Positions 1-64,000 of a DNA stretch of 64,000 nucleotides are shown here, piece by piece. Location of the stretch: assembly GCF_006094435.1 (NCBI RefSeq), contig NZ_CP034783.1, positions 3,623,001 to 3,687,000 on the forward strand, read 5' to 3'. Position numbers and translations under genes: made by a program. The stretch's first letter is position 1; each line of letters starts with the position of its first letter. This DNA comes from Pseudomonas sp. MPC6. GTDB taxonomy: Bacteria > Pseudomonadota > Gammaproteobacteria > Pseudomonadales > Pseudomonadaceae. The notes below the pieces were generated by a model. The model was given only the letters and a program-made list of their open reading frames with translations, did not search any database and was not told the DNA's origin.

Positions 1-428
1 GCGAAGCGCGAGCCTTCTTCGTTGGTCCAGACCACCACTTCCAGCGGTGCTTCGGTTTCCACACCCAGGTCGTTGAGGGTACGCAGGACTTCGACGCCGG
101 CCAGCACACCGAAGCAGCCATCGAACTTGCCGCCGGTGGGCTGGGTGTCGATGTGGCTGCCGGTCATGACCGGGGGCAAGTCCGGATTGCGCCCGGGGCG
201 GCGGGCGAAGATGTTGCCGACGGCGTCGATGCTGACGGTGCACCCGGCCTCCTCGCACCAGCGCACGAAAATATCCCGGGCCCGGCGGTCGAGGTCGGTC
301 AGGGCCAGGCGACAGACACCGCCCTTGACCGTGGCGCCGAGTTTTGCAAGCTCCATGAGCGACTGCCACAGGCGGTCGCGGTTGATGTGCTGATGGGTGG
401 ACTGTAGAACGTCGATGGCAGCGTTCAT
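1..428 (-). CDS. Zn-dependent amidohydrolase, beta-ureidopropionase/allantoate amidohydrolase-like (3' part outside window)
   Basis: The first ~142 codons are present; the gene runs off the left edge. ATG at 428 is preceded by a purine-rich GAGGAGATCATC. The N-terminus has the M20-family hydantoinase/carbamoylase pattern: LGATVKGGVCRLALTDLDRRAR, then a metal-site segment MTGSHIDTQPTGGKFDGCFG and WTNEEGSRF, where the His and Asp of SHIDT and the EE pair are known zinc ligands in the family. Known role: hydrolysis of N-carbamoyl-beta-alanine, N-carbamoyl amino acids or allantoate. The pyrimidine genes next door make beta-ureidopropionase (PydC-type) the best inference; exact substrate is not readable from sequence. 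Confidence 0.85.
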   Translation of the reverse strand, partial: MNAAIDVLQSTHQHINRDRLWQSLMELAKLGATVKGGVCRLALTDLDRRARDIFVRWCEEAGCTVSIDAVGNIFARRPGRNPDLPPVMTGSHIDTQPTGGKFDGCFGVLAGVEVLRTLNDLGVETEAPLEVVVWTNEEGSRF

Positions 429-492
429 GATGATCTCCTCAGGCAGTTGTTATAAGTTTTTTCAGGCAGTTCTTTGTCGTTTATGAGGCCGT

Positions 493-587
493 CTTCGCTG
501 GCAAGCCAGCTCCTACAGGGGGTTGGTGTCGTAAACAAATAATGTGTAAACCCCGGTCAACTGTAGGAGCTGGCTTGCCAGCGAAGA
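493..587. repeat. Paired, inverted REP elements
   Basis: Two REP units in opposite orientation (CTTCGCTGGCAAGCCAGCTCCTACAG and its complement) separated by about 45 bp. They fill the gap between the transporter stop and the amidohydrolase start, so the two minus-strand genes are probably co-oriented but separated by a strong hairpin. Confidence 0.9.
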
Positions 588-596
588 GGCCCTCCC

Positions 597-2081
597 TCAC
601 ACCGCAGATTTCACCGCAGTCGGACTCGCCCGCATCGCACTCAACCCGTAATAAATCAATCCGCCCAGAGCCGAGCCGGTAAACCAGCCATAGCTGTAGA
701 ACCAGCTGAACACATCACTGCCGAGCGACAACAACGTCAACACCACCGGCACACCGAAGGCGATAAACCCGAACCAGTTCCACGCCGGGTAAACGTCATC
801 GCGATACAGCCCGGCCAGATCCAGTTGCTGCTTCTTGATCAGGAAATAGTCCACCACCATGATCCCGGCGATCGGGCCCAACAAACTGGAGTAACCCAGC
901 AACCAGTTGGAATAGACCGTTTCCAGGCTCAGATCGGACACAATCAGCCCCAGCTTTTTCAGCAGTTCATGCGCCATCAGCACCAGCCCGACCAGTCCGG
1001 TGAGCATTACCGCCTTGGTCCGGTTGATGACCTTGGGCGCAATGTTCTGGAAGTCGTTGGTCGGCGAAACGATGTTGGCTGCGGTGTTGGTCGACAGCGT
1101 GGCGATGATGATCAGCGCCATGGCCAGCGCAACCCACACCGGGCTCTGGATATGGCCGATCAGGGTGACAGGATCGGAGACGGTGACGCCCACCAGTTTC
1201 ACGGAGGCGGCCGTCATCACCACGCCGAGGGAGGCGAACAGAAACATGGTCAGGGGCAAGCCGATGATCTGCCCGACAATCTGGTCTTTCTGGCTTTTCG
1301 CATAGCGACTGAAGTCCGGGATGTTCAGGGACAAGGTGGCCCAGAACCCGACCATCGCGGTCAGGCCGGCAGCAAAGTAACTGACCACACTCGCCCCTTC
1401 CGGACGCTTGGGCGGGATCGCCAGCAACTCGCTCATCGATACATTCGGCATCGCCCAGACCAGCAGCCCCACACCGACCAGCACCAAAAGCGGCGCCGAC
1501 AGGGTTTCCAGCCACTTGATCGATTCGGCGCCACGAATCACCACCCACAGGTTCAGCACCCAGAACACCATGAAGCCGATGACTTCACCGGTACCGCCCA
1601 GTGACTTCCAGCCCTCGAACACCGACCCCAGGAACAGATGGATCGCCAATCCGCCGAACATTGTCTGGATACCGAACCAGCCGCAGGCCACCAACGCGCG
1701 GATCAGGCACGGAATGTTGGAGCCGAGGATGCCGAAGGACGAACGCAGCAACACCGGAAACGGAATGCCGTATTTAGTGCCGGGGAAGGCGTTGAGCGTC
1801 AGCGGAATCAGCACGATGATGTTGGCAAACAGAATCGCCAGCAGCGCTTCGCCCACGCTCAGGCCGAAGTAGGCGGTCAGGACCCCGCCGAGGGTGTAGG
1901 TCGGTACGCAGATCGCCATGCCGACCCACAAGGCGGTGATGTGCCATTTGTTCCAGGTTCGCTCGCGCACCTTGGTCGGTGCCATGTCGTGGTTGTAACG
2001 GGGACTGTCGAGAACGTCGCTGCCGGCTTCGAGCTCGAACAAGCCGTCGCGCTCGGTCACTTGCGATCTGATCTGTTGCAT
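597..2081 (-). CDS. NCS1-family nucleobase/hydantoin cation symporter
   Basis: A 494-aa inner-membrane protein with about twelve hydrophobic segments. The N-terminal region PTKVRERTWNKWHITALWVGMAICVPTY is the NCS1 (Fur/Mhp1/CodB-like) signature, followed by a long run of membrane helices and an NFQNIAPKVIN loop. The start at 2081 has GGAGCGG 5 nt upstream. Known role of the family: sodium- or proton-coupled uptake of uracil, thymine, hydantoins or allantoin. Context with dihydropyrimidinase and dihydropyrimidine dehydrogenase suggests a pyrimidine or 5,6-dihydropyrimidine substrate (inference). Confidence 0.9.
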   Translation of the reverse strand: MQQIRSQVTERDGLFELEAGSDVLDSPRYNHDMAPTKVRERTWNKWHITALWVGMAICVPTYTLGGVLTAYFGLSVGEALLAILFANIIVLIPLTLNAFPGTKYGIPFPVLLRSSFGILGSNIPCLIRALVACGWFGIQTMFGGLAIHLFLGSVFEGWKSLGGTGEVIGFMVFWVLNLWVVIRGAESIKWLETLSAPLLVLVGVGLLVWAMPNVSMSELLAIPPKRPEGASVVSYFAAGLTAMVGFWATLSLNIPDFSRYAKSQKDQIVGQIIGLPLTMFLFASLGVVMTAASVKLVGVTVSDPVTLIGHIQSPVWVALAMALIIIATLSTNTAANIVSPTNDFQNIAPKVINRTKAVMLTGLVGLVLMAHELLKKLGLIVSDLSLETVYSNWLLGYSSLLGPIAGIMVVDYFLIKKQQLDLAGLYRDDVYPAWNWFGFIAFGVPVVLTLLSLGSDVFSWFYSYGWFTGSALGGLIYYGLSAMRASPTAVKSAV

Positions 2082-2408
2082 GGCCGCTCCACTGTTCTTT
2101 GAATTATTTTTTGCTCATCAGGGGCCCATGGCATCAATAACCGTGCCGGACACCCCGCCTGTGCATCGGGCAGTTCCATAAAAACTTTGTAAGCAACTGA
2201 TGTACATCATTTTTAATTATCAGAATATGAACTTTCGTGTACTTGTCATACCCGTTGGGCTGACTATCCGACACATCGTCCAAACAGCCAGGACTCAATC
2301 TGGTGCAGCTGTTTTTTTTCAAGCTTGCGCATCAACCATAGACCATCCTTCAAGCGGCTGATTTCACATAGAAATCTCGTTCATTTTCAGAACCTGTCAA
2401 GTGCGTCA

Positions 2409-2432
2409 AAATGGTGAGAGGCCTCACCATTT
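2409..2432. promoter_or_regulatory. 24-bp palindrome, candidate operator
   Basis: AAATGGTGAG-AGGC-CTCACCATTT: perfect 10-bp arms around a 4-bp centre. Size and symmetry fit a TetR-family dimer site. Inference: operator for the RutR-like regulator at 8223-8843, controlling both divergent pyrimidine operons. It does not resemble the E. coli RutR consensus (TTGACCA..TGGTCAA), so recognition by that protein is unproven. Confidence 0.55.
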
Positions 2433-2530
2433 CCGTGAACTTGTTAATTTATCTTTCAATATCAATACTTTAAAAAATGTATAAGCTTATAAAAATATTC
2501 TTGCCCAATCCCCAAACTGCAGCTAGCGTC

Positions 2531-2556
2531 TATTCCTGACAGCACTGACAGGAATA
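2531..2556. promoter_or_regulatory. Imperfect inverted repeat upstream of dihydropyrimidinase
   Basis: TATTCCTG-ACAGCACTGA-CAGGAATA: 8-bp perfect outer arms, with a further CAG/CTG match inside (11 of 13 positions pair). It ends 73 bp before the dihydropyrimidinase ATG. It could be a second regulator site or a leader hairpin; the sequence does not decide. Confidence 0.4.
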
Positions 2557-2590
2557 CACCTGTCGGTGTTCGCGTCTATAAAACATTTAG

Positions 2591-4069
<1,479 letters not shown>

Positions 4070-4085
4070 AACCGAGGCCTTCAGC

Positions 4086-4154
4086 CTTCGCTGGCAAGCC
4101 AGCTCCTACAGTTGGAATGCGTTCCCCTGTAGGAGCTGGCTTGCCAGCGAAGGC
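4086..4154. repeat. Paired, inverted REP elements
   Basis: Inverted REP units (GCTGGCAAGCCAGC cores) separated by about 18 bp, between dihydropyrimidinase and the dehydrogenase small subunit. An open frame continues through them into the next gene, but that is read-through, not coding sequence. Confidence 0.9.
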
Positions 4155-4221
4155 GCCGGCACAGACAACAAAAAAACATGCCCACCAGAGGCAGCACCTC
4201 AATAACCGTGAGGCCAACACC

Positions 4222-5589
4222 GTGATCAAGACCCTGAACCACCTCCCGCATCCCCATGAGAATGCGGCCGCCCTCGCCGGCCATTTCACCGACCTGGCGC
4301 CGCCACTCAACGACCGCCAGGCCCACCTGGAAGCCTCGCGCTGCCTGTATTGCTACGATGCGCCCTGCGTGAATGCCTGTCCGAGCGACATCGACATTCC
4401 CTCGTTCATCCGCAACATCCACCAGGACAACGTGCAGGGCGCCGCGCAGAAGATTCTCTCGGCCAATATTCTCGGTGGCAGTTGCGCGCGGGTGTGCCCG
4501 ACGGAAATCCTCTGCCAGCAAGCCTGTGTGCGCAACAACGCCGAGGAATGCGCACCGGTGCTGATCGGCCTGTTGCAACGCTACGCGGTGGACAACGCGC
4601 ACTTCAGCGAACATCCGTTCCAGCGCGCCGCTGCCACCGGCAAGCGCATCGCCGTGGTCGGTGCCGGTCCTGCCGGGTTGTCCTGCGCTCACCGCAGCGC
4701 CATGCACGGGCATGACGTGGTGATATTCGAGGCGCGGGAAAAAGCGGGCGGCCTCAATGAATACGGGATCGCCAAGTACAAGCTGGTGGACGATTACGCA
4801 CAGAAGGAGCTGGAATTCCTGCTGCAGATCGGTGGCATCGAAATCCGCCACGGCCAAAAGCTTGGCGAGAACCTGACCTTGAGCGATCTGCATCAACAAT
4901 TCGATGCGGTGTTCCTCGGGCTCGGGTTGGCGGCCAGCAAGCAACTGGGGTTGCCTCATGAAGACGCACCCGGTCTACTCGCCGCCACCGAGTACATCCG
5001 CGAACTGCGCCAGGCCGATGACCTGACTCAGCTGCCGCTGGCGGACCATTGCATCGTGCTCGGTGCCGGCAACACCGCCATCGACATGGCCGTGCAAATG
5101 GCCCGTCTCGGTGCTCGCGACGTCAACCTGGTGTATCGCCGCGGTGTCGCGGACATGGGGGCCACCGGCCACGAACAGGACATCGCCAAGGCCAATCAGG
5201 TACGTCTGCTGACCTGGGCCCAACCCGAGGAAGTGTTGCTTGACCCTCAAGGCCAGGTGCGCGGCATGCGCTTCGCCCGCACCCACCTGGTGGAAGGTCG
5301 CCTGCAAACCACCGGGGAAACCTTTGACCTGGCCGCCGACGCCATCTTCAAAGCCATCGGCCAGGCCTTCGACGCCGGCGCCCTCGCCGATCCCCTGGCC
5401 CGTGAACTCAAGCGCCAGGGCGAGCGCATCCTGGTCGACGAACAGCTGCGCACCAGCATCCCCGGGGTGTATGCCGGCGGCGATTGCACCAGCCTCGATC
5501 AGGACCTCACCGTGCAGGCCGTGCAGCACGGCAAACTGGCTGCCGAAGCCATCAACGCCCAACTCATGCTCAACGTGGAGGCTGCGTAA
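4222..5589 (+). CDS. preT: NAD-dependent dihydropyrimidine dehydrogenase, PreT-like flavoprotein subunit
   Basis: 455 aa from the GTG at 4222, chosen because conserved sequence begins at IKTLNHLPHP and the frame further upstream translates a REP. The N-terminal domain carries cysteines of two Fe4S4 clusters (CLYCYDAPCVNACP and CARVCPTEILCQQAC). Two dinucleotide folds follow: VVGAGPAGLSCA (FAD) and VLGAGNTAIDMA (NAD(P)H). This glutamate-synthase-beta-like subunit delivers electrons from NADH to the PreA subunit, reducing uracil or thymine. Its TAA abuts the next ATG directly, so translation is probably coupled. Confidence 0.93.
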   Translation: MIKTLNHLPHPHENAAALAGHFTDLAPPLNDRQAHLEASRCLYCYDAPCVNACPSDIDIPSFIRNIHQDNVQGAAQKILSANILGGSCARVCPTEILCQQACVRNNAEECAPVLIGLLQRYAVDNAHFSEHPFQRAAATGKRIAVVGAGPAGLSCAHRSAMHGHDVVIFEAREKAGGLNEYGIAKYKLVDDYAQKELEFLLQIGGIEIRHGQKLGENLTLSDLHQQFDAVFLGLGLAASKQLGLPHEDAPGLLAATEYIRELRQADDLTQLPLADHCIVLGAGNTAIDMAVQMARLGARDVNLVYRRGVADMGATGHEQDIAKANQVRLLTWAQPEEVLLDPQGQVRGMRFARTHLVEGRLQTTGETFDLAADAIFKAIGQAFDAGALADPLARELKRQGERILVDEQLRTSIPGVYAGGDCTSLDQDLTVQAVQHGKLAAEAINAQLMLNVEAA

Positions 5590-6864
5590 ATGGCCGATCT
5601 CTCGATTGTCTTCGCCGGCATCAAAGCCCCCAACCCGTTCTGGCTGGCCTCCGCGCCCCCCACCGACAAAGCCTACAACGTGGTCCGCGCCTTCGAGGCG
5701 GGCTGGGGTGGCGTGGTCTGGAAAACCCTGGGAGAAGACCCGGCGGCGGTCAACGTGTCGTCGCGTTACTCCGCGCATTTCGGGCCCAACCGTGAAGTAG
5801 TGGGCTTCAACAACATCGAACTGATCACCGATCGGTCGTTGGAGATAAACCTGCGGGAAATCACCCAGGTCAAAAAAGACTGGCCGGACCGCGCGCTAAT
5901 CGTCTCGTTGATGGTGCCCTGCGTGGAAGAGTCATGGAAATTCATCCTGCCGCTGGTGGAAGCCACCGGCGCCGACGGCATCGAGCTGAACTTCGGTTGC
6001 CCCCACGGCATGCCGGAACGGGGCATGGGCGCAGCGGTCGGCCAAGTGCCGGAGTATGTCGAGCAAGTCACCCGCTGGTGCAAGACGTATTGCTCGCTGC
6101 CAGTCATCGTCAAGCTCACGCCGAACATCACCGACATCCGCGTCGCCGCCCGCGCCGCCCATCGCGGCGGTGCCGATGCGGTGTCGCTGATCAACACCAT
6201 CAACTCGATCACCAGCGTCAACCTGGAACGCATGGTCGCCAACCCTGCGGTCGGCAACCAGAGCACCCACGGCGGTTATTGCGGGTCGGCGGTCAAGCCG
6301 ATCGCGTTGAACATGGTCGCCGAAATCGCCCGCGACCCACAGACCCAGGGCCTGCCGATCTGTGGCATCGGCGGGATTGGCAGCTGGCGCGACGCGGCGG
6401 AATTCATCGCCCTGGGCAGCGGCGCGGTGCAGGTGTGCACGGCGGCGATGCTGCATGGTTTCCGGATAGTCGACGAGATGAAGGATGGCTTGTCACGCTG
6501 GATGGACAGTCAGGGTTATGCCAACGTCGCCGATTTTTCAGGACGTGCGGTGAGCAACACCACGGACTGGAAGTATCTTGATATCAACTATCAGGTGATC
6601 GCGAAGATTGATCAGGAAGCCTGCATCGGCTGTGGCCGCTGTCACATTGCCTGCGAAGACACCTCGCACCAGGCGGTGGCCAGCCTCAAACAGGCGGACG
6701 GCACGCACAAGTATGAAGTGATCGATGAGGAGTGCGTGGGCTGCAACCTGTGCCAGATCACCTGCCCGGTGCAGGACTGCATCGAGATGGTGCCGATGGA
6801 GAACGGCAAGCCGTTTCTGGATTGGGATCATGATCCGAGGAATCCTTATCATGTTGCCGTTTAA
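5590..6864 (+). CDS. preA: NAD-dependent dihydropyrimidine dehydrogenase subunit PreA
   Basis: 424 aa. The N-terminal two thirds is an FMN TIM barrel of the dihydroorotate-dehydrogenase type: PNPFWLASAPPTDK, VKLTPNITDI, and GIGGIGSWRDAAEF as phosphate binder. The catalytic-loop cysteine lies in LNFGCPHGMPERGMG. The C-terminus adds a 2x4Fe4S ferredoxin module (CIGCGRCHIAC and CVGCNLCQITC). It reduces uracil/thymine to the 5,6-dihydro form, the first step of the pathway completed by dihydropyrimidinase and the amidohydrolase in this window. Adjacent without spacing to preT. Confidence 0.95.
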   Translation: MADLSIVFAGIKAPNPFWLASAPPTDKAYNVVRAFEAGWGGVVWKTLGEDPAAVNVSSRYSAHFGPNREVVGFNNIELITDRSLEINLREITQVKKDWPDRALIVSLMVPCVEESWKFILPLVEATGADGIELNFGCPHGMPERGMGAAVGQVPEYVEQVTRWCKTYCSLPVIVKLTPNITDIRVAARAAHRGGADAVSLINTINSITSVNLERMVANPAVGNQSTHGGYCGSAVKPIALNMVAEIARDPQTQGLPICGIGGIGSWRDAAEFIALGSGAVQVCTAAMLHGFRIVDEMKDGLSRWMDSQGYANVADFSGRAVSNTTDWKYLDINYQVIAKIDQEACIGCGRCHIACEDTSHQAVASLKQADGTHKYEVIDEECVGCNLCQITCPVQDCIEMVPMENGKPFLDWDHDPRNPYHVAV

Positions 6865-6884
6865 GGCAGGCGCTGACTGAATTG

Positions 6885-6986
6885 ACGCCTTCGCGGGCAA
6901 GCCTCGCTCCTACAGAGTTCTTTGGCGTACACAGGATTTGTGTACGACATAAATCCCTGTAGGAGCGAGGCTTGCCCGCGAAGAGG
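6885..6986. repeat. Paired, inverted REP elements
   Basis: REP variant CTTCGCGGGCAAGCCTCGCTCCTACAG and its inverse, separated by about 45 bp, downstream of preA. Likely acts as the operon's 3' hairpin; the remaining bases to 7127 show no gene. Confidence 0.88.
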
Positions 6987-7127
6987 CCAGCAGCCCCACC
7001 AAAATCCTCAAGGGTCCAACCCAATCCCCACCCGACGTCCACCCAACCTATCAGTTCTGCTAGTAGACGAAACGCCCACTATCTCCGAAGCTGACACCCA
7101 TCCAATTCCCCTGCGAAGGACCGCACC

Positions 7128-8165
7128 ATGTCAACCGCATCATTGAAAATCCTGTGCCGCTATCAATACGACCCATTGGATCGCCTCATGGGCGTGGGGG
7201 TTCTGGAACGCACCGGCACCCAGCGCTTTTACCAGCAAGATCACCTGACTACCGAACTGGGAGAGCAGGCGCAACGAACCATCTTCCGCCATCAAACTCG
7301 GCCATTGGCGCAGCAACAAAACACAGACGGCGTCACCGCGACCACACTGTTGGCAACCGACCAAGCCCATTCGCCGCTGCAGACCCTTGCGGAAACCAAC
7401 CCGCAGCAACTGGCCTATACCGCCTACGGCCATCACCCGGAAGAAAGTGGTCTGAGCCGTTTGCTAGGGTTTAATGGTGAATGCCCCGATTCTATTACTG
7501 GGCACTATTTATTAGGCCAGGGTACGCGGGCATTTAATCCCGTGTTGATGCGCTTCAACAGCCCGGACGAGTTGGGCCCGTTTGGCGAGGGAGGAATTAA
7601 TTGTTATGCCTACTGCCAGGGGGACCCCATAAACTTTAATGACCCAACTGGCAATATGCGTCTTAAAGCATTACCACGAAAAATAGTTAGAATACTGGAG
7701 GGGCGCATACAAAAGCCTCGGTACGCAATAGAACATGCTGCCAGACCTAAACTTCCGACGCGCAACTCGTCGTTTAACGCCACGGATACCTCCGCCACTG
7801 TTAGCGCCCCTCAACCAGGACCCAGCACTTCAACTCTAGCTTCTCAGGAAGTTTTATATCCGCACCAACTTCCCGCAACCAAAACAAACACGCCTAAACT
7901 TAGCACTCCGAAAAACCAGAACTACCAGAATCTGTTAAAAGACGCAGAGAAATATGACAACTATATAAAACAGAACAAAGACTACAAGCCAGTAACCAGT
8001 GGCGACCTTTTAGAAAAGGCGACTAAATATACCGAAAAAGCCAATCCACCAAAGAATACAACGCCTCAAGTAACAATTCACAAAGCAAAACAATCCCTCC
8101 GAAGAACAGAGATGGAAGTCAAGCGGTACAACATTAGAAAAATGAAAGGTAATAACCCCTCTTAA
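7128..8165 (+). CDS. Orphan RHS-core protein with variable, lysine-rich C-terminal tail
   Basis: 345 aa. Residues 1-175 match the short stand-alone RHS-core proteins of Pseudomonas: YDPLDRL near the start, GFNGE, RAFNPVLMRFNSPDELGPFG and the closing DPTG. In full-length RHS/YD proteins this core ends at DPTG and is followed by a polymorphic toxin tip. Here the last ~170 aa are low-complexity, rich in Lys/Asn/Pro/Thr, and the DNA is much more AT-rich than the neighbours. AAGGA precedes the ATG. No signal peptide or YD repeats, so it looks like a detached 3' cassette. No candidate immunity gene follows: the next gene is a convergent TetR regulator. The tail's function is not recognised. Confidence 0.8.
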   Translation: MSTASLKILCRYQYDPLDRLMGVGVLERTGTQRFYQQDHLTTELGEQAQRTIFRHQTRPLAQQQNTDGVTATTLLATDQAHSPLQTLAETNPQQLAYTAYGHHPEESGLSRLLGFNGECPDSITGHYLLGQGTRAFNPVLMRFNSPDELGPFGEGGINCYAYCQGDPINFNDPTGNMRLKALPRKIVRILEGRIQKPRYAIEHAARPKLPTRNSSFNATDTSATVSAPQPGPSTSTLASQEVLYPHQLPATKTNTPKLSTPKNQNYQNLLKDAEKYDNYIKQNKDYKPVTSGDLLEKATKYTEKANPPKNTTPQVTIHKAKQSLRRTEMEVKRYNIRKMKGNNPS

Positions 8166-8190
8166 ACAGCGCATATCGATTATCGGGCGA

Positions 8191-8225
8191 TAGTTCGGGA
8201 TACGTTATAACTCCCCCCCGAACTA
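8191..8225. terminator. Inverted repeat between convergent genes
   Basis: TAGTTCGGG (8191-8199) and CCCGAACTA (8217-8225) form a perfect 9-bp stem over an 18-nt loop. It sits between the RHS gene and the convergent TetR gene, whose stop codon lies inside the right arm. There is no long T-run, so terminator function is inferred from position only. Confidence 0.4.
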
Positions 8226-8843
8226 CGGCTCCAACCCAATCCCCCGCAATATCACACTGGTCACCGTCTGTACCGCCCGCTCGAACTGCATGTCCGACAA
8301 CGGCTGATGATCATTCAAAATATTCACCTGATGATCAAAATCCGCATAATGCTGAGTCGACGCCCAGATCATATACAGCAAGCTCGAAGGCTCCACCGGC
8401 AGGATGCGTTTGTCCTCCACCCACTGGCGGATTTTCGCTTCTTTCATCTTGGCCCAGTCGTACAGGCTGGCGTCCAGTTTCTCGCCCAGGGTCGGCGCGC
8501 CGTGGATGATTTCGTTGGCCCAGACTTTTGAGCCATAAGGCCGGCTGCGGGAGTGGTTCATCTTGGCGCGGATGTAGCTGCTGAGGACCACCCGTGGGTC
8601 GTCGAACATCTCGAAGCACAGGGCGTCCTGTTTCCAGACTTCGAGCAGGTCGAACAGCACGGCGCTGTACAGCTCGCTCTTGGTGCTGAAGTAGTAATGC
8701 AGGTTGGAACGCGGCAGTTGCACCTCGGCGGCGATGTCGGCCATGGCGGTGCTGCCGAAGCCTTTTTCGGCGAAGACCTTTTCGGCCCCCAGCAGAATTT
8801 TCTCGACGTTACTGCGGCGGATCTCGATCTTGTGATTGCCCAT
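8223..8843 (-). CDS. TetR-family regulator, RutR-like
   Basis: 206 aa from ATG 8843 (GGGAG upstream); conserved sequence begins there. An N-terminal helix-turn-helix (STAMADIAAEVQLPRSNLHYYF) is followed by a ligand domain of the E. coli RutR (YcdC) type; the stretch IWASTQHYADF is shared with RutR as I recall it. RutR senses uracil/thymine and controls pyrimidine genes. The nearby reductive pyrimidine cluster makes a PydR-like role the leading inference, although the RHS gene and a REP pair separate it from its presumed targets. It could instead control unseen genes. Confidence 0.82.
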   Translation of the reverse strand: MGNHKIEIRRSNVEKILLGAEKVFAEKGFGSTAMADIAAEVQLPRSNLHYYFSTKSELYSAVLFDLLEVWKQDALCFEMFDDPRVVLSSYIRAKMNHSRSRPYGSKVWANEIIHGAPTLGEKLDASLYDWAKMKEAKIRQWVEDKRILPVEPSSLLYMIWASTQHYADFDHQVNILNDHQPLSDMQFERAVQTVTSVILRGIGLEP

Positions 8844-8988
8844 GAGGGCTCCCTGGCAACAGCATTGGCCAAGACTAGCATCCGCTCTACTTAGGGGCGA
8901 CAGGGGAAAACGAATCTTCCTACGCCCGGTTTCATGCTCATGCAGGTAAACTGCCCGCCTCTTCGAACCTGCCTCTGAGGTATCCACG

Positions 8989-9354
8989 ATGCTGCTCAAG
9001 AACGCCCTGACCACCGCCGCCCTCCTCGGCGCCCTGTTCGCCGCCTCATCGGTGTTGGCCCATGCCCATTTGAAAAGCCAGACCCCGGCCGCCGACAGCA
9101 CCGTCAACGCACCGTCGGAACTGCGCCTGGTGTTTTCCGAAGGCATCGAAGCAACCTTCACCAAGGTCACCCTCAGCAAGGACGGCGCCGCGGTTCCGGT
9201 GAAAAGCCTGGCCACCGAAGGCAGCGATAAAAAGACCCTGGTGGTGACCCCGGCGGCGCCATTGGCGGCCGGTTCGTACAAAGTCGAGTGGCATGCGGTG
9301 TCGGTCGATACCCACAAAAGCGAAGGCGCCTACAGCTTCAAGGTTGGCCAGTAA
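8989..9354 (+). CDS. copC: CopC-type periplasmic copper-binding protein
   Basis: 121 aa: signal peptide (LLKNALTTAALLGALFAASSVLA) cleaved before HAHLKSQTPA, so the mature protein begins with the N-terminal His used for Cu(II). A beta-sandwich CopC domain follows with LVFSEGIE, DGAAVPV and a C-terminal VEWHAVSVDTHKSEGAYSF block carrying the second His/Asp/His ligand set. Methionine-rich Cu(I) sites of plasmid-borne CopC are absent. It ends 3 bp before copD, forming a two-gene copper handling operon; no regulator adjoins. Confidence 0.92.
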   Translation: MLLKNALTTAALLGALFAASSVLAHAHLKSQTPAADSTVNAPSELRLVFSEGIEATFTKVTLSKDGAAVPVKSLATEGSDKKTLVVTPAAPLAAGSYKVEWHAVSVDTHKSEGAYSFKVGQ

Positions 9355-9357
9355 TTC

Positions 9358-10215
9358 ATGACGAGTGCGATGGTGCTGTGCCGTTTCCTGCATTTCACCG
9401 TGGTGTTGATGCTGTTTGGAGCCTGGATTTTCAAGCCTTTGCTGTTGGGCCGCGAAACTGCTTTGGACCGGCCTCTGGCGCGGATCAGCCGGTGGCTGGC
9501 AGGGGTGGCGTTGCTCAGTGGCGTCGGCTGGTTGTTGCTGATCACCGCCAGCATGGCCGGCTCCTGGACGGCGGCATTCGATCCGTCGACCCTGGAGCTG
9601 GTGTTGGACAAGACGTTTTTCGGTCAGGTCTGGCGCTGGCATTTGCTGCTCAATCTGCTGTTGCTGGCGTTGCTGTTCACGCCGCTGCATAGCAGCCTGC
9701 CCTGGCGGATAGTCTTGAGCGGCCTGTTGCTGGCGACATTGGCCCCGGTTGGCCATGGCGCCATGCTCGACGGCAACGCAGGCCGGTTACTGATCTTCAA
9801 CCAGGTCATTCACCTGACCTGCGTCGGCGCCTGGCTCGGCGGGTTGATGGTGTTGGTGATGATCCTGCTGCGACCAGACACACACTCCGTCAAAGCGCTA
9901 TTGCAGCGCTTCAGCGGTGTCGGTTATGCGTTGGTGGCCGGGTTGCTCATCACCGGCTTGATTAATGTGCGGGTATTGACCGGGGCGTTCTGGCCAACGC
10001 CATTGTTGAGTGGATTTGCTTTGATTCTGTTGATCAAGGTGGTGCTGGTGGGCGCGATGCTGGGGTTGGCGCTGTTCAATCGGTTGCGGATCAGGGATTG
10101 CGAGCGGCGCATGACGGCGTTGCGTGCCAGTGTGATGCTGGAGTGGTTGCTGGGGATTGGGGCGGTGGCTGCGGTTTCGCTGCTCGGTACCTTGCCGCCA
10201 ATGATCATCAACTGA
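9358..10215 (+). CDS. copD: CopD-family inner-membrane copper protein
   Basis: 285 aa with about eight hydrophobic helices. Conserved family positions are visible: CRFLHFTVVLMLFGAWIF near the N-terminus (His in helix 1), VWRWHLLLN, PVGHGAML and NQVIHLTCVGAWLGGL, giving several intramembrane His residues. Known partner of CopC; proposed to move copper across the inner membrane. ATG follows the copC stop directly, indicating coupling. Confidence 0.9.
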   Translation: MTSAMVLCRFLHFTVVLMLFGAWIFKPLLLGRETALDRPLARISRWLAGVALLSGVGWLLLITASMAGSWTAAFDPSTLELVLDKTFFGQVWRWHLLLNLLLLALLFTPLHSSLPWRIVLSGLLLATLAPVGHGAMLDGNAGRLLIFNQVIHLTCVGAWLGGLMVLVMILLRPDTHSVKALLQRFSGVGYALVAGLLITGLINVRVLTGAFWPTPLLSGFALILLIKVVLVGAMLGLALFNRLRIRDCERRMTALRASVMLEWLLGIGAVAAVSLLGTLPPMIIN

Positions 10216-10220
10216 AATAC

Positions 10221-10235
10221 GCCCCCCTGTAGGAG
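10221..10235. repeat. Left half of a REP interrupted by the IS110 element
   Basis: CCCCCTGTAGGAG is the beginning of the standard REP; its continuation (CTGGCTTGCCAGCGAAGGC) resumes at 11402, on the other side of the insertion element. Joining the halves restores the usual TGTAGGAG-CTGGCTTGCC sequence. Confidence 0.85.
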
Positions 10236-10238
10236 ATT

Positions 10239-11201
10239 CTATGTTTGGGGGGAAGCCCCAAAAACTGGATTTGGCTGATATTCGCTCTGGTTCTTCATCA
10301 GGGCGAATGCCACCCGTGCCAGCTTGCGAGCCAGGATGACCAGCACTTGAGTCGTCTTTAATCCCCGCTCCAGATAGCGTTCGTAAAACGGCTTCCAGGT
10401 CTTTGAGCGACTGGCAGCCATCGCCGCGTTATGCAGCAGGCGCCGTATCTCTGAGTCACCTTTCTTGGTCAGCTTTCGACGTCCGTTCATCTGCCCCGAA
10501 TCAGAGACTCTCAAATCCATTCCAAGAAACGCGATATAGGCGTCACCACTGGCGAAGTCGCCACGTTGAAATGCCATCGTCAGTGCGGTGGCGGTAAGAA
10601 AACCGACCCCCTCTACGGCCTGGCAGCGTTTGACTTGCTCGAGCAGACCCGCCTCTTTTACGACGTCCAACAGCTTCTTCTGGATGAGTAAATCCAATCG
10701 GCCCATGGCAGCGATCTGTTGTTTGAATGCCGCTTTCAGCAGCGGTTCGTCGTTCCAGCTTTGAGTCAAACTGACACGCGCCTGGACCAATGTCGCTCGT
10801 CTTCGAAGCAGGCTTTGAAGCTTGGTATAGACCTTCGGCGGCGGGCTCCAAGGACGTAGCTCTTCCTCTTCGTTCTTCAAGTAACGCGCCAGTAAACGGG
10901 CGTCGCTGGCATCTGTTTTGGCGCGGCCACCCACTCCTTTGCGGTAATTACTCAAACGGAAGCCGTCGATGACATAGACGGTATGTCCCATTGCATGAGC
11001 CAGCTCAACCGTATCCAGGTGATAGATATTGGTGGCTTCAATAGCGATGGCGCTGTTTGCAGGTAACGTTTTCAGCCACTTTGTAAGAGACGGTTTATCG
11101 TTTGACACGGCCAACAGCAGATCCGTGTCGGCCTGATAGACCACCACTTCGGCCTTGGCGACATCCACTCCGACTACAGAACGCGAGACACTCATTGCCA
11201 C
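10239..11201 (-). CDS. IS110-family transposase (DEDD recombinase)
   Basis: 320 aa counting from GTG 11201 (GGAG 8 nt upstream); ATG 11195 is an alternative. The N-terminal RuvC-like domain shows VGVDVAKAEV, IEATNIYH and KTDASDARLLARY, the expected DEDD acidic residues. The C-terminal transposase-20 domain has the VEGVGFLTATALT helix-hairpin-helix, then YIAFLGMDLRVSDSG and KGDSEIRRLLHNAAM, which contain the conserved serine region. The frame is intact and its stop codon lies at the very end of the element, so it appears functional. Confidence 0.95.
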   Translation of the reverse strand: MAMSVSRSVVGVDVAKAEVVVYQADTDLLLAVSNDKPSLTKWLKTLPANSAIAIEATNIYHLDTVELAHAMGHTVYVIDGFRLSNYRKGVGGRAKTDASDARLLARYLKNEEEELRPWSPPPKVYTKLQSLLRRRATLVQARVSLTQSWNDEPLLKAAFKQQIAAMGRLDLLIQKKLLDVVKEAGLLEQVKRCQAVEGVGFLTATALTMAFQRGDFASGDAYIAFLGMDLRVSDSGQMNGRRKLTKKGDSEIRRLLHNAAMAASRSKTWKPFYERYLERGLKTTQVLVILARKLARVAFALMKNQSEYQPNPVFGASPQT

Positions 11202-11399
11202 AAAGAAAGCTCCGGGTTAGGGTTTAAAGGCTTGTCGGGGCTTCACCATTGCGCTGGCTTGCTTCTATCGTCGGTCATGGCCGATGCATTCCTTATCGGC
11301 GCTTTGGTGAAGGGGTGGGGCGAAGTCTCCCACGGTCTGTACTGGCTAGAGTCAGATGCTGGCTTTTAGTCCCACCACCCCTACAAGTCTAAACATACA
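11202..11399 (-). ncRNA. Candidate IS110 bridge RNA region (5' non-coding end of the IS)
   Basis: About 198 bp with no ORF upstream of the transposase, the place where IS110-group elements encode the bridge RNA that pairs with target and donor DNA. On the transposase strand, CTTCACCA and TGGTGAAG (plus-strand 11305-11312 and 11241-11248) form an 8-bp stem. It encloses a hairpin GCCGAT/ATCGGC (11280-11300) and a loop containing GCAAGCCAGC (11253-11262), an exact 10-nt copy of the REP target flank present outside the IS at 11401-11410. The RNA ends and the second guide are not determined. Confidence 0.5.
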
Positions 11400-11401
11400 A
11401 G

Positions 11402-11485
11402 CTGGCTTGCCAGCGAAGGCGGTGTGTCAGCCGACATATTTATCGACTGAACGGACGCCTTCGCTGGCAAGCCAGCTCCTACCGG
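11402..11485. repeat. Right half of the interrupted REP plus its inverted partner
   Basis: CTGGCTTGCCAGCGAAGGCG directly after the IS, then ~40 bp, then the inverted unit CTTCGCTGGCAAGCCAGCTCCTACC. Together with 10221-10235 this was an ordinary REP pair before insertion. Confidence 0.88.
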
Positions 11486-11626
11486 GGTCCATCGACATAC
11501 GACCAAAGTCGTTAAGTCATCGTATAACTTCTGATTGACTTTCCCCGAAGCCCTCGCAAATAATCGCCCCATGTTGTACGACGACGTATGACGACAATAA
11601 AAACAAAAAGTAAAGGGAGCGTCACA

Positions 11627-12922
11627 GTGACCAAGCTCGTCCGCAATTCCTCCGTCAGCACCCCTCGTCCTGCCTTCGCACGCCGTCATGCCCTGAGCCT
11701 GATCAGCTTCAGCAGCCTGGCTTTCGCCCTGCCCCTGACCGGCAACGCCGAGGGCTTCGTCGATGACGCCAAGGCCACGCTGAACCTGCGCAACGCCTAC
11801 TTCAATCGCAACTTCACCAACCCGGCCAACGCCCAGGGCAAGGCTGAAGAGTGGACGCAAAGCTTCATCCTCGACGCGAAGTCAGGGTTCACCCCGGGAC
11901 CTGTCGGTTTTGGCGTAGACGTGCTCGGTATGTACTCGCAGAAGCTTGACGGTGGCCAAGGCACCGGCGGCACGCAGTTGTTGCCGATCCATGACGACGG
12001 TCGCCCTGCTGACAATTTCGGGCGACTGGGTGTGGCGCTGAAAGGCAAAATCTCGAAGACCGAAGTGAAGGTCGGCGAATGGATGCCGGTGCTGCCGATC
12101 CTGCGCGCCGACGACGGCCGTTCCCTGCCGCAGACCTTTCGCGGTGGCCAGGTGACCTCGACCGAGATCAGCGGCCTGACGCTCTACGGCGGTCAGTTCC
12201 GTGCCAACAGCCCGCGCAACGACGCGAGCATGGAAGACATGTTCATGAACGGCAAGGCCGCCTTCACGTCAGACCGCTTCAACTTCGGCGGCGGTGAATA
12301 CGCGTTCAACGACAAGCGCACCCAGGTCGGTGTCTGGTATGCGGAACTCAGCGACATCTATCAGCAGCAGTATTTCAACCTGAGCCACAGCCAGCCCCTC
12401 GGCGACTGGACCCTCGGCGCCAACCTCGGGTACTTCATCGGCAAGGAAGACGGCAGCGCCCTGGCCGGCGACCTCGACAACAAAACCGCATTCGCCCTGC
12501 TCTCGGCCAAGTACGGCGGCAACACCTTCTATGTCGGCCTGCAAAAGCTCAGCGGCGACGATGTCTGGATGCGGGTCAACGGCACCAGCGGCGGCACCCT
12601 GGCCAACGATAGTTACAACGCCAGCTATGACAACGCCAAGGAAAAATCCTGGCAACTGCGCCACGACTACAACTTCGTCGCCCTCGGTGTTCCCGGACTG
12701 ACCATGATGAACCGCTACATCAGCGGCGATAACGTGCACACCGGCACGATCACCGACGGCAAGGAATGGGGCCGCGAATCGGAGCTGGCCTACACCGTGC
12801 AGAGCGGCGCGCTGAAAAACCTCAACGTCAAATGGCGCAACGCGAGCATCCGCCGGGATTTCAGTACCAACGAATTCGATGAGAACCGGATTTTCATCAG
12901 CTATCCGCTTTCGTTGTTGTAG
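11627..12922 (+). CDS. OprD-family outer-membrane porin
   Basis: 431 aa from GTG 11627, chosen because AAAGGGAG lies 7 nt upstream; an ATG 39 bp earlier lacks a ribosome site. A signal peptide (FSSLAFALPLTGNAEG) precedes mature GFVDDAKATLNLRNAYFNR, the classic OprD N-terminus. GRPADNFGRLGVALKGKISKTEVKVGEWMPVLPILRADDGRSLPQTFRG is the usual eyelet-loop block. The C-terminus is a beta strand ending SYPLSLL. OprD porins admit carboxylates or amino acids; the neighbours suggest uronates or aldarates. The TAG stop is supplied by the REP that follows (TGTAGGAGC). Confidence 0.93.
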   Translation: MTKLVRNSSVSTPRPAFARRHALSLISFSSLAFALPLTGNAEGFVDDAKATLNLRNAYFNRNFTNPANAQGKAEEWTQSFILDAKSGFTPGPVGFGVDVLGMYSQKLDGGQGTGGTQLLPIHDDGRPADNFGRLGVALKGKISKTEVKVGEWMPVLPILRADDGRSLPQTFRGGQVTSTEISGLTLYGGQFRANSPRNDASMEDMFMNGKAAFTSDRFNFGGGEYAFNDKRTQVGVWYAELSDIYQQQYFNLSHSQPLGDWTLGANLGYFIGKEDGSALAGDLDNKTAFALLSAKYGGNTFYVGLQKLSGDDVWMRVNGTSGGTLANDSYNASYDNAKEKSWQLRHDYNFVALGVPGLTMMNRYISGDNVHTGTITDGKEWGRESELAYTVQSGALKNLNVKWRNASIRRDFSTNEFDENRIFISYPLSLL

Positions 12923-13016
12923 GAGCAAGCTTGCTCGCGATGAACGTTAACGATGACGCGTTTTTCCTGAATGAATGCGCCGCTCCCGAGCCCATCGCGA
13001 GCAAGCTCGCTCCTAC
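12918..13016. repeat. Paired, inverted REP elements overlapping the porin stop
   Basis: REP variant TGTAGGAGCAAGCTTGCTCGCGATG and its inverse, separated by about 50 bp. The first bases of the left unit provide the porin's stop codon. Between here and 13166 no gene was seen; it presumably holds the udh promoter. Confidence 0.88.
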
Positions 13017-13166
13017 AGTGTTCGGTGTGTATCAGCAGAGGCATGACCCTCTGTCAATTTCCACCAGCGCCGCGTTGACAAAACCGGGGAAGCCTAACGA
13101 TACTCCAAGCAAGTCGTACGACAACCTACAACAAACCTCAATAATAATTGCTGTCCAGGGACTCCC

Positions 13167-13985
13167 ATGACTACAACTCAAACAGCCCCTTTCAACCGCC
13201 TTCTGCTGACCGGTGCCGCCGGTGGCCTGGGCAAAGTGCTGCGCGAAACGCTGCGGCCTTATGCCAAGGTTATTCGCCTGTCGGACATCGCCGACATCGC
13301 CCCGGCCATCGATGATCGCGAAGAGGTCGTCACCTGCGACCTGTCCGACAAGCAAGCCGTGCATCGACTGGTCGAAGGCGTGGACGCCATCCTGCACTTC
13401 GGCGGCGTGTCGGTGGAACGCTCGTTCGAAGAGATCCTCGGCGCCAACATCTGCGGCGTGTTCCATATCTACGAAGCCGCGCGCCGGCATGGCGTCAAGC
13501 GCGTGATTTTCGCCAGCTCCAACCATGTGATCGGCTTCTACCAGCAGGACCAGGTCATCGACGCACACTCCCCGCGTCGCCCGGACAGTTACTACGGCTT
13601 GTCCAAGTCCTACGGCGAAGACATGGCCACGTTCTACTTCGATCGTTATGGGATCGAGACCGTCAGCATCCGCATCGGCTCCTCGTTCCCGGAACCGCAA
13701 AACCGCCGGATGATGAGCACCTGGCTGAGCTTCGGCGACCTCACGCAATTGCTCGAACGTGCATTGCTCACCCCTGGCGTCGGCCACACCGTGGTGTACG
13801 GCATGTCCGATAACAAGGATGTCTGGTGGGATAACCGTTTCGCGACGGCCCTGGGCTATTCCCCCAAGGACAGCTCCGAAGTGTTCCGCGACAAAGTCGA
13901 AGCCCAGCCGATGCCGGCCGCCGATGATCCGGCGCGGGTCTATCAAGGTGGCGCTTTCTGCGCGGCCGGCCCGTTCGGCGACTGA
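13167..13985 (+). CDS. udh: Uronate dehydrogenase (NAD-dependent)
   Basis: 272 aa, short-chain dehydrogenase/epimerase fold. Visible: glycine-rich LLTGAAGGLGK (residues ~13-23) for NAD, DLSDKQAV, FASSNHVIGFY with substrate-binding Ser/Asn/His, catalytic YYGLSK (YxxxK) and RIGSSFPEPQNRRM with the Arg that binds the carboxylate. Closely resembles Pseudomonas uronate dehydrogenase as I recall it (QGGAF ending). It oxidises glucuronate/galacturonate to the aldarolactone, which the next gene opens. A porin, lactonase and TRAP transporter complete the functional set. Confidence 0.92.
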   Translation: MTTTQTAPFNRLLLTGAAGGLGKVLRETLRPYAKVIRLSDIADIAPAIDDREEVVTCDLSDKQAVHRLVEGVDAILHFGGVSVERSFEEILGANICGVFHIYEAARRHGVKRVIFASSNHVIGFYQQDQVIDAHSPRRPDSYYGLSKSYGEDMATFYFDRYGIETVSIRIGSSFPEPQNRRMMSTWLSFGDLTQLLERALLTPGVGHTVVYGMSDNKDVWWDNRFATALGYSPKDSSEVFRDKVEAQPMPAADDPARVYQGGAFCAAGPFGD

Positions 13986-14030
13986 ACCCAAACCGATCCC
14001 CACATTTAAAGCCCAAGGGAATGAGTCGCC

Positions 14031-14924
14031 ATGCACGCCGAATTGATTGTCGATGCCCGTAACGCGGTGGGTGAAAGCCCGGTCTGGGTCGCCGAGGAAA
14101 ACGCCCTGTACTGGGTCGATATTCCCGCCGGAGGCCTGCAACGCTGGAGCGCCGACAGCGGGCATGTCGAGGCCTGGAAAGCCCCGCAAATGCTCGCCTG
14201 CATCGCGCGTCAAAGTAATGGACGCTGGGTGGCCGGCATGGAGAGCGGCTTCTTTGAGCTGCACCCGCATAACGACAGCAGTCTCGACAGCGAACTGCTG
14301 GCCGAGGTGAATCACGCCCGTGCCGACATGCGCCTCAACGACGGTCGTTGCGATCGCCAAGGACGCTTCTGGGCGGGCAGCATGGTGCTGAACATGGGCG
14401 CCAACGCCGCCGAGGGCACGCTTTATCGCTACGGCGCCGGGCAACCGGGGCCGCTGGATGCACAACTCGGCGGGTTCATCGTGCCCAACGGCCTGGGCTT
14501 CAGCCCGGATGGCCGCACGATGTACCTGTCGGACTCCCATCCCCTGGTCCAGCAGATCTGGGCCTTCGACTACGACATCGACAACGGCACGCCGTCCAAT
14601 CGCCGGCTGTTCGTCGACATGCATCAGTTCCCCGGGCGTCCCGACGGCGCCGCGGTGGATGCCGATGGCTGCTACTGGATCTGCGCCAACGACGCCGGGC
14701 TGATCCATCGTTTCACCCCCGATGGCCGACTGGACCGCTCCCTCGCGGTCCCGGTGAAAAAACCCACCATGTGCGCCTTCGGCGGCAGTCGACTGGACAC
14801 GCTGTTCGTGACCTCGATCCGCCCCGGTGACGACCAGGACGCACAGTCACTGGCCGGTGGCGTATTTGCCCTCAATCCCGGTGTGAAAGGTTTGCCGGAA
14901 CCTGCGTTCAACCCATTGCCGTAA
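14031..14924 (+). CDS. SMP-30/gluconolactonase-family aldarolactonase
   Basis: 297 aa six-bladed beta-propeller. Family motifs: LGESPVW equivalent (VGESPVWVAEENALYWVDI) with the metal Glu, RLNDGRCDRQGRFWAGSM with the Asn/Asp ligands, FIVPNGLGFSPDGRTMYLSDS, and PDGAAVDADGCYWICAND, whose Asp is catalytic. Known members hydrolyse gluconolactone, glucarolactone or galactarolactone. Following udh by 45 bp, its likely job is opening the uronate-derived aldarolactone. Not a xenobiotic esterase by context. Confidence 0.88.
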   Translation: MHAELIVDARNAVGESPVWVAEENALYWVDIPAGGLQRWSADSGHVEAWKAPQMLACIARQSNGRWVAGMESGFFELHPHNDSSLDSELLAEVNHARADMRLNDGRCDRQGRFWAGSMVLNMGANAAEGTLYRYGAGQPGPLDAQLGGFIVPNGLGFSPDGRTMYLSDSHPLVQQIWAFDYDIDNGTPSNRRLFVDMHQFPGRPDGAAVDADGCYWICANDAGLIHRFTPDGRLDRSLAVPVKKPTMCAFGGSRLDTLFVTSIRPGDDQDAQSLAGGVFALNPGVKGLPEPAFNPLP

Positions 14925-14984
14925 CCGCTTGTGCTGCACCGCTGCGCCTTGAAAACAACAATAACAAGACTGGAGACACACCCC

Positions 14985-15956
14985 ATGGACTTCAAACGCA
15001 CCTTGCTCGCCGCTGCACTCCCTTTCGTGTTCACCCTCAGCAGTACCGCCCACGCGCTGGAAATCAAATTTGCCGACATCCATCCCGCCGGTTACCCGAC
15101 CGTGGTGGCGGAAGAACAGTTGGGCAAGACCCTGGTGGCCGACAGTAACGGCAAGTTGACATTCAAGATGTTCGCCGGCGGTGTGCTCGGCTCGGAAAAA
15201 GAAGTGGTGGAACAGGCCCAGGTCGGCGCCATCCAGATGGCCCGGGTCAGCCTGGGCATCGTCGGGCCGGTGGTGCCGGACGTGAACGTGTTCAACATGC
15301 CGTTTGTATTCCGCGACCAGGCGCACATGCGCAAGGTCATCGACGGTGAAGTCGGCGACGAGATCCTGGCGAAGATCACCGACTCCGAATTCGGCCTGGT
15401 CGCCCTGGCCTGGATGGACGGCGGCACGCGCAACATCTACACCAAGAAACCGGTGCGCAGCCTCGCCGACCTCAAGGGCATGAAGATCCGCGTGCAAGGC
15501 AACCCGATGTTCATCGAAACCATCAACGCCATGGGTGGCAACGGCATTGCGATGGACACCGGCGAGATCTTCAGTGCGTTGCAGACCGGGGTGATCGACG
15601 GTGCGGAAAACAACCCGCCGACCCTGCTCGAACACAACCACTACCAGAACGCCAAGTTCTACAGCCTGACCGGGCACCTGATCCTGCCCGAGCCGATCGT
15701 GATGTCGAAAATCACCTGGGACAAACTCACCCCCGAGCAGCAAGTGCTGGTGAAGAACACCGCCAGGGCCGCACAGGCCCAGGAACGCACCCTGTGGGAC
15801 GCCAAATCCGCCAGCAGCGAAGAGAAACTCAAGGCGGCCGGCGTCGAGTTCATCACCGTCGACAAGAAACCTTTCTATGAGGCCACCGCCTCGGTCAGGG
15901 AAAAATACGGCGCGCCCTACGCCGATCTGATCAAGCGCATCGAAGCCGTTCAGTAA
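14985..15956 (+). CDS. TRAP transporter substrate-binding protein (DctP family)
   Basis: 323 aa from ATG 14985 (GGAG 9 nt upstream). Signal peptide ends STAHA, then LEIKFADIHPAGYPTV. DctP landmarks: FAGGVLGSEKEVVEQAQVGAIQMARV, a RNIYTKKPVRSLADLKGMKIRV segment with the Arg that grips the ligand carboxylate, and GVIDGAENNPPTLLEHNHYQ. Binds a sugar acid in the periplasm for the two membrane subunits downstream; uronate is the natural inference from udh and the lactonase. Confidence 0.92.
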   Translation: MDFKRTLLAAALPFVFTLSSTAHALEIKFADIHPAGYPTVVAEEQLGKTLVADSNGKLTFKMFAGGVLGSEKEVVEQAQVGAIQMARVSLGIVGPVVPDVNVFNMPFVFRDQAHMRKVIDGEVGDEILAKITDSEFGLVALAWMDGGTRNIYTKKPVRSLADLKGMKIRVQGNPMFIETINAMGGNGIAMDTGEIFSALQTGVIDGAENNPPTLLEHNHYQNAKFYSLTGHLILPEPIVMSKITWDKLTPEQQVLVKNTARAAQAQERTLWDAKSASSEEKLKAAGVEFITVDKKPFYEATASVREKYGAPYADLIKRIEAVQ

Positions 15957-15979
15957 CCCTCCCTGCATTCATGAAAGGC

Positions 15980-16018
15980 CCGGCGCCGCTGACGCGGGTA
16001 TAGGTCAGCGCGCGCCCG
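15980..16018 (+). terminator. Intercistronic hairpin between TRAP binding protein and permease
   Basis: GCTGAC (15988-15993) pairs with GTCAGC (16004-16009), with further GC-rich partial pairing on both sides and no T-run. In transporter operons such hairpins often lower downstream expression or stabilise the binding-protein message; that role is inferred here. Confidence 0.4.
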
Positions 16019-16034
16019 GTTACGGTGGAACCCG

Positions 16035-16562
16035 ATGAAGAATCTGCTGCTGCGTATCAACGACAGGATTTACATGACCTGTATCTGGGTCGCCGGCCTG
16101 TCAGTCCTGGCCATTGCCCTGATCATTCCCTGGGGCGTGTTTGCCCGCTACATTCTCGGCACGGGGTCGAGCTGGCCGGAGCCCACCGCAATCCTCTTGA
16201 TGATGGTCTTCACCTTCATCGGTGCCGCCGCCAGTTATCGCGCCGGCGCGCACATGGCCGTGGCCATGCTGACGGACCGCATGACGCCGCAACTGCGCAA
16301 GACCATGAGCATCGTCTCGCAACTGCTGATGGCAACGATCTGCCTGTTCATGACGGTCTGGGGCACCAAGCTGTGCATCTCCACCTGGAACCAGTTCATG
16401 AGCGCCCTGCCCACTCTGCGAGTCGGCATTACCTACATGCCGATTCCCGTCGGCGGTCTGCTGACGCTGATCTTTGTCCTGGAAAAACTCTTGCTCGGTG
16501 ACCAGAGCAACCGTCGGGTCGTGCGATTCGACCTGGTTGAAGAAAACGAAGGTGCCGCCTGA
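16035..16562 (+). CDS. TRAP transporter small permease (DctQ family)
   Basis: 175 aa with four hydrophobic helices; WPEPTAILLMMVFTFIGAAASYRAGAHMAV is the DctQ signature region. Associates with the large permease in the inner membrane. Its stop TGA is followed at once by the DctM ATG. The start at 16035 is preceded by GGTGGA only, a weak ribosome site. Confidence 0.9.
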   Translation: MKNLLLRINDRIYMTCIWVAGLSVLAIALIIPWGVFARYILGTGSSWPEPTAILLMMVFTFIGAAASYRAGAHMAVAMLTDRMTPQLRKTMSIVSQLLMATICLFMTVWGTKLCISTWNQFMSALPTLRVGITYMPIPVGGLLTLIFVLEKLLLGDQSNRRVVRFDLVEENEGAA

Positions 16563-17843
16563 ATGGACGCTCTGATTCTGCTCGGCAGTTTTATCGCTTT
16601 GATCCTGATCGGCATGCCGGTCGCCTATGCCCTGGGCCTTTCCGCCCTGATCGGCGCCTGGTGGATCGACATTCCGTTCCAGGCGCTGATGATTCAGGTC
16701 GCCGGTGGCGTCAACAAGTTCTCCCTGTTGGCGATCCCGTTCTTCGTCCTGGCGGGCGCGATCATGGCCGAGGGCGGCATGTCCCGGCGGCTGGTGGCGT
16801 TTGCCGGGGTGCTGGTGGGTTTCGTGCGTGGCGGGTTGTCGCTGGTCAACATCATGGCCTCGACTTTCTTCGGTGCGATCTCCGGGTCCTCGGTGGCGGA
16901 TACCGCCTCGGTGGGTTCGGTGCTGATTCCAGAAATGGAACGGCGCGGCTATCCCCGGGAATTCGCCACGGCGGTCACCGTCAGCGGCTCGGTGCAAGCG
17001 CTGCTGACTCCGCCCAGCCACAACTCGGTGCTCTACTCGCTGGCCGCCGGCGGTACGGTGTCGATCGCCTCGCTGTTCATGGCCGGCGTGGTCCCGGGCC
17101 TGTTGATGAGCGCCTGCCTGATGGTGCTGTGCCTGATCTTCGCCAAAAAACGCAACTACCCCAAGGGCGAAGTCATCCCCATGCGGCAGGCGCTGAAGAT
17201 CTGCGGCGAAGCGATGTGGGGCCTGATGGCCATGGTGATCATCCTCGGCGGCATTCTCTCGGGTATTTTCACCGCGACTGAATCGGCGGCGATTGCCGTG
17301 CTGTGGTCGTTCTTCGTCACCATGTTCATCTACCGCGACTACAAGTGGAGCGAGCTGCCGAAACTGATGCACCGCACGGTACGGACGATTTCGATCGTGA
17401 TGATCCTGATCGGTTTCGCTGCCAGCTTCGGCTACATCATGACCCTGATGCAGATCCCGTCGAAGATCACCACGATGTTCCTGACCCTGTCGGACAACCG
17501 CTATGTGATCCTGATGTGCATCAACGTCATGCTGCTGTTGCTCGGTACGGTGATGGACATGGCGCCGCTGATCCTGATCCTGACACCGATCCTGATGCCG
17601 GTGATCCTGGGCATTGGCGTGGACCCGGTGCAGTTCGGCATGATCATGCTGGTCAACCTGGGAATTGGTTTGATCACCCCGCCGGTGGGTGCGGTGCTGT
17701 TCGTGGGGTCGGCGGTGGGGAAAGTCAGTATCGAAAAAACCGTGAAGGCGCTGCTTCCGTTCTATGGGGTGCTGTTCCTGGTGCTGATAGCCGTGACCTA
17801 CATTCCGGCGCTGTCGCTGTGGTTGCCGCATTTGGTGTTGTAG
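16563..17843 (+). CDS. TRAP transporter large permease (DctM family)
   Basis: 426 aa, about twelve hydrophobic segments. Typical DctM blocks: IGMPVAYALGLSAL near the start, FFVLAGAIMAEGGMSRRLVAFAGVLVG, the STFFGAISGSSVADTASVGS glycine/serine loop, and GMIMLVNLGIGLITPPVGAVLF near the end. Forms the sodium-driven translocation channel. Third gene of the uronate transporter operon. Confidence 0.95.
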   Translation: MDALILLGSFIALILIGMPVAYALGLSALIGAWWIDIPFQALMIQVAGGVNKFSLLAIPFFVLAGAIMAEGGMSRRLVAFAGVLVGFVRGGLSLVNIMASTFFGAISGSSVADTASVGSVLIPEMERRGYPREFATAVTVSGSVQALLTPPSHNSVLYSLAAGGTVSIASLFMAGVVPGLLMSACLMVLCLIFAKKRNYPKGEVIPMRQALKICGEAMWGLMAMVIILGGILSGIFTATESAAIAVLWSFFVTMFIYRDYKWSELPKLMHRTVRTISIVMILIGFAASFGYIMTLMQIPSKITTMFLTLSDNRYVILMCINVMLLLLGTVMDMAPLILILTPILMPVILGIGVDPVQFGMIMLVNLGIGLITPPVGAVLFVGSAVGKVSIEKTVKALLPFYGVLFLVLIAVTYIPALSLWLPHLVL

Positions 17844-17894
17844 AACGCGGGTCCCGGCCTTGGCAAAAACATTCGCAACTGTAAAACGCAATAC

Positions 17895-18063
17895 CTGTAG
17901 GAGCCAGGCTTGCCGGCGAAGGCGCATTTGAGATCGCCTTCGCCGGCAAGCCGGGCTCCTACAGATGAAGGCGTATTTGAGATCGCCTTCGCCGGCAAGC
18001 CGGGCTCCTACAGATGAAGGCGCATTTGAGATCGCCTTCGCCGGCAAGCCGGGCTCCTACAGG
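17895..18063. repeat. REP cluster with 49-bp tandem units
   Basis: One forward REP (TGTAGGAGCCAGGCTTGCCGGCG) followed by three inverted REPs lying in a direct 49-bp tandem starting at 17919, 17968 and 18017. Units differ by a single base (GGCGCATTT versus GGCGTATTT). Near-identity indicates recent local duplication. The cluster fills the gap between DctM and the epimerase. Confidence 0.9.
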
Positions 18064-18087
18064 TACTCATTCATATCGCGGGGCAAC

Positions 18088-18960
18088 ATGACACCAACAC
18101 TCCTCGAACTCAAAGACGACCTCACCCACCTCACCCTCGCCCCCGAACTCGGCGGCAGCCTCGTCAACTGGACCGTACGCAGCACCGGCCAACCGCTACT
18201 GCGCCACAGCGACGCCCACGCGCTGAACACCGGCCTGCCGGGCAAGCTCGGTTGCTTTCCCCTGGCACCATGGTCAAACCGTATTTCCGAAGGGGGTTTC
18301 GACCGCCCCGACGGCTGGCTGGCATTGACGCCCAACAGCCACACCGATCCCCTGCCGATCCACGGCAGCGCCTGGCAACAGCCGTGGCAGGTGGTATCGC
18401 AGACCCGGGATGAAGTGGTCCTGCAACTCGACAGCACGACGCCCTTCGCCTATCGCGCCCGGCAACGTTTGCGCCTGAGCGAGGGCAAGCTGAGCATCGA
18501 TTTGCACGTCACCCACCTGGCCGAACTCGCCGCCTGGCATGGCCTGGGGTTTCATCCCTATCTGCCGCGCACGGCGGGCACTCGATTGCAGGCGCAGGCC
18601 CGACAAGTGTGGTTATGCGATGCGGTAAAATTGCCGACAACACTGACTTCGCTGCCCGGCGAATGGGATTTCCAGCAACTCAAAGGCTTGCCCGACACCC
18701 TGGTCGACAACGGCTTCTGCGAGTGGGACGGCCACTGCCTGATCCAGCAACCGGACCTCGGTTATGAACTGCAATGCCAGGCCACCGGCAGCGATTACTA
18801 CCTGCTCTATTGCCCGGTGGGCCTGGAATTTTTCTGCATCGAGCCGGTGAGCCACCCGGTCAACGCACATCACCTTCCGGGGCGGCCGGGACTGGTGTTG
18901 CTCGAGCAAGGCCAGGCCACCGAACTGGGTTTCAGCCTGCAGTATCGCGAACTCGGCTAA
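18088..18960 (+). CDS. Aldose 1-epimerase family protein
   Basis: 290 aa from ATG 18088; the frame upstream is REP. A galactose-mutarotase fold is visible: ELGGSLVNWTVRSTGQPLLR, FPLAPWSNRISEGGF, PIHGSAWQQPW with the catalytic-type His, WHGLGFHPYLPR (second His), DNGFCEWDG and the FCIEPVSHPVNAHH block with the general-base Glu. Interconverts sugar anomers; with udh it may speed supply of the reactive uronate anomer (inference). Its TAA overlaps the stop of the convergent ercS gene. Confidence 0.88.
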   Translation: MTPTLLELKDDLTHLTLAPELGGSLVNWTVRSTGQPLLRHSDAHALNTGLPGKLGCFPLAPWSNRISEGGFDRPDGWLALTPNSHTDPLPIHGSAWQQPWQVVSQTRDEVVLQLDSTTPFAYRARQRLRLSEGKLSIDLHVTHLAELAAWHGLGFHPYLPRTAGTRLQAQARQVWLCDAVKLPTTLTSLPGEWDFQQLKGLPDTLVDNGFCEWDGHCLIQQPDLGYELQCQATGSDYYLLYCPVGLEFFCIEPVSHPVNAHHLPGRPGLVLLEQGQATELGFSLQYRELG

Positions 18961-20684
18961 CCCAGCATCTGACTCAGCACCGCGCGCAACTTGCCGGGTT
19001 TCACCGGTTTGTTCAGCAGCGGTGCCTCGAGTTTTTGCAACGCACTGCGGCACTGGTCGGTGCGGTCCGCGGTGATGATGACTGCGGGAATCGCCTGGCC
19101 GAAATGCTCGCGCAAATGCCGGACCACCTCACAGCCCACCACCCCGTGATCGAGGTGATAGTCGGCCAGGATCAGTTCCGGCGCCTGGCCCTGCAAGGCC
19201 GACAGCGCGGAGGCTTGATCGGTGGCGATCACCACTTCGCAGCCCCACTGCCCGAGTAGCGCGCTCATGCTTTCGAGGATGCTCACTTCATTATCCAGCA
19301 CCAGCAAACGCCGCCCCGGCAAGGGATTGCCCGTGCCCGGCAGAGGCACGGCCTGACTGATCGGCAACGGGACCTCGTGGGAAATCGGCACGTCGATGCT
19401 GAACATCGATCCGCGCCCCGGCCGCGAATGCACCTGGATCCTGTAGTCGAGGATTTTTGCGATGCGCTCGACAATCGCCAGCCCCAGGCCGACGCCCTTG
19501 CGATCGGCGGCGCGGCCGACGTCCAGCTGGTTGAACTCGAGGAAGATCGAGTCCAGCCGGTCCGCGGCAATCCCGCGTCCGGTGTCCCAGACTTCCAGGC
19601 GCAGCATTGCCCCGCGCCGCCGGGCACCCAGCAGGATGCTGCCGGCGTCGGTGTAGCGGCAGGCGTTGCTGAGAAAGTTGCGCAGGATCCGCGTCATCAG
19701 GCGCAAGTCAGTGCTGATGGCGTAGTCGCCCATATGCGCGCGCAATTCCAAGCCGGCGGCTTCGGCCACCGAGCGGAATTCCGACACCAGCGGTCCGAGC
19801 AACTCGTCGAGGCGATACAGCGCGACGTCCGGTTTGACCGCGGCCTGATCGAGCCGGGAAATGTCGAGCAGATCGGTGAGCAAATCTTCGGCCCCTTCCA
19901 GGGCCTGGTGAGTACGTTCCACCAGCACCTGCTCGACCTCGGGCAGTTTGCGCTCGCGCAAGGTCGAGATCAGCAGGCGCGCGGCGTTGAGCGGTTGCAG
20001 CAGGTCATGACTGGCGGCGGCGAGGTATTTGTCCTTGCTGCGATTGGCGGCCTCGGCGGCGTCCCGGGCATCGCGCAGGGCTTCGGCGATCTGTTTGCGC
20101 TGGGTGATCTGCTGCTGCAGGTTGCGGTTGGCTTCGAGCAATTCGTTAGTGCGCGCCGTGACCCGCTGCTCCAGTTGGTCGTTGAGCTGTTGCAGGCGCT
20201 GTTGGGCGAGTTTGCGCTCGGTGATATCCGCCACGAAACCTTCGACCAGCCCTTCCTGATCGGGCTTGAGCAACAGGTTCATCAGCACGTCGAGGCTGCT
20301 GCCGTCCTTGCGCCGCAATTGGGTTTCGTAGCCATGCAGGCTGCCTTGGTGCCTGAGGATTTCGCCGATGTTTTCCAGCTCCCGCGCCCCGCCGACAAAC
20401 AGGTTGCTGGCCAGGTCCGCCAGCGAGAACAGCACCTCCTGCGGATCCTGATAGCCGAGCATCCGCGCCAGCGCCGGGTTGGCGGCGCGCATGCCCTCGA
20501 GCAGGCTGGCCTGGAAGATCCCGTGCACCGCGTTTTCGAACAGCCACTTGTAGCGATTGCGTTCGGCTTCCAGCTCGTCCAGGCGCGCGGCCAGTTCCGG
20601 GTAATGACTCTTGCGCGCCGAATGGCTGCCTAACCCGAGCAGTCCGGCCAGCGCCCGTTGTTGCTCCTCAGAGGGCTTCGCCAT
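18957..20684 (-). CDS. ercS: PAS hybrid sensor histidine kinase (ErcS-like)
   Basis: 575 aa from ATG 20684, which overlaps the ercA 3' end by 17 bp; upstream sequence in this frame is ercA coding. No membrane segment. A coiled-coil start, a PAS domain (WLFENAVHGIFQAS..), a long coiled coil, the H-box ASHDLLQPLNAARLL, N-box FLSNACRYTD, DTGRGI and GVGLGLAIV, then a receiver with Asp in LILADYHL and Lys in LLNKPVKP. The same kinase lies next to ercA in the P. aeruginosa ethanol-oxidation regulon. Cytosolic; signal unknown. Confidence 0.9.
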   Translation of the reverse strand: MAKPSEEQQRALAGLLGLGSHSARKSHYPELAARLDELEAERNRYKWLFENAVHGIFQASLLEGMRAANPALARMLGYQDPQEVLFSLADLASNLFVGGARELENIGEILRHQGSLHGYETQLRRKDGSSLDVLMNLLLKPDQEGLVEGFVADITERKLAQQRLQQLNDQLEQRVTARTNELLEANRNLQQQITQRKQIAEALRDARDAAEAANRSKDKYLAAASHDLLQPLNAARLLISTLRERKLPEVEQVLVERTHQALEGAEDLLTDLLDISRLDQAAVKPDVALYRLDELLGPLVSEFRSVAEAAGLELRAHMGDYAISTDLRLMTRILRNFLSNACRYTDAGSILLGARRRGAMLRLEVWDTGRGIAADRLDSIFLEFNQLDVGRAADRKGVGLGLAIVERIAKILDYRIQVHSRPGRGSMFSIDVPISHEVPLPISQAVPLPGTGNPLPGRRLLVLDNEVSILESMSALLGQWGCEVVIATDQASALSALQGQAPELILADYHLDHGVVGCEVVRHLREHFGQAIPAVIITADRTDQCRSALQKLEAPLLNKPVKPGKLRAVLSQMLG

Positions 20685-21831
20685 AGACGACCTCGACATC
20701 ACGCTGGCTGGACTGGCGCGGGTTGGTGAGGATGCACGGGTCGTGCATGGCGTGCTGCGAGAGGAACGGAATGTCCGCGGTGCTGACCCCGTGCAAGCCG
20801 AGGGTTTCATGGAAGCCGATCGCATGCTTGAGGGCAATCAGGTGCTCCACCAGGCGCCCGCAGATCTGCCGGTGATTGAGGCCCCGGCAGTCAATGCCGA
20901 AGGTCTCGGCGATCACCTTGAAACGGTCAGGCGCCGAGTTGTAGTTGAAGGCCACCACGTGTTCCACCAGTACCGCGTTGCACAGGCCGTGTGGCAGGTC
21001 GAGAAAACCACCGAGGCTGTGGGACATCGCGTGCACCGCACCGAGGATCGCGTTGGAGAACGCCAGCCCGGCCTGCATGCTGCCGAGCATGATCTTCTCG
21101 CGCAGGGCGATGTCGCCGGGGTTGGCGATCATCTGCACCAGGTTGCCGTTGATCAGGCGCATGGCTTCCAGTGCATGGGGATCGGTCAAGGGGCCGTGAC
21201 CGGTAGAGACAAAGGCTTCGATGGCATGCACCAGAGCGTCGATGCCGGTACAGGCCGACAGGAACGGGTCCATGCTCAGGGTGGTTTCCGGGTCGATCAG
21301 CGACACGTCCGGCACCACGGCCTTGCTGACGATGGAGAATTTCATCCGTTCCTGCTGATTGGAAATGATCACGAATTGCGAGACGTCCGCCGAAGTACCG
21401 GCAGTGGTCGGAATCAGGATCAGCGGCGGGCTGGGCACGCGGATGGTGTCCACGCCCTCGAACTCGAGGATGCTGCGCCCGTGGGCGACGACGATGCCGA
21501 TGCCCTTGCCGCAATCCATCGGGCTGCCGCCGCCGACGGCGACGATCACATCACAGTGGTTTTCCCGGTACAGCTCGGCGCCGAGCATGACTTCTTCGAC
21601 CCGCGGGTTGGGCGACACGTCGCTGTACAGGAAGTAATCGATGCCCTGGGCTTGCAGGCTGGCTTCGACATCGGCCACCCATCCGGCGGCAATCACCCCG
21701 GGATCGCTGACCACCAGCACCTTGCGGGCACCGAAGGTCTTGGCGCAGTTGCCGACGTTGTGCCGGCAACCGGCACCAAAGATGATTTCAGGCGAAACGA
21801 ATTTACGCAGCTGGCTGAGACTCTGGCTCAT
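20668..21831 (-). CDS. ercA: Iron-containing alcohol dehydrogenase ErcA
   Basis: 387 aa group III Fe-ADH. GGGSPMDCGKGIGI forms the NAD loop; metal residues lie in TGIDALVHAIEAFVS and HSLGGFLDLPHGLCNAVLVEHV (Asp/His/His/His set). The N-terminus FVSPEIIFGAGCR is typical. In P. aeruginosa ErcA is part of the regulatory circuit for PQQ-ethanol dehydrogenase rather than bulk catabolism, and may make or remove a signal. First gene of an ercA-ercS unit; a REP cluster separates it from pqqE. Confidence 0.92.
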   Translation of the reverse strand: MSQSLSQLRKFVSPEIIFGAGCRHNVGNCAKTFGARKVLVVSDPGVIAAGWVADVEASLQAQGIDYFLYSDVSPNPRVEEVMLGAELYRENHCDVIVAVGGGSPMDCGKGIGIVVAHGRSILEFEGVDTIRVPSPPLILIPTTAGTSADVSQFVIISNQQERMKFSIVSKAVVPDVSLIDPETTLSMDPFLSACTGIDALVHAIEAFVSTGHGPLTDPHALEAMRLINGNLVQMIANPGDIALREKIMLGSMQAGLAFSNAILGAVHAMSHSLGGFLDLPHGLCNAVLVEHVVAFNYNSAPDRFKVIAETFGIDCRGLNHRQICGRLVEHLIALKHAIGFHETLGLHGVSTADIPFLSQHAMHDPCILTNPRQSSQRDVEVVYGEAL

Positions 21832-21941
21832 TGGAAAGCCTGTTTTTTATTGTTTTGGAAGGTAAAGCCACACTAACGCATCCGGCGGTGAATGCAATCA
21901 GACCAATGGGGTAGCGCCATATCTCAAACCGCGTCGTCTGC

Positions 21942-22071
21942 CCTTCGCCAGCAAGCCGGCTCCTACAGATTGCGGGAATGGCACAACCCCTGTAGGAGCT
22001 GGCTTGCCAGCGAAAGCGGCGTAACTGACACACTATGTCGCCCTGTTCGCCAGCAAGCCGGCTCCTACAGC
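21942..22071. repeat. Triple REP cluster
   Basis: Three REP units (inverted, forward, inverted) with CAGCAAGCCGGC or GGCTTGCCAGC cores between the ercA promoter side and the pqqE stop. No gene in the gap. Confidence 0.88.
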
Positions 22072-22087
22072 ATCGCCACGCGCATAT

Positions 22088-23230
22088 TCATCCGCGATAG
22101 ATCAGCCGCGAAGCCTTTTCATTGCGCAACGTCAGGTGTTCCATGCCCAACCCCGGCGCATCAGCCTCCTCCCGGGCCTTGAGGATCACCCCATGATGCG
22201 GCGACTTGCTGCAGACCGGGTCGGCATTGGCCGCATCGCCGGTGAGCATGAACGCCTGGCAGCGGCAACCGCCCAGGTCCTTGTGCTTTTCGTCGCAGGA
22301 GCGGCACGGCTCTTTCATCCAGTCATCGCCGCGAAAGCGGTTGAAACCAAACGAATCGGTCCAGATGTGCTCGATACTGTGCTCGCGCACGTTGGGAAAC
22401 TGCACCGGCAACTGCCGCGCGCTGTGGCAAGGCAGCGCGGTGCCGTCCGGGGTGATGTCGAGAAACAGGTTGGCCCAGCCGTTCATGCAGGTCTTGGGGC
22501 GTTCTTCGTAATAATCCGGGGTAACGAAAATCAGCTTGCACGGATGACCCTGGGCCTCCAGACGCTCGCGGTACTCGTTGGTGATGCGCTCGGCACGCTG
22601 CAGTTGTTCGCGGGTCGGTAGCAGGCCGACGCGGTTGAGCTCGGCCCAACCGTAGAACTGACAAGTGGCCAGCTCGACGAAATCCGCTTCCAGTTCCAGG
22701 CACAGGTCGATGATCTTCGCGATCTGGTCGATGTTGTGCCGATGGGTGACGAAGTTCAGCACCATCGGATAGCCGTGGGCTTTCACCGCCCGGGCCATCG
22801 CCAGCTTCTGGGCGAACGCCTTGCGCGAGCCGGCGAGCATGTTGTTCACCGCCTCGTCGGCGGCCTGGAAGCTGATCTGGATGTGGTCCAGCCCGGCGAC
22901 CTTGAAGTCCCGCACTTTTTGCTCGGTCAGGCCGATCCCGGAGGTGATCAGATTAGTGTAGTAGCCCATGTCCCGGGCGGCCTTGATCAACTCGGCCAGG
23001 TCTTGGCGCACCAACGGCTCGCCGCCGGAAAAGCCCAATTGCGCAGCTCCCATGTCCCGGGCTTCGCGGAACACCCGAATCCATTCTGCAGTGCTCAGCT
23101 CTTCACCTGATTTGGCAAAGTCCAATGGATTGGAGCAATACGGGCATTGCAGCGGACACCGATAGGTCAGCTCCGCCAGCAACCACAGCGGCGGCCCGGG
23201 CGGCGCGTCACTCGATCCAGAATTGCGCAT
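22088..23230 (-). CDS. pqqE: PQQ synthase radical-SAM enzyme PqqE
   Basis: 380 aa from ATG 23230, overlapping pqqD by 23 bp. Radical SAM motif [11 protein letters not shown] near residue 25, FSGGEPLVR, and an extended C-terminal SPASM-like region with auxiliary-cluster cysteines ([33 protein letters not shown]). It forms the Glu-Tyr carbon-carbon bond in PqqA, with PqqD as chaperone. All key cysteines are present, so it appears functional. Confidence 0.96.
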
Positions 23231-23480
23231 GGGCCACCTCCAGGAACGCCAGCACGTCCTCGTCAACCCCCGGCACCCCGGGGAAACTCGCGGACAGCAG
23301 GTCAATGATCGCCGCCACGCTGCGCCGCCCGTCCAGCAGGTCGAGGATCTGCCCGGCGCTGACGTTGAGCTTGATCATGCCTTCGGGGTACAGCAGCACG
23401 TGACAGCCCTGGCGCGGTTCCCATTGCAGACGAAAACCCTGGCGCAGGGACGGTGCCTGCTCGCGTTTGATCAGGCTCAC
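23208..23480 (-). CDS. pqqD: PQQ peptide chaperone PqqD
   Basis: 90 aa, standard stand-alone PqqD length. Conserved features: [31 protein letters not shown], typical of RiPP recognition element winged helices that bind PqqA and present it to PqqE. Its ATG overlaps the pqqC stop by 4 bp and its end overlaps the pqqE start, so C-D-E are tightly coupled. Confidence 0.95.
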
Positions 23481-24229
23481 AGGGCGATCCCCCGGTGCCA
23501 GACCTTCTCGCTCGTCACCGTGTGAAATGGCGGGCGCTCAAGCTCATAGGCCATGCTCATGGCGTCGAGCATGCTCCAGAGCACGTCGAGCTTGAACTGC
23601 AGAATTTCCAGCATGCGTTGTTGGGCCTCGGCAGTGATGTAGTGCGCCAGGGTGATGCGCAAACCATGCTCGACATCGCGCCGCGCCTGGCTCAGGCGAG
23701 TGCGGAAGTAGTCGTAGCCGGCGGCATCGATCCACGGGTAATGGGTCGGCCAGGCGTCGAGACGGGATTGATGGATCTGTGGCGCGAACAGTTCCGTCAG
23801 GGAACTGCTGGCCGCTTCCTGCCAACAGGCGCGGCGGGCGAAGTTGACGTAGGCGTCCACGGCGAACCGTACACCCGGCAGCACCAGCTCTTGGGAGAGG
23901 ATTTGTTCGCGATCCAGCCCCACGGCTTCGCCCAGGCGTAGCCAGGCTTCGATGCCGCCTTCGCTGCCGGGCACGCCATCGTGATCGAGAATCCGTTGCA
24001 GCCATTCCCGGCGTACCTCGCGGTCGGGGCAGTTGGCGAGGATCGCGGCATCCTTGAGCGGGATGTTCACCTGGTAATAGAAGCGATTGGCGACCCAGCC
24101 CTGGATCTGCTCGCGGCTGGCGCGGCCGGCGTACATGGCTTGGTGGAAGGGGTGGTGGATATGGTAGAAGGCGCCCTTCGCGCGCAGGGCCTGTTCGAAT
24201 TCGGTGGGGGTCATCGGGGTGTCGGTCAT
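23477..24229 (-). CDS. pqqC: Pyrroloquinoline-quinone synthase PqqC
   Basis: 250 aa cofactorless oxidase of heme-oxygenase fold that performs the final ring closure and eight-electron oxidation to PQQ. Recognisable blocks: [63 protein letters not shown], and [19 protein letters not shown] with the active-site Tyr/Arg/His cluster. Complete and of normal length. The gene directly upstream is pqqA, not pqqB. Confidence 0.95.
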
Positions 24230-24309
24230 TGCGGTTCTCCGGGGTTCTGCGGTGTCTGACCTGGCCTCTATCCCCCGCCGCTCCAGCTACGCCCGCTCGG
24301 CCGAGGCAG

Positions 24310-24337
24310 GCCCGGCCAACGCCACGGCTGGCCGGGC
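24310..24337 (-). terminator. Hairpin between pqqA and pqqC
   Basis: GCCCGGCCA / TGGCCGGGC, a perfect 9-bp GC stem with a 10-nt loop, 7 nt after the pqqA stop and about 80 nt before pqqC, without a T-run. In pqq operons pqqA mRNA is commonly far more abundant than the rest; this stem could cause such attenuation or protect the short message (inference). Confidence 0.55.
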
Positions 24338-24343
24338 GGACAA

Positions 24344-24415
24344 TCAGCGGTTGGCGAAATACATCGTCACTTCGAAGCCAATGCGCAGATCGGTAAACGC
24401 GGGTTTAGTCCACAT
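24344..24415 (-). CDS. pqqA: PQQ precursor peptide PqqA
   Basis: 23-residue peptide MWTKPAFTDLRIGFEV plus TMYFANR, with the invariant E15-x3-Y19 that are cross-linked and become PQQ. It matches the canonical Pseudomonas PqqA. A GGATTGACCC leader precedes the ATG. It is the first gene of a pqqA-C-D-E unit that lacks pqqB between pqqA and pqqC (only 114 bp). Confidence 0.96.
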   Translation of the reverse strand: MWTKPAFTDLRIGFEVTMYFANR

Positions 24416-24484
24416 GGGTCAATCCTCTTCTTGTGCCGGACGATTCCGGTAAAGCCATTAATGCACGGTGTGCGGGGCGATCGA

Positions 24485-24500
24485 ATGCTACTTTCGAAGG
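24485..24500. promoter_or_regulatory. Possible ped-regulon half-site upstream of pqqA
   Basis: ATGCTACTTTCGAAGG, 70-85 bp before pqqA, shares ATGCTACTT with the better palindrome ahead of the FIST gene (46251-46268). The second arm is poor, so this is tentative. Confidence 0.3.
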
Positions 24501-24558
24501 AGGTGGCGGCGTGCGTTGGTAGGGGGTGTAACGAGGTCTTCATATACACGCCCCCCAC

Positions 24559-24658
24559 GTAGGAGCGAGCTTGCTCGCGAAGGACGCCAAGGCACCGCGT
24601 ACATACAGGCAGTACGCGTTATCGTTGACGTCCATCGCGAGCAAGCTCGCTCCTACAG
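24559..24658. repeat. Paired, inverted REP elements
   Basis: GTAGGAGCGAGCTTGCTCGCGAAGG and its inverse, separated by about 50 bp, between the aldehyde dehydrogenase stop and the pqqA promoter. The rest of 24416-24682 holds no gene. Confidence 0.88.
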
Positions 24659-24682
24659 GGTCTTGTGGTGTTCTTGCGGGGG

Positions 24683-26203
24683 TTAGAAGAACCCCAGCGG
24701 ATTGATGTCATAGCTCACCAGCAAGTTTTTGGTCTGCTGATAATGGTCGAGCATCATCTTGTGATTCTCACGGCCGACACCGGACTTCTTGTAGCCGCCA
24801 AACGCCGCATGCGCCGGGTACAGGTGGTAGCAGTTGGTCCACACGCGCCCGGCCTTGATCGCCCGGCCCATGCGGTAGGCGCGGTTGATGTCGCGGGTCC
24901 ACAGGCCGGCACCGAGGCCGAACTCGCTGTCGTTGGCAATGGCCAGGGCTTCGGCTTCGTCCTTGAAGGTGGTGATGCCCACCACCGGGCCGAAGATTTC
25001 TTCCTGGAACACGCGCATTTTGTTGTGGCCCTTGAGCAGGGTCGGCTGGATGTAATAACCCGTCGACAAGTCCCCCTCAAGACGCTCGGCCGCGCCGCCG
25101 GTGAGCAGTTCGGCACCCTCCTCCTGAGCGATCTTCAGGTAGGAGAGGATCTTGTCGTATTGCTGCTCGGACGCCTGGGCGCCGACCATGGTCTCGGTGT
25201 CCAGCGGGTTGCCGCGCTTGATCTTGACGATCTTTTTCATCACCACTTTCATGAAGTCGTCGTAGATCGACTCTTGCACCAGTGCTCGGGAGGGACAGGT
25301 GCAGACTTCGCCCTGGTTGAAGAACGCCAGCACCAGGCCTTCGGCGGCCTTCTCGATGAACTGTGGCTCGGCTTGCATGATGTCTTCGAAGAAGATGTTC
25401 GGCGACTTGCCACCCAGTTCGACAGTGCTCGGAATGATGTTCTCGGCCGCGCACTTCATGATGTGCGCGCCGATCGGGGTGGAACCGGTGAAGGCGATCT
25501 TGGCGATGCGCTTGCTGGTGGCCAGCGCTTCACCGGCTTCGCGACCGAAACCCTGGACGATGTTCAGCACGCCGGCCGGCAGCAGGTCGGCGATCAGCTC
25601 GGCGAAGACCATGATCGACAGCGGGGTCTGCTCGGCGGGTTTGAGTACCACGCAGTTACCGGCGGCCAGGGCCGGGGCGAGTTTCCAGGCGGCCATCAGC
25701 AGCGGGAAGTTCCACGGGATGATCTGCCCGACTACGCCCAATGGCTCGTGGAAGTGATAGGCGGTGGTCAGCTCGTTGATCTCGGCGGCGCCGCCCTCTT
25801 GCGCGCGGATGCAACCGGCGAAGTAGCGGAAATGGTCGGCAGCCAGCGGCACGTCGGCGTTGAGGGTTTCGCGCACGGCCTTGCCGTTGTCCCAGGTTTC
25901 GGTGACGGCGAGGATTTCCAGATTCTGTTCGATGCGGTCGGCGATTTTCAGCAGCACCAGGGAGCGGTCCTGGGCCGAGGTCTTGCCCCAGGCGTCCGCA
26001 GCGGCATGGGCGGCGTCGAGGGCTTTTTCGATGTCGGCGGCGCTGGAGCGAGGAAATTCGGCGATCACTTCGCCGGTGACCGGCGAGGAATTGGTGAAGT
26101 ATTCACCGTTGACCGGCGCGACGAATTCACCGCCGATGAAGTTGCCGTAGCGCGCCTTGAACGTCACGACGGCGCCTGGTGTTCCGGGTTGTGCGTAGAT
26201 CAT
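24683..26203 (-). CDS. pedI: NAD-dependent aldehyde dehydrogenase (PedI/ExaC-like)
   Basis: 506 aa from ATG 26203 (GAGG upstream); conserved sequence starts at [27 protein letters not shown]. Catalytic residues: Glu in [10 protein letters not shown], Cys in [13 protein letters not shown], Asn in [14 protein letters not shown] site GSTPIG. Oxidises aldehydes produced by the periplasmic quinoprotein dehydrogenases to acids in the cytosol. Same order beside pedH as in P. putida; P. aeruginosa exaC lies next to exaAB. Separated from pqqA by a REP pair. Confidence 0.93.
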
Positions 26204-26318
26204 GGTGGGCCTCTGTCTGGGTCGATGCCTGTTGGACAAACAGGCGATAGAGCGATAGTAGAGAGCCCCGCGTGCCAGACGAATGCGCCGTTGGCAGGGG
26301 GATTCTCGTTATTTGGTC

Positions 26319-26398
26319 GTAGGAGCCGGCTTGCTGGCGAAGGGAGCGGCTCGGTGGGTCAGATACACCGCCTTCGCTGGCAAGCCAGCTCCTACAGG
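26319..26398. repeat. Paired, inverted REP elements
   Basis: GTAGGAGCCGGCTTGCTGGCGAAGG and CCTTCGCTGGCAAGCCAGCTCCTAC about 30 bp apart, between pedH and the aldehyde dehydrogenase. Upstream of the latter, GATAGTAGAGAGC at 26253-26265 faintly resembles the ped motif. Confidence 0.88.
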
Positions 26399-26418
26399 GT
26401 TGTGCGGTGGATTCGGGG

Positions 26419-28197
26419 TTAGTGTTTGGCCACGACCAGGTCTTTAGGCAACTTGAAGGTCCAGAGCATGCCGCCCTGGTTGAAATCCTTGATCCGCTTG
26501 GCCACTTCGCCACCCCACAACGGTACCGCACCGCCCCAGCCCGAGAGCACCGAGACGTACTGTTCGCCGTCCATTTCCCAGGTCACAGGCGAGCCGAGTA
26601 CACCGGAACCGGTCTGGAACTCCCAGACTTTTTCGCCGGTCTTGGCATTGAACGCCTGCAGGAAACCTTCCGGCGTGCCGGTGAACACCAGGTTGCCCTT
26701 GGTGGTCAGTACCCCGCCCCACAGCGGCGCGAAGTTCTTGTGGCGCCAGACTTCCTTGCCGGTTTTCGGGTCAATGGCGCGCAGCACGCCGATGTAGTCT
26801 TCATTCAACGGCTTGATGGTGAACCCGGCACCGAGGAACGCCGCGCCTTTCTTGTAGGCGATGCCTTCGTTCCAGATGTCCATGCCCCACTCGTTGGACG
26901 GCACATAGAAAAGACCGGTGTCCTTGTTGTACGCCATCGGCATCCAGTTTTTCGCGCCAAGGAACGCCGGGGCGACGAATACCGAACTGCCTTTGGCTTC
27001 AGTGCCGGGCGCGCCCGGGCGGCTGGCTTCGTTGTAGATCGGCCGGCCATCCTTATCCAGGCCGGTGGCCCAGGTGATCTTGTCCACGAACGGGAAGCCG
27101 CGGATGAATTTGCCGTTGGTGCGGTCCAGCACGTAGAAGAACCCGTTACGGTCGGCAGTGGCGGCGGCCTTGATCTCTTTGCCGCCTTCGGTGTAGTTGA
27201 ACGACACCAGCTCATTCACGCCGTCATAGTCCCAGCCATCGTGGGGCGTGCTCTGGAAGTGCCACTTGATGGTGCCGTCGTCCGGGTTGAGCGCCAGGCG
27301 CGACGAGGAGTAAAGGTTGTCGCCAGGGCGCAGGTGCGAGTTCCACGGCGCCGGGTTGCCGGTGCCGAACAGCAGCAGATTGGTTTCCGGGTCGTAGTAG
27401 CCGCCGAGCCAGGGCGCGGCACCGCCGGTTTTCCACAGGTCGCCGGGCCAGGTCTTGCCCGCTTCGCCACCGGAAATACCATTTTCGATGGCCTTGCCGT
27501 CCTTGTAGACGTAGCCCATGTGGCCTTCGACAGTCGGACGTGTCCACAGCAGGTCGCCGTTTTTCGGGTCGTAGGCTTCGATCTTGCCGACCACGCCGAA
27601 CTCGCCACCGGCCACGCCGGTAATCAGTTTGCCGTTGATCACCATGGGGGCGGCGCTGATGGAGTAGCCTTCTTTGTGATCGGCGACCTTCTTGCTCCAG
27701 ACCACCTTGCCGGTGTCCTTGTTCAGCGCCACCAGCTTGGCGTCGAGGGTGCCGAAGAACACCAGGTCGCCGTACAGCGCGACGCCACGGTTGATCACGT
27801 CGCAGCACGGACGGATGTCATCGGGCAGGCGCGCATCGTATTGCCAGAGTTTCTTGCCGGTGCGCGCATCCACCGCGAACACCCGCGAATAGGAGCCGGT
27901 CATGTACATCACGCCGTCCTTGATCATCGGCTGTGCTTGCTGACCGCGTTGCTTTTCGCCACCGAAGGAGAACGCCCAGACGGGTCGCAGGTCCTTCACG
28001 TTGCTGACGTTGAGGGTGTCGAGCGGACTGTAGCGCTGACCCTGGACGCCCAGACCGTTGGTCACGATCTGCTCAGGGTTCTTGGGGTCCTGAAGGATTT
28101 CCTGATCGGTGACGCCGGCCAGGGCACTGCCGGACAACAGCATGGCACTGAGCAACAGGCTCAAGACGAAGGGTTGGCGACGTAAGGGTTGGGTCAT
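26419..28197 (-). CDS. pedH: PQQ alcohol dehydrogenase, lanthanide-type (PedH)
   Basis: 592 aa periplasmic quinoprotein with signal peptide ([14 protein letters not shown]), eight-bladed propeller W-motifs and the adjacent-cysteine disulfide C131-C132 in DIRPCCDV. The catalytic Asp is D323 in GWDYDG; residue 325 is also Asp. In known enzymes the extra Asp two residues on co-ordinates a lanthanide, and the numbering agrees with the P. putida PedH metal site. Predicted to oxidise alcohols and aldehydes using rare-earth-PQQ. A ped-motif repeat lies about 105-122 bp upstream of the start. Confidence 0.96.
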
Positions 28198-28302
28198 GAC
28201 GGCTGCCTCTGCGGTTTTTGTTATACCCGGGAAATTTTCCCGGTCTGGTGCAGATTCTTGGGCGCCGCCGCCCTGGTAACAATTGCCCGCAGTGTCTAGA
28301 TT

Positions 28303-28319
28303 GCTAATCCCTTAGTACC
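28303..28319. promoter_or_regulatory. ped-motif inverted repeat upstream of pedH
   Basis: GCTAATCCCTTAGTACC (pedH orientation GGTACTAAGGGATTAGC), about 106 bp before the pedH ATG. It shares spacing and half-site bases with the repeats at 31642, 36701, 40667 and 46251, and is the most divergent of the five. Likely regulator-binding site by position. Confidence 0.5.
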
Positions 28320-28365
28320 GGGTCGCAGGGCATGAACACCGGATTTTGCGATCAACACCGCCCCC

Positions 28366-28468
28366 TGTAGGAGCGAGCTTGCTCGCGAAGAACCTGAGAG
28401 CGCCGCATTCCTCCAGCCAACCCTCGTCATCGTTGACCTCCTTCGCTGGCAAGCCAGCTCCTACAGGG
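28366..28468. repeat. Paired REP elements of two subtypes
   Basis: TGTAGGAGCGAGCTTGCTCGCGAAG then an inverted unit of the other subtype CTTCGCTGGCAAGCCAGCTCCTACAG, about 50 bp apart, following the metallohydrolase stop on the minus strand. Confidence 0.88.
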
Positions 28469-28480
28469 GGCCGGTGTTGG

Positions 28481-29419
28481 TCATTTGATTGCGGCGGAAT
28501 CGACTCGGGTCATCTGCGTGCGTTCATAGCGTGAATACAGATGACTGACACTGCGGATCAGTTCATAGCGGCTCAGGCTGATCCCGGCAAACCGTTCGGG
28601 AATCGGGCTGCGGATCATCTCCGCCATGTCGCTGCCATTGGCCGCGCCATCGCGCATCAGTTGATCGAGCCAGGTGAGGTAGTCGCGCATTTGCTCGAAC
28701 GGCTTTGCATCCGTGGCCACCGGGCCATGCCCCGGCACGATCAGCGTCCAGGGCAAGCCTTGCAGGGTCGCAATGTCCGCCAGCCATACCGCCAGCCCCG
28801 GACTGTTGGGCGTGGTCAGCGCCCGTTGGTAAAACACCAGATCCCCGGCAAACAGCACGCCGGTTTTCCGGTCGAGAATAGCCAGATCCGCGCCGGTGTG
28901 CCCACCCAGGCTCAGCAGGCGCAAATCGTGATTCCCAAAACTCGATAGGCCAGGCGTCAGCGCCTGAGTGGGCAACACCACCTCGGTGCCGCGCATCCAG
29001 TCGCCCACCAGTCGATACATATTCTCGGCCATCGCATCGCCCTGCTGCCGCAACAGCTCGGTGGTGCCGGCCAACGCGCCGATCGGCACGTCGCCGAAGG
29101 CCTGGTTGCCCAGCACATGGTCGGGATGATGATGGGTCAGCAGCACCTGGATCACCGGTTTATCGGTGATCGCGGCAATGGCCTTGCGCATCGCTTCGCC
29201 ATAACGCTTCGATGGCCCGGTATCGATCACCACCACCCCGGTTTCGGTGACGATGAACGCGGTGTTGACGATGTTGCCGCCGTTGGCCTTGGCGAAATTG
29301 TCGGTGCTGCCTTCGAGCAGCCAGGTGTCTTCGGCAATCTGCCGGGGCTTGAGTGAGTAGTCGAGGTCGGCCAGGGCCGGCAGGCTCAGGCTCATGAACA
29401 ACAGCAACATCCAGCGCAT
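28481..29419 (-). CDS. Quinoprotein-associated zinc metallo-hydrolase (MBL fold)
   Basis: 312 aa with signal peptide (WMLLLFMSLSLPALA) and a metallo-beta-lactamase fold: THHHPDHVLGN (HxHxDH), SLGGHTGADLAI, FAGDLVF and PGHGPVATD supply the metal ligands. Matches the 'quinoprotein relay system zinc metallohydrolase' family that lies beside pedH/pedE-type genes in Pseudomonas. Periplasmic. Substrate unknown in the literature I recall; maintenance of the quinoprotein electron relay is only inferred from constant linkage. Confidence 0.88.
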   Translation of the reverse strand: MRWMLLLFMSLSLPALADLDYSLKPRQIAEDTWLLEGSTDNFAKANGGNIVNTAFIVTETGVVVIDTGPSKRYGEAMRKAIAAITDKPVIQVLLTHHHPDHVLGNQAFGDVPIGALAGTTELLRQQGDAMAENMYRLVGDWMRGTEVVLPTQALTPGLSSFGNHDLRLLSLGGHTGADLAILDRKTGVLFAGDLVFYQRALTTPNSPGLAVWLADIATLQGLPWTLIVPGHGPVATDAKPFEQMRDYLTWLDQLMRDGAANGSDMAEMIRSPIPERFAGISLSRYELIRSVSHLYSRYERTQMTRVDSAAIK

Positions 29420-29434
29420 GACGCGCTCCTTGGG

Positions 29435-30196
29435 TCAGGGTATGGCCGCATCGAATTGATTGCCGCTGTTGTCGCGCAGCAACAGGCGCGTCTGCCCTGC
29501 CCCTTCGATATCAAAGGCCAGGTTGGGGTTTTCGCTGACGGCGGGAAACAGCTCAAGACGGGCCAGCAACTGGTCGTTGCGGTCGCGCAGTTCGGCATGG
29601 TTGATGAAGAACTCCGGGATGCCGCTGACCATGCCATTGTCCATCGGGTGCGCCACTTGCAAGCGCAAACGACTGAATTCGCCGCGGGGATAACGCCCGC
29701 CGAGCACTTCGCCGATGTGCTCCTCCCAGCCCGGCTGGGTGCGCACCACGCTTGGCGCCGTGCACCCGCCGCCCGCGGCATCGATCAGGGTCGAGCCGAC
29801 ATGCCACAGTCCATCACGGGTCAGCACCGCCGCGCGCAGGGGTGTGGCTTGCTCGATACGGATGCGCAGCGACAGCCACGGCAGCACCCGGTCCAGCGGT
29901 TGGAAATCGACGATTTTCGGCAACGGATTAAGCTCGGCCCAGGCGAGGATTTTCACCACCTCGCCCTTGAAGGCCCTGGCGTCGATCTCCAGCGGCACTT
30001 GCCGGGCGTCTTCAGCGAACGGCGGCGCGAGCAGCTTGACCCGCTCATCGAACACGAACGGCGCATCACCGAGCATCTGCTTGTGATAGAAGGCCCACAT
30101 CACCGAGGGCACCGGGTCCTTGCCCGGGTCGATGGCCACCGCGTGCGCGGCCATCGGCAGCCAGCAGGCCAGCAGACAACTCGCTCGCCAGTTCAC
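29435..30196 (-). CDS. Quinoprotein-associated SoxYZ-like carrier protein
   Basis: 253 aa, signal peptide ending MAAHA. The N-terminal half resembles SoxY with a Cys in DAAGGGCTAPSV, the position equivalent to the SoxY carrier cysteine; the C-terminal half resembles SoxZ (HPMDNGMVSGIPEFFINHAE). A fused SoxYZ protein is known only as a conserved neighbour of PQQ alcohol dehydrogenases; what it carries is not known. Start overlaps the stop of the upstream pedG-like gene by 4 bp. Confidence 0.85.
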   Translation of the reverse strand: MNWRASCLLACWLPMAAHAVAIDPGKDPVPSVMWAFYHKQMLGDAPFVFDERVKLLAPPFAEDARQVPLEIDARAFKGEVVKILAWAELNPLPKIVDFQPLDRVLPWLSLRIRIEQATPLRAAVLTRDGLWHVGSTLIDAAGGGCTAPSVVRTQPGWEEHIGEVLGGRYPRGEFSRLRLQVAHPMDNGMVSGIPEFFINHAELRDRNDQLLARLELFPAVSENPNLAFDIEGAGQTRLLLRDNSGNQFDAAIP

Positions 30197-31071
30197 TGCT
30201 GATACATCTCGGGTACGTCATAGCGCAGGCCGTAATGGCCATAAATGGCGTTGACCGAGCCGTCGCGAATCAACGCCTCCAGCGCCTCTTCCACGGCATA
30301 GGCCAACTGCCGGTTGCTTTCATGCACCGCCATGCCGATCTCCCAGAGTTGCTTGCCCATGTTCGGGTAGGCGTTTTCCGCCAGTGCCACTTGCGGGTCC
30401 GCCGCCAGGTGAACCTGCCAGTCGATCTCGCCGCGCATGGCCATCACCGCGTCGACTTCACCGGCCTTCATGGCCGCGAACGCCTGGGACACGCCAGGGT
30501 AATGATGAGTCTTGCCGGCGAGCATGCCGCTGAACACTGAAGTCAGGTAGAACGACGGCACGCTGTCGACCTCGACGCCGATCGGGTGGTGCTCGAACAC
30601 CGCGACGCTGCCGACCTTGTCCAGGCGGCGGCGGTCGAAGGCGACTTGCCAATGTTCGTTCTGGTACGGCCCGAACATCACCACATGGCCGTTTTCCAGC
30701 TCGCCCAATTCGTTGCGTTTACGCGCGTAGTCCTGGTCATAAGGCACCCGCATCATCAGGTCGGCCAGTTGCAGGTCGTGCAACTGGCTGGCCCGCCAGA
30801 TGTAATCGCGCAGGTCGTCGTCGAGCTTCTCGCCGGCCGGCGCCCAGATCAGTGCCAGGCGCACGCCAAGCGCCTTGGCCAAGGCCTGGGCAAGTTCGAC
30901 GTCGACACCCCGTGGCTGGCCGGCGTCTTCGAAACTGTAGGGGGCGAAGTCCTTGTAGACCGCCACTTTCAGCTCCCCGGCGGAGATCATTTCGTCATAG
31001 GTGCGGACCTGCGCCTGCGCCACCTGGCAGCACAGCAACACAGCGCTGATCAACACAGCGAGCAGGCGCAT
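30193..31071 (-). CDS. pedG: Quinoprotein-associated periplasmic solute-binding protein (PedG-like)
   Basis: 292 aa, signal peptide (LLAVLISAVLLCCQVAQA), SBP family 3-like lobes: ELKVAVYKDFAPYSFED, GVDVELAQALAKALGV, and GEVDAVMAMRGEIDWQV. No ABC permease of the matching import type is nearby. Such orphan binding proteins accompany PQQ dehydrogenases (ExaA/XoxJ-like genes); XoxJ-type homologues are proposed to help activate the dehydrogenase. Operon order cytochrome c, binding protein, SoxYZ-like, metallohydrolase. Confidence 0.87.
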   Translation of the reverse strand: MRLLAVLISAVLLCCQVAQAQVRTYDEMISAGELKVAVYKDFAPYSFEDAGQPRGVDVELAQALAKALGVRLALIWAPAGEKLDDDLRDYIWRASQLHDLQLADLMMRVPYDQDYARKRNELGELENGHVVMFGPYQNEHWQVAFDRRRLDKVGSVAVFEHHPIGVEVDSVPSFYLTSVFSGMLAGKTHHYPGVSQAFAAMKAGEVDAVMAMRGEIDWQVHLAADPQVALAENAYPNMGKQLWEIGMAVHESNRQLAYAVEEALEALIRDGSVNAIYGHYGLRYDVPEMYQQ

Positions 31072-31074
31072 GGG

Positions 31075-31536
31075 TCATTCCTCGACGTGGACGCTATCCA
31101 GGTACGTGCGCACCGCCCACAAGGCTTCCTGGCTCAGGTAGTCGGCCATCTTCGGCATGTACACCCGGCCATCGCGCACGGCGCCGTGGCGGACCCGCTC
31201 GACGAACCATTCATCACCGGCCTCAGCGACATCGAGCATGCGCAAATCGGGGGCAATGCCACCGGACTTGGCTTCCAGGCCATGACACGCCGCGCAGTTC
31301 TGGTTGTAGGCGGACGAACCGATTTCCACGGCTTTATCATGTTCCGGTGAGGTGCGGTAAGGGTTCACCGACGCCCATCCATCGGCATCGACCGGCACCC
31401 CGGCGTCCTTGATCGGGGTCAGGCCCGGCGTGGCGATGGCCTGCGGTACCACGTTGCCGTGGGCCCAGACGGAACCTGCGCTGATAAAACCGGCCAGCAG
31501 TCCGGCAACAAGCAAGGCGTTGCGTTTTGTTGTCAT
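31075..31536 (-). CDS. pedF: Periplasmic cytochrome c (PedF/ExaB-like)
   Basis: 153 aa with signal peptide ([18 protein letters not shown]), one haem-binding motif CAACH, and an axial Met in [11 protein letters not shown]. It is the expected one-electron acceptor of the quinoprotein alcohol dehydrogenases, passing electrons towards a terminal oxidase. Divergent from pedE with a shared 254-bp control region containing a ped-motif repeat. Confidence 0.92.
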
Positions 31537-31641
31537 TGTTATGCCCTCGAGATTGCACGCAAAACCTCTTTGAAGAGGCTATGGCACCCATCTTAAGAAC
31601 GGCTTCGCGCCAGCCCCATGCTGCTTTGGTGTCCGCCACCC

Positions 31642-31660
31642 GGTACCTTGGTAGTAGGGC
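31642..31660. promoter_or_regulatory. ped-motif inverted repeat between pedF and pedE
   Basis: GGTACCTTGGTAGTAGGGC; its complement contains TACTACCAAGGTACC. It lies about 106 bp from the pedF start and 131 bp from the pedE start in the divergent promoter region, so one site may serve both. Twelve of fifteen core bases agree with the repeat at 36701. Confidence 0.6.
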
Positions 31661-31790
31661 TTGTGGCGCACGCCCAAATCAGGTGCCCCATGGGAAGTTT
31701 TCCCGGCACCAGCGGGACTTTTTCCGTATCCGGCGACCCGCCCGGCGCACCACCCTGTGCAGGCCAAAACCTCCACTGGGAACTGCAACC

Positions 31791-33683
31791 ATGACAATAA
31801 GATCGCTACCCGCCCTTTCCCCGCTGACCCTTGCCTTGCAGGCATTTTTGCTGGTGGGCACTTTGTCCCTGGGCGCTGCCAGCTACGCCGCAACCGCCCC
31901 TGCGACCCCCACTCGCAACGTGACCTGGGAAGACATCGCCAACGATCACCTGACTACCAAGGACGTGCTGCAATATGGCATGGGCACCAATGCCCAGCGC
32001 TGGAGCCCGCTGGCCCAGGTCAACGACAAGAACGTGTTCAAGCTGACCCCGGCCTGGTCCTACTCGTTCGGCGATGAGAAGCAGCGCGGCCAGGAATCCC
32101 AGGCCATCGTCAGCGACGGCGTGGTGTACGTCACCGGTTCCTATTCCCGGGTTTTTGCCCTGGACGCCAAGACCGGCAAGCGCCTGTGGACCTACAACCA
32201 TCGCCTGCCGGACAACATTCGCCCGTGCTGCGACGTGGTCAATCGCGGTGCCGCCATTTATGGCGACAAGATCTATTTCGGCACCCTCGACGCGCGGCTG
32301 GTCGCCCTCGACAAGAACACCGGCAAAGTGGTGTGGAACAAGAAGTTCGGCGACCACGCCGCCGGCTACACCATGACCGGCGCCCCGGTGCTGATCAAGG
32401 ACAAGACCAGCGGCAAGGTGCTGCTGATCCATGGCAGCTCCGGCGACGAGTTCGGGGTGGTCGGGCAGCTCTTTGCGCGCGATCCGGACACCGGTGAAGA
32501 AGTCTGGATGCGGCCCTTTGTCGAAGGGCACATGGGCCGCTTGAACGGCAAGGACAGCACCACCACCGGTGACGTCAAGGCGCCGTCCTGGCCGGATGAC
32601 CCGACCACCGAAACCGGCAAGGTCGAAGCCTGGAGCCATGGCGGCGGTGCCCCTTGGCAGAGCGCCAGTTTCGATCCGGAAAGCAACACCATCATCGTCG
32701 GCGCCGGCAACCCCGGCCCTTGGAATACCTGGGCCCGTACTTCCAAGGACGGCAATCCGCACGACTACGACAGCCTCTACACCTCCGGCCAGGTCGGCGT
32801 CGACCCGAGCAGTGGCGAGGTGAAGTGGTTCTACCAGCACACGCCGAACGACGCCTGGGATTTCTCCGGCAACAACGAACTGGTGCTGTTCGACTACAAG
32901 GACAAGGACGGCAAGACGGTCAAGGCCACCGGCCATGCCGACCGCAACGGCTTCTTCTACGTGGTCGATCGCAACAACGGCAAATTGCAGAACGCCTTCC
33001 CCTTCGTCGACAACATCACCTGGGCCAGCCACATCGACCTCAAGACCGGCAAACCGGTGGAGAATCCGGGCCAGCGTCCGGCCAAACCGTTGCCGGGCGA
33101 AACCAAGGGCAAATCCGTGGAAGTGTCGCCGCCGTTCCTCGGCGGCAAGAACTGGAACCCGATGGCGTACAGCCAGGACACCGGGCTGTTCTACATTCCC
33201 GGCAATCATTGGAAAGAGGAGTACTGGACCGAGGAAGTCAACTACAAGAAAGGATCGGCCTACCTGGGCATGGGTTTTCGCATCAAGCGCATGTACGACG
33301 ATCACGTCGGCAGCCTGCGGGCGATGAACCCGACCACGGGCAAAGTGGTCTGGGAGCACAAGGAAGCGCTGCCACTGTGGGCCGGGGTACTCGCGACCAA
33401 GGGCAACCTGGTGTTCACCGGCACCGGCGACGGTTTCCTCAAGGCCTTCGACGCGAAAACCGGTGCTGAGCTGTGGAAGTTCCAGACCGGCAGCGGCATC
33501 GTCTCGCCGCCGATCACTTGGGAACAGGATGGCGAACAGTACGTCGGCGTGACCGTCGGTTACGGCGGCGCGGTGCCGTTGTGGGGTGGTGACATGGCCG
33601 AACTGACCAAGCCGGTGGCTCAGGGCGGGTCGTTCTGGGTGTTCAAGATTCCGAGTTGGGATAACCAGACCGCGAAACGTTGA
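31791..33683 (+). CDS. pedE: PQQ ethanol dehydrogenase, calcium-type (PedE/ExaA)
   Basis: 630 aa from ATG 31791, with a signal peptide ending ASYA; the frame upstream is non-coding leader. Adjacent cysteines C146-C147 (NIRPCCDV) form the ring disulfide; propeller W-motifs are regular. Catalytic Asp is D357 in AWDFSG and residue 359 is Ser, so the extra lanthanide Asp seen in pedH is absent and calcium is predicted. It oxidises primary alcohols in the periplasm, donating to the divergent cytochrome c. Its best-known homologue is P. aeruginosa ExaA. Confidence 0.96.
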
Positions 33684-33695
33684 ACCCCCCTTCGC

Positions 33696-33786
33696 TGTAG
33701 GAGCCAGGCTTGCCGGCGAACGGGACGCCGCGGTGTATCTGTTGCACCGCGTTACCGTTCTTCGCCGGCAAGCCTGGCTCCTACAG
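33696..33786. repeat. Paired, inverted REP elements
   Basis: CTGTAGGAGCCAGGCTTGCCGGCGAA and its inverse about 38 bp apart, between pedE and the pentapeptide gene. Confidence 0.9.
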
Positions 33787-33819
33787 CGAAAGCGCCCACC
33801 CACACGACGAGAACCCACC

Positions 33820-34470
33820 ATGAAATACTTGCCTCTTGTGCTTTTGCTGACCACCCTCCCGGCATTCGCCGACGACGCCGGCGAAGACACCCCGCTGGTC
33901 ATCAACGGCTGCACCATCGCCGACCACAGCCAATGCCCCGGCGCCAATCTCAAAGGCGCCAACCTGAGCAATCAGGACCTGCGCAACATGAACCTCAGTG
34001 GCGCCGACCTGCGCGGTGCCGACCTGCGTCACGCCCGCCTCGACCTTGCCAACCTTGAAAAAGCCCAACTGCAGGGCGCCAACCTGACCCGCGCCAGCCT
34101 GCAACAAAGCAACCTGCGCCTGGCCGATTTCAGCGGTGCGACGCTGATGGCGATTCAAGGCTGGGGGATGTTTGCCCAGGGTGCGCAATTCCAGGACGCC
34201 AACCTCAGTGGCGCCTACCTGCAATTCGCCCGCCTCTCCGGGGCTAAATTGCACAACGCCGATTTGCGGGCGGCGGATCTGGAAATGACCTGGTTGAGCA
34301 AGGCCGATCTCAAGGGCGCCAACCTCGGCGATGCCAACCTGCAGGAAGCCAAGTTCGGTGAGAGCAATCTGCAGCAGGCCAACCTCAGCGGCTCGCGCCA
34401 GCATTATGCGAATTTCCAGGATGCGAATATGGAGGGGTGTACGGGGTGCCCGACGACCTGGAACAAGTGA
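33820..34470 (+). CDS. Secreted pentapeptide-repeat protein of the ped cluster
   Basis: 216 aa from ATG 33820: signal peptide (LPLVLLLTTLPAFA), a short Cys-containing leader (NGCTIADHSQCPG), then about thirty A(D/N)LXX pentapeptide repeats forming a right-handed beta-helix (LKGANLSNQDLRNMNLSGAD style), ending in EGCTGCPTTW with a second Cys pair. Periplasmic structural or scaffold protein; homologues follow pedE in P. putida. No enzymatic motif. Its four cysteines suggest disulfide caps at both ends. Confidence 0.88.
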   Translation: MKYLPLVLLLTTLPAFADDAGEDTPLVINGCTIADHSQCPGANLKGANLSNQDLRNMNLSGADLRGADLRHARLDLANLEKAQLQGANLTRASLQQSNLRLADFSGATLMAIQGWGMFAQGAQFQDANLSGAYLQFARLSGAKLHNADLRAADLEMTWLSKADLKGANLGDANLQEAKFGESNLQQANLSGSRQHYANFQDANMEGCTGCPTTWNK

Positions 34471-34490
34471 GCCAGGGCAAAATGCATTCA

Positions 34491-34591
34491 TGTAGGAGCT
34501 GGCTTGCCAGCGATGAACCTGAGAACGCCACGGGTTGTCAGGTTACCCGCGTTATCGTTGGCGACCATCGCGAGCAAGCTCGCTCCTACAG
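34491..34591. repeat. Paired REP elements overlapping the pedR2 3' end
   Basis: Forward unit TGTAGGAGCTGGCTTGCCAGCGATG and inverted unit CATCGCGAGCAAGCTCGCTCCTACAG. The right unit (from 34552) is also translated as the last residues of the response regulator on the minus strand. Confidence 0.88.
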
Positions 34592-35253
34592 GGTCTTGCG
34601 GTGGATTGATTGAATAAATTCGCCACCCGCACCACCCCCATATCAATCCCCAGATGCACCAGCTCGGCATGGGAGGTCACCTGCAATTTGCTCTTGAGCA
34701 ACGTCAGGTGGTTTGAAACCGTCTTGCTGCTGATGCTCAACTGCTCGGCAATCACCCGCGCTGGCGTCCCCTTGGCGAGCATCACGAAAATCTCCAGTTC
34801 GCGCTGGGTCATGCTCTGCAACCGCGGATCACTGGCGTCCTGTTGCGGATGACAGGCCAGTTGGGTGGCCAGGGGCTGTTCGATATAGGCATGGCCCGCG
34901 AGGATGCGGCGCACGGCCTCGATCAGCACTTCGGGCGCCGAATTTTTCGTCAGGTAACCCGAAGCCCCCGCATCCAGCGCCTGACGCACCAGCGGCAACT
35001 CATCGTGCATGCTGAAAAACAGCACCCGCAATTGCGGCAGGCGCTGACGCAATCGGCGGGTGGTCTCCAGGCCACTGATCCCCGGCAAGCCGAAATCCAT
35101 GATCACCAGGTTCGGCACGGCCTCTTGAACCCGCGTCAGCGCTTCTTCACCGGTGGCCGCCTCACGCACCTCCATCGCTGGCAGCAGCGCCCGCAACAGA
35201 CTGGCATAGCCCTGACGGACCACCGCATGGTCATCGACCAGCAAAATATTCAT
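34552..35253 (-). CDS. pedR2: NarL-type response regulator (PedR2/EraR/ExaE-like)
   Basis: 233 aa from ATG 35253. Receiver with D53 in LVIMDFGLPG, acidic VDDH pair and Lys in YLTKNSAP; a LuxR-type HTH near the C-terminus (LTQRELEIF-like MTQRELEIFVMLAKGTPARVIAEQLSISSKTVSNHL). ATG overlaps the kinase stop by 4 bp. In P. putida the homologous pair switches between PedE and PedH in response to lanthanides; in P. aeruginosa it activates exaA. The final ~14 residues (RPCRSELARDGRQR) are encoded by a REP, an apparently acquired tail. Confidence 0.92.
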   Translation of the reverse strand: MNILLVDDHAVVRQGYASLLRALLPAMEVREAATGEEALTRVQEAVPNLVIMDFGLPGISGLETTRRLRQRLPQLRVLFFSMHDELPLVRQALDAGASGYLTKNSAPEVLIEAVRRILAGHAYIEQPLATQLACHPQQDASDPRLQSMTQRELEIFVMLAKGTPARVIAEQLSISSKTVSNHLTLLKSKLQVTSHAELVHLGIDMGVVRVANLFNQSTARPCRSELARDGRQR

Positions 35254-36512
35254 GACGCCTCCAAAGGCATGCTCAAGGCCAGTGCCCAACCGGCACCGGG
35301 ATGGCTGATGATCCGCAGCTCGCCGCCCAGGCTGCGGGCGCGCTCGAACATCGAATACAGACCGACGCCCGGCCGCTGGGGCTGTTGTGCGCCGCAACCG
35401 TTGTCGCGAATCAGCAAGCGCAAATGCCCGCCGCGATGTTGCAGGCGCACCCGCACCTGGCTGGCGCCGGCATGACGGGCGATGTTGGTCAGCGCCTCCT
35501 GCAACAGGCGGTAGAGATGGGTCTTGTCCGGCCCGGACAACGGCGGCAAGTGTGGGCTGACACGCAACTGGCAATCGATCCCCTGCCGCCCTTTCCATTG
35601 CTCCACCAGCAAGCCGAACGCTTCGGCCAGGGGCAGGTGCTGCAACACCACCGGATAGAGGTCGTGCACCAGCGCCCGAAAGCCCTGTTGCAGGTGTTCG
35701 CAATTGTGCTCAAGCTCGCGCACCGTGCGCTCCACCACCACCGGTTGATCCGCCACCAGTCGCAACAGACAGGCCTGGGCGCGAATGCCTGCCAGGTATT
35801 GACCGAGGTCATCGTGCAGGGTTTGCGCCAGATGAGTGCGTTCCTGCTCCTGTACCGCCAGCAAGGTCCGGGTCAGTCGGGTGTTGTCGACACGCGCCTG
35901 CTCCAGCGCCTGGGTCATGCGGTTGAAATGCCGCGCCAGTTGCCGCGCCTCGGGCATGCCTTCGGCGCGTAAACGCACGTTCAGTCGGCCTGCGGACACC
36001 TGTTGCAACGCCCGCAGCAAGTCGTCGAGCAGCCCCATGCCCCGGCGCACGGCCCAGCGAATGGTCAACAGACTCAACACCAATGCCAGCCCGCACAGGC
36101 TCAGCAGTTGTTGCAGCGAGTCCCAGACTTCATCGATTTCATCCCGTGGATCGACGCCGATCTGCACCCGCCGCCCATCCTGCAAATCCAGCACCCGCGG
36201 ACTGTGGCGAGCCTCGGCAAACAACAGGCGTCCAAGCCAGGCATCAAGTCCATCCTGCACCGGCAATCGTGCCTGTTCGCCGGCTTCCAGCCAACGCACC
36301 CGCACATGACGCAAGCTGCCGGTCAGCCTTGGCTGCAGGCTGGCGGGATCGCGCTCGGCGGTTTCGCTCAAGTATTCCACCACCGCTTCGGCCGATTGCA
36401 ACTCACGCTCCACGTCCGCCAGCGCCTGGTGCACCAGCAAGCCCATGCACGCCAGGGTCACCAGGGCGAAAAATCCGCACACCCACAGGTTGATCCGCCA
36501 CAGGGCCGACAC
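35250..36512 (-). CDS. pedS2: Membrane sensor histidine kinase (PedS2/EraS/ExaD-like)
   Basis: 420 aa from GTG 36512, two nt after the stop of a small upstream ORF; the only in-frame ATG is far upstream in the leader. Two membrane segments (about residues 9-30 and 137-155) flank a ~105-residue periplasmic domain rich in acidic residues (DPRDEIDEVWD). HAMP follows, then HisKA_3 H-box QTLHDDLGQYLAGIR, EALTNIARHAGA and GVGLYSMFERA. Partner of PedR2. In P. putida the homologue senses lanthanides in the periplasm; same role here is inferred from synteny. Confidence 0.88.
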   Translation of the reverse strand: MSALWRINLWVCGFFALVTLACMGLLVHQALADVERELQSAEAVVEYLSETAERDPASLQPRLTGSLRHVRVRWLEAGEQARLPVQDGLDAWLGRLLFAEARHSPRVLDLQDGRRVQIGVDPRDEIDEVWDSLQQLLSLCGLALVLSLLTIRWAVRRGMGLLDDLLRALQQVSAGRLNVRLRAEGMPEARQLARHFNRMTQALEQARVDNTRLTRTLLAVQEQERTHLAQTLHDDLGQYLAGIRAQACLLRLVADQPVVVERTVRELEHNCEHLQQGFRALVHDLYPVVLQHLPLAEAFGLLVEQWKGRQGIDCQLRVSPHLPPLSGPDKTHLYRLLQEALTNIARHAGASQVRVRLQHRGGHLRLLIRDNGCGAQQPQRPGVGLYSMFERARSLGGELRIISHPGAGWALALSMPLEAS

Positions 36513-36514
36513 GC

Positions 36515-36637
36515 CTAGCGCCCCGGCGCCGCGGGCGTCACCAGCAACGGTGCCGGGCGCGGGCCGTGAAGCTTGTCGACACCGATCAGGGTGAGAATCA
36601 GCAGCAACGGCAAAAGCAGCGCTTTGAGAATTCGCAT
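36515..36637 (-). CDS. Small 40-aa hydrophobic protein upstream of the pedS2 kinase
   Basis: ATG 36637 has GGGAGG 9 nt upstream. The product begins MRILKALLLPLLLILTLIGV, a single membrane-spanning or signal segment, then a short proline-rich tail (GPRPAP..TPAAPGR). Its TAG is two nt before the kinase GTG, an arrangement typical of translational coupling. A ped-motif repeat lies 64-81 bp upstream. No family is recognised; it could be a real microprotein interacting with the kinase or a leader ORF that controls kinase translation. Confidence 0.65.
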   Translation of the reverse strand: MRILKALLLPLLLILTLIGVDKLHGPRPAPLLVTPAAPGR

Positions 36638-36700
36638 GATCGATCGCCTCCCAGGTGATGGCCGTTGTTGCCATGCTAAAACCGCGCCGCCCGGGGCGAG

Positions 36701-36718
36701 TTACTACCTTGGTACTGG
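36701..36718. promoter_or_regulatory. ped-motif inverted repeat in divergent promoter
   Basis: TTACTACCTTGGTACTGG, with a second GGTACT at 36725-36730. It is 64 bp from the small-ORF/pedS2 start on one side and 76 bp from the binding-protein gene on the other, suiting bidirectional control. Confidence 0.6.
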
Positions 36719-36793
36719 CTGACTGGTACTTTCTGCATATTTCATCCCCGTCCCAGGGTTCCTATGCTGGCGCTACCTGTAAAGGAGTGCCCT

Positions 36794-37978
36794 ATGCGCC
36801 AGCTTGCCCCGTACGCCCTGATCTACCTGCTGGCGATTGCCTGCGCAGCCGGGCTGGCCACGCAAAGCCAGGCCGCGGACGCGCCGTTGCAGGTGCAGAT
36901 CGGCTACCTGGGCTATCGCCCCGACCCGGGCCCGCTGCTGTCGAACATCATTCCCGAGCCGGTCGATGCCGGGTTGCGTGGCGCCGAGCTGGCGATCACC
37001 GACAGCAACAGCACCGGGCGTTTTCTCAACCACGGCTACACCTTGGTCAGTATCAACGCCGACAGCCCCGCGGCCTTGCTCGATGCCGCAAAAGCCCAAC
37101 ATGAGCAAGGCCTGCGGTTGTTCGTGGTGAACGCGCCGGCCACCAGCCTGCGCGAACTCAGCGCCGCCCTGCCCGATAGCCTGCTGTTCAACGCCGGCAG
37201 TCCTGACGACAGTTTGCGCAGCACCGACTGCTTGCCCAACGTACTGCACAGCCTGCCGAGCCGGGCGATGCTCGCCGACGCCCTGGCGCAATTTCTGGTG
37301 GTGCGCAAATGGCAACGGGCGCTGCTGATCGTCGGCCCGACCGCGGACGATCAGGCCTATGCCGCGGCCCTGCGCCGCGCCGCCAAGCGCTTCGGCCTGC
37401 AACTGGTGGCGGAGAAAGCCTGGAGCTTCGATAACGATCAGCGCCGCAGCGCCCAGGCCGACATGCCGCTGTTCACCCAGACCGCCGAGTACGACGTGGT
37501 GCTGGTGGCCGATGAGCGTGGCGATTTCGGCGAATACGTGCCGTACCAGACCTGGTACCCGCGACCGGTTGCCGGTACCCAGGGCCTGACCCCGGTGGGT
37601 TGGCACAAGACCGTGGAAACCTACGGTGCCGCTCAGTTGCAGAAACGCTTCGAAGCCCTGGCCGGACGCTGGATGAACGACCGCGATTTCGCCGCGTGGA
37701 TCGCCGTGCGCAGCATCGCCAGCGCGGTGAGCAAACTGCGCCAGGTCGATCCGCTGGCGATCCGAACGCTTGAGACCGGCGATCAGTTGCCGCTGGACGG
37801 CTTCAAGGGGCGCAAGCTCAGTTATCGCCCATGGAACGGTCAGTTGCGCCAGCCGATCCCCATCGTGCAACCCCGGGCGCTGGTCAGCACGTCGCCGCAA
37901 GACGGTTTCCTGCACCCCTTCAACGAAATGGACAGCCTTGGGTATGACAAGCCCGAGGTCAGTTGCCGCTTTCCCTGA
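36794..37978 (+). CDS. PQQ-alcohol-oxidation-associated ABC substrate-binding protein
   Basis: 394 aa from ATG 36794 (AAAGGAG 6 nt upstream). Signal peptide ends TQSQAAD. Periplasmic binding-protein type I layout (QIGYLGYRPDPGPLLSN at the start, ALLIVGPTADDQAYAAALRRAAKRFGLQLVAEKAWSF in the middle). Belongs to the group found only beside PQQ dehydrogenases, with the beta-propeller and ABC export genes that follow. In P. putida this block (pedA-C-like) has been linked to alcohol tolerance/efflux; ligand unknown. Confidence 0.85.
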   Translation: MRQLAPYALIYLLAIACAAGLATQSQAADAPLQVQIGYLGYRPDPGPLLSNIIPEPVDAGLRGAELAITDSNSTGRFLNHGYTLVSINADSPAALLDAAKAQHEQGLRLFVVNAPATSLRELSAALPDSLLFNAGSPDDSLRSTDCLPNVLHSLPSRAMLADALAQFLVVRKWQRALLIVGPTADDQAYAAALRRAAKRFGLQLVAEKAWSFDNDQRRSAQADMPLFTQTAEYDVVLVADERGDFGEYVPYQTWYPRPVAGTQGLTPVGWHKTVETYGAAQLQKRFEALAGRWMNDRDFAAWIAVRSIASAVSKLRQVDPLAIRTLETGDQLPLDGFKGRKLSYRPWNGQLRQPIPIVQPRALVSTSPQDGFLHPFNEMDSLGYDKPEVSCRFP

Positions 37979-38018
37979 TTCGACTTTCCACAAAAACCAC
38001 AACAATAAGGAATCCGCC

Positions 38019-39008
38019 ATGCGCCGCACCCTGCTCTGCCGCTCTCTGCTTTACCGTTCCCTGCTTTCTTGCGCCTTGCTGCTCGCCGCCGGGCATGCCG
38101 CTGCCAGCACCGCCTGGGTGTCCAACGAAAAGGACAACAGCCTGAGCCTGATTGACCTGCAGACCCTGCAAGTCACCGACACCCTGCCCGTCGGCCAACG
38201 CCCGCGCGGCCTGCTGCTGTCCCACGACAACAAGCTGCTGTACATCTGCGCCAGTGATTCTGACCGGGTCCAGGTGATGGATGTCGCCACGCGCAAGATC
38301 ATCAAGGAACTGCCCTCCGGCAAGGACCCCGAGCAGTTCGCCCTGCACCCGAACAATCGCTGGCTGTATGTCTCCAATGAAGACGACGCGCTGGTGACAG
38401 TGATCGACACCGAAACCTCCAAGGTGCTGAGCCAGATCAGCGTCGGCGTCGAACCCGAAGGCATGGCCGTCAGCCCCGACGGCAAGTGGGCGGTGAACAC
38501 CAGCGAAACCACTAACATGCTGCACTGGATCGACACCGCGACCCAGACGCTGGCCGACAGCACCCTGGTGGATCAGCGTCCGCGGTTCGTCGAGTTCACG
38601 CCGGATGGCTCCAGGCTCTGGGCCTCGGCGGAGATCGGCGGCACGGTGACGATTCTCGATGTTGCGAGCCGCCAGGTTCTCAAGACCCTGACCTTCAAGA
38701 TCAAGGGCGTGCACCCGGATAAAGTGCAACCGGTGGGGATCAAGCTCAGCGCTGACGGCAAGTACGGTTTCGTCGCGCTCGGCCCGGCCAATCATGTCGC
38801 GGTGATCGATGCCAAGACCTTTGAAATTCTCGATTATCTGTTGGTCGGACGACGGGTCTGGCAGATGGCGTTTACCCCGGATCAAAAGCAACTGCTGGCC
38901 ACCAATGGCGTCAGCGGCGATGTGTCGGTGATCGATGTCGACAGCCTCAAGGTGGTCAAATCGGTCAAGGTCGGCCGTTATCCGTGGGGCGTGGTGGTGA
39001 CCCCATGA
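38019..39008 (+). CDS. Periplasmic YVTN beta-propeller protein of the PQQ cluster
   Basis: 329 aa from ATG 38019; signal peptide ends GHAAA. Seven repeats of the YVTN/NHL type, for example WVSNEKDNSLSLIDLQTLQV, LYVSNEDDALVTVIDTETSKV and LATNGVSGDVSVIDVDSLKV. No PQQ ligands. Its last codons overlap the ATPase start (ATGA), so it is translationally coupled to an ABC exporter. Probably a periplasmic binding partner of that exporter. Confidence 0.88.
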   Translation: MRRTLLCRSLLYRSLLSCALLLAAGHAAASTAWVSNEKDNSLSLIDLQTLQVTDTLPVGQRPRGLLLSHDNKLLYICASDSDRVQVMDVATRKIIKELPSGKDPEQFALHPNNRWLYVSNEDDALVTVIDTETSKVLSQISVGVEPEGMAVSPDGKWAVNTSETTNMLHWIDTATQTLADSTLVDQRPRFVEFTPDGSRLWASAEIGGTVTILDVASRQVLKTLTFKIKGVHPDKVQPVGIKLSADGKYGFVALGPANHVAVIDAKTFEILDYLLVGRRVWQMAFTPDQKQLLATNGVSGDVSVIDVDSLKVVKSVKVGRYPWGVVVTP

Positions 39009-39745
39009 GCGCCCTGGAAGTCAGCGACCTGAGTTTCGCCTATGGGGTGCGGGAAGCATTGCGCCAGGTGAGCTTCAATCTGGCACCGGGGCGTTTCGCG
39101 GCGTTGCTGGGGCCGAACGGCGCGGGCAAATCGACGCTGATCGCCCTGCTGACCCGGCTCTATGATTTGCAGCGCGGTGATATTCGGGTTGGCGGTTGTT
39201 CGTTGCGCAACGCGCCGCGGCCGGCACTCAAGCAAGTGGGCGTGGTGTTCCAGCAAAGCACGCTGGATCTTGATCTCAGCGTCGAACAGAACCTGCGTTA
39301 TCACGCCGCGTTGCATGGAATGTCGCGGCGCCAGACCGGCCTGCGAGTCGAGGCCGAACTGGCCCGGCAGACCCTAACCGAACGCCGTCGCGAGCGGGTG
39401 CGCGAACTCAATGGCGGCCATCGGCGCCGGGTGGAAATCGCCCGGGCCTTGCTGCATGAGCCACGCCTGTTATTGCTCGACGAGGCCAGTGTCGGCCTCG
39501 ACCCGGCCAGCCGCCTGGCCCTTAACCAACACATCCGCAGCCTGTGCCGCGAGCGCAACATCAGCGTACTCTGGACCACCCATTTGCTCGATGAAGTGCA
39601 AGCCAGCGACGACTTGCTGATTCTCCATCAAGGCCGCCTGGTGGCCAGCGGACAAGCCCACGCCCTGAGCCTGGAACACGGCGGCGACCTCGGTTCGGCC
39701 TTCGCCCGCCTGACTACCGCTGCCCCTGCAGGAGCCGTCCGATGA
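39005..39745 (+). CDS. ABC transporter ATP-binding protein
   Basis: 246 aa. Walker A GPNGAGKST, Q-loop VVFQQSTLDLDL, signature LNGGHRRRVEIA (a variant of LSGGQ), Walker B LLLLDEASVGLD and switch His in LWTTHLLDE. Export-type ATPase of the DrrA/NodI class paired with the ABC-2 permease downstream (4-bp overlap). Function tied to PQQ-dependent alcohol metabolism by linkage only. Confidence 0.93.
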   Translation: MSALEVSDLSFAYGVREALRQVSFNLAPGRFAALLGPNGAGKSTLIALLTRLYDLQRGDIRVGGCSLRNAPRPALKQVGVVFQQSTLDLDLSVEQNLRYHAALHGMSRRQTGLRVEAELARQTLTERRRERVRELNGGHRRRVEIARALLHEPRLLLLDEASVGLDPASRLALNQHIRSLCRERNISVLWTTHLLDEVQASDDLLILHQGRLVASGQAHALSLEHGGDLGSAFARLTTAAPAGAVR

Positions 39746-40533
39746 ATGCTTACTGGCAGTGTTTCAGCGGCATCGTGTTGCGCGAATGGCTGCGATTTGT
39801 GTTGCAGCGCACGCGGTTTCTCAGCGCCCTGGTGCGGCCGCTACTGTGGCTGCTGGTGTTCGCTGCAGGCTTTCGCGCGGCACTTGGCATTGCGATCATC
39901 GAGCCCTACGACACCTACATTCCCTATGAGGTCTACATCATCCCCGGCCTCGCCTGCATGATCCTGCTGTTCAACGGTATGCAGGGATCACTGTCAATGG
40001 TCTACGACCGGGAAATGGGCAGTATGCGCGTGCTGCTTACCAGCCCCCTGCCCCGGACCTTCCTGTTGTGCAGCAAATTGTTGGCGACTTCGTTGATTTC
40101 GTTGATGCAGGTGTACGCCTTTCTGGCGATCGCCTGGGTGTACGGCGTGCAGCCGCCGGCCATGGGGCTGTTGATCGCCTTGCCGGCGCTGTTGCTGGTG
40201 GCGTTGATGCTCAGCGCGCTGGGTTTGCTGCTGTCCAATGCGATCCGCCAGCTGGAGAACTTTGCCGGGGTGATGAACTTCGTGATCTTCCCGCTGTTTT
40301 TCCTGTCGTCGGCACTGTATCCGCTGTGGAAGATGCGCGAGTCCAGCGAGTGGTTGTACTGGTTGTGTGCGTTGAACCCGTTTACCCATGCGGTGGAACT
40401 GGTGCGGTTTGCGTTGTATGAGCGCTTCAATCCGTTGGCGCTGGCGGTGTGCGTGGGGCTGACGCTGGTGTTCGCCCTGCTCGCCGTGCTCACCTTCAAC
40501 CCGCAACACGCCGCCCTGCGCAAAGCCACCTGA
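39742..40533 (+). CDS. ABC-2 type permease
   Basis: 263 aa with six hydrophobic segments, ABC-2 membrane domain (LVRPLLWLLVFAAGFRAAL, YIIPGLACMILLFNGMQGSLSMVYDREMGSMRVLLTSPLPR, NFVIFPLFFLSSALYPLWKM and LNPFTHAVELVRFALY). Works with the preceding ATPase as an exporter. Last gene of the block; a REP pair follows. Confidence 0.92.
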   Translation: MNAYWQCFSGIVLREWLRFVLQRTRFLSALVRPLLWLLVFAAGFRAALGIAIIEPYDTYIPYEVYIIPGLACMILLFNGMQGSLSMVYDREMGSMRVLLTSPLPRTFLLCSKLLATSLISLMQVYAFLAIAWVYGVQPPAMGLLIALPALLLVALMLSALGLLLSNAIRQLENFAGVMNFVIFPLFFLSSALYPLWKMRESSEWLYWLCALNPFTHAVELVRFALYERFNPLALAVCVGLTLVFALLAVLTFNPQHAALRKAT

Positions 40534-40549
40534 CCCCACAAATCCCCTG

Positions 40550-40640
40550 TGTAGGAGCTGGCTTGCCAGCGAAGGCGGTGTGTCAGCCAACAAAGATGTT
40601 GAATGTTAAGCCGCCTTCGCTGGCAAGCCAGCTCCTACAG
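40550..40640. repeat. Paired, inverted REP elements
   Basis: TGTAGGAGCTGGCTTGCCAGCGAAGG and its inverse about 38 bp apart, closing the ABC exporter transcript. Confidence 0.9.
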
Positions 40641-40666
40641 GGGTACGTTGAGCACAGCAGTGAAAA

Positions 40667-40683
40667 TTACTACTTTAGTACTG
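40667..40683. promoter_or_regulatory. ped-motif inverted repeat upstream of the CxxxCW gene
   Basis: TTACTACTTTAGTACTG, near-palindromic (GTACTAAAGTAGTAA on the other strand), 79-95 bp before the ATG at 40762. Differs from the 36701 site at only two core positions. Confidence 0.6.
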
Positions 40684-40761
40684 CTTTACCTGTCTATCGT
40701 CGCATTCCAATCGCACCGCGACTGGCATGTAATGGGTTCATAATTATAAGGATTGAACCCC

Positions 40762-41319
40762 ATGCCGCGTGCCCGACGTGTTCTGCTGCGCCCTTCTCTC
40801 GCCGTGCTGTCCCTGAGCCTGTTGCTGGGCGTCGCCCAGGCCGACACCCCGCTGTTCTCCGCCGACGGCTATCGCATCGGTCTCTACCGCAGCCCGACCC
40901 CGAATCAACTGCCGGGCGCGTCCATCATCGATACGCCGGCCCTGCAAACCCTGCTCAGCCAAACGCCGCGTCCGCTACTGATCGACGTCTACCGCCGCCA
41001 ATGGCTGCAAGGCCGTTTCATCGAAGACCAGCCGCACGAGAACCTGCCCGGCAGCCATTGGCTGGCCAATACCGGTGACGGTGATCTGCCACCCGCCTGG
41101 CAGGACTATTTTGCGCGTAACCTGAATACATTGACCGCAGGCGATTCTGCGCGACCGCTGGTCTTCTACTGCCGCTCCGATTGCTGGCTGAGCTGGAACG
41201 CGGTCAGGCGCGCCGCCGCCATGGGCTATAAGACACTGTATTGGTACCGCGATGGCCTGGACGCCTGGCAAGCGGCGAACCTGCCCGTGACACCGGCCCA
41301 ACCCGAGCCTTTTCCCTGA
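40762..41319 (+). CDS. PQQ-catabolism-associated rhodanese-like CxxxCW protein
   Basis: 185 aa from ATG 40762 (AAGGA 9 nt upstream). Signal peptide ends GVAQA. A rhodanese fold follows: LLIDVYRRQW, LPGSHWLAN and, at the active-site loop, VFYCRSDCWLSWNA, which gives the C-x3-C-W pair defining a family seen only with PQQ alcohol oxidation genes. Periplasmic, probably redox- or sulfur-active through the two Cys; biochemical role unknown. Confidence 0.88.
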   Translation: MPRARRVLLRPSLAVLSLSLLLGVAQADTPLFSADGYRIGLYRSPTPNQLPGASIIDTPALQTLLSQTPRPLLIDVYRRQWLQGRFIEDQPHENLPGSHWLANTGDGDLPPAWQDYFARNLNTLTAGDSARPLVFYCRSDCWLSWNAVRRAAAMGYKTLYWYRDGLDAWQAANLPVTPAQPEPFP

Positions 41320-41375
41320 TCTTTACGCTTGCGTGTTGTTGCCCCACCCTAATCAAAATAACGAGGTGAAAGGCT

Positions 41376-42041
41376 ATGTACAAAATTCTGATTGCCGACG
41401 ATCACCCGCTGTTTCGCGAAGCCATTCATAACGTCATCAGCGATGGTTTCCCGGGCACCGAGGTGATGGAAACCGCCGACCTCGACAGCGCCCTGGCGCT
41501 GACCCAGGACCACGACGACCTGGACCTGATCCTGCTCGACCTGAACATGCCCGGCATGCACGGGCTCAACGGCCTGATCAACCTGCGCAACGAGGCGCCG
41601 ACCATTCCGGTGGTGATCGTCTCCGCCGAGCAGGACAAACAGATCGTGCTGCAGGCCATCACCTATGGCGCGGTGGGGTTCATCACCAAGTCCTCGCCAC
41701 GGGTGCAGATGACCGAGGCCATCCAGCAGATCCTCAACGGCAACGTGTACCTGCCGCCGGACATCATCCGCACGCAAAAAAGCGCTACCCATCGCCGGAT
41801 GAACGATACCCCGAGCTTTCCTCCGGAACTGCTCCAGGCCCTGACCCGCAAGCAACTGCTGGTGCTGGAGCGCATGACCAAGGGTGAGTCGAACAAGCAG
41901 ATCGCCTACACCCTGGAAATCGCCGAAACCACGGTCAAGGCGCATGTCTCGGCGATTCTGCGCAAACTCAATGTGCATAATCGGGTGCAGGCGATTTTGA
42001 GTGCCGGGGATATTGATTTCGGGTCGTATCTGCGGCGCTGA
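41376..42041 (+). CDS. agmR: NarL-type response regulator AgmR/ErbR (PedR1)
   Basis: 221 aa. Receiver with D55 in [21 protein letters not shown] acidic pocket and Lys in GFITKSSP; Lux[47 protein letters not shown]. Very close to P. aeruginosa AgmR/ErbR, the activator of exaB/exaC/pqq genes, and P. putida PedR1. AACGAGGTG precedes the ATG. Candidate binder of the ped-motif repeats. The cognate kinase is probably the convergent hybrid kinase at 42461-45094. Confidence 0.95.
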
Positions 42042-42067
42042 TTCCGGGGACAACTGTTAGACCGGGT

Positions 42068-42437
42068 CGCCCCCATCGCTGGCAAGCCCGCTCCCACAGG
42101 GTGATCTTTTGCCACAGATTCTGTGTCCACTGAAGATCCCCTGTAGGAGCTGGCTTGCCAGCGAAAGCGGTCTGTCAGTCAACACCTCTGCTGAATGTGC
42201 CGCCGTCTTCGCCGGCAAGCCGGCTCCTACACGGGATCGCTGCCGCTCTCCGACTTGGCGTTCACTGAAGATCCCCTGTAGGAGCTGGCTTGCCAGCGAA
42301 AGCGGTCTGTCAGTCGACACCTCTACTGAATGTGCCGCCGTCTTCGCCGGCAAGCCGGCTCCTACACGGGATCGCTGCCGCTCTCCGACTTGGCGTTCAC
42401 TGAAGATCCCCTGTAGGAGCTGGCTTGCCAGCGAAGA
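42068..42437. repeat. REP array with 135-bp tandem duplication
   Basis: A 419-bp gap (42042-42460) made almost entirely of REPs: one inverted single unit at 42068, then two near-identical 135-bp blocks (42129-42263 and 42264-42398), each holding a forward and an inverted REP with the same spacer, then a partial third copy to 42437. The blocks differ at only a few positions (for example CAGTCAACACCTCTG versus CAGTCGACACCTCTA). No gene inside. Confidence 0.92.
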
Positions 42438-42460
42438 GGCCGGCAAACACGCCGCAACAC

Positions 42461-45094
42461 TCAAGGCCTGCCGAGCAAATGACTCATCGCCGTCTTGAGC
42501 TTCATCGGCCGCACCGGCTTGTGCATCAGGGTATGCCCCAGTTCACGGATCTGCTGCTTGAGTTCGTTGCTGTAGTTGGCGGTGATCATCATCGCCGGAA
42601 TCGCTGAAGCACGCCGGGCGTTGATCCGGGCCACGGCATCGACACCGTTCTTGTCGTCATCCAGGTGATAGTCGGCAATCAGCAGATCCGCTTCGGCATG
42701 ATAGTTGTCCACCTGCCGCGCCAGATCCTGTTCCGACAGCGCCGTCACCACCAGGCACCCCCAGCCTTCCAGCAAGGTGCGCATGCCGGCGCAAATGGCC
42801 GCGTCGTTGTCCAGCACCCACACCCGCGCCCCGCGCAATCGTTCCAGCATCGGCTCGCTCATCAGCAGGCTCGGCAACGCCTTGGGCGCCGTGGCGCTCA
42901 ACGGCACTTCCACGGAGAACATCGAGCCCTTGCCCGGCCAAGAACGCACGTGAATCCGGTGCCCGAGAATCCCGGCAATCTTCTCGACAATTGCCAGCCC
43001 CAGGCCCAGGCCGCGATCCTGGTCCGGACGCTGCACATCGCCGCGCTTGAACTCCTGGAAAATCTCCTCCAGTCGATTCTCCGCAATGCCCATGCCGCTG
43101 TCCCAGACCTCGATCGACAACCGTTGATGATGACGCCGGCAACCGAGCACCACCCGACCACTGTAGGTGTAGCGAATCGCATTGCTCAGCAGATTGCGCA
43201 GGATCCGCGCCAGCAGTTGGATGTCGCTGCGCACCAGCGCCGAACACCCGATGAAATGCAGCTCCAGGCCTTCACTAAGGGCAACCTGGGTGTACTCGGC
43301 CGCGAGGGTGTCCAGCAGCTCGCTCAGGGCGAACGGCGCAATGTCGGCCTTGATGACCCCGGCATCCAGCTTGGAAATGTCCACCAGGGTACACAACAGG
43401 TTTTCCACGTCTTCCAGGGAATTGCTGACATTGCGCACCAGCACCGCATTGGCTACCGGATCACGGCGTTCCAGCAGCGCACTGGTAAACAGCCGGGCGG
43501 CATTCAACGGTTGCAACAGGTCGTGGCTGACGGCAGCGAGAAACTTGGTCTTCGACAGATTGGCCTGCTCGGCGTCGAGCTTGGCCTCGCGCAGGCGTGA
43601 TTCCACCCGCCGACGCTCGTCGATTTCCCGCAGCAACTGATCATTGAGGGTGGTCAATTCCGCCGTGCGTTCGCGCACCCGCAACTCAAGGTTCTGATAA
43701 GCCTGGTGCAAGGCCTCGGCCGTGCGCCGGCGTTCGGTGATGTCGCGGATCAGCACGAAGATCCCCACCACTTCGCCGCTGGCCAGGCGATTGGGCACGT
43801 AGGAGCGCAGCATGTAGCGCTCCTGATTGTTGATGTTGATTTCGGCAAATTCGAAGGTCACGCTCTCGCCGGCCAGCGCCCGGGCCACGTAGGCTTCCAG
43901 GCGTTGGTAATGCTGCTCGCTGTGCACTTCGCGCAGGCTCTGGCCGAGCATCACGCCCCGGGGCCAGCAGTACCATTCTTCGTAGACCTTGTTGGTGAAC
44001 TCGTACACCAGGTCGGCATTGAGGTAAGCGATCAACGCCGGTACATGGTCGGTGATCAGGCGGATCCAGCGCTCGCTTTCACTGAGGGCCTCGGCGTGCT
44101 GGTAGCGCTCGGTGATGTCGGTGAAGGTGTTGACGAAGCCACCGGTGGGCAACGGATGGGTGCGGATTTCCAGGACCCGGCCATCATCAAGGCGCTGCTC
44201 GCATTCCTGCACCGGCCGCCCGTTGCCATCGCGGCTGGCCGGGGTCAGCAGGTTCAGCTCGCTGTCGGCAATCACTTCGGCGAACGGCCGATGGGCCGCC
44301 ACCGGGGCCAGGCCGCTCAGTTCGAGGAAGCGCCGGTTCCACAGTTCGAGGATGCCCTCGGCGTTGACCATGGCCACGCCCTGGGACAGGTTGTCGACCG
44401 CCCGTTGCAGCAAATGGGATTTCTGCGCCACGGCTTGTTCGCGGCGCACGGTCTCGCTGAGTTTGACGTCGGTAATGTCGGTGAACAGGATCACCCGTCC
44501 GCCTTCCTGGGTCGGCCGTTCGCTGACTTGCAGCCAACGGCCGTCCTGCAGGCGATAGAGCAGGTTCTCGTCGGCATGCCCCCGGGGCTCTTCGGTGAAC
44601 AGCCCGGTGGCGGACATCAGCCGCTTGACCTCGGCCAGGCGCATGCCGGCGTTGATCCGCACCCGGCTGTGGCCCCAGAACGCCTTGAAGCGGCTGTTGA
44701 ACAGGACGATCCGCTGCTCGGCATCGAACAGCACGAAGGCGTCGGAGATACTCTCGATGGCATCGATCAGATGCCGATGCGCGGTTTCCGCCCGCAGGCG
44801 CGCTTCGCTGAGCAAGTGATTGCCCGACTTGAGTTCGGCCATGGCCTGGTTCAGGGCGTCGGTGCGCTCGCGCACCTGTTCGGCCAGCACCACCGAATGC
44901 TGGAACGCCGCGTACGGGTCGTTGCCGCGGGTGATGCCGGACTCGATCCGTTCGATCAGCGCACTGTTGATCCGCTGCAGTTTGTGATTGTCGTGGCGCA
45001 GGCTGGCGAGTTCGGCCTGCAGCTCAGCGCTGTCCAGGGGACCGGCCTCGGGCAATGGCAACCCCGGTGAAGGTCTGGTTGATGTGCATGCCAT
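42461..45094 (-). CDS. Large soluble PAS hybrid histidine kinase (NahK/ErcS'/PedS1-like)
   Basis: 877 aa if started at ATG 45094, which overlaps the FIST gene by 71 bp; TTG codons at 45061 or 45055 are alternatives and may be the true start. No membrane segment. Order: coiled coil (~20-105), three PAS domains (~108-210, 225-330, 340-455), second coiled coil, H-box AAVSHDLLQPLNAARLF, LLSNAIRYTY, GLGLGLAIVEK, and receiver with Asp in LLIADYHL and Lys in LMHKPVRP. The pairing with a FIST protein matches P. aeruginosa nosP-nahK; synteny with AgmR also fits PedS1/ErcS'. Confidence 0.9.
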   Translation of the reverse strand: MACTSTRPSPGLPLPEAGPLDSAELQAELASLRHDNHKLQRINSALIERIESGITRGNDPYAAFQHSVVLAEQVRERTDALNQAMAELKSGNHLLSEARLRAETAHRHLIDAIESISDAFVLFDAEQRIVLFNSRFKAFWGHSRVRINAGMRLAEVKRLMSATGLFTEEPRGHADENLLYRLQDGRWLQVSERPTQEGGRVILFTDITDVKLSETVRREQAVAQKSHLLQRAVDNLSQGVAMVNAEGILELWNRRFLELSGLAPVAAHRPFAEVIADSELNLLTPASRDGNGRPVQECEQRLDDGRVLEIRTHPLPTGGFVNTFTDITERYQHAEALSESERWIRLITDHVPALIAYLNADLVYEFTNKVYEEWYCWPRGVMLGQSLREVHSEQHYQRLEAYVARALAGESVTFEFAEININNQERYMLRSYVPNRLASGEVVGIFVLIRDITERRRTAEALHQAYQNLELRVRERTAELTTLNDQLLREIDERRRVESRLREAKLDAEQANLSKTKFLAAVSHDLLQPLNAARLFTSALLERRDPVANAVLVRNVSNSLEDVENLLCTLVDISKLDAGVIKADIAPFALSELLDTLAAEYTQVALSEGLELHFIGCSALVRSDIQLLARILRNLLSNAIRYTYSGRVVLGCRRHHQRLSIEVWDSGMGIAENRLEEIFQEFKRGDVQRPDQDRGLGLGLAIVEKIAGILGHRIHVRSWPGKGSMFSVEVPLSATAPKALPSLLMSEPMLERLRGARVWVLDNDAAICAGMRTLLEGWGCLVVTALSEQDLARQVDNYHAEADLLIADYHLDDDKNGVDAVARINARRASAIPAMMITANYSNELKQQIRELGHTLMHKPVRPMKLKTAMSHLLGRP

Positions 45095-46187
45095 TGAACT
45101 GTTCTCCGTAGGTGTTGAAACCCATCACCCGCTGGTCACGCAAAAAACCACCGATCTGCTCCAGGTGCCCGCCGTCTTCCAGCTCCAGGCGCCTGAGAAA
45201 ACAGTCGCAGCCGATGGTCAGCAACAGCTCGCCGAGACGTTCCTGCAAGCCCTCGAACAGGTGTTGCAGATTGGGCAGCATCGGGCCCGGGGTCATGACC
45301 GTGAGGACGATGCCGTTTTCCACCGCGCAGTAGAAACTCAGGCTCAGGTCCGGATGCACCTGCTGGATCGCCCGCACGTAATACTGATCGTTGATCCGCA
45401 CCGCCAGCGGGTGCGCGGCGAAAATCCGGTGATCGAGGTCGGCCACCGGCACGCCAATGTGCCGGGCGTACTCCTCGGCGGCGGGTTCGGCATTGAGTTC
45501 GAACACCCGGCGCGAGCCGCTGTCGGCCCCGGTGACCACCAGTTTTTCCGCCCGGGGCAGGATGTGGTGGGTCGTGAAGACCTCGAAATCGAGCCAGGTG
45601 TTGACCAGCACCACCACCGCCGCGCCGCTGTGAAACTCGCCATTGAAATAGACGTGGGTGTGGGTCAGGTAGTTGTCATCACCGGCCGAACCACCGAAAT
45701 GCGGGATGTCGCCCAACGCCGCGCTCAAGGCGGCGAGGACCATTTCTTCGCGGCTGGACAGGCCATCGAGCAGGGTCAGGGCAAAGCTGTTGCCCTTGAT
45801 CGGCGCCAGGGTATTGCTGCGACAGCCACTGACCAGGCGCTCGACCATCTGCTGGGCGTCGATCAGGCTGAAGCGTTCCATCTCGCAGATCAGTTCGGCG
45901 TCGATGGAAAAATGCCGATGATCGAAGCCCACCGCGGTCACGCAATTGCGACCATAACCCAGGGGGGTGATTTCCCCGGCGCTGGTGCAGCCCACCAGGC
46001 GGATGCCGCCGAAGCTTTGCTGCAAGGCCTGGCCCAGCGCCTGCAAGTCGTACTCGGCGGAGCAGAAGAACAACACGAAGCCCAGGTGCGGATGCAACAA
46101 CTGCCGCGCCAACTCTTGCGCCACCTGCCCCGCATCGGTGGCCTGGGACATGGCACTGACCACACCTTCACTCTGGACCTGCTGCAT
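45024..46187 (-). CDS. nosP: FIST-domain sensor (NosP-like)
   Basis: 387 aa soluble protein with FIST N and FIST C domains (FVLFFCSAEYDLQAL, GCTSAGEITPLGYG, LLDGLSSREEMVLAAL, GDIPHFGGSAGDD, GFNTYGEQFNGMHINQTFTGVAIA). In P. aeruginosa the equivalent NosP binds haem and NO and inhibits the partner kinase. Several His residues occur but the haem ligand cannot be assigned here. 5' partner of the hybrid kinase, with overlapping reading frames. A ped-motif palindrome lies 64-81 bp upstream. Confidence 0.88.
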   Translation of the reverse strand: MQQVQSEGVVSAMSQATDAGQVAQELARQLLHPHLGFVLFFCSAEYDLQALGQALQQSFGGIRLVGCTSAGEITPLGYGRNCVTAVGFDHRHFSIDAELICEMERFSLIDAQQMVERLVSGCRSNTLAPIKGNSFALTLLDGLSSREEMVLAALSAALGDIPHFGGSAGDDNYLTHTHVYFNGEFHSGAAVVVLVNTWLDFEVFTTHHILPRAEKLVVTGADSGSRRVFELNAEPAAEEYARHIGVPVADLDHRIFAAHPLAVRINDQYYVRAIQQVHPDLSLSFYCAVENGIVLTVMTPGPMLPNLQHLFEGLQERLGELLLTIGCDCFLRRLELEDGGHLEQIGGFLRDQRVMGFNTYGEQFNGMHINQTFTGVAIARGRSPGQR

Positions 46188-46250
46188 CGTCGCCTCCCGC
46201 AGGTGCGTGTGTATGAGGGATGAGTGTACGAAGGCTATGGGGGGCGACCT

Positions 46251-46268
46251 ATGCTACTTGGGTAGCGG
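46251..46268. promoter_or_regulatory. ped-motif inverted repeat upstream of nosP
   Basis: ATGCTACTTGGGTAGCGG, containing the perfect palindrome GCTAC-TTGG-GTAGC; begins 64 bp before the nosP ATG. Half-site matches the TACTAC/GTAGTA arms of the other ped sites but lacks the GTAC arm. Confidence 0.45.
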
Positions 46269-46327
46269 TCTGGGGGTTCGATGGGATGAGAGAAGTGTTC
46301 GGGATATCCAAGGCAACGCAAATCCCC

Positions 46328-46419
46328 TGTAGGAGCTGGCTTGCCAGCGAAGGCGGCTTAACATTCAACATCTTCGTTGACTGACACACCGTCTTCGCTG
46401 GCAAGCCAGCTCCTACAGG
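46328..46419. repeat. Paired, inverted REP elements
   Basis: TGTAGGAGCTGGCTTGCCAGCGAAGG and its inverse about 40 bp apart, between the porin stop and the nosP promoter. The spacer (TTAACATTCAACATCTT) is almost the complement of the spacer of the REP pair at 40550-40640, so these two pairs share ancestry. Confidence 0.9.
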
Positions 46420-46445
46420 GGACCTGCGTGATGCCGGTTCCGGCG

Positions 46446-47630
46446 TTACCAGGTCAACACCGCCCCCACCGCAAAGGTGTCGGTGTCTTCATTCTGCGCA
46501 CTGGTGTCATGCCCGTTGATCTCGAACTGGTTGTACTCGGCCACCAATTTCAGGTTGTCATTGACGTCATGGAACAGCGCAACCCCGCGGGTCTCGTAAT
46601 CCGCGCCGCTGCCGACCACGCCATTGCCGTCATCGTTGGTCTTGCCATACGACAAGGCCAGGCGATTCTTGCCCAGTTTGTACGAACCCTGCAGCAGGTA
46701 GCCGTCGCTGTCGACATTGCGCAGGGTCGGTTCGCCGGCGTTGTTGGTGAAGAACGGGTTGATGCCCTTGGCCTGGAAACCGGACCCGGTCAGCGACAAG
46801 CCGCCCATTTTCGCCTGTACGCCGTAGCCGACGCCTTTGGAAGTGATCGATTCGACGCTGGAATCGGTGTTGTCCGAAGTCTGGTAGCTGCCGTTGACCC
46901 AGCTGTAGATCTTCGCCCCCGCGAGGTCGAACTGATAAGTGATCTCGCTCTCGGTGCGCGGGTTCTCCTGGTACGCCTTGCCCGTCGGGCTGCTGTCGTT
47001 GGTGTCCACCGGGTCCATGATCCCGACCGCCACCCGCAGGCCGTCCATCACCGGCGTGCGGTAGGTGATCTGCGAAGTGGGGAACGGATACGGGTAACCG
47101 GTGCCGATGTTGCCGAACGACACGCCGCCACCGTCCACCAATCCCAGGGTATCGCTGACCTGGCCATAACCGGCGAGCAATTCATCGAGCAGGATGTTGG
47201 AACGGGCAAACAGGCCGAAGTCCTTGCCGATCAGCACTTCGCCCCATTGCGGGTTGGCCACCGTGCCGTAGAACTGCCGCACATCGATGGCGGTGTCGGT
47301 GCCGTTGGTTTCGCTGTCGTTGATGGTGACCCAGAACGAGGCGCGGGCGCCGAGCTTGAGGTCATCGACCTGCTTGCCCATGTTGAAGCCCAGGTAGTTG
47401 GGCAGAAACCCCATCTTGACCCGCGACTGCCGACGGTCGTACTGCTCGCCGGCACGGTCGACATCGCTGTTGACGTAGAAGGCGTTGACGTAGCCATCGG
47501 TGGAAAACGTGGTCTGGTCCTTGTCGTACAGCATGATCTCGGCCTCGGCCATGCCACTCAAACCGAGGGTCGACAGGCTGGCGAAAAAGGCAGGCAAATA
47601 ACGATGCTTGAAGTTCTTATTGTTGTGCAT
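46446..47630 (-). CDS. Gram-negative porin (outer membrane)
   Basis: 394 aa from ATG 47630 (GGAGCG upstream). Signal peptide (FFASLSTLGLSGMAEA) precedes EIMLYDKDQTTFSTDGYVNAFYVN. General-porin features: alternating beta strands, SRVKMGFLPNYLGFNMGKQVDDLKLGARASFWV, WGEVLIGKDFGLFARSNILLDELLAGYG eyelet region, and terminal strand ending AVGAVLTW with C-terminal aromatic. A porin beside the ped regulators may admit alcohol substrates or acids (inference). Confidence 0.87.
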   Translation of the reverse strand: MHNNKNFKHRYLPAFFASLSTLGLSGMAEAEIMLYDKDQTTFSTDGYVNAFYVNSDVDRAGEQYDRRQSRVKMGFLPNYLGFNMGKQVDDLKLGARASFWVTINDSETNGTDTAIDVRQFYGTVANPQWGEVLIGKDFGLFARSNILLDELLAGYGQVSDTLGLVDGGGVSFGNIGTGYPYPFPTSQITYRTPVMDGLRVAVGIMDPVDTNDSSPTGKAYQENPRTESEITYQFDLAGAKIYSWVNGSYQTSDNTDSSVESITSKGVGYGVQAKMGGLSLTGSGFQAKGINPFFTNNAGEPTLRNVDSDGYLLQGSYKLGKNRLALSYGKTNDDGNGVVGSGADYETRGVALFHDVNDNLKLVAEYNQFEINGHDTSAQNEDTDTFAVGAVLTW

Positions 47631-47839
47631 GGCGCGCTCCGCAACGGGGGACTTGATGTCGGAGGCGATTATCGAAAGCGGACCGGCGGCGGCATACGCT
47701 GCCTTGGCGCTGGTTTTCAGCTGCTTTGGAGTGGCGGGTAGCGCGCGGCGAATACGATGTAAGACCACCCGCGGGCAAGGCTCGCCACTTAGGGTGTACG
47801 CCTGTGGATGCGACTGGCATCCACAGGCACCGGTACCCG

Positions 47840-48646
47840 CTAGGCGCCCGCTCTGTAGAGCATGTAGGCGGCGACCACCACGCAGATGCTGGCGAAGCCG
47901 ATCTGCAAGACCCGGGCCGGTACGCGCGCGCACAGCTTGCGGCCGATGACCATGCCGACGATGCTCGCGACAATGAACACCACGCCCACACCGTCGATGC
48001 GCACCCCGGCGTGAAACGCGCCGATGACGCCGATCGCCGAGATCAGGCTGATCACCATCAGGGAGGTGGCGACGATCCCGCGCATCTGCACGTCGGTCAG
48101 TTGCTTGAAGGCCGGGACGATCAGGAAACCGCCGCCCACCCCGAGCAGCCCGGAGACTACCCCGGTCACCGCACCGAGTGCCGCCAGGGTCGCGGTGCAT
48201 TTGGCGGTCCATGAAAAGCGCCCGGTCTGCTGATCGAGCATGCAGTTCTTCTGGCCCCAGTTGGCGTGGCCATGGTCGCTCGGTCCTGGCTCCCGGCGCT
48301 CACGGCGCAGCATGCGCCAGGCGACCATCACCATCAGCAGGCTGAACAGGATCATCAGGATCTTTTCCGGCAACTGATGGGCGAAGAAGATGCCCACCGG
48401 CGAAAAAATCGCCCCCAACAAGGCGATCAACAGCGCCGCGCGGTAGCGCACCAGACCGTGACGCAAACCATCGATGGCCCCGACCGCCGCCGCGCTGCCC
48501 ACCGCAAACAGAGCGATCGGTGCCGCCTGGGTCATGGTCAGCCCCAACCCCAGCACCAGGGCCGGCACCGCAAGAATCCCGCCACCGGCACCGGTCAATC
48601 CAAGGACCAGGCCCATCACCACGCCAAAAAAACCTGCCAGCAACAT
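47840..48646 (-). CDS. TauE/SafE-family sulfite/anion exporter
   Basis: 268 aa from ATG 48646; eight hydrophobic helices in two repeats, each with the glycine signature (GLTGAGGGILAVPALVL and GLLGVGGGFLIVPAFKQLT). This type lies beside persulfide dioxygenase-like hydrolases in many bacteria, as here with the divergent gene at 48811. Probable role: export of sulfite or related sulfur anions formed during sulfide/persulfide detoxification. Conserved sequence does not extend to the upstream in-frame ATG at 48757. Confidence 0.88.
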   Translation of the reverse strand: MLLAGFFGVVMGLVLGLTGAGGGILAVPALVLGLGLTMTQAAPIALFAVGSAAAVGAIDGLRHGLVRYRAALLIALLGAIFSPVGIFFAHQLPEKILMILFSLLMVMVAWRMLRRERREPGPSDHGHANWGQKNCMLDQQTGRFSWTAKCTATLAALGAVTGVVSGLLGVGGGFLIVPAFKQLTDVQMRGIVATSLMVISLISAIGVIGAFHAGVRIDGVGVVFIVASIVGMVIGRKLCARVPARVLQIGFASICVVVAAYMLYRAGA

Positions 48647-48810
48647 AAAACACTCATGATCCGCGAAAAAAAGCCGGGAACGCCCGGTATCGATTGAGTG
48701 ACAGGATAGAGCCCGTACAGGTTTTTTCATTAACAGAATTGATAGGGGGGTGGTCAACCCGGGGAAAATGAAACTACCCTCATGGTCTGTCCCCCCGAAA
48801 ATAAGCCACC

Positions 48811-49674
48811 ATGTCCGCCTTGATTGAAGCTTTCCTCGACCCCGCTTCGTCCACTTACAGCTACGTCATCTACGAAGCCGATGGCAGTCAATGCGCGATC
48901 GTCGATCCAGTGCTCGACTACGACCCCGCCGCCGGGCGCACCGCGACCACTCAGGCTGACCGGCTCATCGCTTTTGTCCGCCAGCATCGCTTGCAGGTGC
49001 AATGGTTGCTGGAAACCCACGCCCACGCCGATCATCTGTCCGCCGCGCCCTATCTGCGCCGGCAACTGGGCGGCAAGATCGCGATCGGTCAGTCCATCGG
49101 CAAGGTTCAGGACGTGTTCAAGACCCTGTTCAACCTTGAGCCCGAATTTGCCGTCGACGGTTCGCAGTTCGATCACCTGTTCGCGCCGGACGAGTCGTTC
49201 ATGATCGGCAACCTCAAGGCCACGGCCCTGCATGTGCCCGGCCACACCCCGGCGGACATGGCCTATCTGGTCGATGGCGAGCAGATCCTGGTGGGCGATA
49301 CGCTGTTCATGCCGGACGTCGGTACCGCCCGTTGCGACTTCCCCGGTGGCAATGCCAGCCAGATGTTCACATCGATCCACAAACTGCTGGCCTTCCCCGC
49401 TGGCGTCAGTCTTTACGTTTGCCACGATTACCCTACCGGGGGGCGTGAACCGCGGTGCATGACGACGGTGGGCGAGCAACGTAAAAGCAATATCCACGTC
49501 CACGACGGCGTCGACGAACCCGCGTTCGTCGCCATGCGCAACCGGCGCGACGCCGGGTTGGGCATGCCGACGCTGTTGCTGCCGGCGATCCAGGTGAATG
49601 TGCGTGCGGGGAATTTGCCGCCGGCAGAAGACAACGGCATCACCTACCTGAAAATCCCCCTGAACACACTCTGA
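48811..49674 (+). CDS. Persulfide-dioxygenase-like MBL hydrolase
   Basis: 287 aa cytosolic metallo-beta-lactamase fold of the ETHE1/Blh class. Ligands: THAHADHLSAAPYL (HxHxDH), HVPGHTPADMAYL, GDTLFMPDVGTARCDFPGG and CHDYPTGGREPRCMTTVGEQR, the last being a Blh-type substrate-binding segment. Known homologues oxidise glutathione persulfide to sulfite using mononuclear iron. Divergent partner of the TauE exporter; no BigR-type repressor is visible nearby. Confidence 0.88.
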   Translation: MSALIEAFLDPASSTYSYVIYEADGSQCAIVDPVLDYDPAAGRTATTQADRLIAFVRQHRLQVQWLLETHAHADHLSAAPYLRRQLGGKIAIGQSIGKVQDVFKTLFNLEPEFAVDGSQFDHLFAPDESFMIGNLKATALHVPGHTPADMAYLVDGEQILVGDTLFMPDVGTARCDFPGGNASQMFTSIHKLLAFPAGVSLYVCHDYPTGGREPRCMTTVGEQRKSNIHVHDGVDEPAFVAMRNRRDAGLGMPTLLLPAIQVNVRAGNLPPAEDNGITYLKIPLNTL

Positions 49675-49679
49675 CCCTG

Positions 49680-49765
49680 TGTAGGAGCCGGCTTGCTGGC
49701 GAAGGCGTCGTCATGGGCGCTGCAAGACTTGAGGGCGCGTTCGCTGGCAAGCCAGCCCCTACAGG
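49680..49765. repeat. Paired REP elements
   Basis: GTAGGAGCCGGCTTGCTGGCGAAGGC and a degenerate inverse (TTCGCTGGCAAGCCAGCCCCTACAG) about 35 bp apart, between the convergent hydrolase and bkdR. Confidence 0.85.
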
Positions 49766-49798
49766 GTTGCGGTGTTGCATAAACCGGCGGTTTACAGG

Positions 49799-50287
49799 TC
49801 AATTGCCGAGGGTCAGGCCGTTGGCCGGCAACGGCAGCGCCGTCTTGTACCTCACCTGCTTGAGCGCGAAGCTCGACCGGATATTCGCCACCCCCGGCAC
49901 CTTGGTCAAAAAGTCCATCATGAAGCGCTCCAGCGACTGAATGGTTGGCACCAGCACCCGGATCAGGTAGTCCGGGTCGCCGGCCATCAGGTAGCACTCC
50001 ATGACTTCCGGGCGATCCGAGATCGCCTCTTCGAAATGCTGCAGCGCCTCCTCCACCTGTTTCTCCAGGCTGACATGAATGAACACATTCACGTGCAGCC
50101 CCAACAGATCGGCATCCAGCAGGGTGACCTGTTCGCGAATCAGCCCCAGTTCCTCCATGGCCTTGACCCGGTTGAAACAGGGGGTCGGCGACAGGTTGAC
50201 CGAGCGTGCGAGGTCGGCGTTGGTGATCCGCGCATTCTCCTGAAGGCTGTTCAAAATGCCGATATCGGTACGGTCCAGTTTGCGCAT
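49799..50287 (-). CDS. bkdR: Lrp/AsnC-family regulator BkdR
   Basis: 162 aa. N-terminal HTH ([47 protein letters not shown]) and a C-terminal RAM ligand domain ([17 protein letters not shown]). Divergent from bkdA1 across a 187-bp AT-rich region. In P. putida BkdR activates the bkd operon in response to branched-chain amino acids, and position and length fit that assignment. Confidence 0.93.
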
Positions 50288-51710
<1,423 letters not shown>

Positions 51711-51711
51711 C

Positions 51712-52770
51712 ATGAACGATCACAACAGCAATATTCAGTTGGATACCGCCATGACCACGACCACCATGACCATGATCCAGGCCCTGCGCTCGGCCATGGA
51801 TGTGATGCTTGAGCGTGATGACAACGTCGTCGTATTCGGCCAGGACGTGGGCTACTTCGGCGGCGTGTTCCGTTGCACCGAAGGCCTGCAGACCAAGTAC
51901 GGCACCTCCCGGGTGTTCGACGCGCCGATCTCTGAAAGCGGCATCGTCGGCGTCGCCGTGGGCATGGGCGCCTACGGTTTGCGGCCGGTGGCCGAGATCC
52001 AGTTCGCCGACTACGTCTACCCGGCCTCGGACCAGATCATTTCCGAAGCCGCCCGCCTGCGTTATCGCTCGGCCGGCGAGTTCACCGCGCCGATGACCCT
52101 GCGCATGCCTTGCGGCGGCGGCATCTATGGCGGCCAGACCCACAGCCAGAGCATCGAGGCGATGTTCACCCAGGTCTGCGGCCTGCGCACGGTCATGCCG
52201 TCAAACCCTTACGACGCCAAGGGCCTGCTGATCGCCTCCATCGAAAACGATGACCCGGTGATCTTTCTCGAGCCAAAGCGCCTGTACAACGGCCCGTTCG
52301 ACGGTCACCACGATCGCCCTGTGACCCCGTGGTCGAAACACCCGGCCGCCCAAGTGCCGGACGGTTACTACACCGTGCCGCTGGACGTCGCCGCCATCAC
52401 CCGTCCGGGCAAGGAAGTGACCATCCTGACCTACGGCACCACCGTCTACGTCTCGCAAGTCGCCGCCGAAGAAACCGGCATCGACGCGGAAGTCATCGAC
52501 CTGCGCAGCCTGTGGCCGCTGGACCTGGACACCATCGTCAAGTCGGTGAAGAAAACCGGACGTTGCGTCATCGTTCACGAAGCGACCCGCACCTGCGGTT
52601 TCGGTGCCGAACTGGTGGCCCTGGTGCAGGAGCACTGCTTCCACTACCTGGAAGCGCCGATCGAGCGCGTCACCGGCTGGGACACCCCCTACCCGCACGC
52701 GCAAGAGTGGGCGTATTTCCCAGGTCCGTCCCGAGTGGGCGCGGCGTTGAAACGGGTCATGGAGGTCTGA
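51712..52770 (+). CDS. bkdA2: Branched-chain 2-oxoacid dehydrogenase E1 beta
   Basis: 352 aa, matching P. putida length. Transketolase-like pyrimidine domain: TMIQALRSAMDVMLERDDNVVVFGQDVGYFGGVFR, RVFDAPISESGIVGVAVGMGAYGLRPVAEIQFADY, LRMPCGGGIYGGQTHSQSIEAMF and CGFGAELVALVQE near the end. The start is one base after the bkdA1 stop. Completes the E1 heterotetramer. Confidence 0.96.
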   Translation: MNDHNSNIQLDTAMTTTTMTMIQALRSAMDVMLERDDNVVVFGQDVGYFGGVFRCTEGLQTKYGTSRVFDAPISESGIVGVAVGMGAYGLRPVAEIQFADYVYPASDQIISEAARLRYRSAGEFTAPMTLRMPCGGGIYGGQTHSQSIEAMFTQVCGLRTVMPSNPYDAKGLLIASIENDDPVIFLEPKRLYNGPFDGHHDRPVTPWSKHPAAQVPDGYYTVPLDVAAITRPGKEVTILTYGTTVYVSQVAAEETGIDAEVIDLRSLWPLDLDTIVKSVKKTGRCVIVHEATRTCGFGAELVALVQEHCFHYLEAPIERVTGWDTPYPHAQEWAYFPGPSRVGAALKRVMEV

Positions 52771-54042
52771 ATGGGCACGCACGTTATTAAAATGCCGGAC
52801 ATTGGCGAAGGCATTGCAGAAGTTGAATTGTCGGTGTGGCACGTCAAGGTCGGCGACATGGTCGTCGAAGATCAGGTGTTGGCCGATGTCATGACCGACA
52901 AGGCGATGGTCGACATCCCGTCCCCGGTGCATGGCAAGGTGATTGCGCTGGGCGGACAGCCTGGCGAAGTCATGGCGGTGGGCAGCATCTTGATCAGCAT
53001 TGAAGTCGAAGGCGCGGGCAACGTTAAAGAGTCGGCCCAGCCTGCACCAGTTAAAGAAGCTACGGTTGCGGCTCCGAAAGCTGAAGCCGTGGTGGCCAGC
53101 AAACCAGTCGAGGCTGCAGCGCCACGAGCCGCCGTTTGCCAAGGCCCGATGGTGGCCCGCGAAGCCGGCGAACGCCCGCTGGCCTCCCCGGCCGTGCGCA
53201 AACATGCACTGGACCTGGGCATCCAGCTGCGTCTGGTGCGGGGCACCGGCCCAGCCGGTCGCGTGTTGCACGAAGACCTCGAGACCTATCTGGCCCAAGG
53301 TCAGCAAGCCCAGTCATCGGCGACTGCCGCTTACGCCCAGCGTAACGACGAAGAACAGATCCCGGTGATCGGCATGCGCCGCAAGATCGCCCAGCGCATG
53401 CAGGACGCCACCCAGCGCGCCGCCCATTTCAGCTATGTGGAAGAAATCGACGTTACCGCCGTGGAAGAGTTGCGCGCGCACCTCAATGAAAAGCACGGTG
53501 CGACCCGTGGCAAGCTGACGCTGTTGCCATTTCTGGTCCGCGCCCTGGTTGTCGCCCTGCGCGATTTCCCGCAGATCAACGCCCGTTACGACGACGAAGC
53601 CCAGGTCATCACTCGCCTCGGCGCGGTGCACGTAGGCATCGCCACCCAGGCCGACATCGGTTTGATGGTGCCAGTGGTGCGTCACGCCGAAGCGCGCAGC
53701 CTGTGGGACAGCGCCACGGAAATCTCCCGTCTGGCCACCGCCGCACGCATTGGCAAGGCCAGCCGCGACGAGCTGTCCGGCTCCAGCATCACCCTGACCA
53801 GCCTCGGCGCGTTGGGCGGCATCGTCAGTACCCCGGTGTTGAACCTGCCGGAAGTGGCGATCGTCGGCGTGAACAAAATCGTCGAACGGCCGATGGTGGT
53901 CAAAGGCCAGATCGTGATTCGCAAGATGATGAACCTCTCCAGCTCTTTCGATCACCGCGTGGTCGACGGCATGGACGCGGCGCAATTCATCCAGGCGGTT
54001 CGTGGCTTGCTCGAACAACCCGCCACCTTGTTCGTGGAGTAA
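52771..54042 (+). CDS. bkdB: Branched-chain 2-oxoacid dehydrogenase E2 (lipoamide acyltransferase)
   Basis: 423 aa. Lipoyl domain with modified lysine K44 (DVMTDKAMVDIPSP), an Ala/Pro/Lys-rich linker, peripheral subunit-binding domain (ASPAVRKHALDLGIQLRLVRGTGPAGRVL), second linker and catalytic domain ending SSSFDHRVVDGMDAAQF, where His and Asp are catalytic. Forms the core that hands acyl groups to CoA. ATG directly follows the bkdA2 stop. Confidence 0.96.
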   Translation: MGTHVIKMPDIGEGIAEVELSVWHVKVGDMVVEDQVLADVMTDKAMVDIPSPVHGKVIALGGQPGEVMAVGSILISIEVEGAGNVKESAQPAPVKEATVAAPKAEAVVASKPVEAAAPRAAVCQGPMVAREAGERPLASPAVRKHALDLGIQLRLVRGTGPAGRVLHEDLETYLAQGQQAQSSATAAYAQRNDEEQIPVIGMRRKIAQRMQDATQRAAHFSYVEEIDVTAVEELRAHLNEKHGATRGKLTLLPFLVRALVVALRDFPQINARYDDEAQVITRLGAVHVGIATQADIGLMVPVVRHAEARSLWDSATEISRLATAARIGKASRDELSGSSITLTSLGALGGIVSTPVLNLPEVAIVGVNKIVERPMVVKGQIVIRKMMNLSSSFDHRVVDGMDAAQFIQAVRGLLEQPATLFVE

Positions 54043-54045
54043 GAC

Positions 54046-55428
54046 ATGCAGAATTTGAACACCACGCTGCTGATCATCGGCGGCGGCCCTGGCGGTTATG
54101 TGACGGCGATTCGTGCCGGCCAGCTGGGCATTCCGACCATTCTGGTGGAAGGCGCTTCGTTGGGCGGCACCTGCCTGAACATCGGCTGCATTCCTTCAAA
54201 GGCGCTGATCCATGTCGCCGAACAGTTTCATCAGACGCAGCACCACAGCCAGCATTCGGCGTTGGGCATCAGCGTTTCGGCGCCGACCCTCGACATCGGC
54301 AAGAGCGTCGAGTGGAAGGACGGCATCGTCGATCGCCTGACCACCGGCGTCTCGGCGCTGATGAAGAAGCACAAGATCCAGGTCATTCAGGGCTGGGCCA
54401 AGGTCATCGACGGCAAGACGGTCGACGTCGGCGACACGCGCATTCAGTGCGAGCACCTGGTGCTGGCCACCGGCTCAAACAGTGTGAACCTGCCGATGCT
54501 GCCGATTGGCGGGCCGATCATCTCTTCCACCGAAGCCCTGGCGCCGACGTCCGTGCCGAAACGGCTGGTCGTGGTCGGTGGCGGTTACATCGGTCTGGAG
54601 CTGGGAATCGCCTATCGCAAGCTCGGCGCCGAAGTCAGCGTGGTCGAAGCGCAAGACCGCATCCTGCCAGCCTACGATGCCGAGCTGACGCAGCCAGTGC
54701 ATGATGAACTGAAAAAACTCGGAGTCAGGCTTTACTTGAAGCATAGCGTTCAAGGCTTTGATTCTATTAATAATACACTGCAAGTACTTGCGCCGGGCGG
54801 CGACACCCTGAACCTGGAAACCGATCAGGTATTGGTGGCTGTCGGGCGCAAACCCAATACCCAGGGCTGGAACCTCGAAGCGCTGAACCTGGACATGAAC
54901 GGGTCGGCGATCAAGATCGACAACCGCTGCCAGACCAGCATGCGCAACGTGTACGCCATCGGCGACCTGAGCGGCGAACCGATGCTCGCGCACCGGGCCA
55001 TGGCCCAGGGCGATATGGTGGCCGAGCTGATCAGCGGTAAATCCCGCGAGTTCAACCCCACCGCCATCGCTGCCGTGTGCTTTACCGACCCGGAACTGGT
55101 GGTGGTCGGCAAGACGCCGGACGAGGCCAAGGCTGCAGGGCTGGACTGCATCGTGTCGAGCTTCCCGTTTGCGGCCAATGGCCGGGCGATGACCCTGGAG
55201 TCGAAAAGCGGCTTCGTGCGGGTCGTGGCGCGGCGTGACAATCATGTGATTGTCGGCTGGCAGGCGGTGGGTGTGGGTGTTTCGGAATTGTCGACGGCGT
55301 TTGGCCAGAGCCTGGAAATGGGCGCACGGCTGGAAGACATCGCCGGGACGATCCATGCGCATCCGACACTCGGCGAAGCGGTGCAGGAAGCGGCGTTGCG
55401 GGCCCTCGGCCACGCGTTGCATCTCTAG
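54046..55428 (+). CDS. lpdV: Dihydrolipoamide dehydrogenase of the Bkd complex
   Basis: 460 aa flavoprotein. FAD motif [19 protein letters not shown], redox disulfide C43/C48 in [18 protein letters not shown] motif [20 protein letters not shown], and the C-terminal [14 protein letters not shown] with the catalytic His/Glu pair. Reoxidises the E2 lipoamide with NAD. Last gene of the bkd operon, 3 bp after bkdB. Confidence 0.95.
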
Positions 55429-55437
55429 CCGAACCCC

Positions 55438-55538
55438 TGTAGGAGCGAGCTTGCTCGCGATGGTCGTCAACGATAACGCGGCAGGCCTGATACCCCGCAG
55501 TGTTCTCGAGTTCATCGCGAGCAAGCTCGCGCCTACAA
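55438..55538. repeat. Paired, inverted REP elements
   Basis: TGTAGGAGCGAGCTTGCTCGCGATGG and an inverted unit ending CTCGCGCCTACA, about 45 bp apart, between lpdV and ilvE. Confidence 0.88.
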
Positions 55539-55653
55539 AGGATCGCATTCCGGGCTGCGAAAAGGGCCCGGAATGAAGTATTGTTGTCCCCATCCAGAAA
55601 AAACGTCAGAAGCCTTGAACCGTTTCGGCGGTTGTTAAGCGATAGAGGGTGTC

Positions 55654-56673
55654 ATGGGTAACGAAAGCATCAATTGGGACAAGTTGGGTTTTGACTACAT
55701 CAAGACAGACAAGCGCTATTTGTCGCACTGGCGTAATGGCGAGTGGGACGCAGGCACCCTGACCGAAGACAATGTGCTGCACATCAGCGAAGGCTCCACT
55801 GCCCTTCACTATGGCCAGCAATGCTTCGAAGGCCTGAAGGCCTATCGGTGCAAGGACGGCTCGATCAACCTGTTCCGCCCGGACCAGAACGCCGCCCGCA
55901 TGCAACGCAGCTGCGCGCGCCTGCTGATGCCGCAGGTGTCCACCGAGCAGTTCATCGAAGCCTGCAAGGACGTGGTCCGCGCCAACGAGCGTTTCATCCC
56001 GCCTTACGGCACCGGCGGCGCGCTGTACCTGCGTCCGTTCGTGATCGGCGTGGGTGACAACATCGGCGTGCGTACCGCCCCCGAGTTCATCTTCTCGATC
56101 TTCTGCATCCCGGTCGGCGCCTACTTCAAGGGCGGCCTGACCCCGCACAATTTCCTGATCTCCAGCTACGACCGCGCAGCTCCACAAGGCACCGGTGCGG
56201 CCAAGGTCGGTGGCAACTACGCCGCCAGCCTGATGCCGAACTCCCTGGCCAAAAAGGCGCACTTTGCCGACTGCATCTACCTGGACCCGATGACCCACAC
56301 CAAAATCGAGGAAGTCGGTTCGGCCAACTTCTTCGGGATCACCCACGACGACAAGTTCGTCACCCCGAACTCGCCGTCGGTGCTGCCGGGCATCACCCGC
56401 CTGTCGTTGATCGAACTGGCCAAGTCCCGTCTGGGCCTGGAAGTGATCGAAGGCGACGTGTTCATCGACAAGCTGTCCGACTTCAAGGAAGCCGGCGCCT
56501 GCGGCACTGCCGCGGTGATCACGCCGATCGGCGGCATCAGCTATAACGACAAGCTGCACGTGTTCCACAGCGAAACCGACGTCGGCCCGATCACCCAGAA
56601 GCTCTACAAAGAGCTGACGGGCGTGCAGACCGGTGACGTCGAAGCTCCAGCAGGCTGGATCGTCAAGGTTTGA
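55654..56673 (+). CDS. ilvE: Branched-chain amino acid aminotransferase
   Basis: 339 aa fold-type IV PLP enzyme. PLP lysine in AAKVGGNYAASLMPN, LHYGQQCFEGLKAYR near the N-terminus, YLRPFVIGVGDNIGV, and EEVGSANFFGI binding the cofactor. Interconverts branched-chain amino acids and the 2-oxoacids degraded by the adjacent Bkd complex. Class II length (~340 aa). Terminated by a strong intrinsic terminator. Confidence 0.95.
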   Translation: MGNESINWDKLGFDYIKTDKRYLSHWRNGEWDAGTLTEDNVLHISEGSTALHYGQQCFEGLKAYRCKDGSINLFRPDQNAARMQRSCARLLMPQVSTEQFIEACKDVVRANERFIPPYGTGGALYLRPFVIGVGDNIGVRTAPEFIFSIFCIPVGAYFKGGLTPHNFLISSYDRAAPQGTGAAKVGGNYAASLMPNSLAKKAHFADCIYLDPMTHTKIEEVGSANFFGITHDDKFVTPNSPSVLPGITRLSLIELAKSRLGLEVIEGDVFIDKLSDFKEAGACGTAAVITPIGGISYNDKLHVFHSETDVGPITQKLYKELTGVQTGDVEAPAGWIVKV

Positions 56674-56698
56674 TCTGACGACACAGTTCCTTTTGCGC

Positions 56699-56738
56699 AA
56701 AAAAAGCCCGGCCATCGTTTTGATGGCCGGGCTTTTTT
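56699..56738 (+). terminator. Rho-independent terminator after ilvE
   Basis: AAAAAGCCCGGCCATC, loop GTTTT, GATGGCCGGGCTTTTTT: a 16-bp stem ending in a T-run, 26 bp after the ilvE stop. Clearest intrinsic terminator in the window. Confidence 0.95.
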
Positions 56739-56766
56739 ATGGTTGCCGAGCGCAGATCAAAAGATC

Positions 56767-56822
56767 GCAGCGAGTACTAGCCAAATTCTATGCTTCGGGG
56801 TTCCCCCCAAAAAATAGAATTT
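56767..56822 (+). pseudogene. Remnant of an IS110-family 3' end
   Basis: The plus strand AGCGAGTACTAGCCAAATTC matches the 3' end of the intact IS110 transposase gene (AGCGAATATCAGCCAAATCC) at 16 of 20 positions. It continues as CGGGGTTCCCCCCAA...ATAGAAT, mirroring GGGGCTTCCCCCCAAACATAGAAT. In the matching frame it reads EY-stop-PNSMLRGSPQK against EYQPNPVFGASPQT. An in-frame stop and base changes show decay. It ends next to TTCCCACATTGG, a REP right half. Confidence 0.7.
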
Positions 56823-56870
56823 CCCACATTGGATCGACTGTGTTCATGAAATTCATGACACACAGGAAGT

Positions 56871-56981
56871 CCAATGTGGGAGCGGGCTTGCTCCGGGCGG
56901 CGATCCGACGAAGGCGGTGTGTCAGGCGACATCAATATTGACTGGGCCGCCGTCTTCGCGAGCAAGCCCGCTCCCACAGGG
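56871..56981. repeat. REP pair (GTGGGAGCGGGCTTGCTCC subtype) with nested inverted repeat
   Basis: A forward unit TGTGGGAGCGGGCTTGCTCC and an inverted unit CTTCGCGAGCAAGCCCGCTCCCACAG. Left of it, CCCACATTGGA (56824-56834) pairs with TCCAATGTGGG (56871-56881), enclosing TGTGTTCATGAA/TTCATGACACA. The 316-bp gap 56674-56989 thus holds a terminator, the IS remnant and REPs, with no gene. Confidence 0.8.
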
Positions 56982-56989
56982 TCCAGGGA

Positions 56990-58291
56990 TCAGCCAGGCA
57001 TCGGCAACCACAACCTGAACCGCGCTCCGCCCAGCGGCGATGCCTCGACGGTCAGCGTGCCACCCTGAGCCTCCAGCGCCCGACGACTGATCGCCAACCC
57101 CAGGCCAAACCCGCCCGTGGCTCGATCCCGGCTGCGATCCAGGCGATAGAACGGCTCGAATATCCGCTCACGCTCATCATCGGGAATGCCGATGCCATCG
57201 TCGTCGACCCAGATCTCACAACCCTTCGGGCCAACCTGTACGCCGATCTGAATCCTTTTTTCGCAGTAGCGCATGGCGTTGCGCAGCAGGTTCTGAATGG
57301 CGCGGGCGGTCAGGCGCGGGTCGAGGCTGAAGCGTTCGAGCTGGCCGTGGAGCAACACGTCGATGACGATGTCGGGGGATTCAAGTTCTTCGTCGACGCT
57401 GCCGAGGATGCTGTCGATGAATTCATCCAGCGAGACTTCGACCTGTTCGGGCAGCTGCGCCGGGTTTTGCAGGCGGCTGTAGGACAGTAACTCCAGCACC
57501 AGTTCATCGAGTTCGCGGATGTGTGCCACCAGACCTTGCAGGCGCTCGCGGCTGGCGGCCGGCAGGTCATCCGACAGCGCCAGGGCCAGGCCGAAATCCA
57601 GGCGCGTCAGGGGCGTGCGCAATTCGTGGGAGACGGCATTGAGCAGGTCCCGCTGCTGGTTGAGCAGGTTCTCGATGTCGCCGGCCATGGTGTCGAACAC
57701 GTTGGCCAGGCTGCCGATGTTGGAGCTGGCGGAGATTCGCGTGCGCTCGCCCAACTGGCCCTTGCCGAAGCGCTCCGCCGTGCCCTTGAGGCGCTCCAGA
57801 TCACGCCAGTGCGGGCGCAGCCACAGCAACAGGCAGGCGAGCATGGTCGCGCCGATCAGCACGTTGATGCTCCAGTACAGCAAACTGACGTCCGTCGGGT
57901 CCGGCGGCACCACCATTTGCACCACCGTGCGTTCGTTCAGCGGCGACGCCGCCAGGGTGCGCCAGCCCCAGTCGCCAATGCGCACGATGTTCTCGCCGCG
58001 CTGCAGACGTTGCCGTTCATCGAGGGTGAAGTCGGCATCGTCGTTGCCGCTCAGCACGATGTGCAGCGGCTGGAACTCTTTATCCATCTCAGCCGCCAGG
58101 GCCGGCCATTGCGCCGGGGGCACAGAATGGAACTGTTTGACGATGAGGGTCTGCAGGCCGCGGGAATAGTCGAGGTTATAGGTGAGAAAACGCTCGTGAA
58201 AGACCTTGATCACCAGGTCCGGCACCAGGTAGATCGCCGCGCTGAACGAGACGATGGTCACCAGGTACAGGCGAAACAGGATTCTGAACAT
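56990..58291 (-). CDS. Sensor histidine kinase, RstB-like
   Basis: 433 aa from ATG 58291. Membrane helix near residues 8-30, periplasmic domain (~31-140), second helix (~150-172, INVLIGATMLACLLLWL), HAMP, H-box LLNAVSHELRTPLTRLDF, NLLRNAMRYCE, DDDGIGIPDDER, GGFGLGLAISRR. N-terminus and HPP..W periplasmic pattern resemble RstB. Start is 4 nt after the regulator stop; together they are divergent from an RND efflux operon they may control (inference). Confidence 0.88.
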   Translation of the reverse strand: MFRILFRLYLVTIVSFSAAIYLVPDLVIKVFHERFLTYNLDYSRGLQTLIVKQFHSVPPAQWPALAAEMDKEFQPLHIVLSGNDDADFTLDERQRLQRGENIVRIGDWGWRTLAASPLNERTVVQMVVPPDPTDVSLLYWSINVLIGATMLACLLLWLRPHWRDLERLKGTAERFGKGQLGERTRISASSNIGSLANVFDTMAGDIENLLNQQRDLLNAVSHELRTPLTRLDFGLALALSDDLPAASRERLQGLVAHIRELDELVLELLSYSRLQNPAQLPEQVEVSLDEFIDSILGSVDEELESPDIVIDVLLHGQLERFSLDPRLTARAIQNLLRNAMRYCEKRIQIGVQVGPKGCEIWVDDDGIGIPDDERERIFEPFYRLDRSRDRATGGFGLGLAISRRALEAQGGTLTVEASPLGGARFRLWLPMPG

Positions 58292-58295
58292 CGGC

Positions 58296-58997
58296 TCAGC
58301 ATTCCCACTCGGAACGGCTGAACAGGTAGCCCTTGCCCCAGACCGTCTTGATCTTGCGCGCCTCGCCGGCGCAATCGCCGAACTTGCGCCGCAACTTGGA
58401 AATCGCCACGTCCACCGAGCGGTCGGTGCCGTTGAACTCGATGCCGCGCAAGCGCTGCAGGATCTGGTCGCGGCTGAGCACTTCGCCGGCATGCCGGGCC
58501 AGCACCACCAGCAGGTTGTATTCGCCGCTGGACAGTTCGACAGGTTGTCCGCGCCAGGTCACGGTGCGTTCGGACAGGTCGATGCACAGGTTGCCCATGA
58601 GGATGCGGTCGTTGGCGGTCTGCGGCTCGCCGAGGCTGCTGCGCCGCAGCAAGGTCCGCACCCGGGCCAGCAGCACCCGCGGCTCGCAGGGTTTGGTGAC
58701 GTAGTCGTCGGCCCCCATCTCCAGGCCCAGCACCTGGTCGTGGCTGTCGTCGCGGGCGGTGAGCATCAGGATCGGCAACGTGGCCGAATCGGCGCGCAGC
58801 AACCGACAGACTTGCAGGCCGTCCAGCCCCGGCAGCATCAGGTCGAGGATCACCAGGTCCGGCGGATCGACCCGCGCCCGTTCGCGCACGTGGTCGCCGC
58901 GGCCGATCACGCTGACGCAATAGCCGTTGCGTTCCAGGTAGCTGGCGATCAGTTCGGCGAGGGCGGTGTCGTCTTCGACCAGGAGGATGTTGGGCAT
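58296..58997 (-). CDS. OmpR-type response regulator, RstA-like
   Basis: 233 aa from ATG 58997; sequence further upstream in frame is REP. Receiver with Asp in PDLVILDLMLPGLDG, VEDD acidic pair and Lys in YVTKPCEP; winged-helix C-terminus ELSSGEYNLLVVLARHAGEVLSRDQILQRLRGIEFNGTDRSVDVAISKLRRKFGD. Divergent from the RND genes across ~290 bp. Possible half-sites TTACACA and TTCACAC at 59202 and 59211 lie in that region. Confidence 0.9.
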   Translation of the reverse strand: MPNILLVEDDTALAELIASYLERNGYCVSVIGRGDHVRERARVDPPDLVILDLMLPGLDGLQVCRLLRADSATLPILMLTARDDSHDQVLGLEMGADDYVTKPCEPRVLLARVRTLLRRSSLGEPQTANDRILMGNLCIDLSERTVTWRGQPVELSSGEYNLLVVLARHAGEVLSRDQILQRLRGIEFNGTDRSVDVAISKLRRKFGDCAGEARKIKTVWGKGYLFSRSEWEC

Positions 58998-59035
58998 GGG
59001 GTGTTTCCAGAAGTTGCTGTGGCGTCTGTTCCGGC

Positions 59036-59132
59036 CTCTTCGCGGGCAAGCCCGCTCCCACAGGGATCTGATGGGAACACAGATTTTGTGAACTCCGCCG
59101 ACGACTGTGGGAGCGGGCTTGCCCGCGAAGAG
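59036..59132. repeat. Paired, inverted REP elements
   Basis: CTTCGCGGGCAAGCCCGCTCCCACAG and its inverse about 45 bp apart in the divergent region between the response regulator and the efflux genes. The rest (59133-59290) probably carries the efflux promoter. Confidence 0.88.
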
Positions 59133-59290
59133 GCCGGAACAGGCGCAAAAAGAATCAAGCTGCAAAGGATATACGCCCTCACCCACCCCCGTGCAAAACC
59201 CTTACACAATTTCACACAGCACCTACAAAGCTTAACCGATACCTTCCCCGCCTCCCCGTAGGATGCCGGGGTCATTATTGGGGTTATTAC

Positions 59291-60448
59291 ATGTCAAACA
59301 ACCTGCTTGCCAAGCTCAGCCTGATCGCACTGGCGTTGACGCTGAGCGCTTGCGACAAGGCCCCGACTGCCGAAGAGCAGGCGCCGCTGGCCACGGTTCG
59401 CATCGAGACCCTGTCAGCCCGGCCGCTGTCGATCAGCAGCGAACTGAGCGGTCGCATCGCCGCGCCGCGCATCGCCGAAGTCCGCGCCCGGGTGGCCGGC
59501 GTGGTGCTGCAACGGACCTTCCGTGAAGGCAGCGACGTGAAACAGGGCGATGTGCTGTTTCGCATCGACCCGGCACCGTTCAAGGCCGACCTGGACAGCG
59601 CCGAGGCTGCGTTACGCAAAGCCGAGGCCAATGCCTTCCAGGCGCGCTTGCAGGAGCACCGTTACGCCCAGTTGATCGAAGGCAATGCGATCAGCGGCCA
59701 GGACTACGACAACGCCCGGGCGGCCGTACGCCAGACCGCGGCCGACGTCGCCGCCAACCAGGCCGCGGTGCAGCGGGCGAAACTGAACCTGGGCTACGCC
59801 ACCGTCACCGCGCCGATTTCCGGGCGCATCGGCCGCGCGCTAGTGACCGAAGGCGCCCTGGTCGGGCAGAACGAAACCACGCCACTGGCCTTGATCCAAC
59901 AGCTCAACCCGATTCACGCCGACCTCACCCAGTCGACCCGCGAACTCAACGACCTGCGCCGCGCCTTTCGCTCCGGGCAGTTGCAGCAGGTCGGCCAGGA
60001 CCAGGCCAAGGCCACGTTGATCCAGGACGACGGCAGCCTCTACCCGTTGCCGGGCAAGCTGCTGTTCACCGACATCACTGTCGACCCGGGCACCGGCCAG
60101 ATCATCCTGCGCAGCGAGTTCCCCAACCCGGACCTCGACCTGTTGCCCGGCAGTTTCGTGCGCGTGCGCCTGGAACAAGCGGTCAACCAACAGGGCATCA
60201 GCGTGCCGCAACGGGCCATCCAGCGCGACAGCGCCGGCATCGCCCAGGTGCTGTTGCTCGACGCCGAACAACGGGTCGGCCAACAGCCGGTGGAGCTGGG
60301 CCCGGTGCAGAACGATCGCTGGATCGTCACCGGCGGCCTCAAGGCCGGCGACCGCATCGTCATCGAAGGCCTGCAACACGCCAAGCCCGGCGAGAAAGTG
60401 CAGATCGACGACACCCCTCTTCCCCTTGCCCAGGCTTCTGGTCAGTAA
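59291..60448 (+). CDS. RND efflux periplasmic adaptor (MexA/AcrA family)
   Basis: 385 aa lipoprotein: lipobox LTLSAC gives Cys at about residue 19. Barrel-sandwich halves around a hairpin: RIAEVRARVAGVVLQRTFREGSDVKQGDVLFRIDPAPFKADLDSAEAALRKAEAN and LNLGYATVTAPISGRIGRALVTEGALVGQ; then beta-barrel (LTQSTRELNDL) and membrane-proximal domains. Couples the RND pump to an outer-membrane channel. No channel gene follows. Confidence 0.93.
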   Translation: MSNNLLAKLSLIALALTLSACDKAPTAEEQAPLATVRIETLSARPLSISSELSGRIAAPRIAEVRARVAGVVLQRTFREGSDVKQGDVLFRIDPAPFKADLDSAEAALRKAEANAFQARLQEHRYAQLIEGNAISGQDYDNARAAVRQTAADVAANQAAVQRAKLNLGYATVTAPISGRIGRALVTEGALVGQNETTPLALIQQLNPIHADLTQSTRELNDLRRAFRSGQLQQVGQDQAKATLIQDDGSLYPLPGKLLFTDITVDPGTGQIILRSEFPNPDLDLLPGSFVRVRLEQAVNQQGISVPQRAIQRDSAGIAQVLLLDAEQRVGQQPVELGPVQNDRWIVTGGLKAGDRIVIEGLQHAKPGEKVQIDDTPLPLAQASGQ

Positions 60449-60463
60449 GCAGGACGCTTTTTT

Positions 60464-63400
60464 ATGCCGCAGTTCTTTATCGATCGCCCGGTGTTCGCCT
60501 GGGTGGTCGCCCTGTTTATCCTGCTGGCCGGGGCCCTGGCCATTCCGCAGCTGCCGGTGGCGCAGTACCCCGACGTCGCCCCGCCGCAGATCGAGATCTA
60601 CGCCGTGTACCCCGGCGCTTCGGCGCAGACCGTGGACGAAAGCGTGGTCAGCCTGATCGAGGAAGAGCTCAACGGCGCCGATCATCTGCTGTATTTCGAA
60701 TCGCAAAGCAGCCTCGGCAGTGCGACGATCAAAGCCACCTTCCAGCCGGGCACCAACCCGGAAATGGCCCAGGTCGATGTGCAGAACCGCCTGAAAGTCA
60801 TCGAGTCGCGCCTGCCGCAAGCGGTCAACCAGCAGGGTTTGCAAGTGGAGAAAGTCTCCGCCGGTTTCCTGCTGCTGATCACCCTGACCTCCAGCGACGG
60901 CAAGCTCGACGACGTGGCGCTCAGCGATTACCTGGCGCGCAATGTGATGAACGAGATCAAGCGCCTGGACGGGGTTGGCAAGGCCCAGCTGTACGGCGCG
61001 GAACGGGCGATGCGCATCTGGATCGACCCGCGCAAGCTCATCGGATTCAACCTGACCCCGGCCGACGTCAACGCCGCCATCGTCGCGCAGAACGCCCAGA
61101 TTTCAGCTGGCAGCATCGGCGACTTGCCGACCCGCGGCACCCAGGAAATCACCGCGACCATTCTGGTCAAGGGTCAGTTGTCGACCCCGGAAGAATTCGC
61201 CGACATCGTGCTCAAGGCCAACCCCGACGGCTCCACTGTGCGCATCGGCGATGTGGCGCGGGTCGAGATCGGCAGTCAGGAATACCAGTTCGGCACCCGC
61301 CTGAACGGCAAGCCATCGACCGCGGTCGGCGTGCAATTGTCCCCCGGCGCCAATGCCCTGAGCACCGCGACCCTGGTGCGGGCGAAGATGGACGAACTGG
61401 CGCGCTACTTCCCCGCCAATGTCGAATACAAGATCCCGTACGACACCTCGCCTTTCGTCAAGGTCTCGATCACCAAGGTGGTCTACACCCTCGTCGAGGC
61501 GATGGTGCTGGTGTTCGCGGTGATGTTTCTGTTCCTGCAAAACATCCGCTACACGCTGATTCCGACCCTGGTGGTGCCGGTGGCGCTGATGGGCACCTTC
61601 GCGACCATGTTGGCCCTGGGCTTTTCAATCAACGTGCTGACCATGTTCGGCATGGTCCTGGCCATCGGCATCCTGGTCGACGACGCGATTGTGGTGGTGG
61701 AAAACGTCGAACGGATCATGGTCAGCGAAGGCCTGTCGCCCAAGGAGGCGACGCGCAAGGCGATGCAGCAGATCACCGGTGCGATCATCGGCATCACCCT
61801 GGTGCTGGTGGCGGTGTTCATTCCCATGGCATTCATGCAGGGCTCGGTCGGGGTGATCTACCGACAGTTCTCCTTGTCGATGGCGACCTCGATCCTGTTC
61901 TCGGCGTTGCTCGCCCTGACCTTGACCCCGGCACTCTGCGCGACGTTGCTCAAGCCGATCGCCAAAGGCGAGCATCATGAGAAACGCGGGTTCTTTGGCT
62001 GGTTCAACCGCCGCTTCGAGCAACTGACCGTAAGTTATCAGGGCTGGGTCGCCTACGCGTTGAAGCGCACCGGTCGCTACCTGTTGATCTACGGCGTGCT
62101 GTTGATCGGCCTGGGGATTTGCTTCAGTCGCCTGCCCTCCTCGTTCCTGCCGGTGGAAGACCAGGGCTATACCATCACCGACGTGCAACTGCCGCCGGGT
62201 GCGAGCAAGCACCGCACAGTGCAGGTGGTCGAACAGATCGAAGCGCACAACGCCACTGAACCCGGGGTGGGCGACAGCACAGTGATTCTCGGTTTCAGCT
62301 TTTCCGGCAGCGGCCAGAACGCGGCATTGGCATTCACCACGCTCAAGGACTGGTCCGATCGCGGCAGCGAGGACTCCGCCAGTTCAATTGCCGACCGCGC
62401 CAATATCGCATTGAGCCAGATCAAGGACGCGGTGGCCTTCGCCATCCTGCCGCCGCCCGTGGACGGCCTCGGCACCTCCAGCGGTTTCGAGTTCCGCCTG
62501 CAGGATCGTGGTGGCCTCGGCCATGCCACGCTGATGCAGGCGCGCACCGAACTGCTCGAGGCCGCCGAAAAAAGCCCGATCCTGATGAACGTCCGCGAAA
62601 GCGCCCTGGCTGAAGCGCCGCAGGTGCAGCTGGAAGTCGACCGCAAACAGGCCAACGCGCTGGGGGTGTCCTTTGCCGACATCGGCAGCGTGCTGTCCAC
62701 CGCGGTCGGTTCGGCCTACATCAACGACTTCCCCAACCAGGGGCGGATGCAGCGGGTGGTGGTGCAGGCCGAAGGCGATCAGCGCAGCCAGGTCGCCGAT
62801 CTGTTGCACATGCATGTGCGCAACAGCGCTGGAAACATGGTGCCGCTGTCGGCCTTCGTCCAGGCCAAATGGACCCAGGGCCCGGCGCAGCTGACCCGTT
62901 ACAACGGTTACCCGGCGATCAGTATTTCCGGCGAACCGAAACCGGGTTACAGCACCGGTGAAGCCATGGCGGAAATCGAGCGGCTGGTGGCGCTTGGTCC
63001 GGCGGGACTGGGCCAGGAATGGACCGGCTTGTCGCTGCAGGAACGCCTGTCGGGCAGCCAGGCGCCGATCCTGCTCGGGTTGTCGTTGCTGATCGTGTTC
63101 CTGTGCCTGGCGGCGTTGTATGAAAGCTGGTCGATCCCGACTTCGGTGTTGCTGGTGGTGCCGCTCGGCGTACTCGGCGCGGTGTTGGCCGTGACCCTGC
63201 GCGGGATGCCCAACGACGTGTTCTTCAAGGTCGGGCTGATCACCATCATCGGCCTGTCGGCGAAGAATGCGATCCTGATCATCGAATTCGCCAAGAGCCT
63301 GGTCGACGAAGGTCACGACCTGATCGACGCCACCCTGCAAGCCGCACGCCTGCGATTGCGGCCGATTGTCATGACCTCACTGGCGTTCATCCTCGGCGTG

Positions 63401-63562
63401 GTGCCGCTGGCGATTGCCACGGGCGCCAGTTCGGCGAGCCAGCAAGCCATCGGCACCGGGGTGATCGGCGGGATGATCACCGCGACCCTGGCGGTGCTGT
63501 TCGTGCCGGTGTTTTTCGTGGTGGTGATGAAGCTGGTGCGCACGCGCCCTGACGATATCTAG
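60464..63562 (+). CDS. RND multidrug efflux transporter (HAE1 family)
   Basis: 1032 aa, standard HAE1 length. Begins MPQFFIDRPVFAWVVALFI; twelve membrane helices; proton-relay Asp pair in TM4 (AIGILVDDAIVVVENVER); two large periplasmic loops; conserved GLSAKNAILIIEFAKSL near TM10. Related to MexB/MexF/AcrB-type pumps; substrates cannot be assigned. Operon with the adaptor 15 bp upstream; no OprM-type gene after it, so a channel from elsewhere must be used. Confidence 0.95.
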   Translation: MPQFFIDRPVFAWVVALFILLAGALAIPQLPVAQYPDVAPPQIEIYAVYPGASAQTVDESVVSLIEEELNGADHLLYFESQSSLGSATIKATFQPGTNPEMAQVDVQNRLKVIESRLPQAVNQQGLQVEKVSAGFLLLITLTSSDGKLDDVALSDYLARNVMNEIKRLDGVGKAQLYGAERAMRIWIDPRKLIGFNLTPADVNAAIVAQNAQISAGSIGDLPTRGTQEITATILVKGQLSTPEEFADIVLKANPDGSTVRIGDVARVEIGSQEYQFGTRLNGKPSTAVGVQLSPGANALSTATLVRAKMDELARYFPANVEYKIPYDTSPFVKVSITKVVYTLVEAMVLVFAVMFLFLQNIRYTLIPTLVVPVALMGTFATMLALGFSINVLTMFGMVLAIGILVDDAIVVVENVERIMVSEGLSPKEATRKAMQQITGAIIGITLVLVAVFIPMAFMQGSVGVIYRQFSLSMATSILFSALLALTLTPALCATLLKPIAKGEHHEKRGFFGWFNRRFEQLTVSYQGWVAYALKRTGRYLLIYGVLLIGLGICFSRLPSSFLPVEDQGYTITDVQLPPGASKHRTVQVVEQIEAHNATEPGVGDSTVILGFSFSGSGQNAALAFTTLKDWSDRGSEDSASSIADRANIALSQIKDAVAFAILPPPVDGLGTSSGFEFRLQDRGGLGHATLMQARTELLEAAEKSPILMNVRESALAEAPQVQLEVDRKQANALGVSFADIGSVLSTAVGSAYINDFPNQGRMQRVVVQAEGDQRSQVADLLHMHVRNSAGNMVPLSAFVQAKWTQGPAQLTRYNGYPAISISGEPKPGYSTGEAMAEIERLVALGPAGLGQEWTGLSLQERLSGSQAPILLGLSLLIVFLCLAALYESWSIPTSVLLVVPLGVLGAVLAVTLRGMPNDVFFKVGLITIIGLSAKNAILIIEFAKSLVDEGHDLIDATLQAARLRLRPIVMTSLAFILGVVPLAIATGASSASQQAIGTGVIGGMITATLAVLFVPVFFVVVMKLVRTRPDDI

Positions 63563-63575
63563 CCAACAACACATC

Positions 63576-63610
63576 CCCCTGTAGGCGCTGGCAAGCCAGT
63601 TCCTACAGGG
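63576..63610. repeat. Compact REP hairpin
   Basis: CCCTGTAGG-CG-CTGGC-AA-GCCAG-TT-CCTACAGGG: a REP-derived perfect stem with one small symmetric internal mismatch, formed by fusion of the two inverted ends without spacer. Follows the RND stop and probably acts as its 3' end. Confidence 0.8.
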
Positions 63611-63648
63611 TGCTATGGTGTTTGCACACCCTGGCCCTTCGAGTACAC

Positions 63649-64000
63649 ATGCCCCTCCTCGCCCGCACCCACCCGCGCCTGTCCGCCGCCGCCACGCTCG
63701 GCATTGCCGTGGGCATCCTGGCTCCGGCCGATTCGATCATCAGCAAAATCCTCTTCGGCTGGAATGCCGGTGTCTGGACTTACCTGGTACTGATGTTCTG
63801 GCTCACCGTGCGCGCCAAGGCGCCGGACGTGAAACGCATCGCCGAGATCGAGGATGAAAACGCCGGGCTGGTGCTGTTCGTCGTGTGCATCGCCGCGATC
63901 GCCAGCCTGGCGACCATCGCTTTCGAGCTGGCCGGCAGCCGGGACCTGGAAACCACCCGCAAGCTGCTGCACTACGGCTTCACTGCCCTGACCGTGATTG
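63649..64000 (+). CDS. DUF1345-type membrane protein (3' part outside window)
   Basis: First ~117 codons from ATG 63649. Hydrophobic segments: LSAAATLGIAVGILAP, WTYLVLMFWLTV and VLFVVCIAAIASLATIAFEL; polar stretch RAKAPDVKRIAEIEDENAG between helices 2 and 3. This pattern fits the DUF1345 family of uncharacterised inner-membrane proteins. No function can be proposed. ATG lacks a strong ribosome site but conserved sequence begins there. Confidence 0.75.
   Translation, partial: MPLLARTHPRLSAAATLGIAVGILAPADSIISKILFGWNAGVWTYLVLMFWLTVRAKAPDVKRIAEIEDENAGLVLFVVCIAAIASLATIAFELAGSRDLETTRKLLHYGFTALTVI

Follow-up and report, generated by a model that had tools for sequence, protein, structure and literature searches.

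Three insertion sequences, ISPpu9, ISPpu10 and ISPa11, were described in 2006 as targeting REPs; for ISPpu10 of Pseudomonas putida, 7/7 copies were located in REPs at a single position and with a 2-bp repeat (PMC1525189). ISPpu10 is also one of six elements for which Durrant et al. (2024) drew a bridge RNA with its guides, target and donor (PMC11208160, legend of Extended Data Fig. 10), and Siddiquee et al. (2024) described seekRNAs, including that of ISPa11, a REP-targeting element of the IS1111 group (PMC11187229). For ISPpu9, a long leader and two small RNAs regulating the transposase have been described (PMC8450116). In the published work on IS621 of E. coli, the bridge RNA consists, in this order, of a 5' stem-loop, a target loop and a donor loop, and each loop is built of a stem, a left guide, a stem-loop and a right guide. 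Pairing is with the bottom strand for the 5' side of each loop and with the top strand for the 3' side, and the right donor guide pairs discontiguously (AU + CAAG against CTTG..AT); an altered 5' stem-loop slightly reduced recombination (PMC11208158). ATA/TAT repeats around the donor have been published for IS110 elements (PMC11208160).

Here we analysed an IS110-group element in a stretch of 64,000 nucleotides of the Pseudomonas sp. MPC6 genome (the window). The element is close to ISPpu10, and we are highly confident that its upstream region encodes a bridge RNA, both loops of which would guide recombination at CT. The general idea of a preliminary description of this DNA, an IS110 element whose bridge RNA would be programmed for REPs, is well supported, with the guides of the upstream loop following the target. 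The downstream loop, which that description had taken for the target guide, very probably has another role.

The element, its recombinase and its insertion sites

The element is 1,168 bp long, including the CT core at both ends (Table 1). Eleven copies of the same extent are present in the Pseudomonas sp. MPC6 genome, with 0-2 base differences from the window copy and no differences between the window copy and the others in the first 200 bases. All 11 are located in REPs, with the flanks AAGCCAG-CT-CCTAC (six copies), AAGCCAG-CT-CCCAC (one copy) and AAGCCCG-CT-CCCAC (four copies). When the window junctions were re-read (GGCAAGCCAG on one side, CCTACAG on the other, CT at each element end), the CT cores were found within REP sequence at both junctions, as first described. 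ATA/TAT repeats flank the donor, ATAGAAT-CT-TGTAT. About 200 nt at the left end, upstream of the gene, are non-coding; the right end is short, and the stop codon of the recombinase gene falls within the terminal ATAGAATCT.

The recombinase contains the domains PF01548 and PF02371, scores above the cut-off of the NF033542 model ('IS110 family RNA-guided transposase') and aligns with the PDB chains of ISCro4 (E 7.6e-21) and IS621 (E 2.8e-20). Residues D13, E55, D97, D100 and S235 were placed by motif and by the IS621 alignment; the DEDD RuvC and Tnp domains and the conserved serine of the IS110 group are thus present. S235 would correspond to S241 of IS621 if the numbering of the PDB chain runs two residues above that of the paper. 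A 98% identical protein cluster in nr bears the name ISPpu10, which is a database label; the element is most likely an ISPpu10 isoform.

By eye, the neighbours are presumably a copC-like gene and a copD-like gene (window 8223-10215), followed by the element and then by an OprD-like porin gene (11588-12922). The element lies 18 bp past the stop codon of the gene named copD-like by eye. Six shorter matches in the own genome (L012-L017), each to one end only, are isolated ends, right or left, of a related IS110 element; L016 and L017, both left ends, lie within other REP variants and, by eye, break off after about 27-31 nt, and a further match, near own-genome position 4654125, may be another such end. 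Plasmid records gave no match at megablast sensitivity, a search in which records very near the window's genome may be left out. A hairpin at the right end was rejected as a general feature: many of 48 distinct right ends have it, and in others it is weak or missing. In the window, an example of such a hairpin (GTTGCAGGG...CCCTGCAAC, 10244-10262) stands directly before the terminal ATAGAATCT and overlaps the gene end.

Table 1. Positions in the window of the element, its recombinase gene, its target and the parts of its predicted bridge RNA.
Feature	Position	Strand	Basis or remark
IS110-group element (ISPpu10-like), CT core at each end	10234..11401	minus	11 same-extent genome copies, REP flanks
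REP target, left half GGCAAGCCAG	11402..11411	minus	junction reading, flank comparison
REP target, right half CCTAC	10229..10233	minus	junction reading, flank comparison
IS110 recombinase, 320 aa	10239..11201	minus	domains, NCBI model, PDB alignments
Predicted core of the bridge RNA, with the target-binding loop preceding the donor-binding loop	11236..11381	minus	29-pair structure, 24 relatives
Target-binding loop, outer stem, 5' arm	11375..11381	minus	helix 1
Left target guide AAGCCAG, identical to left half of target	11359..11365	minus	follows target across homologues
Stem-loop between target guides	11336..11356	minus	helix 2; 4/7 pairs changed on both sides
Right target guide GTGGGAG	11327..11333	minus	complementary to CTCCCAC; to CTCCTAC with one G-T wobble
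Target-binding loop, outer stem, 3' arm	11312..11318	minus	helix 1
Donor-binding loop, outer stem, 5' arm (stem of the preliminary description)	11305..11311	minus	helix 3
Inner stem GCGC, 5' arm	11299..11302	minus	4/4 pairs changed on both sides
Left donor guide (putative) AAGGAATGC	11286..11294	minus	against right end ATAGAAT-CT
Stem-loop between donor guides (TCGG...CCGA)	11271..11284	minus	helix 4; 4/4 pairs changed on both sides
Right donor guide (putative) ATAGAAGCAAG	11258..11268	minus	AT...CAAG against left end CTTGTAT, discontiguous
10-nt 'target copy' of the preliminary description, GCAAGCCAGC	11253..11262	minus	right donor guide, handshake position and start of inner stem (putative)
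Inner stem GCGC, 3' arm, overlapping the end of GCAAGCCAGC	11251..11254	minus	4/4 pairs changed on both sides
Donor-binding loop, outer stem, 3' arm	11242..11248	minus	helix 3

Target guides in the upstream loop

Relatives were collected by protein, comprising 57 loci from genome contigs, matches in 44 of 298 genomes of the genus and matches in 8 of 369 genomes of the class (own genome included in both counts); further copies of the element were added by position. From the 219 loci, 69 were kept out of the search for ends, namely remnants or duplicates (L012-L033) and fragments (L044-L090). The 150 loci searched yielded 142 elements in 140 loci, two of which hold two elements each; the end pair was not within reach in the other ten (L039, L040, L184, L202-L207, L211). 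The usual left end is present in L202-L207 and L211, and the right end is found at a greater distance in L211 and in the three G080 copies examined, all outside the counts. For G080 copies (L202-L207, L220-L222) we further observed a right end about 240 bp past the protein match (one copy measured), a REP-like palindrome between the two, and AGCCGCC within both the left guide and the target GCAAGCCGCC. Guide tests were performed on 140 elements after removal of L043 (without left flank) and L095 (RNA region broken). There were 51 distinct RNA regions and 75 distinct RNA-target pairs, the latter being free of duplicates that arise where one place is held via two collections (e.g. L035/L093/L129).

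Over the 75 pairs, guide and target agreed at 5.83 of 7 positions for the left guide (upstream loop), compared with 4.51 upon permutation, and none of 10,000 permutations was as high. The right guide agreed at 4.95 of 5 non-core bases, compared with 4.68 upon permutation (0/10,000), a test that rests on few lineages (L185, L214, L217, L218, L219) because the guide is constant in most rows. The preliminary description had placed the target guide in the downstream loop, where GCAAGCCAGC, read on the transposase strand, does indeed repeat exactly the target flank and the first base of the core. This 10-mer did not follow the target: it agreed at 6.63 of 10 positions against 6.66 upon permutation, and 7,490 of 10,000 permutations were as high. 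With one row per RNA (n = 49), 0, 0 and 8,929 of 10,000 permutations were as high for the left guide, the right guide and the 10-mer, respectively. Consistent results were obtained free of any alignment from the longest word shared with the target, for which 0/2,000 permutations were as high in the upstream half and 893/2,000 in the downstream half.

A left-guide match at 6 or 7 of 7 positions was found in 35 of 50 guide/target combinations and in 116 of 140 elements; the right guide reached 6 or 7 of 7 in all 50 combinations, 46 of them at 7. Among the 15 combinations with a left-guide match below 6, the alignment is shifted in L100, L143, L218, L219 and probably L215, the targets are shifted or degenerate in L166 and L168, L035, L094, L097, L130, L137, L213 and L216 have 2-4 mismatches each, and in L110 the left flank bears no resemblance to a target. 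This L110 flank is not REP-like either and partly repeats the right flank; it may belong to a rearranged copy. The right guide changes with the target in L185, L214 and L217 (CCTAC/GTAGGAG) and in L219 (CATCG/CGATGAG). Covariation of the upstream loop with the target is thus seen on both strands. Mutual information per column was dominated by clade-specific columns downstream of the RNA and placed the expected guide column on top only for target positions -6, -3, -2 and +5.

Such agreement might also stem from the common descent of elements and their hosts instead of from pairing, given that related elements occur in related hosts with similar REPs and that guides are clustered on the recombinase tree (16 changes against 32.4 when shuffled). 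The donor loop has the same ancestry, yet it shows no association with the target. Moreover, the 49 RNAs hold 20 different left guides (alignment columns; the left guide of L100 was reset by hand for a one-base alignment shift, and L215, L218 and L219 were counted as aligned), and AAGCCCG, AGGCTCG and AAGCTCG require 5, 5 and 6 changes on the tree. Since right guide and target also change together in the separate lineages L185, L214, L217 and L219, we regard common descent as a very improbable cause of the agreement. Equally remote is recognition of the REP by the recombinase alone, with the non-coding region serving as a regulatory leader. The leader and small RNAs of ISPpu9 (PMC8450116) provide a precedent for it; protein-only recognition leaves no place, however, for the agreement between guides and target on both strands, and the recombinase is homologous to that of IS621, whose RNA guidance is shown.

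The predicted fold and the role of the downstream loop

Fold statistics were obtained for 24 representative RNAs, chosen by hand from the 51 distinct ones. In the two-loop structure, 85.6% of cells were paired and 19 of 29 pairs were changed on both sides, and 0/500 shuffles were as good on either measure. Helix 3, in which the outer stem and the inner stem of the downstream loop are taken together, was paired in just 76.6% of cells. Unaided, RNAalifold recovered two helices of the upstream loop (its outer stem and the stem-loop separating the target guides) as well as the inner GCGC stem; the donor stem-loop and the outer donor stem were not found by this program. The donor stem-loop (at least 3 of 4 pairs) occurred in 11 of 24 single-sequence folds and is absent from the minimum-energy fold of the window element. 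A search of Rfam returned six matches up to E 10, none of which reached the gathering score of its family. The predicted RNA displays two stem-loops with internal loops, of which the first is variable and the second conserved. Covariation thus strongly supports the two-loop fold as predicted, and with it a conserved RNA structure across homologues, the lack of which the preliminary description had named as speaking against its proposal.

Other parts of that description concerned the downstream loop. Its 8-bp stem (11241-11248 with 11305-11312) is complementary, as stated. The words GCCGAT and ATCGGC within it are both present; the hairpin they were said to form showed no covariation, with compensatory change at 0/6 pairs, and at least 3 of its 6 pairs were found in the minimum-energy folds of only 2 of 24 relatives. 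The 10-nt identity of GCAAGCCAGC with the window's target had been called unlikely by chance. When the non-coding region was shuffled and any 10-mer shared with the 40-nt target on either strand was counted, 430 of 20,000 dinucleotide shuffles gave such a match; at about 2% it is improbable but not negligible, and these shuffles disregard the invariance of CAAG inside the 10-mer (24/24 aligned relatives). Four elements from other genera (L042, L212, L213, L214) carry GCAAGCCAGC exactly, beside unrelated targets that match it at 4, 4, 3 and 3 of 10 positions, an observation named in advance as speaking against the proposal; their upstream left guides match the targets at 7, 6, 5 and 6 of 7. In addition, GCAAGCCAGC is top-strand sequence and so could pair with the bottom strand only, yet it stands on the 3' side of the loop, where IS110 RNAs pair with the top strand. 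There is, then, scarcely any likelihood that the downstream loop is the target guide. A second flank copy, which the preliminary description did not mention, is the 8-nt AAGCCAGC in the upstream loop (element positions 37-44, window 11358-11365); in the sequences compared it is this copy, and not GCAAGCCAGC, that tracks the target.

By the layout of IS621, GCAAGCCAGC would lie within the donor-binding loop. The 3' side of the downstream loop reads AT-AGAAG-CAAG, which fits the IS621 scheme A157-U158/C162-G165 for the same right donor; GCAAGCCAGC would accordingly hold the core-binding CAAG, the position of the IS621 handshake and two bases of the inner stem. The invariant CAAG (24/24 relatives) is able to base-pair with CTTG at the end of the element itself. 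GAAT of the left donor guide AAGGAAT is likewise invariant (24/24), and GAATCT, which covers the whole core, is found in L212 and L215-L219. Complementarity of the donor loop to the joined ends is present, donors being invariant in this set of elements selected by their ends. We take the likeness of GCAAGCCAGC to the REP as a coincidence built around the invariant CAAG and made easier because six of its positions are fixed or nearly so.

Comparison across relatives thus establishes, for the RNA as predicted, both the fold and the dependence of the two target guides on the target. The further steps are modelled on IS621. The upstream non-coding region would be transcribed into the bridge RNA from a promoter at the circle junction, where the candidate is weak by consensus (at best 7/12 hexamer positions). 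The upstream-loop guides AAGCCAG and GTGGGAG would specify the REP target, and those of the 3', donor-binding loop would pair with the joined ends of the element itself (ATAGAAT-CT-TGTAT). The recombinase would bind the RNA, hold the partners of the target loop and the donor loop, and catalyse recombination of circle and REP at CT. The corrected assignment of the guiding loop decides what has to be edited for re-aiming the element.

REP classes, the Pseudomonas clade and known systems

The own genome contains 922 AAGCCAGCTCCYAC, 371 AAGCCCGCTCCYAC and 304 AAGCTCGCTCCYAC sites, and the many genomic targets foreseen by the preliminary description are thus available. On its left side the guide matches the first class (AAGCCAGCTCCYAC), and on its right side it is complementary to CTCCCAC; of the first-class places listed, two carry CCCAC and the rest CCTAC. 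Flawless guide pairing occurs in only one (L004) of the 11 own copies. Usage by these copies (7:4:0) did not depart significantly from availability (922:371:304), and avoidance of the AAGCTCG class was not significant either (0/11 insertions against 2.1 expected; P about 0.10).

The 51 distinct RNAs fall into two groups by their leader. Forty-two, the window's included, have a 20-nt leader without predicted fold, and their sources are genomes of the window's genus or records with Pseudomonas in the title; the nine from other genera have a leader of 39-48 nt with a predicted hairpin. Because a branch of the recombinase tree (100/100) separates these 42 from all others, a single change of the leader suffices, in a tree whose long outgroup branches were flagged by the program and whose deeper part is unsure. 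We tentatively propose, holding it to be slightly less probable than its contrary, that the bridge RNA of the Pseudomonas clade lost its 5' stem-loop once, which left a minimal two-loop RNA, and that its guide was repeatedly re-programmed to host REP types. In the element studied here, full pairing would require a target that combines two REP subfamilies, with AAGCCAG on the left and CTCCCAC on the right; a single RNA would thus serve both, with one flaw each. Within the open-licence literature, the clade without 5' stem-loop and the repeated guide change are possibly new details. The clade points to the size to which a functional bridge RNA may be reduced, and the 142 elements, whose targets are known and whose left guides number 20, amount to a set of re-programming experiments already performed by nature.

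The kind of system is known, and probably this very element too, in view of the ISPpu10 prediction of Durrant et al. (2024), the seekRNA work and the REP targeting described in 2006. For ISPpu10, the legend cited above already gives a predicted bridge RNA with both guide pairs (PMC11208160), as is proposed here. The seekRNA of ISEc21, an IS110-group element, likewise derives from the upstream non-coding region and defines the target (PMC11187229). In IS1111 elements, by contrast, the RNA is usually encoded downstream of the gene and the subterminal inverted repeats are longer; the non-coding region of the window element lies upstream, and it does not have the long downstream non-coding region of that group. 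With IS621 the element shares recombinase homology, the order and layout of the loops, the CT core, the right donor CTTG..AT and REP targets. It differs from IS621 in three respects: it is without the 5' stem-loop, a typical and non-defining feature; its left target guide agrees with the target over 7 nt and the core C, not the core T; and the gap in its right donor guide is 5 nt, compared with 3 nt in IS621.
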